Below are positions 1 through 32,466 of a stretch of 32,466 nucleotides of DNA, in pieces. The notes beneath the pieces were generated by a model. It searched no databases and was not told the origin of the DNA. It was given only the letters and a program-made list of their open reading frames with translations. Numbering within the stretch: the stretch's first letter is position 1; each line of letters opens with the position of its first letter. The position numbers were made by a program, and so were the translations under genes. This DNA is from Candidatus Polarisedimenticolaceae bacterium (GTDB lineage Bacteria > Acidobacteriota > Polarisedimenticolia > Polarisedimenticolales > DASRJG01): contig DASVAW010000088.1 in assembly GCA_036376135.1 (NCBI GenBank), positions 1-32,466 on the forward strand. Direction: 5' to 3'.

Positions 1-1459
1 CCACGCCCCCGAGCACCACCCCTACGCGGCCGACCTCGACCTCTTCGGCCCCGGGTCGCTCTTCGAGCGAATCAACACGACCCGCACCGGCGCCGGCGAG
101 GCGACGCTCGCGGCGTGGCTGCTCTCCCCCGCCCCCCCGCCGGCGATCCGCGATCGCCAGCTCGCCCTCGAGGAGCTGAAGCCGCGACTCGAATTCCGCG
201 AGGATCTCGCCCTCGCGGGGGACACCGTCGCCGCGGAGGTCCACCCCGACCGGCTGCGGGCGTGGGCACGGGCCCCGGCTCTCCCGTTCCCCGTGCTCCT
301 CCGCGTCCTCGCGGCCATCCTCGGCGCCGCCGGTCTCGCGTCGCTGCTCGCGTGGCTGGGCGGCGCGACCTCGGCCCTCCCGTTCGCGATCTTCGGCGCG
401 CTCAACGGTTCACTGGCCCTCGCGGTGAGGAGACGCGTCGTCGCGATCGTGCACGACGCCGACCGCCCCGGCGCGGAGCTCCGCGTCCTCGCGGAGGTCC
501 TCGCGCGGATCGAGCGGGAACCGTTCGAGTCCGCGCCCCTGAGAAGACTCCGCGCCGCGCTCGACTCCGAGGGGGTCCCCCCTTCGGCGGCGATCGCGTC
601 GCTCGCGAAGCGCCTCGACTGGATGGAGCTGCGGCGGAACCAGCTCGTCGCCCCTTTCGCCGCGGTCGCGTTGTGGACGACCCAGATGGCGATGGCGGTC
701 GAGTCGTGGCGCGCCCGCCACGGCGCGGCGGTCTCGCGCTGGGTCGACGCCTGCGGGGAGATCGAGGCCCTCGCCGCGATGAGCGCCTACGCCTTCGAGA
801 ACCCGAACGACCCGTTCCCGGAGCTTTTCGAGGGTCCCGGTCGCTTCGAGGCGGAAGCCCTCGGCCACCCGCTGATCCCGACCGCCCGCTGCGTCTTCAA
901 CGACGTGCGCCTCGACGGGGAGCTTTCGCTCCTCGTCGTGAGCGGCTCGAACATGTCGGGGAAGAGCACGTTGCTTCGCTCGATCGGAATCGCGGCGGCG
1001 ATGGCGCAGGCGGGCCTCCCGGTCCGCGCGGCGAGGCTCGCGCTTTCGCCCCTCGCGGTCGGCGCGACGCTCCGGATCCAGGACTCGCTTCGCGAGGGGG
1101 CCTCCCGCTTCTACGCCGAGATCACGCGCGTGCGCGACGTCGTGGCGTTGACGGACGGGGAGGTCCCCGTGTTGTTCCTGCTCGACGAGCTGCTCGCGGG
1201 GACGAACTCCCACGATCGCGCCGCCGGTGCGGAGGCGATCCTGCGCGGCCTCGTGTCGCGCGGGGCGATCGGCCTCGCGACGACGCACGACCTCGCGCTG
1301 ACGAAGCTCGCCGACGCGCTGGCGCCGCGCGCCGCGAACGTCCACCTCGAGGACCGGCTCGAGGACGGCAAGATGGTCTTCGACTACCACCTGCGTCCGG
1401 GAATCGTGACCCACTCCAACGCGATCGCGCTGATGCGGTCGGTGGGGCTCCCGGTCTAA
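1..1459 (+). CDS. MutS-like ATPase with membrane segments (5' partial)
   Basis: This is the C-terminal part of a MutS-family ATPase. The reading frame is open from base 2, so the true start lies upstream of the window. The visible N-terminal part carries the MutS core signature (DLDLFGPGSLF, then NTTRTGAGEATLAAWL), followed by two hydrophobic stretches near bases 280-410 that look like a transmembrane hairpin. The ABC-type ATPase domain follows, with Walker A SGSNMSGKST (about 941-970), Walker B LFLLDELLAGTNSHD (about 1172-1216) and an ATTHD switch region near 1276-1290. No mismatch-recognition domain is visible, though it could be lost at the edge. Membrane-associated MutS relatives are known as family members but are not classical mismatch-repair MutS, so I would not assume repair of replication errors. 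The TAA stop at 1457-1459 overlaps the stop of the opposing small gene. Family assignment is firm; function is not. Confidence 0.9.
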   Translation, partial: HAPEHHPYAADLDLFGPGSLFERINTTRTGAGEATLAAWLLSPAPPPAIRDRQLALEELKPRLEFREDLALAGDTVAAEVHPDRLRAWARAPALPFPVLLRVLAAILGAAGLASLLAWLGGATSALPFAIFGALNGSLALAVRRRVVAIVHDADRPGAELRVLAEVLARIEREPFESAPLRRLRAALDSEGVPPSAAIASLAKRLDWMELRRNQLVAPFAAVALWTTQMAMAVESWRARHGAAVSRWVDACGEIEALAAMSAYAFENPNDPFPELFEGPGRFEAEALGHPLIPTARCVFNDVRLDGELSLLVVSGSNMSGKSTLLRSIGIAAAMAQAGLPVRAARLALSPLAVGATLRIQDSLREGASRFYAEITRVRDVVALTDGEVPVLFLLDELLAGTNSHDRAAGAEAILRGLVSRGAIGLATTHDLALTKLADALAPRAANVHLEDRLEDGKMVFDYHLRPGIVTHSNAIALMRSVGLPV

Positions 1460-1638
1460 CCCCGCCGTTCCCGAAACACCTTCCACGCGAACCACGCGAG
1501 GAACGGGAGCACGACGGCATCGGCGACCGCGAAGCCCAGGGCGAGCCTCGGGTGGCTCCCCCGCGTGAACGCCGCGAGGTTCAGCAGGACGAAGCTCGCA
1601 CCCAGCAGGCCGAAGGCGACCTTCACGTTCCGGGTCAC
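1456..1638 (-). CDS. Small two-helix membrane protein, 60 aa
   Basis: This is a 60-residue protein starting at GTG 1638. The start overlaps the TGA of the upstream DUF2238 gene as GTGA, which suggests translational coupling. The sequence reads VTRNVKVAFGLLGASF, has a hydrophobic helix at residues 7-25, a short polar linker with RGSHPR, a second hydrophobic helix at residues 33-53, and a basic tail ending RERRG. That gives a helical hairpin, probably with both ends cytoplasmic. I do not recognise a family. The perfect overlap with its neighbour, the matching hydrophobic periodicity and a stop that just meets the end of the MutS-like gene support a real gene. It may be a partner of the DUF2238 protein, which is an inference from position only. 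Confidence 0.6.
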   Translation of the reverse strand: MTRNVKVAFGLLGASFVLLNLAAFTRGSHPRLALGFAVADAVVLPFLAWFAWKVFRERRG

Positions 1639-2363
1639 CGCTCGCTCTCCCGCTTGAGCCGCGCGAGCTCGTCCTCGCCGAGCGGGCGCTTGTGCTTCAC
1701 CTTGAGGGACTCCGCCCACTCGCGGTTGAAGTCGCGCTGCCAGCGCTTGTTGAGCGCCGCCGTCACCGTCATCGCGAGCACCGCCCCGAACATCGCGAGC
1801 GCCATGTCCTTCTGCGCGTCCCAGACGTCCCCCTGCGTCCCGAGGTAGGCGGCCCCGAGCTCGCCGCCGAGGATCTCCGCCGCGGCCCACTCGATCAGCT
1901 CGTAGACCATCGACGTCGCCATCACCACGTCGAGGGGGAGGTAGTACCCCCACAGGCCCTTCACGTCGGCGACGCGCAGGAAGACCTCGCGCACCGGGTA
2001 CGCGAGCAGCAGGCCGTAGGCGAAGTGCACGAGCCGGTCGTAGTGGTTGCGCTCCCAGCCGAAGGCTTCGGCGAGGGTCGTCCCCGTGAGCGACTCGACC
2101 CACCGGTCGTACGGCACGAGCGAGTAGGTGTAGTGCGCGCCGACCGTGTGCAGGCAGCAGAAGACGAAGATCAGGGTGTACGAGACGCGCGAGAGCGGGA
2201 GGGCCTTGCGCGTGGCGACGAGGACGACGAGCCCGACGAGCAGCAGCGCGTTCTCGAGGACCCAGTCGGCGCGATCCGTCGGCCCGATCGCGAGCGCCGC
2301 CGCGAGGGCGAGCAGGACCGCGAGGAGGACGCGGGGGTAGATGCGGTGCGAGGTCCAACGCAT
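1635..2363 (-). CDS. DUF2238 family integral membrane protein
   Basis: This is a 242-residue polytopic membrane protein of the DUF2238 (YjdF-like) type. Recognisable features are HYTYSLVPYDRW, a conserved NHYDRLVHFAYGLLLAYPVRE segment around residues 105-125, and a later EWAAAEILGG ... GTQGDVWDAQKDM block that ends in a basic cytoplasmic tail. About six hydrophobic helices are visible. The chosen start is ATG 2363, directly before the first helix (MRWTSHRIYPRVLLA). A GTG at 2411 would add 16 residues rich in proline and looks less natural. An AGGAGGT sequence lies near 2437-2443 but is too far from either start to be a simple ribosome-binding site. The gene follows the S9 peptidase on the same strand after a 189-base gap holding a stem-loop. 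The biochemical role of the family is not known to me. Confidence 0.85.
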   Translation of the reverse strand: MRWTSHRIYPRVLLAVLLALAAALAIGPTDRADWVLENALLLVGLVVLVATRKALPLSRVSYTLIFVFCCLHTVGAHYTYSLVPYDRWVESLTGTTLAEAFGWERNHYDRLVHFAYGLLLAYPVREVFLRVADVKGLWGYYLPLDVVMATSMVYELIEWAAAEILGGELGAAYLGTQGDVWDAQKDMALAMFGAVLAMTVTAALNKRWQRDFNREWAESLKVKHKRPLGEDELARLKRESER

Positions 2364-2464
2364 GGGGCGGGGGTCAGGGAACAGAACCCCCGCCGCCGGC
2401 GGAGTGGGCACGGCGGCGGGGTCGGGGGTATGGAGACCTCCTGAGTCGGTGCATCTGAACGATA

Positions 2465-2514
2465 CCCGAACATGCAGGGTCGGGCGCGGAAAAAACTCGC
2501 GATGGCGCGCCCGA
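2465..2514 (-). promoter_or_regulatory. Stem-loop with alternative pairing upstream of DUF2238 gene
   Basis: The 9-base segments TCGGGCGCG (2480-2488) and CGCGCCCGA (2506-2514) are perfect reverse complements with a 17-base loop. On the minus strand the loop carries six T in a row. A third segment, CCCGA at 2465-2469, can pair with TCGGG at 2480-2484 instead, so two mutually exclusive hairpins are possible. It lies between the S9 peptidase stop and the DUF2238 start, in the minus-strand leader of the latter. It could be an attenuator or a processing or termination element. The T run is inside the loop and not after the stem, so it is not a standard intrinsic terminator. GC-rich DNA makes short chance hairpins common. 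Confidence 0.35.
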
Positions 2515-2552
2515 TGCGTCCCCGCTGTGGCGAAGCACTAGAAGAGCCGTCG

Positions 2553-4613
<2,061 letters not shown>

Positions 4614-4688
4614 CGGTGACCTCCGAAAGGCTGGCCATTATGCGGCGAAGGCCTTAACCTCCCAAACTCTCGTCCGACGAGGTGATCC
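4614..4688. promoter_or_regulatory. Divergent promoter region of the two S9 peptidases
   Basis: These 75 bases separate two divergent start codons. The sequence CATTATG at 4636-4642 reads CATTAT on the plus strand and CATAAT on the minus strand, one or two mismatches from TATAAT, so it could serve as a -10 element in both directions. Each gene also has its own good ribosome-binding site here (GGAGGT for the minus gene, GAGGTGAT for the plus gene). I could not find convincing -35 boxes. The promoter assignment is tentative. Confidence 0.3.
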
Positions 4689-6731
4689 ATGCGTGCCGTG
4701 AGTTGCCTGCTTGCCGTCGCCGTCCTCGCCTTCGCCCCCGGCGCCTTCGGGGCAACGGAGAAACGACCTGTGACCGCCGAGACGATCTGGAAGCTCAAGC
4801 GACTCGGGGCTCCGACGCTCTCCCCCGACGGCCGCGCGGCGGTCCTGGCCGTGACCGGGTACGACCTCAAGGAAGACAAGGCCGATACGGACCTCTGGCT
4901 CGTTCCGACCTCCGGCGGCGAGGCGCGCCGCATGACCACGGCCGAGGCCGGGGAGTCGAACCCGCAGTGGTCCCCCGACGGGAAGTGGATCGCCTTCGAG
5001 GCGAAGCGGCAGGGGGACGACCAGGGGCAGATCTACGTCCTCCCCGCGGACGGAGGCGAGGCGCACCGGGTCACCAACGTCCCCACGGGCGCCTTCGGCT
5101 TCAAGTGGTTCCCGGACTCGAAACGGATCGCCTTCCTGTCGCGCGTGTGGGGCGACCTCCGGACCTTCGACGAGCAGGGCAAGCGCCAGAAGGAGCGCAA
5201 GGACTCGAAGATGTCCGCCCAGGTCTTCGACAAGCCGCGCGTCCGGCACTGGGATCGCACCCTCGACGATCGCGAGGTTCACCTCTTCTCGATCGCGATC
5301 GACGGAGGGGAGCCGCAGGCGATCACCCTCGGCTCGGGGCGCACGCTCCCCGTCGAGGAGCCGGGGTCCTCCACCTACGACATCTCCCCCGACGGCGCCG
5401 AGATCGCGTTTCCGTCCGACGTCGACACGACCGGCGTGAACGGGCAGGACGATCTCTTCGTGATCCCGGCCGGAGGCGGCACCCCGCGCAACGTCAGCGT
5501 GGAGGCGCACGCCTCCGACGGCGCCCCGCTCTACAGCCCCGACGGCCGCTGGCTCGCCTTCTCGCGGCAACGGATCAAGGGGTTCTACGCCGACCGGTCG
5601 CTCCTCGTCCTCCACGACCGCAAGGCCGGGAGCAACCGCGTGATCACCGAGGGCTGGGATCGCTCCGTGCGCGGCCTGGTGTGGTCCGGCGACTCGAAAT
5701 CCCTCTGGGGGGCGATCGACGACGCCGGACACGACCGCGTCCATCGGATCGACGCGCAGACGGGGAAACCCACGCCCGTCACCGGGGACAAGAGCTTCGG
5801 CAACGTCGCGGTGTCGAGGGACGGGAAGACGGTCGTCGCGCTCCGGCAGAGCTTCACGGAGCCCCCGACCCTCGTGCGCCTCGATCCCGCCACCGGCGCG
5901 GCGACCAAGCTGTCGACCTTCAACGACCTCGCGATGGAGGCGATCGACTGGGGAACCTACGAGAGCGTCACCTACAAGGGGGCGAACGGCGCCGACATCC
6001 AGATGTGGATCAACTACCCGCCCGGGTTCGACAGGTCGAAGAAGTGGCCGCTGTACCTGCTCGTGCACGGGGGGCCCCACAACGGGATCACCGACAGCTT
6101 CACCTTCCGCTGGAACGCGCAGGTCTTCTCGGCGTGGGGGTACGTCACGGCCTGGCCCAATTTCCACGGCTCGAGCGGCTTCGGGCAGTCGTTCACCGAT
6201 GCGATCACGAAGGACTGGGCGGAGCTTCCGTACGTCGACGTGATCCGCTCCGCCGAGTGGTTCGCGAAACAGCCCTGGATCGACGCGGACCGGATGGCCG
6301 TCGGGGGCGCCAGCTACGGCGGCTACCTCGTCTCGGTGATCCTCGGTCGCGAGCACCCGTTCAAGGCGATCATCGCCCATGCCGCCGTCTACAACCTCTA
6401 CACCCAGTACGCGTCGGACTACGGCGCCGAGCACCGTCGTCACGGCGAGTTCTGGGAGCAGAAGGCGCGGTTCGAGACGAACTCGCCGCACACCGCGGCC
6501 GCCAACTTCAAGACCCCCACCCTCGTGATCCACGGCGAAAAGGACTACCGGGTCACGCTCAACAACGGCCTCGAGCTCTTCCACACCCTCTCGAACCGCG
6601 GGGTCCCGACCCGCTTCATCTATTACCCGGACGAGAACCACTGGATCCTCAAGCCGAACAACTCCCTTTTCTGGTACGAGGAGTGCCGGAAATGGATCGA
6701 GCGTTACATCGGAAAAGGGCCGAAACCCTAG
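4689..6731 (+). CDS. S9 family prolyl oligopeptidase, exported (second copy)
   Basis: This is a 680-residue S9 serine peptidase. The start is ATG 4689, with AGGTGAT at 4680-4686 as the ribosome-binding site. The N-terminus MRAVSCLLAVAVLAFAPGAFG is a signal peptide with probable cleavage after AFG or FGA, giving a periplasmic enzyme. The propeller spans about residues 30-420, with blades carrying LSPDGRAAV, WSPDGKWIAF and YSPDGRWLAF. The hydrolase domain carries Ser542 (GASYGGY), Asp619 (HGEKDYRV) and His651 (DENHWILKP). It pairs with the divergent S9 gene; the two share domain order and the motifs around all three catalytic residues. Substrate preference cannot be read from the sequence. Dipeptidyl-peptidase 5 or acylaminoacyl-peptidase activity would fit. 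Confidence 0.95.
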   Translation: MRAVSCLLAVAVLAFAPGAFGATEKRPVTAETIWKLKRLGAPTLSPDGRAAVLAVTGYDLKEDKADTDLWLVPTSGGEARRMTTAEAGESNPQWSPDGKWIAFEAKRQGDDQGQIYVLPADGGEAHRVTNVPTGAFGFKWFPDSKRIAFLSRVWGDLRTFDEQGKRQKERKDSKMSAQVFDKPRVRHWDRTLDDREVHLFSIAIDGGEPQAITLGSGRTLPVEEPGSSTYDISPDGAEIAFPSDVDTTGVNGQDDLFVIPAGGGTPRNVSVEAHASDGAPLYSPDGRWLAFSRQRIKGFYADRSLLVLHDRKAGSNRVITEGWDRSVRGLVWSGDSKSLWGAIDDAGHDRVHRIDAQTGKPTPVTGDKSFGNVAVSRDGKTVVALRQSFTEPPTLVRLDPATGAATKLSTFNDLAMEAIDWGTYESVTYKGANGADIQMWINYPPGFDRSKKWPLYLLVHGGPHNGITDSFTFRWNAQVFSAWGYVTAWPNFHGSSGFGQSFTDAITKDWAELPYVDVIRSAEWFAKQPWIDADRMAVGGASYGGYLVSVILGREHPFKAIIAHAAVYNLYTQYASDYGAEHRRHGEFWEQKARFETNSPHTAAANFKTPTLVIHGEKDYRVTLNNGLELFHTLSNRGVPTRFIYYPDENHWILKPNNSLFWYEECRKWIERYIGKGPKP

Positions 6732-6758
6732 CCGAAACCCCACCGAATGACCGGGGTT
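6719..6758 (+). terminator. Possible terminator hairpin and tandem repeat after the second S9 gene
   Basis: The 10-base unit GCCGAAACCC occurs twice (6719-6728 and 6731-6740), with the S9 stop codon TAG at the joint. Directly after it, AACCCC (6736-6741) and GGGGTT (6753-6758) form a 6-base inverted repeat with an 11-base loop. There is only a short T run, so this is at best a weak terminator. It is the only terminator-like structure I see in the 76-base gap before the acyltransferase gene. Confidence 0.3.
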
Positions 6759-6807
6759 AACACATCGAGGCTTGCACCCGGACCCGCGCCTGAGGTCGGA
6801 TGGGCGC

Positions 6808-7776
6808 GTGAGCACGACGTCACCCAAGCGCCGCGGCCCCTGGCTCGCCATCGCATGCGAGCTCGTGCGATGGCTGCCGCTTCCCGTGGCGGCGGTGTCC
6901 GGACAACTGCTCGGAACGCTGGGCTGGTACCTCGCCGGGAGCGCGCGCCGGCAGACGTTGTCGAACCTCGCGCGCGCGTACGGGACGACGATGCCCGAGG
7001 CGGTGCGGCGGCGCACGGGCCGGCGCTCCTTCGCGCTCGCGGGCCGGGGCTTGTTCTCCTGGATCGTTCTCCACCGGATGGGCCCCGAGCGTTGCCTCAG
7101 GCGCGTGGAGTACGACTGCGACCCGGCGATCCGTGAAGCGGTCAAGAACGGAGCGATCTTCATCACGCAGCACTTCGGCCTGTTCGAGGCGTCGAACCCC
7201 TGGCTCTACCGGGAGTTCGGCTACCGCCCCGTCGGCGCCGCCGCCGAGCGAGGCTCCCCAACCGAGCGGCTCGTCCGGATGCGTCGCGACATGGGCGGCG
7301 ACACCATCGAGCAGGGGAACGCACGCGAGCTGATGACGTTCCTCAAGGCCGGCGGCGTGAGCGCGATGCTCATGGACCAGGACATCCGTCGCGTGAACGG
7401 GATCTTCGTCCCGTTCTTCGGCCACCCGACCCACACGCCGGCGGGACCCGCCACGTTCGCCGTTCGCCTGAAGATCCCGCTCGTGCTCTTCCGGGTGGAG
7501 TGGACGTCGCTCACCCGCCACCGGCTCACGGTCGGGCCGGTGCTCCACGCGCGGGCCGACCTCCCGCCCGAAGACGCCGTGCACGAGCTGACGGCACGCG
7601 CCACCGCGGCGGGCGAAGCGATCATCCGTGCGCGCCCCGATCACTGGCTCTGGGTGCACGAGCGGTGGCGGACGCGCCCCGCCGACCGCCCCTCCGCCCC
7701 CCACTGGCCGCGTCCCGTCTACGCGTCCCTGCGCACGGTCTCCGGGGCGAACGCGGGCAAGCACACGGCCACGTAG
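6808..7776 (+). CDS. LpxL/HtrB-like lysophospholipid acyltransferase
   Basis: This 322-residue protein belongs to the lipid A biosynthesis acyltransferase family (LpxL/HtrB/MsbB-like), which adds acyl chains to lipid A or related lipids at the inner membrane. The catalytic HX4E motif is His122 to Glu127 (QHFGLFEASNP). The second family block MDQDIRRVNGIFVPFFG is followed by THTPAGPATFAVRLKIP, and the typical C-terminal WLWVHERWRTRP is present. The N-terminus has a hydrophobic anchor (WLPLPVAAVSGQLLG). I prefer GTG 6808, with GAGGT at 6792-6796. TTG 6772 would add 12 residues. About 30 residues follow the usual family end, and their coding sequence overlaps the convergent cupin gene by 58 bases. 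No other lipid A gene is nearby, so the exact acyl acceptor is unknown. Confidence 0.88.
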   Translation: MSTTSPKRRGPWLAIACELVRWLPLPVAAVSGQLLGTLGWYLAGSARRQTLSNLARAYGTTMPEAVRRRTGRRSFALAGRGLFSWIVLHRMGPERCLRRVEYDCDPAIREAVKNGAIFITQHFGLFEASNPWLYREFGYRPVGAAAERGSPTERLVRMRRDMGGDTIEQGNARELMTFLKAGGVSAMLMDQDIRRVNGIFVPFFGHPTHTPAGPATFAVRLKIPLVLFRVEWTSLTRHRLTVGPVLHARADLPPEDAVHELTARATAAGEAIIRARPDHWLWVHERWRTRPADRPSAPHWPRPVYASLRTVSGANAGKHTAT

Positions 7777-8081
7777 TCCGCGCCCCCCGCCTCGGGGGTC
7801 GAGTACCGCACCCACTCGCCGGCGTGCGCGATCACCGCCTGCCCGGTGCGCACGTCGATCGCGCCCCCCTCGTGCTCCACGCGCAGCATCCCGCGAAGCA
7901 CGAGCGTGTATTCGTCGAACTCCGGTCGTTGCCCCGGCTCCACCCACCCCTCGGGGCTCGTCATGTGCGCGATGCTCACCGCGGCGGTCTTCGAGTTGAC
8001 CCGCCCCACGTACTCGCGGATCTCCTTCGGCTTGTTCCCCGCCGCCGTGATGCGCGTCGGCTTCTCGATCCGTGTCGGCAT
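7719..8081 (-). CDS. Cupin-domain protein, 120 aa
   Basis: This is a single-domain cupin of 120 residues. It starts at ATG 8081 behind AGGAG with 8-base spacing. The first cupin motif region is seen as EGWVEPGQRPEFDEYTLVLRGMLRVEHEGG (read in two parts, residues about 44-73) and the second as DVRTGQAVIAHAGEWVRYSTPE (about 75-96). The usual metal-binding HxH of motif 1 is not obvious, because the region reads RPEFDEY, so metal use is uncertain. Small cupins of this sort often act on ethanolamine- or sugar-like metabolites or bind ligands. No function can be assigned. It is the last gene of the minus-strand cluster, 54 bases after the DUF4301 gene. That gap contains a CCGGGA/TCCCGG inverted repeat (8102-8121). 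Its 3' end overlaps the acyltransferase gene. Confidence 0.85.
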   Translation of the reverse strand: MPTRIEKPTRITAAGNKPKEIREYVGRVNSKTAAVSIAHMTSPEGWVEPGQRPEFDEYTLVLRGMLRVEHEGGAIDVRTGQAVIAHAGEWVRYSTPEAGGADYVAVCLPAFAPETVRRDA

Positions 8082-8135
8082 GTCGGTGGACTCCTGCGGA
8101 TCCGGGATCCGGGGGTCCCGGCCCCCCGTCCCCGA

Positions 8136-9644
8136 CTACACGGTCCCGCGATGCTCCGGCCGCAGCAGGTCGAACACGGTCTTGACCGGAGCGAACGTCT
8201 CGACGGGAACCTCGACGAAGACGGTGTTCCAGAAGGCCATGGCGCCGTTCCACAACCCCGGCCGCTCGAGGGCGAGCAGTTCGCGCCCCCCAAACGACTT
8301 GCGAGCGACGAGCACCGCTCGCGCGTCGACGAAGCGGCGGAGGTCGTAGGGCCGGCCCTCGACGTCGCGGACCGAACAGGCGAGGTCGACCGGGTTGAAG
8401 TGGGTCGAGGCGGCGACGATCGACGCCTGCGAGGGATCGTCGAGATCGACCTCGGCCGTCTCGACGATCTGCAGGGTGACACGGCCGTCCTCCCCGCGTT
8501 GCCAGAAGGGACCGCCGCCGGGCTCGCCCTGGTTGGGCACCACCCCGCAAACGCGCAACGGCCGGTCCAGCAGGTCGAGCAGCCACGCCCGGCGGTCCGC
8601 ACCGGACGGCGCCGCGGCCGCGAACCGCTCCGCCGCGAACGCCTGCGCCTCGTCGAGCGCCCACGCCTCGACCGCCGGGTCGCGCAGCCGCGCGGTGTGG
8701 AGGAACACCTCGCGCTGCAACGCGACGAGGAAGCCGCAGAGGATCCGCTTCCAGCGCACGGTCGGCCCCTTCAACCGGTCCGGGACGACGTTGTCGATGT
8801 TCTTGAGCAGGACGAGGTCCCCTTCGAGCGCGTTCAGGTTCTCGAGCAGCGCGCCGTGACCCGCCGGGCGCAGCAGCACGCGACCGGCGTCGTCGCGGAA
8901 GGGCTCGCCGTCGACGGTCGCGGCGATCGTGTCGGTCGAGGGGCTCTGCACCGAGAAACCGATCTCGAGCCGCACGCCGAGGCCGCGCTCGTATCCGGGG
9001 CGCGCTTCTTCCGCGGCCTCCCGGAAGCGGTCGAGATGTTCGGGCGAGACGGTGAAGTGGACGCGCGCGATCCCGTCCGCGTCGCGGGCGTACGCCGCCG
9101 CCTCGACGAGGTGCTCCTCGAAGGCCAGGCGCGCCCCGCCGGCGTAACGGTGGAACGCGAGCAGCCCCTTGGGGCGGTCGGCGAGGGCGAGCCCGTCGGG
9201 TCCGAGCATCGCGTCGAGGATCTCGAGGCAGTTCCCCGCGCCGTGCAGGATGTCGAGGTCGTACCCCTCGAAGGCGAGCTCCGAGCGCAGCTCCTCCAGG
9301 AAGGGGAAGTCGTGCAGGCGCTCCATCAGGACGCGCGAGTCCTGCACGTCGCACTGGCGGGCGGCGCGCGCGGCCAGAAGCGACGCGAACATGCGCGAGG
9401 CCGCGCCGGAGGCGGGGACCATCTTGAGGCAACGCCCCTGGCGCGCGGCGAGCTCTGCGAGCTGGATCAGCTCCGCGGTCCGCTCCTCCGGAATCCTGAC
9501 GATCCCGTCGCCCACGGTCGCGGGGCGATCCAGGCGCCTCCGGGGGGGCGGGACGCGCAGGAGGTCGAGTTGGCGTCGGGCCTCCTCGACGGAGATCCCG
9601 CGCTCGCGGAGCTGGTCGACGTCCGCAGGGTTGAAGGGCGTCAT
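8136..9644 (-). CDS. DUF4301 family protein
   Basis: This 502-residue protein belongs to DUF4301. The diagnostic segment is KMVPASGAASRMF at about residues 74-86, which resembles the nucleotide-binding loop of sugar nucleotidyltransferases. Other supporting blocks are PKGLLAFHRY, GVRLEIGFSVQSPSTDTIA, LRPAGHGALLENLN, LKNIDNVVPDR and CGVVPNQGEPGGGPFW. I recall this family mainly from Bacteroidota, without an established reaction. Nucleotidyltransferase-like chemistry is an inference from the loop. The start is ATG 9644, which overlaps the stop of the symporter gene as ATGA, implying translational coupling. The frame stays open far upstream, but that part runs antiphase to the symporter and is not coding. 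It is likely cytoplasmic, with no signal peptide. Confidence 0.85.
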   Translation of the reverse strand: MTPFNPADVDQLRERGISVEEARRQLDLLRVPPPRRRLDRPATVGDGIVRIPEERTAELIQLAELAARQGRCLKMVPASGAASRMFASLLAARAARQCDVQDSRVLMERLHDFPFLEELRSELAFEGYDLDILHGAGNCLEILDAMLGPDGLALADRPKGLLAFHRYAGGARLAFEEHLVEAAAYARDADGIARVHFTVSPEHLDRFREAAEEARPGYERGLGVRLEIGFSVQSPSTDTIAATVDGEPFRDDAGRVLLRPAGHGALLENLNALEGDLVLLKNIDNVVPDRLKGPTVRWKRILCGFLVALQREVFLHTARLRDPAVEAWALDEAQAFAAERFAAAAPSGADRRAWLLDLLDRPLRVCGVVPNQGEPGGGPFWQRGEDGRVTLQIVETAEVDLDDPSQASIVAASTHFNPVDLACSVRDVEGRPYDLRRFVDARAVLVARKSFGGRELLALERPGLWNGAMAFWNTVFVEVPVETFAPVKTVFDLLRPEHRGTV

Positions 9645-10903
9645 CGTGGAGGCGCCTCCTCGCCGCGGGACACGACCACCGCCGCCGCGAGGTCGCCCGT
9701 GACGTTGAGCGTGGTGCGGCACATGTCGAGGAACCGGTCGACCCCCAGGATCAACCCGATTCCCTCGGTCGGCACATGGACGAGCTTCAGGATCATCGCG
9801 ATGACCGGGAGCGAGCCGCCGGGGATCCCCGCCGTGCCGATCCCCGCGAGGATGCAGATCGACACGACCAGGGCCTGGTCGCCGAAGGAGAGGTCGACGC
9901 CGTAGAACTGGGCGAGGAACAGGACGGTGACCCCTTCGTACAGCGCCGTCCCGTTCTGGTTCGCCGTCGATCCGATCGTGAGCACGAACCGGGAGACGTG
10001 CGCGGGGAGCTTCAGATTGTCCTGCGCCACGCGAAGGGCGGTCGGGAGGGTCGCGTTGCTCGAGGCGGTCGAGAAGGCGGTGAGCATCGCCTCGTCGATC
10101 CCGCGGTAGAAGGCGATCGGGCTCATGCCTCCCAGCAGCTTCACGCTCAAGGCGTACACGACGAACTGGTGGATCACGAGCGCCAGCAGGACGACCCCGA
10201 CGTAGCGCGCCAGCTGCAGGATCACCTCGGCGCCGAGCGTCGCCGTCATCGAGAACAGCAGCGCCGCGATGCCGATCGGCGCCAGCGCGATCACCATGCC
10301 GATCAGGCGCATGGTGACGTCGTAGAGTCCCTGCACCGCTTCCTCGAAGCGACGGGCCGCGTCGGTGCGCACGACGGCGACCCCGATCCCCATCATCAGG
10401 GAGAAGAACATGACCGCGAGCATGTCCCCCTCCGCCGCCGCCTTGAACGGGTTGGAGGGGACGATCTGGACGAGCAGGTCGATGCCGGTCTTGGGCGCGG
10501 CCGCGGTCGTGAGTCCCGACGCCCGTTGCGACGCGGTCTCCATGAGCCGCGTCCGGGCCTGCTCCGACAGTCCCTCGCCGGGACGCAGGACGTGGACGAG
10601 GAAGATCCCGAGGAGCACCGCGATCGTGGAGACGACGACCGTGTACGCGAGGGTCTTCAGGCCGACGCGGCCGAGATGCCGGAGGTCGCCCAACCCGGCG
10701 ACCCCGAGGATCAGGGCCGAGAAGATCAAGGGAATGACGAGCATGAACAGCAGGCGCAGGAAGATCTGTCCGGCCGGCTGCGCCACGTTGGCGAGGGTCC
10801 ACGCCAACCCCGGGGAGTCCCCCAGGAAGGCGTGCGCCGCGAGCCCCATCGAGACTCCGGCCGCGCCGCCGATCAGCATTCGGGTGTGGAGCGCCACGCG
10901 CAC
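9641..10903 (-). CDS. Dicarboxylate/amino acid:cation symporter (DAACS family)
   Basis: This is a 420-residue transporter of the SLC1 / GltP / DctA type, which imports dicarboxylates or acidic amino acids with sodium ions or protons through the inner membrane. The hallmarks are the serine-rich loop FSTASSNATLPTAL, the TM7 motif NQNGTALYEGV, and the hairpin-2 stretch GIGTAGIPGGSLPVIAMIL. The fold is complete, with the expected eight helices and two re-entrant loops, and the length is typical. The start is GTG 10903, with no convincing ribosome-binding site. Substrate choice cannot be read reliably. The gene overlaps the DUF4301 start by ATGA and follows the DUF4198 gene by 39 bases. Confidence 0.95.
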   Translation of the reverse strand: MRVALHTRMLIGGAAGVSMGLAAHAFLGDSPGLAWTLANVAQPAGQIFLRLLFMLVIPLIFSALILGVAGLGDLRHLGRVGLKTLAYTVVVSTIAVLLGIFLVHVLRPGEGLSEQARTRLMETASQRASGLTTAAAPKTGIDLLVQIVPSNPFKAAAEGDMLAVMFFSLMMGIGVAVVRTDAARRFEEAVQGLYDVTMRLIGMVIALAPIGIAALLFSMTATLGAEVILQLARYVGVVLLALVIHQFVVYALSVKLLGGMSPIAFYRGIDEAMLTAFSTASSNATLPTALRVAQDNLKLPAHVSRFVLTIGSTANQNGTALYEGVTVLFLAQFYGVDLSFGDQALVVSICILAGIGTAGIPGGSLPVIAMILKLVHVPTEGIGLILGVDRFLDMCRTTLNVTGDLAAAVVVSRGEEAPPR

Positions 10904-10942
10904 CCGCGGAGTATGCAGGGCCGGCGCGCGCGATAGAAGGGG

Positions 10943-11716
10943 TTATTCGGCCGGCGACGCCCGGAACGTCAGCGAGGCCCAGAGGCTCTCCCAGTCGGCG
11001 TCGACCCCGTCCGGGGCCGGCACCATGTGCACGGCCGACAGCAGCCACGGGCCTTCGCCGTCGAGCTCGAAGGTCACACGCCCCGCGGCGTCGGTGCGCC
11101 CCCGCGCGGGCCGGTCGCCCGCGCCCTCGCGCCGCGCCAGCACCAGCGCCCCCGAGAGCGGCTTCCCCTCGAACTCGAGGCGCACGGGGAGGGCACGGTC
11201 CGTCCCGAGCGCCGCCGGGTCCTTCTCCGCGATCAGCTCGAGGCGAAGACCCGTCACGCGGTCCGCACCCGTCCCCATCAGCGCCTTCGCGCACCGCGAG
11301 TAGATCTCCCGCCCGTCCACCCGCGTCTGCCCTTTCGCCTCGCGCGCGGCGATCACGTGCTCGAGCCCCTCCTCGCGCAGGTACGCCTCGAACTTCGCCG
11401 GCGCGAGGGTGATCGACAGCGGACGGCTCCGATAGACGGCGACCCAGGGGCCCGGAGCGGAGGGAGTCGCCTCCCCCGCCGGATCGCGCCCCTCCGCACC
11501 GCGGATCGGGACCGCCTTGCCTTGTCCGAGGAGCTCGAACCGGTCGATGCGCGCCTCGCGGCGGGGGACGGGCTCCCCCACCTTGTTCTCCCCCGAGCGC
11601 AGGGAGAACTCCACCCTCCGTCCCGGCTCGGGGCGGAAGGTGGAGGGCTCGATCCAGAAGTCGTGCGCCGCCACCGGCGAGGCGCTCAGGAGCAGGAGGG
11701 CGAGGATGCGATGCAT
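10943..11716 (-). CDS. DUF4198 domain exported protein
   Basis: This 257-residue exported protein has a clear signal peptide, MHRILALLLLSASPVAA, predicted to leave a mature N-terminus of HDFWIEPSTFRP. That segment is the hallmark of DUF4198, a family related to the periplasmic parts of cobalt/nickel uptake systems. A beta-rich body follows, with a C-terminal Ig-like region (RGRTDAAGRVTFELDGEGPW). The mature first residue would be histidine, a possible metal ligand, which is an inference. The start is ATG 11716 behind GGAGG. The gene sits 21 bases after the giant transglutaminase-like gene and before the symporter. No ABC or ECF transporter components are nearby, so metal transport is not supported by context. 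Confidence 0.85.
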   Translation of the reverse strand: MHRILALLLLSASPVAAHDFWIEPSTFRPEPGRRVEFSLRSGENKVGEPVPRREARIDRFELLGQGKAVPIRGAEGRDPAGEATPSAPGPWVAVYRSRPLSITLAPAKFEAYLREEGLEHVIAAREAKGQTRVDGREIYSRCAKALMGTGADRVTGLRLELIAEKDPAALGTDRALPVRLEFEGKPLSGALVLARREGAGDRPARGRTDAAGRVTFELDGEGPWLLSAVHMVPAPDGVDADWESLWASLTFRASPAE

Positions 11717-11737
11717 GGAAGGCCTCCGACGGAAAAG

Positions 11738-14700
11738 TTACGGCTTCATCAGCGCGGCCCGCCGTCGCTGCGCGAGCGCCCACGACGATGTGTTGAGCCA
11801 TGGATCGTCGGCGGGCTTTTGCACCTTCTCATAAGCCGCGGCGGCCTCGGCCCGCTCCCCGACCGCCTCCGCGATACGGCCGACGACGTACCAGTTGGCC
11901 CCGGGCTCGGCTTCGGGCTCCACGTGGCGCGCCACCACCTTACGCAACGCCTCCACCGCCTCGGGGATCTCGCCGCGTTCCGCGGAGATCACGGCCAGCG
12001 TGTGCAGGGCGTTGTCGACGGCGCCTCCCGGCGCCTGCAACGTGCGCCGGACCCAGCCGAGCGTCTCGTCGTCCGAAAGGCCACGCGCCATCCGGGCCCA
12101 GGCGAGGTTGTTGAAGTCGCGCGGCTCCGCGTTCGGGAGGCGCGCGAGAGTCTCGAGCCTCGCGAACGCCTCCTCCGGCTTCCCTTCGTGCAGGCTCGTC
12201 CAGTAGAGGGCGCGCAGCGCATCGACGTCGTTCGGCCGCTCCCGCAGCCGACGCTCACAGACCTCGCGGCAGCGGTCGGCTCCACCGACGAACTGGAGCG
12301 CGACGGTGTACTCGGAGAAGGCCCAGTCGGACGCCGGGTACCGCTCGTAGACGCGCGCGGCGACCGGCGCCACCTCGGCCCAACGATCGAGCGTCTTGAA
12401 CGCGACGACGAGCGCCATGTCGACGCTCGTGGCGTCGACCTCGTCCTCCCCGATGGCGGGACGCGCCGCCGCAAGCACGTCGACGGCGCTCGCGGCGAAT
12501 CGTCGGTCCCATGCGCCGAGCGCCGCGGCCGCCAGCCGCATCCGCCCCGGCTCGCGCGGCGCGCCGCGCGACCATAGCCTGACGAACGAGACGTCCCGGA
12601 GCGGATCGTCGCCGCCGCGAGGAACCAGCGACTCGCGCGCCCAGTCGAGCCAGCGCCCCGCGCCCTCGAGGTCCCCCGCGTCGATGCGCCGCACGACCTC
12701 CGGGAACATCAGGGACTCGGCGCGCGTGGTCGCCGCGATCCGCGGCCCGTCGGACGTGGAGGTGAGGTACGCGGTCATCCGGACCTCGCTCCCGTCCGTG
12801 GGCGCGCGCATCCGCACTCTCCAGCCCCCTGCGGCGTCGCCGTCCGTAGCGAACTCCACCATGGCCGATGCGACGTCGCCCACCGCGAGCTTCGGGAGGC
12901 CGCCGCGCCGAACCGCACGCAGCGCGGCATCGAGCGAGCGTCGGATCCCCTGAAGCGGAGTGTCGTCGGAGTACGCCGCTCGGACCGCGGGCGAGAACCA
13001 GCGCAGTACGGATTGAAGGTCCGGGTCCTCGGTCGCGAGGTGGAAGACGAACCGCCGGGCCACGCCTTCGGGAGTGGAGACGTCGATGGCCTCGGGATCG
13101 ACCGGTGCGACGCTCCGTAGCGCGTCCGAATGCACGCGCCCGCGGTCGGCTGCGGGAGCACCCGCCTCGAGTAGTCGTGAGGCCTCGGGGTAGCGCCGGA
13201 TCGTGAGCAGGAGCGACCCCGCCGTCTGCAGGGCCTTCCGTCGCGCCTCGGGAGCCTCGGCGATCGCGGGGGCCTGCTCGATCGCGCGTTCCGGTCCGTG
13301 AAGGACGGCCGTCACGGCCAGGAGCCACGCGCTCCGGGTGTCGGAAGGCTCCATCGCCCGGGCGAGCGCAACGGCCTCCGGCATTCGCCCCGCACGCGCC
13401 AACACGAACAGCTGCAGGCCGTCGGTGGTCCCGGCGCCGAGACGCTCGTTCAGGCGCCGGTATTCGGCGAGCGCGGCGTCGAAGTCGGCGCCCGGGCCGT
13501 ACCGCTCCCCGTGTCGATCGTGCTCGAGGAGCTTCGCGAGGGCGAGCCCGACCTCGCCGTCGTCGGGGGCAAGCTCGACGGCGCGACGGTACGCCGCGAC
13601 CGCGGCGTCCCGGTCCCATCCCTCGCCGAACGGCCGACCGAGGGCGTCGTGCTGCAGGGCCCGGCCGAGCGCAGCGTGGGCGCGCGCCGACGCCGGCTCG
13701 ACGCGCACCGCCTCCCGGGCCTCGCGGATCGCCGCGGTCCCGAGGCCCGCGGCCAGCAGCCCTCGGGAGAGGCGCTCGTGCGGCAAGGCGCGATCCGGAC
13801 GCGCGCGGGCCTCGTCCCGGAATGCCGCCATCGCCTCCGGGATCTTCCCGGACCCGAGCAGCGTCTCCCCCGGGTGCTCGAAACCGAGCACGACGGCCGC
13901 GTCGGGACGACTCGCCCGGAAGGCCTCGCGCGCCGCGTTCACCTCGTCCGCGGTCCACCGCACGCGCGAGACGTCGAGACGGAAATCGACGTCGATCGCC
14001 CCGTCGGGACGCGCCGCGAAGGTCCGCTCGAGGACGGCGGGGCCGAGCGCGGTCGTGCCCCCTTCCGGGAGGGGACGCGCGACGAATCCCGCCGGGGGGA
14101 TCACGCGCCATCGCGCGCGGCCCGACCAGGCGTGCGGAAGCTCGAGGTCGGAACGTCGAGGCGTCGTCTCGTCCACCCCGACCTCGAATCGGAGCATGCC
14201 GAACATCTCCGAGGGATCGAGCTCGACCCGGGCGTCGTCGAGGAGGGTCGTCGCCACGCCGGCCCCCGACGCCGCGACGGTCCGTTCGAAGGCGACGGAG
14301 AGATCCTCGGGATCCGTGGATTCCACGCGGTCGAGGGTCCCGGCGCGGTACTCGCGTCTCATGTAGTCCGCGAGGACCCGCTTGCGATCGTCCTCGCCGC
14401 CCCCGGACACCTCGTCGCGAAACACCTCCTCGAACGCCCCGCGCGGCCGCAGGGTCTCGACGACGGATCCGGCGCCGAGGTCCGCCAACCGGATCTCCCG
14501 GATCCATTCGAGCGTGTTGACCGCCGCATCCGCGGTCGGGGTCGTCTCGAGGCCCGTCGTGTCCGGCGACGCGACGAGCACGCGCCGACCCTGGGAGAGC
14601 ACGGGGAGCTCCCCGATCCGCGCGTGGTCGGCGGTCGCGTCGATCCACAGCGGCGGCGTCCCTCCGACGCGGACCACCACGTGGTCGAACTCGCCCAGCC

Positions 14701-15820
14701 CAGGGAGGCCCTCCTCGACGTCCGGCGAGCCGCGCGTGGAGACGAGCGCGACGTGAGCCTTCTCGCCGGCCGCGCGGAGCAGCGCGACAAGCAGCGCCGA
14801 CTTGTCCTTGCAGTCGCCGTACCGCCGCTGGAGGGTCGTCTCCGGGGTCGACGGCACGAGGGACGCCTCGCCGAACTCGACGCCGGTGTAACGGACGTCG
14901 CGGTGGAGCCTCGCCACGATCGCGGCGATCTTCGCCTCGCGCGTCTTCGCTCCACGCACGGCCCCGCGGACGAGGTCCCGCACGTCCGCGCCAACGAGCC
15001 GCCGCTCGACGACCTCGTGGTAGGCCCGTGCGACGTCCCTCCACGAGCGTCCCGTCGCGACGCGGATCCCCGTGAGCGGGGAGCGATCCTCCGGGACGAA
15101 CCGCTCGACCTCATCGGGTGGGACGAAACGACCGCGCTCCAGGGTGACGCGCACGAGCCCGTCCGCCTCCTCACGAACCGGTTCCGGGGGCTCGAGCCCG
15201 CGGACCCGCCAGTGCGGCTCGTGGCCCGACGGGTACTCCAGGATGACCCGCGCTCGCACGCTCGTAGCGTCGTCGCGGAAGTACACGCTGCGCACCGCGC
15301 CCGCCGCGGGGAGCGGATCGCGCTCCCGGACGGTGACCAGCATCTCCACCACGGAGCCGACGCCGACCGCGGGAAGAGGGAACCCGAGACCGCGCGCGTC
15401 CCCGTAGAGGAACGGCCCCGACTCGCCGACGACGTATTCGCCGATCGTCGCCGGGTCGAGCCGATGCTCCGCGCCGTCCGCGGTCACGACGCGCGCCGCG
15501 ATCGAGGGACGGTCCTGGTACCAGGGGGACCAGCTCCATTCCCCCCGGCTCCAGGTGTCGACGGCCTCCGCCCGGCGGATCGTGTAGACGGTGTGGAACG
15601 TCCACCGGACACCACCCGTTTGGTCGAAACCGAGCCGGACCGCCTCGAAGAGGACGAGGACCGGCGCGTCTCCGTCGGCGAGCGCCGCGGCGGCCGCGGG
15701 CAACTCGGCGGCGGGAGCGACGAACGCCCCGGCGGTCCAGGGTTCGCGCGCCGGATCGGGAGTCGCCGCGACGACCAAGTTCGCCGTGAGGAGGGGCGCG
15801 AGCAGGCACCGCAGCGTCAT
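11738..15820 (-). CDS. DUF3857 / transglutaminase-like / TPR protein, 1360 aa
   Basis: This is a very large exported protein. It starts at ATG 15820 with GGAG close upstream; MTLRCLLAPLLTANLVVAA looks like a signal peptide. The N-terminal part to about residue 210 is DUF3857-like (FHTVYTIRRAEAVDTWSRGE, EPHWRVRGLEPPEPV). A transglutaminase-like core follows with an intact triad: Cys337 (RRYGDCKDKSALL), His380 (EFDHVVV) and Asp394 (WIDATADHARIG). A beta-rich region follows to about residue 640, then TPR-type repeats (ARPDRALPHERLSRGLLAAG, YRRAVELAPDDGEVGLALAK) and a second helical repeat region near the C-terminus. Proteins with this order are common in Acidobacteriota and Bacteroidota; the substrate is unknown. 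It may cross-link or cleave periplasmic peptides. The gene lies upstream of the DUF4198 gene on the same strand. Confidence 0.92.
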   Translation of the reverse strand: MTLRCLLAPLLTANLVVAATPDPAREPWTAGAFVAPAAELPAAAAALADGDAPVLVLFEAVRLGFDQTGGVRWTFHTVYTIRRAEAVDTWSRGEWSWSPWYQDRPSIAARVVTADGAEHRLDPATIGEYVVGESGPFLYGDARGLGFPLPAVGVGSVVEMLVTVRERDPLPAAGAVRSVYFRDDATSVRARVILEYPSGHEPHWRVRGLEPPEPVREEADGLVRVTLERGRFVPPDEVERFVPEDRSPLTGIRVATGRSWRDVARAYHEVVERRLVGADVRDLVRGAVRGAKTREAKIAAIVARLHRDVRYTGVEFGEASLVPSTPETTLQRRYGDCKDKSALLVALLRAAGEKAHVALVSTRGSPDVEEGLPGLGEFDHVVVRVGGTPPLWIDATADHARIGELPVLSQGRRVLVASPDTTGLETTPTADAAVNTLEWIREIRLADLGAGSVVETLRPRGAFEEVFRDEVSGGGEDDRKRVLADYMRREYRAGTLDRVESTDPEDLSVAFERTVAASGAGVATTLLDDARVELDPSEMFGMLRFEVGVDETTPRRSDLELPHAWSGRARWRVIPPAGFVARPLPEGGTTALGPAVLERTFAARPDGAIDVDFRLDVSRVRWTADEVNAAREAFRASRPDAAVVLGFEHPGETLLGSGKIPEAMAAFRDEARARPDRALPHERLSRGLLAAGLGTAAIREAREAVRVEPASARAHAALGRALQHDALGRPFGEGWDRDAAVAAYRRAVELAPDDGEVGLALAKLLEHDRHGERYGPGADFDAALAEYRRLNERLGAGTTDGLQLFVLARAGRMPEAVALARAMEPSDTRSAWLLAVTAVLHGPERAIEQAPAIAEAPEARRKALQTAGSLLLTIRRYPEASRLLEAGAPAADRGRVHSDALRSVAPVDPEAIDVSTPEGVARRFVFHLATEDPDLQSVLRWFSPAVRAAYSDDTPLQGIRRSLDAALRAVRRGGLPKLAVGDVASAMVEFATDGDAAGGWRVRMRAPTDGSEVRMTAYLTSTSDGPRIAATTRAESLMFPEVVRRIDAGDLEGAGRWLDWARESLVPRGGDDPLRDVSFVRLWSRGAPREPGRMRLAAAALGAWDRRFAASAVDVLAAARPAIGEDEVDATSVDMALVVAFKTLDRWAEVAPVAARVYERYPASDWAFSEYTVALQFVGGADRCREVCERRLRERPNDVDALRALYWTSLHEGKPEEAFARLETLARLPNAEPRDFNNLAWARMARGLSDDETLGWVRRTLQAPGGAVDNALHTLAVISAERGEIPEAVEALRKVVARHVEPEAEPGANWYVVGRIAEAVGERAEAAAAYEKVQKPADDPWLNTSSWALAQRRRAALMKP

Positions 15821-15872
15821 GCGGACTCCGACGGGGCGTGGCCCCATCGTAGCCCACCCCGACCGCACGCCG

Positions 15873-17129
15873 TCACCGCGTCACGACCACGAACGCCGCC
15901 ACCGCCCCGAGCGCCATGGCGACGAGCGCCGGCGCAACCCGGACGAGGAGCGGCCTTCCCCCCGCCCACGCCACGATCCCGAGCTTCACGACCATGTTCG
16001 TGATGAACGCGACGAGGATCGACAGCAGCGCCTGCCCGGGCTCGAGACTCCCCGCCGCCGCGAGCGTCGAGACGCCCAGCGTCACCGCGTGCACGTCGGC
16101 GATGCCGCCGATCGCCGCGGCGACGAGCGCGCCGGCGGGGCCGGCGGACTTCACCGCGAGCGAGGCGAGGAGCAGGAAGGCGCCCAGGCCGGCGGCGAAG
16201 CGCGCGGCCTCGCCCAGGTCGAGGGGGCTTTTCATCCCCTCGAGCGGGGACTCGCTCGACGTCGCCCCGCCCCCGCGGCGCAGCAGGGTCGTCGCCGCCG
16301 CCGCTCCGAACGCGCCGATGGCGACCGGGGTGCCGATCACCCAGGTGGCCGGCGTCATCATCGCCGGGTTCGCGAGGGCGACGACGAGCAGCTGCGCCGC
16401 CGCCGAGGCGACGTTGGCGAGGACGATCGCCGTCGCGAACGACGTGGCGAGCGCGGGCTCGGAGCGCGCGCGCGTCGAGAACGACAACGTCGCCGCCGTC
16501 GAGGAGACGAGTCCCGCGAAGAACCCCGACGTCGCCAGCCCCCGACCGGGGCCCAGCCAGCGCACCGCGATGTACCCGCCGAACCCCATCCCCGCGATCA
16601 GCACGAACAGGAGCCACAACTTGAACGGGTTGACGAGCCCCCACGGATCCACCGGCCGGTTCGGGAGCAGCGGCAACACGACGAAGGCGATCACGAGGAA
16701 GGCGAGCGCGGCGTTCACCTCGCTCGGGGTCAGCTCCTCCCGCGCGAACTCGTGGATCCGCGGCTTCATCGCGAGGACCGCGGCGAGGATGACGCCGAGC
16801 ATCGCCGTCAACGCGAGCTCGCGGTGCGCGAGGTAGCCGAGCGCGAACGTCGCGACGGCGGCGACCTCGGTCGTGGCGCCGACGCCGCTCTCCCCCCGGC
16901 CGCCGAGATAGGCGGCGAGCACGAGGGCCCCGACGAAGGCGGCGAGCACCGCCGCGAGCGCCGGGGCCTGGACGTGGGCCGCGATCGTTCCGAGCAGCGC
17001 GAGGAGCGTGAAGGTCCGCGCACCGAGCGCGACGTGCCGCTCGCGGTGGGAGAGCGCGCGCTCGCGCTCGATTCCGATCAGAAGGCCGAGCGCGAGCGAA
17101 AGCAGGAACGGCCGTGCGGTCTCGAACAC
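15873..17129 (-). CDS. MgtC/SapB-type DUF4010 membrane protein
   Basis: This 418-residue polytopic membrane protein has an MgtC/SapB-like N-terminal domain (LALGLLIGIERERALSHRE, ARTFTLLALLGTIAAHV) joined to a DUF4010 domain (PVDPWGLVNPFKLW, GLATSGFFAGLVSSTAATLSFSTRAR, GGIADVHAVTLGVSTLA). About twelve hydrophobic helices are visible. The GIERER segment is the standard mark of the MgtC fold. Some MgtC proteins modulate the F-type ATP synthase or magnesium stress, but that cannot be extended to DUF4010 fusions with confidence. The start is GTG 17129, with no ribosome-binding site and only 22 bases to the divergent addB start. It is followed after 52 bases by the DUF3857 gene, which may be co-transcribed. 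Confidence 0.9.
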   Translation of the reverse strand: MFETARPFLLSLALGLLIGIERERALSHRERHVALGARTFTLLALLGTIAAHVQAPALAAVLAAFVGALVLAAYLGGRGESGVGATTEVAAVATFALGYLAHRELALTAMLGVILAAVLAMKPRIHEFAREELTPSEVNAALAFLVIAFVVLPLLPNRPVDPWGLVNPFKLWLLFVLIAGMGFGGYIAVRWLGPGRGLATSGFFAGLVSSTAATLSFSTRARSEPALATSFATAIVLANVASAAAQLLVVALANPAMMTPATWVIGTPVAIGAFGAAAATTLLRRGGGATSSESPLEGMKSPLDLGEAARFAAGLGAFLLLASLAVKSAGPAGALVAAAIGGIADVHAVTLGVSTLAAAGSLEPGQALLSILVAFITNMVVKLGIVAWAGGRPLLVRVAPALVAMALGAVAAFVVVTR

Positions 17130-17151
17130 GCGGGTATTATGGCCCCATCCG
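17130..17151. promoter_or_regulatory. Very short divergent promoter region (DUF4010 / addB)
   Basis: Only 22 bases separate two divergent start codons. TATTATG at 17135-17141 reads TATTAT on the plus strand and CATAAT on the minus strand, each one mismatch from TATAAT. Transcripts starting the usual distance downstream would begin at or within a few bases of each start codon. Neither gene shows a Shine-Dalgarno sequence, which fits leaderless or nearly leaderless mRNAs. No -35 elements can be named, as they would fall inside the opposing genes. Confidence 0.4.
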
Positions 17152-20100
17152 ATGCGAGTCCTCGCCCACCTCGATCCGTGGACGCTCGAAACGCACCTTC
17201 TCGATCGCCTCGAGGAGGTGAAGCGGGCGGACTCCCTTGCGCCGGTGCTCCTGATCGTCCCGACGCGGCGCCTCGCCGACCACCTCGCGCGGCGGATCGC
17301 GGAACGGATGGGGGCGGCGGTGGGAGTGGAGGTCCTCCATCACCGGGCGCTCGCGGGGGCGATCCTCGAGGCCGCGGGGCACACCCCTCCCGACGCGGCC
17401 GATCCGCTCCTGTTGGAGGCCCTCCTCGAGGAGGCGCTTCGCGGGTTGGAGCGCGCGAGCGCGCTCGCCGGGTTCGTCCTCTCGCGCGGCGGCGCGACCA
17501 CGGGCCTGCTCGGCACCCTCGCCGAGCTGCGCGAGGCCGGGATCCCCCCCGACGCGCTCGAGCCCCTCGCGCGCTCGGACCGGGAGCGCGAGGTCGCGGC
17601 GATCTACCGACGGTTCACCGCGCTGCTCGAGGCCGCCAGGGCGCGCGGCCTCGCCGACGACGCCGTGCGCGCCTGCGCGGCGCTTCCCCACGCACGCGCG
17701 TACGGCGCGCGGTTCCGCGCGATCTTCCATCACGGCGCCTACGAGCTCGTCGGGATGAACCTCGACCTCGTGCGGGAGCTCGATGCCGACGGGCGCGTCG
17801 CGTTCCTGCTCCCCGCGGCGCCGGGGCGCGCGGTCTCCGCGTACGCCGAGTCGTTCGCGCGCCGGTACCTCCTCCGGGAGGGGGAGCGGGTCGAGGGCCT
17901 CGACCTCGCGTGGCGCTCCCGGCTGGGGTCCCGTCTCGCCGACCTCTACGACGAGGGGGCGCGACCCTCCCCGCTCGACGACGACGCCTGGTCGATCGCG
18001 AACGCCCAGGGGTCGCGAACCGAGCTGCGCTGGGGCCTGCGCTCGAAGGCCGGCGTCGCGGACGGTCCGGCTCCGCGGGACGTCGCGATCACCGCGCGCA
18101 CGCTCGCGCCCTTCGCCTCCGCGATCGACCGGGCGCTCGACGACGCGCGCTTCCCCTGCGAAGGACCGCCGGGGCGGCCGTTGCGCGCCGACCCGCACGT
18201 CGGGGACCTCCTCGCGCTCCTGCGCGTCGTGGCCGACGACTTTCCTCGGCCGGCGACGGCGGAGCTCCTGCGCTCGCCGCGGCTGGCGTGGGACCGCCTC
18301 GCTCCCGACGCCGCGCCGGTGCCCGGAACCCTCGCGGAAGGTTGGAGCCGCGAGGCCAGCATCCCCGGCGGATTCGAGGCGTGGACGCGCGACCTCCCGG
18401 CGTGGGCCGGGACGCCGCGGACGCACGAGGACGAGGGGGACGACGCCGTCGTCGAACGCCGGGACGCGGCCCGGCGGATCGCCGCCGCCGTGCGCGCCCT
18501 CGCGGCCCATGTCGCGGCGGCCACCCGGAGGAGCTGGAGCGGGCACGCCGACGCCGTCGAGGCCCTCGTCGCGAGGGTCTTCGAGCCGGGCGCGGCGCGG
18601 GCGGTGGCCGACCTCCTCGCCCCCGTGCTCGGGGCGGCCCGCGCCCGTGAGCGCGTGCTCGGGCAGAAGGCGGCGATCCCGGCACGCGCGTTCGTCCTCT
18701 GGCTGGAAGAGGCGGCGGGCGTCGCCCGCGCGAAGGCTCCCGATCGACCCGGAGGCTTCCTTCTCGCCGACGTGATGCAGCTTCGCGGGTGCACGTTCGA
18801 GCACGTCCACCTCGCGGGACTCCAGTCCGGCGTCTGGCCGCGCATCCCGCGTGAGGACCCTTATCTCCCGGACGCCTGGCGCACGATCCTGCGGGAGTCG
18901 CTCGGACGGCCGCTCTCCGTGAAGTCCGAGGGGGATCGCGAGGAGCACCTGCTCCTCGCGCTGGCCCTGGGCTCGGCGCGCACGTCGTTGGCCCTTTCCT
19001 GGACGCGCGCCGACGACGACGGCAAGGCGCGGGTCGCCTCTCCCGCCCTGCGCGAGATCGCGCGCGTGTTGCTCGGCGTTCCGGACGCGAAGGCGCTTCG
19101 GCGCCGCGCGCGCGCGGTTCCCTCCCATCCTCGCGAGCAGATCCGCGCCTTCGCCGAGGGGACGGGATTCGTCACGCCCGACGAGGAGCGCCTGCTCGTC
19201 GCCCTCGAGGGCGAGGGTGACGCCGCGGGCCGCGCTCCCCTGCTCGCCCGCGCGCCGGAGCTGGCGCCGCATCTCGAGATGCTCGCCGCCACCGAGTCGT
19301 TCGCGCCCGGGGACTGCCGGTTCGACGCACGGGTTCCCGCCCCGACCCCGCGTGCCTGGAGCGTGACCTCGCTGGAACGGCTCGGGCGTTGCGCCCTGCA
19401 GTTCTTCTTCGCCGACGTCCTGCGCGCCCGGCCGCTCGCCGAGGAGCCGCAGCCGTTCGCCTCGAGCCTGCGCGAGACGGGGGAACGCGTGCACGCGCTG
19501 CTCGAGGGCGTGTACGCGCAGCTCGACCGGGAAGGGGCGTTCACCCGCCTCGATCCCGACGCCTTGGCGGCGCGCGGGAGGACGCTCCTCGACGACCTCT
19601 GGGAACCGACGTTCGGGGCCGCCGCCGAGCGCACCGCGCGCTCCCTTCCCCTCCTCCACGCGATCGAGACGTCGTCGTGGAGGCAGGCGCTGCGCCGTTT
19701 CGTCGAGGAGGATCTCCGGACGCTCGCCGGGGCTTCGAGCGTGCGCCTCGAGCACCTCCTCGAGCGGACCCTCGACCTGGGCGAGGATCGTGTGCTGGTC
19801 GCGCGCGGAAAGCTCGATCGCGCCGTCGAGCGCGACGCCACGCGCACGGTCGCGGACTACAAGACCTCGGGCGACCTCGAGGCGCGACTCGACGTCGAGA
19901 AGATGCTCACCGGCGAGCGCCTGCAGGTTCCCCTCTACCACCTGCTCGCCGGACGCGCGACGGTCGCGCTGCTCGGCGTGGGCCCCGCGTACGATGCCGA
20001 CGGCTCGCGCCCCGCCCCCTTCGCCGGGTTCCCGGAGTCGGAGCAGGAAGCCGGGTTCCGCGAGACCCTGCGCGTCCTTTCGGACCTCCCGCGGGCCGGT

Positions 20101-20283
20101 GTCTTCCCGCTCCGCGAGGGGCGGCATTGCTCGTGGTGCGAGTTCCGTCCCGCCTGCCGCAAGGGGCACCCGCCGACCGCATCGCGGGAGGAGCTCGCCG
20201 CCGACGGCACCGCCTACCGCGCGGTCTCGCGCAAGCGGAAGAAAAAGCCGCTGCTGCGCGACGTCGGCGAGGACGAGTCGTGA
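17152..20283 (+). CDS. addB: AddB-like helicase/exonuclease subunit (PD-(D/E)XK, Fe-S)
   Basis: This 1043-residue protein is the AddB-type partner of the AddA helicase-nuclease encoded next. The complex processes double-strand breaks for RecA-dependent repair in the cytoplasm. The N-terminal half is a degenerate UvrD-like helicase fold (LLIVPTRRLADHLARRIAER at the Walker A position, lacking a canonical P-loop). The C-terminal nuclease domain has the Asp-Tyr-Lys-Thr motif at Asp902 (VADYKTSG). Four cysteines are placed as in iron-sulfur nucleases: Cys747 (GRCALQFFF) and Cys993, Cys996 and Cys1002 (HCSWCEFRPAC). The start is ATG 17152, close to the presumed promoter and without a ribosome-binding site. 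The stop overlaps the addA start as GTGA, so the two subunits are likely translated in a coupled way. Confidence 0.9.
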   Translation: MRVLAHLDPWTLETHLLDRLEEVKRADSLAPVLLIVPTRRLADHLARRIAERMGAAVGVEVLHHRALAGAILEAAGHTPPDAADPLLLEALLEEALRGLERASALAGFVLSRGGATTGLLGTLAELREAGIPPDALEPLARSDREREVAAIYRRFTALLEAARARGLADDAVRACAALPHARAYGARFRAIFHHGAYELVGMNLDLVRELDADGRVAFLLPAAPGRAVSAYAESFARRYLLREGERVEGLDLAWRSRLGSRLADLYDEGARPSPLDDDAWSIANAQGSRTELRWGLRSKAGVADGPAPRDVAITARTLAPFASAIDRALDDARFPCEGPPGRPLRADPHVGDLLALLRVVADDFPRPATAELLRSPRLAWDRLAPDAAPVPGTLAEGWSREASIPGGFEAWTRDLPAWAGTPRTHEDEGDDAVVERRDAARRIAAAVRALAAHVAAATRRSWSGHADAVEALVARVFEPGAARAVADLLAPVLGAARARERVLGQKAAIPARAFVLWLEEAAGVARAKAPDRPGGFLLADVMQLRGCTFEHVHLAGLQSGVWPRIPREDPYLPDAWRTILRESLGRPLSVKSEGDREEHLLLALALGSARTSLALSWTRADDDGKARVASPALREIARVLLGVPDAKALRRRARAVPSHPREQIRAFAEGTGFVTPDEERLLVALEGEGDAAGRAPLLARAPELAPHLEMLAATESFAPGDCRFDARVPAPTPRAWSVTSLERLGRCALQFFFADVLRARPLAEEPQPFASSLRETGERVHALLEGVYAQLDREGAFTRLDPDALAARGRTLLDDLWEPTFGAAAERTARSLPLLHAIETSSWRQALRRFVEEDLRTLAGASSVRLEHLLERTLDLGEDRVLVARGKLDRAVERDATRTVADYKTSGDLEARLDVEKMLTGERLQVPLYHLLAGRATVALLGVGPAYDADGSRPAPFAGFPESEQEAGFRETLRVLSDLPRAGVFPLREGRHCSWCEFRPACRKGHPPTASREELAADGTAYRAVSRKRKKKPLLRDVGEDES

Positions 20284-23200
20284 AGCGCCCGGATCGTCTC
20301 CCGGACGCCGGCGACCGCGAGCTCGCGGTGCGCACCTTCGATCGGAACCTCGTCGTCGAGGCGGGAGCGGGAACCGGCAAGACGAGCCTTCTGGTGGAAC
20401 GCCTCCTGGTCGCGCTCGGCTCCGGCCGTGTCGCGCTCGGCGACGTCGCCGCGATCACCTTCACGGAGAAGGCCGCGGGGGAAATGCGCGAGCGCCTGTC
20501 CGACGGACTCGAGACGCTGCGCGCGATCGCCGCGGGGGACGACCTCCGCCCCCCGGACGCGCGGCGGGGGGAGGCGGACCGGGCGTTCGCGTGGCTGCGC
20601 GAGGGGCAGGACGTCCCGCCGGACACGATCCGCGACCGCGCACTCGCGGCGCTCGGGGTGGTCGATCGGGCCGTCGTCACGACGGTCCACGGCTTCTGCG
20701 CCGAGGTCCTGCGGCGGCACCCGTTCGACGCCGGGGTCTCCCCCGAGTTCGAGGTCGACCGCGGGGAGCGTTTCGCCTCCCTCTTCCCGGAGTCGTGGGA
20801 GACGTGGCTCGCGGGGGAGTTCGGCCCGGAAGGGGCGCGCCGCGAGCTCTGGAGCCGGGTCCTCGCGTCCTTCGATCTCGGCACCGTCGAGGCGGCGGCC
20901 CGGCAGCTCTCCCGTTCGTCGATCCCCGTCGCCACGCTCGTCGACGTCCCCGCGTGGCCGGACGCGCGAACGCTCTTCGGCGCGGAGGCGACCCGGCTCG
21001 TCGGCGTGGGCGAGGCCCTGCTGCGCGCGGCCCCCGCCATGAAGAACAACGCGCGGGAGCTCCTCGACCGGGCGCTGCCCGTGTTGCGCGGCATCGCCGC
21101 CCGCGGGCTCGACGCGGACCTCGGGCGCGAGCTGGCCGCGGAGATCTTCGCGAAGGACGTCGCGACCAACAAGTCCATCCCCGTGGAGCTGCACGGGACC
21201 TTCGCCACCTTCGCCCGTGGGACGAAGGCGATCCTGCGCCCGCTCGCCCGGGTCGACGACGCGCCGTTGCGGGACCTCGTCGCCGCCGTCTCCCCGTTCG
21301 CCCGCCGATTCCGCGAGTCCCTCGTCGGACGGGGGCTCGTCGACTTCGACGGCCTGCTCGTCGCGGCGCGCGATCTCCTGCGCGACGTGCCGGAGGCCCG
21401 CGAGGCGCTGCGGCGCCGGTTCACGATGCTGCTCGTCGACGAGTTCCAGGACACCGACCCGATCCAGTACGAGATCGTGTTGTACCTGGGGGAACGTCCC
21501 GGGGGGCGGGCGCGCGATCCCTTCGCGGCCGAGCTCGAGCCCGGCCGCGTGTTCATCGTCGGCGACCCCAAGCAGTCGATCTACCGCTTCAGGGGCGCGG
21601 ACTACGCCGCCTACCGTCGGGCCGTCCGGCGCGTGCTCGAACAGGGCGGCCGGGCGCTGGCCCTCACGGTGAACTTCCGCAGCGTCCGGCGGGTGCTCGC
21701 GCCGGTGAACGACCTCTTCGCCGGCGGCGACGGATGGACCGAGAGCGACTGGCAGCCGCCCTATCGCGAGATCGACGCCGTCCGCGAGGAGGCGGGGGGC
21801 GGCCCCGCCATCGAGCTGTGGACCGTGCTGGCGCCCGGGACCTCCGCATCCCGCCGGCGCGAGGCGGAAGGGCGCCTGCTCGCCGAGCGCCTTCGCGCGT
21901 GGGTCGCGGAACGCAACGCATCGTGGAAGGACGTCTACGTTCTCTTCCGGTCCTTCCACGCGATCGGCGCCTACGCGCGGCCGCTGCGCGAGGCCGGGAT
22001 CCCCTTCGTGCTCGCCGGCGGCCGGACGTTTCACGAGCGCACCGAGGTCGTCCGGTTCCTCGCGGTGCTCCGGCTGCTCGGCAATCCCGACGATCCCCCC
22101 GCGATCCTCGCCTGGCTGCGGTCGCCGGCCGGAGCGGTCCCGGATACCGAGCTCGCCGCGTTCGCGCAGGCGGGAGGCCGGTGGGCACGCGACGCCGCTC
22201 CGGATCCTTCGCGATTCCCGGCGCTCGCGCGCGCCTTCGCCGCCTTGCGCCGCCTGCTCGCGGAAACGTGCACGCTCGATCGGGCCGCGGCGATCCGGAA
22301 GGCGCTGGAGCTGTCGGACCTCGAGACCCTCGAGGCGTTCGCCTTCGAGGGCCCCCAGCGCGTCGCCAACCTCCGCAAGCTCGCCGCGCGCGCCGAGGAT
22401 CTCGCCTCGGACGGCACCCGATCGCTCGTGGAGCTCGTCGCGGCGCTCGAGGAGCGGCGGTCCACCGACCCCGAGGGGGAGTCCCCGCTCGCCGACGAGA
22501 ACACCGACGCGGTCCGCCTCATGACGATCCACGCGGCGAAGGGGCTCGAGGCGCCGATCGTCGTCGTGCCGGACCTCGGCCGCTCCCGGCACGACGGGGT
22601 TCGGGAGGACGTGGAGATCGCGACGCTCGCGACCGGGGGCGTGCCGGCGCTCGCCATGAAGGTGGGAGATCGCCTCAATCCCGCGCGGATCGCGATCGAC
22701 CTCGAGGACGCGCGGCACGGGGAGGCCGAGGACCTCCGCCTGCTCTACGTCGCCCTGACGCGGGCGCGCGACCGGCTCGTCCTGTTCGCCGGCAAGACAC
22801 GGCACGGAGGCGTCCCCTCCTGGGGCAAGGCCCTCGCCCCGTGGGGGTACGACGTCGCCGCTCCCCCGCCCGGGGACACGACGCTGGCCGGGGGCCGCGT
22901 GGAGCACCACTTCCTCGAAACCTCGCCGCCGTCGCGCGAGGGACCGGTCCGCGAGGTCCTCGGCGCGCCCGAGGCCGCGGCGGCTTGCGGGAGGGTCGAG
23001 GCCTCGATCGCCGCGCGGACCGGCGCGTTCCTCCGCTCCCCCTCCGCTCTCGCCGGCGAGCCCGACCCGGAATCCGACGACACGTCGCCGCTGCGCCGGG
23101 ATCTCGCCCGGGCGGTCGGCGTCGCGGTCCACCGTGCCCTCGAGCGGCGCGCCGCGGGGGGGGTGCTCGCCGTGCGCGATACCGACCCCGAGGTCGAACG

Positions 23201-23543
23201 CGAGGCGCGGGCGATCCTCGAGGGGTTCGAGGACTCCCCCTTCGCGCGTCGCATGGCCGAGGTCGACGTCCTGGCGCGGGAGCTGCCGATCCTGCTGCGC
23301 GACGACGCGGGGGTCGTCTGGCGTGGACGCGCCGACCTCGTGGTGAAGGAGCGCGGCGGCGCGATCGCCGTCGTCGACTACAAGACCGACGCCGAGGTCG
23401 AGGGCGCCGAGGCGCGTTACCGCGGGCAGATCGCGGTTTACGCGCGCGCCGTCGCCGCGGCGTTGCGCCTCCCCGAGCCGCCTCGGGCCGAGCTTTGGCT
23501 GCTCCGTGCCGGTAGGATCGTCCCCGTGGAGCTCGACGCGTGA
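20280..23543 (+). CDS. addA: AddA-like ATP-dependent helicase/nuclease subunit
   Basis: This is a 1087-residue UvrD/Rep-type superfamily 1 helicase with a C-terminal nuclease. Motifs in order are Walker A GAGTGKT at residues 29-35, motif Ia ITFTEKAAGEMRERL, Walker B DEFQDTD from Asp387, motif III IVGDPKQSIYRFRGAD, motif IV LTVNFRS, motif V MTIHAAKGLEAPIVV and motif VI LLYVALTRARDRL. The nuclease domain shows WRGRADLVV and VVDYKTD with Asp1033, then the helical QIAVYARAV. All helicase and nuclease residues look intact, so it should be active with AddB. The GTG start at 20280 overlaps the addB stop. The 3' end overlaps the patatin gene start as GTGA. AddA is preferred to RecB because of the AddB-like partner and the absence of RecC and RecD. 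Confidence 0.93.
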   Translation: MKRPDRLPDAGDRELAVRTFDRNLVVEAGAGTGKTSLLVERLLVALGSGRVALGDVAAITFTEKAAGEMRERLSDGLETLRAIAAGDDLRPPDARRGEADRAFAWLREGQDVPPDTIRDRALAALGVVDRAVVTTVHGFCAEVLRRHPFDAGVSPEFEVDRGERFASLFPESWETWLAGEFGPEGARRELWSRVLASFDLGTVEAAARQLSRSSIPVATLVDVPAWPDARTLFGAEATRLVGVGEALLRAAPAMKNNARELLDRALPVLRGIAARGLDADLGRELAAEIFAKDVATNKSIPVELHGTFATFARGTKAILRPLARVDDAPLRDLVAAVSPFARRFRESLVGRGLVDFDGLLVAARDLLRDVPEAREALRRRFTMLLVDEFQDTDPIQYEIVLYLGERPGGRARDPFAAELEPGRVFIVGDPKQSIYRFRGADYAAYRRAVRRVLEQGGRALALTVNFRSVRRVLAPVNDLFAGGDGWTESDWQPPYREIDAVREEAGGGPAIELWTVLAPGTSASRRREAEGRLLAERLRAWVAERNASWKDVYVLFRSFHAIGAYARPLREAGIPFVLAGGRTFHERTEVVRFLAVLRLLGNPDDPPAILAWLRSPAGAVPDTELAAFAQAGGRWARDAAPDPSRFPALARAFAALRRLLAETCTLDRAAAIRKALELSDLETLEAFAFEGPQRVANLRKLAARAEDLASDGTRSLVELVAALEERRSTDPEGESPLADENTDAVRLMTIHAAKGLEAPIVVVPDLGRSRHDGVREDVEIATLATGGVPALAMKVGDRLNPARIAIDLEDARHGEAEDLRLLYVALTRARDRLVLFAGKTRHGGVPSWGKALAPWGYDVAAPPPGDTTLAGGRVEHHFLETSPPSREGPVREVLGAPEAAAACGRVEASIAARTGAFLRSPSALAGEPDPESDDTSPLRRDLARAVGVAVHRALERRAAGGVLAVRDTDPEVEREARAILEGFEDSPFARRMAEVDVLARELPILLRDDAGVVWRGRADLVVKERGGAIAVVDYKTDAEVEGAEARYRGQIAVYARAVAAALRLPEPPRAELWLLRAGRIVPVELDA

Positions 23544-26176
23544 TCCTCGCCGCCGTGTTGCTCGCGTCCGCCGCGATCGCCCCCGCCGAAGGACGCGTCG
23601 TCGAAACGCTGCTCGCGGAGCGCGTCCTTCCCGACGGCCGTTTCGACGGCTTCGTCCGCTGGACGGCGCCCGGGCGCCCCTCGCTCGCGCTCGCGCTTTC
23701 GGGGGGCGGGGCGCGCGGCATCGCCCACATCGGCGTGGCCGAGGCGATGCAGGAGGACGGCGTCGAGTTCGACGCGATCGCGGGGACCTCGATGGGGGCG
23801 CTCATCGGAGGTTTCCTCGCCGCCGGGTACCGTCCGGAGGAGATCCGATCCGCCCTCGAGCGGCGCGACTGGAACGCGATCATCTCGCCGCTCGACCAGA
23901 GACGTCGCGTCCTCTCGGAAGTCGAGGACATCCGCGCGGCGGCGGCGCTCGTGTCGTACCGGCGCGTCCCGGGGAGCCCGGCCCAGGTCGGCGCCCTCGT
24001 CGAGACCCGCGTGCTCGACCGCGAGCTCAACCGCTATCTGCTGGCCGCGCAACTGGTCTCCGAGGGAGACTTCGACCGCCTGCGTTACCGCTTCCGGGCG
24101 ATCTCGACCGACATCGTGACCGGACGGGCCGTGATCCCCGCGTCGGGGGATCTCGTGACGGCGATCCGCGGCTCGTTCGCGATCCCGGGGGTCTTCCGTC
24201 CGGTCCGCCTCGGAGACGCGCGCCTGGTGGACGGCGGGCTCGTCGAGAACCTCCCGACGGGGACCGCGCGGGCCTTCGGGACCGACGCCGTGTTCGCCGT
24301 GGACGTGAGCGAACGGGTCGTGGCAAGGCCGATGCGGGGAACGTTCGACGCGCTCAACCGGTCGATCACGATCCTGACCGCCGCGCAGCAGGAGTCGTCG
24401 AGAAAACTCGCCGACGTCACCATCCTCCCCGAGGTCGTGGATTCCTCGCAGGCGGACTTTCGGGAGAGCGTCGCTCCGCTCGTCGAGGTCGGGCGCGCCG
24501 GGTATGCCTCCATGCGGGACGCGGTGTGGGAGGCGCTCGAATCGCGGGCGAAGGACCCGTCGAGGATCGCGTGGGACTCGGTCGAGGTCGAGGGGACCGA
24601 TGCGATCGACGCGACGGAGCTCGCCCGACGGCTGGGCGGCTCCCCGGGATCCGCCACGCGCTTCCGCATCCGGGCGGAGCTCGCCCGCGCGCTGAACCGG
24701 AGTCCCGTCGTCGACGGGCGCGCGGAGATCGTCGAGGGAGCGTCGGGGCGCATCCTGCGTTTCGTCTTCGTGCCCGCTGCGGTCGTGCGGAGCGTGTCGC
24801 AGACGGGCCCCGAGATCCCGCCCCCCGGGGAGCTCGGCATCGTGCTCCCGATCGGGCAGCCTTTCGCCCTCGAGACGGGCCGGCGTCTGGCCGGCCGCGC
24901 CCGCCAGGCCCTCGTGGAGCAGGGACGCGTGCTCCTGTTCGTCGGGCTCGCCACCTGGCGCAACGAGTCCGGCGAGCTCGACGTCGACCTCCGGGAGCTG
25001 CCGACCGGGACGATCGACGTGGAGGTGGACGGACCGGTCGACCTCGCGCCGGCGCGGCGCCACTTCCGCGACCTGCAGGGTCGCGCGTTCCGGTTCGACA
25101 CGTTCGCCGAGCGACTCGAGGAGCTGATCGCGCGCGGCGTGATCGAGGACTGGACGGTGGAGCCGCGCCTCACCGCGGAGGGGCACGTCGACTTCACGCT
25201 GCACCTGCGCGGGGAGAACTACTGGGAAGGCGCCGGCGGCGTCGCCTGGAGGGACGCCTACAGCTGGGCCGGGTTCGCCTCGGTCGCCCGGGGGAATCTC
25301 CGCAGTCGCGGCGACCGCGCCGAGCTCGCGGGATTCGGCGCCAAGGAGCTGCAGGGAGCCACCCTGCGCTACCGCACCGAGTTCCTGGGGAAGTTCCGCA
25401 ACCTCGGCTTCGAAGGGGGACTGCTCTTCGCCGAGCTCCAGGCGCCGACGGTGGACGAGCGCCAGCGGATCGTGACCGGGGCGTGGGAGGAAGGGCGCAC
25501 GCGACAGGTCTGGGCCCACCTGCTCCGTCGCCTGCGCTTCGGGATCGCCGGTCGGCTCGGCATCGATCACGTGGAGGACCGGCTGTTCGAAGGGACGACG
25601 GACCCCGAGCTCCGCCGCGACCGGACGATCGTGCGCCTCCAGCTCGGCCTCGACCGGCACGACCGCCTCGTCTTCCCGACCGCGGGCGGCGCCGCGCGCC
25701 TGTCGATCGAATCCACCCTCGGCGGGACGACGCTCAACCGGCTCGAGCTCACCGGAGACAAGGTCGTCGCCTTCGGGGAGGAGCATCTCGTCACGTTCAC
25801 GCTGAGGGGAGGGGTCGGGACGTCGCGGGGCGCGGAGCGCCGGCTCGACTGGTTCGACCCCGGGGGGTATCGCTCCCTCTACGGCTTCATCCCGTACGGC
25901 GCCTCGGCGCCGCATTACGCCCGCCTGGGGTTGACCGCCCGGTTGCGGAGCGTGGAGATCGGGCCGCTGGGCGTGTACCTCGAGGTGGGCACCGACGCGG
26001 TGAGGGGGGCGGCGCTGCGCGACGCGCTCGGGGATGCGCCCACCCGTCTGGGCTACGGCGTGAGCGCGACCGCCTTCCTTCGCCCGCTCGGCCCGATCAC
26101 CCTGGGTTATTCGCGCAACGACGAGGGGGCGAACGAGCTCTTCCTCACCCTCGGGTACGACTTCCTGCGCCGTTGA
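23540..26176 (+). CDS. Patatin-like phospholipase with Omp85-type barrel (type Vd-like)
   Basis: This 878-residue protein fuses a patatin lipase to an outer-membrane barrel. The patatin domain holds the oxyanion loop GGGARG at residues 55-60, the nucleophile Ser84 (GTSMGA) and the Asp231 dyad partner (VDGGLVENLP). A POTRA-like region follows (about 540-590, FDTFAERLEELIARGVIEDW) and then a C-terminal beta-barrel with the Omp85/D15 features FPTAGGAARLSIE and GYRSLYGFIPYG. The layout resembles PlpD-type (type Vd) autotransporters, which display or release the lipase. The N-terminal hydrophobic segment (MILAAVLLASAAIAPAEG) has no basic residue, and the last residues are FLRR, not an aromatic end. 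The GTG start overlaps the addA stop, and a stop codon at 23513-23515 leaves no earlier alternative. The 3' end overlaps the glycosylase gene by 32 bases. Confidence 0.92.
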   Translation: MILAAVLLASAAIAPAEGRVVETLLAERVLPDGRFDGFVRWTAPGRPSLALALSGGGARGIAHIGVAEAMQEDGVEFDAIAGTSMGALIGGFLAAGYRPEEIRSALERRDWNAIISPLDQRRRVLSEVEDIRAAAALVSYRRVPGSPAQVGALVETRVLDRELNRYLLAAQLVSEGDFDRLRYRFRAISTDIVTGRAVIPASGDLVTAIRGSFAIPGVFRPVRLGDARLVDGGLVENLPTGTARAFGTDAVFAVDVSERVVARPMRGTFDALNRSITILTAAQQESSRKLADVTILPEVVDSSQADFRESVAPLVEVGRAGYASMRDAVWEALESRAKDPSRIAWDSVEVEGTDAIDATELARRLGGSPGSATRFRIRAELARALNRSPVVDGRAEIVEGASGRILRFVFVPAAVVRSVSQTGPEIPPPGELGIVLPIGQPFALETGRRLAGRARQALVEQGRVLLFVGLATWRNESGELDVDLRELPTGTIDVEVDGPVDLAPARRHFRDLQGRAFRFDTFAERLEELIARGVIEDWTVEPRLTAEGHVDFTLHLRGENYWEGAGGVAWRDAYSWAGFASVARGNLRSRGDRAELAGFGAKELQGATLRYRTEFLGKFRNLGFEGGLLFAELQAPTVDERQRIVTGAWEEGRTRQVWAHLLRRLRFGIAGRLGIDHVEDRLFEGTTDPELRRDRTIVRLQLGLDRHDRLVFPTAGGAARLSIESTLGGTTLNRLELTGDKVVAFGEEHLVTFTLRGGVGTSRGAERRLDWFDPGGYRSLYGFIPYGASAPHYARLGLTARLRSVEIGPLGVYLEVGTDAVRGAALRDALGDAPTRLGYGVSATAFLRPLGPITLGYSRNDEGANELFLTLGYDFLRR

Positions 26177-26744
26177 CCGCCTTCGGGCCCGACACGTCCG
26201 GATGCCCCGCGACGACGAATCGCAGGCGCCGCCGCGCCCAGCCCCCCGCGTAGTCGACTCCGATGCGCGGGGTGCGGCGGACGTCGCGGTCGGCGACCGT
26301 CGGCCCGCGCTCGATCCACAACGCGTCCTCGAGCAGGCTCGCGCCGTCGAGCGTGCGGTCGACCCGGAAGGCGCGGCACAGCCGGCCGGGCCCCGACGCC
26401 GAGGTCCCGTCGGGGGACGTCGTCGCGCGCAGGAGGATCGCCTGCGGGTCCCCCGCGCCCCCGGTCACGACGTTCAGGCAGTGGTGCATGCCGTAGACGA
26501 GGTAGACGTAGGCGACCCCGCCGGCCTCGTACATCGGCCGGTTGCGCGCCGTCGGACCCATCCGCGCGTGGCTCGCGAGGTCGTGCTCGCCGACGTACGC
26601 CTCGACCTCGACGATCGTGCCCCGCAGCACCGACCCGCCGTCGATCCTGCGGCAGAGGGTCGCGCCGAGCAGCTCCCGCGCGACGGCGAGCACGTCCCGC
26701 CGGTAGAATCGGGCGAGCAGCTTTCCTTCCCCGGAGGTACCCAT
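26145..26744 (-). CDS. DNA-3-methyladenine glycosylase (AAG/MPG family)
   Basis: This 199-residue base-excision repair enzyme removes alkylated purines such as 3-methyladenine. The family signature is complete: LARFYRRDVLAVARELLG, then IVEVEAYVG with the probable catalytic Glu46, SHARMGPTARNRPMY, and VYLVYGMHHCLNVVTG with AILLRA. The likely start is ATG 26744, whose bases interlock with the plus-strand ATG at 26743 in the palindrome CCATGG. A second in-frame ATG at 26756 is possible, and a 26819 start would add an unlikely leader. A weak GAGG lies at 26759-26762. The gene ends by overlapping the patatin gene. The proximity to addAB may be incidental, though both act in DNA repair. Confidence 0.93.
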   Translation of the reverse strand: MGTSGEGKLLARFYRRDVLAVARELLGATLCRRIDGGSVLRGTIVEVEAYVGEHDLASHARMGPTARNRPMYEAGGVAYVYLVYGMHHCLNVVTGGAGDPQAILLRATTSPDGTSASGPGRLCRAFRVDRTLDGASLLEDALWIERGPTVADRDVRRTPRIGVDYAGGWARRRLRFVVAGHPDVSGPKAVNGAGSRTRG

Positions 26745-27303
26745 GGTGCGCCGCATCGTCCTCGCCGCCGCGGTCGTGGCCGCGATCGTCCTGTTCTCCC
26801 TCTCCCCCGCCGGCCGCACCGTCGCGGAAGGCGTCCAGAGCGTCTACGTGACCAACTTCCCCGGCACGTTCACGGTCGAGGGCGTCGTGTCCCTCAAGGG
26901 GCCGATCCGTTCCGCGCAATTCGTCGGCCGCCGCGACGTCACCGTCCCCCCGGTATCGGCGAAGGACACGCAACGCTGGGTCGAAGGGGGCACGCTCGAT
27001 CCCGACGGTTTCACGCACATGGTGCTCAGCATGACCGGCCAGATCAAGGGCGAGGTGGTCCGTCCGGGTCTCGTCACCGCGGTGCTCATCCCCGACGAGG
27101 ACTCGATCGTCCGGGCGTTCGAGGAGAAAGGGCAGCTCCAGTTCGCCTTCGAGGTCAGGTCGCCCGAGGTGTCGTCGGCCTCGCCGTACTTCGCCTCCGA
27201 CCAGCCGCGCTTCCAGGTGGGTTTCCCGCGGTACCGCGTCTACTTCTACAACACCGCGGAGAAGGCGGTGACGGTCAACCTCTACGCCTACCTCACGAAC
27301 TGA
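26743..27303 (+). CDS. Exported protein of unknown function, 186 aa
   Basis: This 186-residue protein starts at ATG 26743 behind GGAGG (26733-26737, 5-base spacing). Residues 4-22 form a hydrophobic signal sequence or anchor (RIVLAAAVVAAIVLFSLSPAG). The rest looks like an extracytoplasmic beta-rich domain with VYVTNFPGTFTVEG, SLKGPIRSAQFVGRRDV, QIKGEVVRPGLVTAVLIPD and a C-terminal FYNTAEKAVTVNLYAYLTN. I have an impression of similar proteins in Acidobacteriota but cannot name a family. The gene precedes the methyltransferase by 4 bases, so the two are likely co-transcribed. Its ribosome-binding site lies within the coding sequence of the opposing glycosylase. Confidence 0.8.
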   Translation: MVRRIVLAAAVVAAIVLFSLSPAGRTVAEGVQSVYVTNFPGTFTVEGVVSLKGPIRSAQFVGRRDVTVPPVSAKDTQRWVEGGTLDPDGFTHMVLSMTGQIKGEVVRPGLVTAVLIPDEDSIVRAFEEKGQLQFAFEVRSPEVSSASPYFASDQPRFQVGFPRYRVYFYNTAEKAVTVNLYAYLTN

Positions 27304-27307
27304 GCGC

Positions 27308-28102
27308 GTGTTCGACCCGACCGACGAAGCGACCGCACTCGCCTACGACGACGCGCCCGTGTGGTCGCACCTCGCGGGCGCCCTCCTGCTCGAGCACGTG
27401 CCGCTGCGCGCGGGGGCCGCGCTCCTCGACGTCGGGTGCGGCACCGGGTTTCCGCTCCTCGAGATCGCCGCGCGCCTGGGGCCCGGAAGCCGCGCCGCGG
27501 GGATCGACCCCTGGAGCGCGGGCGTCCGGCGCGCGCGGTCGAAGGCGGCGGGGCGCGGCCTCGTCGACGTCGAGATCCTCGAGGGGGATGCGTCGGCGAT
27601 GCCGTTCCCGGACGCCGTCTTCGACCTCGTCGTCTCCAACCTCGGCGTCAACAACTTCGAGGATCCTCACTCCGTCCTCGTCGAGTGCCGGCGCGTGATG
27701 AAGCCGGGCGCGACGATCGCGCTCGCGTCCAACGTGCGCGGCCACTTCCGGGAGCTCTACGAGGCGCTCGGCGCGGTCCTGACCGACGACGACGCTCGGC
27801 GCGACCTCGCCGATCACGTCGCGAGTCGCCCCGAGGGACAGGACGTCGCCGCCTCGCTCGAGGAGGCGGGGTTCGGCGTCGCGCGCGTGTTGCGTTCCGA
27901 AGCGTCGCTGCGGTTCGCCGACGCGCGGGCGCTCCTCGCGCATCCGTTCGTGAAGCTGGCGTTTCTCCCCGCCTGGCTCGAGATCGCGGGCGAGGCCGGG
28001 GTCGAGGCGATGGGCGCGGAGCTCGACCGGCGCGCGGGACCGGGGCGGCCGATCCGGCTTTCGGTGCCGCTGGCCTACGTCGAGGGACGGAACGCGGTAT
28101 AA
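27308..28102 (+). CDS. Class I SAM-dependent methyltransferase
   Basis: This is a 264-residue methyltransferase of the UbiE/Methyltransf_11 type. The SAM-binding motif is DVGCGTG at residues 41-47 (LLDVGCGTGFPLLEIAARLG). The acidic ribose contact is GIDPW, then GDASAMPFPDAVFDLVVSNLGVNNFED is motif II-III, and VMKPGATIALASN is the post-motif strand. The substrate is unknown. The start is GTG 27308, 4 bases after the previous stop, and the 24-base gap to the oxidoreductase gene suggests one transcript. Roles in quinone or small-molecule methylation are possible but not supported by context. Confidence 0.9.
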   Translation: MFDPTDEATALAYDDAPVWSHLAGALLLEHVPLRAGAALLDVGCGTGFPLLEIAARLGPGSRAAGIDPWSAGVRRARSKAAGRGLVDVEILEGDASAMPFPDAVFDLVVSNLGVNNFEDPHSVLVECRRVMKPGATIALASNVRGHFRELYEALGAVLTDDDARRDLADHVASRPEGQDVAASLEEAGFGVARVLRSEASLRFADARALLAHPFVKLAFLPAWLEIAGEAGVEAMGAELDRRAGPGRPIRLSVPLAYVEGRNAV

Positions 28103-28126
28103 GAGGGGGCTTTCGGAGGCCCCTTC
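28103..28126 (+). promoter_or_regulatory. Hairpin presenting the ribosome-binding site of the oxidoreductase gene
   Basis: GAGGGGGC (28103-28110) and GCCCCTTC (28119-28126) can form an eight-pair stem with one G-U wobble around the loop TTTCGGAG. The loop contains the Shine-Dalgarno core GGAG, and the stem ends at the base before ATG 28127. The structure therefore fills the entire gap from the methyltransferase stop to the next start. It could modulate initiation or the ratio of the two products. It could also be a chance fold in GC-rich sequence. Confidence 0.4.
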
Positions 28127-30307
28127 ATGCCCAAGCCCCGCGTCGACGCCGCCGGCGGGTTCGCCGCCCTCGCCTACACGCTGAAGAAGGGGCGCGAGGC
28201 GGGCGGCGTGCTGAAGCTGTACACCCGGCTCCGCTCGCGCAACGCCTGCAAGACCTGCGCGTACGGGATGGGCGGGCAGGCGGGCGGGATGGTCAACGAG
28301 CATCGCTCGTTCCCCGAGGTCTGCAAGAAGTCGATCCAGGCCCAGGCCGGCGACATGCAGCGGCCGATCCCTCCGGAGTTCTGGGAGCGGCACTCGGTCG
28401 AGGACCTTTCGCGCTGGACGTCGATGCAGCTCGAATACGCCGGGCGGCTCACCCGTCCCGTCGCGTGGCGAGAGGGGGACACGCACTTCCGGCCGATCTC
28501 CTGGACCGAGGCCCTCGACCGCCTCGCCGCGGATCTCAAGGCCTCGCGCCCCGAGGAGACCTTCTTCTACGGGTCGGGGCGTTCTTCGAACGAAGCGGCC
28601 TTCCTGATGCAGGTCTTCGGGCGCGCGTACGGAACCGCGAACATCCACAACTGCTCCTATTACTGCCACCAGGCTTCGGGGGTCGCCCTCTCGCAGATCG
28701 TCGGGAGCGGAACGGCGACCCTCGTGCTCGACGATCTCGACCGCGCCGACCTCGCAATCGTCGCCGGGGCGAACCCCGCGTCGAACCACCCCCGTCTCAT
28801 CGTGAAGCTCGTCGAGCTCCGAAAGCGCGGCGGCGTGGTGATCGTCGTGAACCCGTTGCGCGAGCTCGGCCTCGTTCGCTTCCGCATTCCCTCACAGGTC
28901 GGCTCGATGCTCTTCGGCTCGGAGGTGTCGGATCAGTATCTCCAGCCGCACGTCGGCACCGACATCGCCGTCTTCAAGGCGCTCCTCAAGGCGGTGATCG
29001 AGCGCGGCGGGATCGATCGGGGCTACGTCGCCGAACACGTCGAGGGGTGGGACGCGGTCGAGGCCGACGCGATCGCGACACCGTGGGAGACGCTCCTCGG
29101 AACCTGCGGCCTGACGCGCGAGGCGATCGACCGCGCCGCCGGGGCGATCGTCGACGCGAGGCGCGGGATCTTCCTGTGGGCGATGGGGCTCACCCACCAC
29201 GAGCACGGCGTGGACAACGTGATCGCGCTCGCGAACCTCGCCCTCGCCCGCGGCTGGGTCGGCCGGGAGGGGTGCGGATTGCTCCCGATCCGCGGCCACT
29301 CGAACGTCCAGGGGGTCGGCTCGGTCGGATTCGCGCCCTCCGTCAAGGAGGCGTTCCAGAAGAAGATGGAGGAGGTCTACGGCCTTCCGGCGAATCCCGG
29401 AGGCGGCCTCGACACCTATCGCTGCATGGAGGCGGCGCACGACGGGAAGATCCGGGTCGCGGTCCTGCTCGGCGGGAACCTCTTCGGGTCGAACCCCGAC
29501 CGGCCGTGGGCCGGAGAGGCGCTGCGGCGCATCGGCACGACCGCGTACATCACGACGAAGCTCAACGAAGGACACGTCCACGGCCGCGGGCGCTTCCACG
29601 TCCTCCTCCCCGTGCTCGCGCGCGACGAGGAGCGCCAGGCGACGACGCAGGAGAGCATGTTCAACTACGTGCGCCTGTCGGACGGCGGCGCGCCGGTCCC
29701 CGAGGGCGAGCTCAAGGGCGAGGTCGAGGCGATCTGCGCGCTCGCCTCGCGGGTCCTGCCGAAAGGACCGTTCGACTTCGAGCGCATGACCGACCACCGG
29801 GCGGTGCGCGAGGCGATCGCGAAGGTCGTCCCGGGGTATGCGCCGCTCGGCTCGATCGACGCGACGAAGCGCGAGTTCCAGATCGAGGGGCGCACCTTCC
29901 ACGCGCCGCGTTTCCCGACCCCGTCGGGGAAGGCACGGACGAGCGTCCCCGCCCTCCCCGCGTTCCGGGTCGGCGCGGGCGAGTTCCGCCTGATGACCCT
30001 GCGCTCGGAAGGGCAGTTCAACACGGTCGTCTACGAGGAGCAGGACCTCTACCGCGGCATCGACCGGCGGGACGTCGTCATGATGAACGCGTCGGATGCC
30101 GCCCGGCTCGGCATCGCCGAAGGGGATGCCGTCGTCGTTTCGACCGAAACCGGCCGGATGCACGTGACCGCCGCCTTCATCGACCTGCCCCCGGGGAATC
30201 TCGCGATGTATTACCCCGAGGCGAACGCCCTGGTGCCGCGGCGGATCGACCCGAAATCCGGCACGCCGGCGTTCAAGTCGATGGCGGCGCGGATCGGGAA
30301 GGCCTGA
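28127..30307 (+). CDS. Molybdopterin oxidoreductase, FdhF/YdeP family
   Basis: This 726-residue protein is a formate-dehydrogenase-alpha-like molybdopterin enzyme of the YdeP type. Cysteines at 41, 44 and 66 (ACKTCAYG ... PEVCKKS) likely bind an iron-sulfur cluster. Cys180 in NCSYYCHQASG is in the position of the molybdenum ligand and is Cys, not selenocysteine. Cofactor-binding regions include FYGSGRSSNEAAFLMQ, GANPASNHPR, LTHHEHGVDNVIALANL and a C-terminal MopB-like domain near MMNASDAARLGIAEGDAVVVST. No twin-arginine signal is present, so it is probably cytoplasmic. YdeP itself is linked to acid resistance in Escherichia coli and its substrate is unsettled; that gives no firm substrate here. 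The stop overlaps the HAD start as TGATG. Confidence 0.93.
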   Translation: MPKPRVDAAGGFAALAYTLKKGREAGGVLKLYTRLRSRNACKTCAYGMGGQAGGMVNEHRSFPEVCKKSIQAQAGDMQRPIPPEFWERHSVEDLSRWTSMQLEYAGRLTRPVAWREGDTHFRPISWTEALDRLAADLKASRPEETFFYGSGRSSNEAAFLMQVFGRAYGTANIHNCSYYCHQASGVALSQIVGSGTATLVLDDLDRADLAIVAGANPASNHPRLIVKLVELRKRGGVVIVVNPLRELGLVRFRIPSQVGSMLFGSEVSDQYLQPHVGTDIAVFKALLKAVIERGGIDRGYVAEHVEGWDAVEADAIATPWETLLGTCGLTREAIDRAAGAIVDARRGIFLWAMGLTHHEHGVDNVIALANLALARGWVGREGCGLLPIRGHSNVQGVGSVGFAPSVKEAFQKKMEEVYGLPANPGGGLDTYRCMEAAHDGKIRVAVLLGGNLFGSNPDRPWAGEALRRIGTTAYITTKLNEGHVHGRGRFHVLLPVLARDEERQATTQESMFNYVRLSDGGAPVPEGELKGEVEAICALASRVLPKGPFDFERMTDHRAVREAIAKVVPGYAPLGSIDATKREFQIEGRTFHAPRFPTPSGKARTSVPALPAFRVGAGEFRLMTLRSEGQFNTVVYEEQDLYRGIDRRDVVMMNASDAARLGIAEGDAVVVSTETGRMHVTAAFIDLPPGNLAMYYPEANALVPRRIDPKSGTPAFKSMAARIGKA

Positions 30308-30963
30308 TGCCCCGCTTCGATCTCGTCGCCTTCGACGTCGACGGCACGCTCGTCGAGCACCCCGAGGAGAAGACGGTCTGGGAGGTGCTCAACGCGCGCT
30401 TCCTGGGCGCCGACGACCTCAACCGCGAGCGGTACGCCGCCTACAAGGCGGGGCGCCTCTCGTACGCCGAGTGGGTGACGCTCGACGTCGGCGGCTGGCG
30501 TGACGCGGGGGCGACGCGGGGCTCGATGCTCGAGTCGCTCGGACCGTTGCGGCTCGTCGACGGCGCGCGGGAGTCCCTCGACGCGCTCAAGCGCGAGGGG
30601 GTGCGCCTCGCCGTGATCTCGGGAACGCTCGACTTCCTTCTCGACGCGTTGTTCCCCGACCACCCCTTCGACGAGGTCTACTGCAACCGCGTGGTCTTCG
30701 ACGACGCGGGGCGGATCGACCACTGGCATGCGACTCCGTTCGACATGGGCGGCAAGGCCGTCGCGCTCAGGGCGATCGCCTCCCGCGAGGGGATCCCGCT
30801 CGCCCGCTGCGCGTTCGTGGGAGACCACGCGAACGACCTCGACGCCGCGCGCCTCGCGGGGTTCGCGATCGCCTTCAATCCCAAGGACGCGCAGCTCGAG
30901 GCGGCGGCGGGTGCGGTCGTGCGGTCGCGCGACCTGAGGGACGTCCTCCCCTACCTGCTCTGA
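30307..30963 (+). CDS. HAD-superfamily phosphatase (SerB-like)
   Basis: This is a 218-residue haloacid dehalogenase-type hydrolase. Motif I is DVDGT with Asp10 and Asp12 (VAFDVDGTLVE), motif II is VISGTLDFLL, motif III lysine is in MGGKAVALR, and motif IV is FVGDHANDLDAARLAG. A helical cap with KAGRLSYAEWV and PLRLVDGARESLDAL suggests the phosphoserine-phosphatase-like subclass. The substrate is unknown. The ATG at 30307 shares one base with the previous stop (TGATG), so coupling with the oxidoreductase is likely. The 3' end overlaps the Nudix gene by 13 bases. Confidence 0.92.
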   Translation: MPRFDLVAFDVDGTLVEHPEEKTVWEVLNARFLGADDLNRERYAAYKAGRLSYAEWVTLDVGGWRDAGATRGSMLESLGPLRLVDGARESLDALKREGVRLAVISGTLDFLLDALFPDHPFDEVYCNRVVFDDAGRIDHWHATPFDMGGKAVALRAIASREGIPLARCAFVGDHANDLDAARLAGFAIAFNPKDAQLEAAAGAVVRSRDLRDVLPYLL

Positions 30964-31490
30964 CGTCGGCGCGCCGCCGCACGCAGCAACGCCAGCGCGG
31001 ACTTCGCGTCGACGAGGTCTCCGCGCTCGGCCATGGCGACGGCTTCGTCGAACGGCACCCGTTCGACGGCGAGCACCTCGTCGGGCTGCAGTTCCTGGCG
31101 CGTCCGAACGAGGTCGGTCGCGAGGTACAGCCAGATCCTCTCGTCGGTGAACCCCGGGGTCGTCCACAACCAGCCGAGTGGCTCCAGCCGGCCGGGCCGC
31201 AGTCCGGTCTCCTCCTCCACCTCCCGCAAAGCGCAGGACTCGGGGGACTCGCCGGGGTCGAGTTTTCCTGCGGGGACCTCGAGCAGCCAGCCCCCCGTGG
31301 CGTATCGGTACTGCCGGACGAGGTGGACCGAGCCGTCGGCATCGAGGGGCACGATCGCCGCGGCGCCCGGGTGCCGGATGATCTCGAGGGTGCAGACGTT
31401 GCCGTTGGGGAGTCGGACCTCGTCGGCGGAGAGCCGAACGATGCGCCCGGCGTGAAGAAGGCGGGACGAAAGGACCGCTGGGCCGGACAT
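30951..31490 (-). CDS. Nudix hydrolase (ADP-ribose pyrophosphatase-like)
   Basis: This 179-residue Nudix enzyme probably cleaves ADP-ribose or a related nucleotide sugar. The Nudix box starts at Gly75 and runs GKLDPGESPESCALREVEEE (residues 75-94) followed by TGL. Upstream VRQYRYATGGWLLEVPAG and downstream TPGFTDERIWLYLA are typical of the ADPRase group. The start is ATG 31490 behind GAGG with 8-base spacing; the longer frame to 31628 would run through the small peptide gene in antiphase. It lies 34 bases after that peptide gene on the same strand and may share its transcript. The enzyme itself looks ordinary and cytoplasmic. Confidence 0.92.
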   Translation of the reverse strand: MSGPAVLSSRLLHAGRIVRLSADEVRLPNGNVCTLEIIRHPGAAAIVPLDADGSVHLVRQYRYATGGWLLEVPAGKLDPGESPESCALREVEEETGLRPGRLEPLGWLWTTPGFTDERIWLYLATDLVRTRQELQPDEVLAVERVPFDEAVAMAERGDLVDAKSALALLRAAARRRQSR

Positions 31491-31524
31491 CAGGAACCTC
31501 CGGCCGGATCCTACTCCGACGCGC

Positions 31525-31719
31525 TCAACGGCGGCCGCGACCCCGCCCCCGACCCCTGTTGCGCCCGCGCTCCGGATTCGACACGACGAACCCACTGGCC
31601 CCGCTCGCCTGGGCCGGCCCCATCGCATCCACGACCGATTGAATCGTCATGGTCTTGATATGAGGCTTGACGTAGACGTCCTTATGCTTCGAATTAGTTG
31701 CATTGTCATTGATCTTCAT
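31525..31719 (-). CDS. Small peptide gene, candidate RiPP precursor (64 aa)
   Basis: This 64-residue peptide starts at ATG 31719 behind GAGG with 8-base spacing. Residues 1-15 are polar (MKINDNATNSKHKDV). Residues 16-21 read YVKPHI, matching the YxxPx(L/I) element found in leader peptides bound by RiPP recognition elements such as those of lasso peptides. Then come KTMTIQSVVDAM, a GPAQASGASG segment (34-43), FVVSNPE, and an Arg-Gly tail (51-64). No cysteine is present. Codons are AT-rich in the first half (AAT, ACT, CAT, ATT) and GC-rich in the last third. The YxxPxI, small-residue GPAQASG segment and short length suggest a leader plus core. No PqqD-like, radical SAM, LanM/B or protease gene is visible. 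It could also be a small regulatory or nucleic-acid-binding protein. Confidence 0.68.
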   Translation of the reverse strand: MKINDNATNSKHKDVYVKPHIKTMTIQSVVDAMGPAQASGASGFVVSNPERGRNRGRGRGRGRR

Positions 31720-31734
31720 GCGAGTGACCTCAAG

Positions 31735-31757
31735 GCACACTTACATGTTTCGTGTGC
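31735..31757 (-). promoter_or_regulatory. 5'-leader hairpin of the small peptide gene
   Basis: GCACAC (31735-31740) and GTGTGC (31752-31757) are perfect reverse complements around an 11-base loop. On the minus strand the hairpin would sit at the expected 5' end of the transcript (start about 31757) and just upstream of the ribosome-binding site. It might protect the mRNA end or influence translation. Confidence 0.4.
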
Positions 31758-31763
31758 GGCCTG

Positions 31764-31807
31764 TTTGTACGTCCACTTCGACTTGATGTGAAGTGAAAAA
31801 TGAAGTG
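31764..31807 (-). promoter_or_regulatory. Promoter of the small peptide gene with overlapping repeats
   Basis: On the minus strand TTCACA (31792-31787) and TACAAA (31769-31764) are separated by 17 bases and match the -35 and -10 consensus with one and two mismatches. This predicts transcription from about 31757. An inverted repeat CACTTC (31774-31779) / GAAGTG (31790-31795) spans the spacer and -35 box, and a second TGAAGTG lies at 31801-31807, 12 bases from the first at 31789-31795. These repeats could be an operator. The binding protein is unknown. Confidence 0.45.
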
Positions 31808-31828
31808 CATGCATGAACAATGACCGCG

Positions 31829-31888
31829 TTGATACATATGCGTACAACTTGATATGAACAGTTACGAACAAATCGCCCCGAAATCGGG
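31829..31888 (+). promoter_or_regulatory. Promoter and palindrome upstream of the cysteine desulfurase gene
   Basis: On the plus strand TTGATA (31829-31834) and TATGAA (31853-31858) are separated by 18 bases, one and two mismatches from consensus, predicting a start near 31866. The near-palindrome CCCGAAATCGGG (31877-31888, 10 of 12 positions symmetric) follows in the leader, 15 bases before the GTG. It could be an operator or a small hairpin. ACTTGATATGAA (31847-31858) repeats ACTTGATGTGAA (31781-31792) with one mismatch, 66 bases apart. Confidence 0.4.
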
Positions 31889-31903
31889 TCAAACTGCGAG
31901 TCG

Positions 31904-32466
31904 GTGATCTACCTCGACCACAACGCCACCACACCGGTCGCGGCGGAGGTCGTCCAGGCGATCGTGGACGCGTTGACCGGTGCGTGGGGAAACCCCTCCT
32001 CGGGGCACGACGCGGGGCGCCGCGCCCGAGCCGTCGTCGAGCGGGCGCGGGAGGAGGTGGCCTCCCTCCTCTGCAGCGCCGCCGACTCCATCGTCTTCAC
32101 CGGAGGCGGAACGGAGGCCGATCACCTCGCGGTGCTCGGCGTCGCCGAGGCGCTCGAGGCGAAGGGGCGCCACATCGTCTCGTCCGCGATCGAGCACCCC
32201 GCGATCGTCGCGCCGCTCGCCCGACTCGAGCGACGGGGGTGGACGGTGAGCCGCGTCGCCCCGGCGCCCGACGGGGCCGTGCGCGCCGAGGACGTGATCG
32301 CCGCCTTCCGCGACGACACGACGCTCGTCACGGTGATGCACGCGAACAACGAGACCGGCGCGATCCAGCCCGTCGCCGCGATCGCGCGGGCGGCGCGCGC
32401 GCGGGGAATCGTCGTCCACACCGACGCCGCGCAGTCCGTCGGCAAGGTTCCGCTCGACGTGGACGA
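31904..32466 (+). CDS. Cysteine desulfurase, NifS/IscS type (3' partial)
   Basis: This is the first 187 codons of a pyridoxal-phosphate cysteine desulfurase, cut by the window end. It removes sulfur from cysteine for iron-sulfur clusters, tRNA thiolation or other thio-cofactors. Features are VIYLDHNATTPV at the N-terminus, GNPSSGHDAGRRAR, FTGGGTEADHLAV, His98 (SAIEHPA), HANNETGAIQPV with Asn149, and HTDAAQSVGKVPLD with Asp174 and Gln177, which contact the cofactor in IscS. The catalytic lysine and the active-site cysteine lie beyond the edge. The start is GTG 31904; an upstream ATG is absent and the ribosome-binding site is weak. It is divergent from the small peptide gene across a 184-base, AT-richer region. 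Confidence 0.95.
   Translation, partial: MIYLDHNATTPVAAEVVQAIVDALTGAWGNPSSGHDAGRRARAVVERAREEVASLLCSAADSIVFTGGGTEADHLAVLGVAEALEAKGRHIVSSAIEHPAIVAPLARLERRGWTVSRVAPAPDGAVRAEDVIAAFRDDTTLVTVMHANNETGAIQPVAAIARAARARGIVVHTDAAQSVGKVPLDVD

Follow-up and report, generated by a model that had tools for sequence, protein, structure and literature searches.

A 64-codon frame lying in a markedly AT-rich gap between two conserved genes raises two questions, namely whether it encodes the precursor of a RiPP-type peptide and, if so, which enzymes would act on the product. The window analyzed here is the whole stretch of 32,466 bases, which is an entire contig (C88) from a 4.38-Mb draft genome in 179 contigs that is 97.6% complete. 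The features on which the argument turns are as follows.

31525..31719, minus strand: RiPP-type precursor gene, 64 residues, stop codon at 31525-31527 and ATG at 31717-31719; from the open reading frame and a family profile match
31727..31731 (approximate), minus strand: Shine-Dalgarno (SD) GAGGT; from the sequence
31657..31674, minus strand: YVKPHI, a YxxPx[IVL] motif of the RRE-binding type; Y kept in 23/24 and P in 24/24 aligned members
31609..31620, minus strand: GPAQ family signature, residues 34-37, putative leader-core border; G and P invariant and A nearly so in 24 members
31528..31608, minus strand: putative core ASGASGFVVSNPERGRNRGRGRGRGRR, residues 38-64, Ser-Gly then Arg-Gly rich; from the sequence, variable across the family
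31491..31903, no strand: islet, the NUDIX-nifS gap of 414 nt, holding the gene and its AT-rich upstream DNA
30951..31490, minus strand: NUDIX hydrolase flank, not part of the system; Nudix box in the sequence and homologues, syntenic in relatives
31904..32466, plus strand: class-V aminotransferase / cysteine desulfurase (nifS) flank, not part of the system; PF00266, E 6e-45, truncated by the contig end

The gene and its family

The frame at 31525-31719 on the minus strand is a real gene. The proper start and ribosome-binding site claimed in the original prediction are present as an ATG with GAGG 8 nt upstream, the YxxPxI motif claimed for residues 16-21 is YVKPHI, and MTIQSVVDAM and GPAQASG occupy residues 24-33 and 34-40 as stated. 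The 64-residue peptide contains no Cys and no Thr near the GPAQ/ASGASG junction, both as claimed, and the Thr found at the penultimate leader position of lasso peptides is absent. As read from the sequence, GPAQ is a plausible leader-core border because conservation drops after it, and cleavage would then follow GPAQ. Scans for sigma-70 promoters and terminators detected nothing. The sequence CTTGATRTGA occurs three times in or upstream of the gene (31654-31663, 31782-31791 and 31848-31857) and may represent an operator or chance. Elsewhere in the window, a long frame on the minus strand (8139-11801) carries a strong DUF4301 domain (PF14134, E 8e-173).

There is good support for placing the window ORF in a hitherto undescribed family of small peptides that spans several phyla. 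We refer to it as the YxxP-GPAQ family; its consensus is Y-x-x-P-x-[IVM]-x12-G-P-A-[QSMH], with an ungapped Y-to-GPA spacing in aligned members. At the level of BLAST, the same genome holds a paralogue (on contig C50, 40% identity) and class relatives give weak matches. A five-sequence profile matches in 24/41 genomes of the class, the best previously unseen match having an E of about 1e-11; after subtraction of unconvincing short-ORF matches and addition of one homologue found with a wider profile, homologues stand at 22/41 genomes of class Polarisedimenticolia (Acidobacteriota). They extend, with those of several other phyla described below, beyond near-identical strains. No Pfam or NCBIfam model was found for the window protein, NCBIfam likewise has none for the seven members from the class and the eight from other phyla that were scanned, and searches of open-licence papers for GPAQ or GPAQAC leaders returned nothing.

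These comparisons bear directly on whether the frame is merely a chance ORF in an AT-rich spacer, for which one could cite a short, compositionally odd spacer and the absence of the frame from the same spot in six relatives. With the profile rebuilt without the window's genome to avoid circularity, however, 28.8 bits (E 1.1e-8) are obtained for the window ORF and 2.7 bits for the next best of 391 window ORFs, while 20,000 shuffles of the former reach at most 10.3-10.4 bits. Together with the second copy in the same genome and the good SD and ATG, this contradicts a chance origin, which is hardly credible. A profile built from other phyla only likewise ranks the window ORF first among window ORFs (E 6e-5).

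All 25 homologues inspected begin with ATG, and a purine-rich, SD-like stretch lies just upstream in nearly all of them. Across the family, a conserved N-terminal leader with the recognition motif is joined to a variable C-terminal core that is also constrained between close relatives. Three close homologue pairs, the window copy itself not being among them, give a dN of 0.15-0.22 and a dS of 0.67-1.10, and the resulting dN/dS of about 0.19-0.25 indicates purifying selection on the peptides, including their tails; loss of the frame in relatives, which would have spoken against the original prediction, is not what these pairs record at a dN/dS of about 0.2.

A fixed-spacing DNA pattern, for which zero matches are expected in the shuffled window, picks out 36 contigs among 84,980 species genomes. 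The matches outside the class are short ORFs, for example YEPPKIQTYTSEEILEAIGPAQACSPSPCPVGN in Desulfobacteraceae, with similar short ORFs in Chloroflexi, Myxococcota, Aminicenantes, Verrucomicrobia and unnamed bacteria. Two pattern matches look spurious, one in a Frankia contig that is not a clear short ORF (L127) and one in a 247-aa frame (L142).

Several peptides of related appearance were recorded alongside. Unnamed RiPP-type precursors with YxPPKIxTYxxEEILExxGPAQACSPxPCPV and variants occur at L121, L123, L124, L128-L134, L138, L139, L145, L146, L148, L149 and L153; precursors of this YxPPKIxTYxxEEILExxGPAQAC type are found in several phyla, often in multiple copies per genome and often beside RREs and/or PqqD-fused radical-SAM/SPASM enzymes. 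Other PqqD loci of the class (L078, L082, L085) have a different precursor type, KKTYEKPAIIHTEKLEARAV-C, which is a separate candidate RiPP family. At L278 (8077-8283, minus strand), a short YQSPTVRTYTDDRL peptide that has lost GPAQ is divergent from an HprK-related kinase gene and is possibly a further, diverged precursor.

The AT-rich islet

The gene sits in the most AT-rich stretch of the window. The earlier hand count of 106 G+C in the 240 positions of 31621-31860 is exact (44.2%), and 240-nt stretches across the window have a mean G+C of 72.1% (sd 4.1), the lowest outside the islet region being 57.5%. The leader codons are 48.6% G+C vs 77.8% for the rest of the ORF, a pattern shared by all 26 family members tested, in which leader G+C is below tail G+C; low leader G+C at least in part reflects the amino-acid make-up of family members. 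The AT-rich upstream DNA, by contrast with the locus (47.5% G+C over the 200 nt upstream of the gene vs 72%), is particular to the window gene, and a search of the same genome for a second copy of the islet DNA found none. Because the gap measures 414 nt here vs 57-135 nt in six relatives, and because no second islet copy was found, the window copy is most likely a gain of its own lineage at the NUDIX-nifS site. The islet had been tentatively attributed to transfer or to selection on DNA structure; a lineage-specific gain is the better reading, and nothing was found in support of the structural one.

Candidate partner enzymes of the homologues and of the host genome

The neighborhoods of the homologues point to two kinds of machinery. 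In ten genomes of family f5, a discrete PqqD/RRE gene is the immediate same-strand neighbor of the homologue (two of these RRE genes, scanned in Pfam, match PF05402 with E 1e-11 to 1e-13), and the precursor-RRE pair is divergent from an exopolysaccharide (EPS) export operon with Poly_export, SLBB, Wzz and AAA genes. All three components are adjacent at two loci, in the order precursor, HprK-related kinase, RRE in one (G031:C191, L063) and precursor, RRE, kinase in the other (G024, L282), where the RRE lies above the TIGR04353 cut-off for the PqqD of the HPr-rel-A system (40.1 vs 35 bits). In the window's order, the RRE gene follows genes for a sugar transferase (PF02397) and an HprK-related kinase at the EPS locus, with the precursor elsewhere; most order homologues stand alone among housekeeping genes, and in six order relatives the precursor lies among CitMHS, CLC, LOG and lytic transglycosylase genes. 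In other phyla, the genes next to many homologues encode PqqD-like RREs and/or radical-SAM/SPASM proteins whose N-terminal part is PqqD-like (L121, L124, L130, L132, L139, L145, L146, L148, L149). Neither a peptidase nor an exporter was seen beside the loci read, and neither a B2 (Transglut_core3) peptidase nor an asparagine-synthetase-like cyclase was present among the homologue and window neighbors scanned.

Conserved modification genes, anticipated by the original prediction, are accordingly found beside homologues, as RRE, HprK-like kinase and radical-SAM/SPASM genes, and not beside the window gene, which is flanked by the NUDIX and cysteine desulfurase genes and for which no modification or recognition domain was detected in the window ORFs scanned. 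Neighbors of the f11 precursors were RRE candidates by size, but were set aside because they match no family. Downstream of f5 precursors (L054-L065), the RRE-precursor pair lies just before frames resembling tRNA genes read in antisense (VAQLDRA..GSGGSGFESL) and tadA/dnaX/recR, and the site is a recurrent insertion spot beside the EPS operon.

The solitary position of most order homologues, the placement of RRE and kinase at an EPS locus, a core that varies less than is usual among near relatives and, in f5, a constant RLFPGLR-like C-terminus would all suit a small regulatory or structural peptide of the EPS or envelope machinery, whose YxxP-GPAQ region binds a PqqD-like adaptor and which is left unmodified. 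Such a non-RiPP role is nevertheless quite improbable, as linkage to RRE plus kinase or to radical-SAM enzymes normally signals peptide modification when it is seen in unrelated lineages. We consider a RiPP-type precursor ancestry highly probable, and the central claim of the original prediction, a precursor with an RRE-binding leader outside the named classes, is supported by the cross-phylum homologues, the purifying selection and the RRE, kinase and radical-SAM neighbors of homologues.

Two members of the family are encoded in the window's genome, as is a single kinase of the HprK-related type. The second family gene (G000:C50:27485-27650; L050 9985-10152) lies between CitMHS and CLC genes and keeps its motif and place, six order relatives having orthologues close to the same housekeeping genes; that syntenic cluster (CitMHS, CLC, LOG, lytic transglycosylase, CinA) was considered as a biosynthetic cluster and set aside as housekeeping, and the radical SAM gene found some 12 kb away from this paralogue is MoaA. 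The kinase gene is intact on contig C59 beside Poly_export and Wzz genes for EPS export, encodes the P-loop GPSGFGKTTL, and lies at a locus with tadA, dnaX, ybaB and recR ordered as in relatives (tadA, ybaB and recR being named from sequence and from homology to scanned ORFs of relatives). This kinase matches TIGR04352 over the P-loop region only (56 bits vs the cut-off of 200) and is more distant than the f3 kinases of the order (149 vs about 400-580 bits). No PqqD/RRE was found at the family cut-off in this 97.6%-complete genome, the best match to the class RRE profile having E 0.63, and at the EPS locus a response-regulator gene adjoins the kinase in the place where an RRE would be. Two PqqD candidates in the genome (L013, L014) are weak, L013 being by sequence a MarR/DtxR-type winged-helix protein rather than an RRE.

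Across the class, presence of the precursor and of an HprK-like kinase agrees in 39/41 genomes (21 with both, 18 with neither, and one each with a single partner; Fisher p 1.7e-9, and p 0.003 when the kinase is permuted within families). The kinase was counted as present above about 85 bits, a threshold picked after viewing the list; the precursor call in G004 is weak (E 0.003) and that in G024 rests on the wider profile. The informative contrasts fall in f1, f3, f5 and f12, and in f1 the window's genome has both partners and G001 neither. Co-occurrence is partly phylogenetic, related genomes not being independent.

A radical-SAM/SPASM enzyme could take the place of the kinase, with the window peptide being modified as its relatives may be in Chloroflexi, Desulfobacteraceae and Myxococcota. 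GPAQA(C) homologues of other phyla do lie beside such enzymes with an N-terminal PqqD-like part, and their leader motif is the same, as the match of the other-phyla profile to the window ORF attests (E 6e-5). However, a search of the window's genome for a radical-SAM/SPASM maturase gave no match at E up to 1e-30 (the best being MoaA and the others weak), radical-SAM presence is unrelated to the precursor in the 41 class genomes (10/22 vs 9/19, p 1.0), and the window peptide has no Cys. We regard this route as quite unlikely in this organism.

Decay is the more serious rival to kinase-dependent maturation. A once functional precursor that lost its RRE and persists unprocessed in this lineage would be consistent with a genome that has no RRE, with the lack of a nearby modification gene, with the absence of any close relative of the window copy (best 40% identity) and with the simple Arg-Gly tail. 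Against it, the leader motif, start and SD are intact, the C50 copy keeps its motif and place, and the kinase at the EPS locus is itself intact, all of which make decay rather unlikely. Present kinase-dependent maturation in this organism is slightly favored, and the missing RRE is the main gap in that reading. Possible explanations are direct binding of the leader by the kinase, an adaptor that escaped recognition, an incomplete assembly, or decay of the system.

Relation to known systems and a proposed mode of action

Discrete RREs bind leaders of the type [Y/W]xxPx[L/V/I..], and HprK-like kinases of the paeninodin and LPP systems phosphorylate a core Ser (PMC13381572). The linear polyphosphorylated peptides (LPP) of Bacillota share with the family a YxxPx[V/L/I] leader motif, there shown to bind a discrete RRE (PMC13381572), as well as an HprK-like kinase, a neighborhood rich in exopolysaccharide and glycosyltransferase genes, and no cyclase found near. 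In contrast, the LPP consensus is YxxPxVLxHQxIxFETxxS (PMC13381572) and that of the family YxxPx[IV]-x12-GPAQ, and the window peptide YVKPHIKTMTIQSVVDAMGPAQ matches the YxxPx[VLI] part alone. LPP clusters also hold an SpI-type peptidase, an NTP transferase and an exporter together (PMC13381572), none of which was seen beside family loci, and their clustering of kinase and RRE with the precursor is reproduced in L063 and L282, whereas the window's genome has an unlinked kinase and no RRE.

The HPr-rel-A system (NCBIfam TIGR04352 for the kinase, TIGR04353 for PqqD_rel_X) provides the best or near-best models for the RRE and kinase in G024 and in order relatives, but the kinases of family loci are far below the TIGR04352 cut-off (41-57 vs 200 bits); a search of open-licence papers for HPr-rel-A or its substrate found nothing. 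Lasso peptides with a discrete RRE (B1), including paeninodin (NF033524), resemble the family in the YxxP leader and in the PqqD-like RRE of homologue loci, and differ in having a B2 peptidase and an asparagine-synthetase-like cyclase, neither of which was seen beside the homologues examined, and a pre-core Thr, which the window peptide lacks; one family member scores 13 bits against NF033524, where the cut-off is 27. Radical-SAM/SPASM RiPPs (mycofactocin, StsB-type and others) are matched by other-phyla homologues that pair the same leader with an RRE and a radical-SAM/SPASM enzyme, yet none of seven such enzymes scanned reaches an NCBIfam equivalog cut-off, and the window's genome has no such enzyme. 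Since a tested defining feature fails in each case, we do not assign the window peptide to the LPP, lasso or radical-SAM RiPPs. What is new is an unnamed leader family, and what is known are the two kinds of machinery that it joins; by analogy, the peptide may work like RRE-guided RiPPs, most like LPP.

Following that analogy, residues 1-37 would form the leader and residues 38-64 the variable product part. An RRE-type (PqqD) domain would be the docking site of YVKPHI, and partner enzymes would recognize the hydrophobic stretch that follows it and ends in GPAQ. In this class, the most likely partner is the HprK-related (P-loop) kinase encoded at the EPS locus and acting in trans. This kinase would probably phosphorylate a Ser shortly after GPAQ (ASGAS in the window peptide), in the manner of the HprK-like kinases of the paeninodin and LPP systems. 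Ser-Gly lies close behind GPA in 9/12 order members (counted by eye) and is missing after GPAQ from some members with a kinase in the genome, such as G003, which makes the proposal of a Ser acceptor weak. The family and the leader function are well supported; RRE docking, phosphorylation, Ser as acceptor, cleavage after GPAQ, the product and a secretion or EPS role are inferences. Taken as a whole, the reading that we modestly prefer is that the gene encodes an orphan precursor of the RiPP type, was acquired between NUDIX and nifS, and has a product that is probably modified in trans by the EPS-locus kinase.

More broadly, and with some doubt, we propose that HprK-related-kinase / PqqD (HPr-rel-A-like) systems at exopolysaccharide loci of Gram-negative bacteria could have their missing substrates in the YxxP-GPAQ peptides, which would be kinase-modified and tied to capsule or EPS, would share their leader with radical-SAM systems of other phyla, and would include scattered orphan copies matured in trans. 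One short motif provides a handle on an unnamed peptide family in at least six phyla, whose members have a common leader but are paired with either of two distinct modifying systems, a kinase or a radical-SAM enzyme, and which offers a concrete candidate substrate for the HprK-related kinase / PqqD pairs at exopolysaccharide loci. Such precursors sit far from their enzymes, and cluster-based genome mining would miss them.
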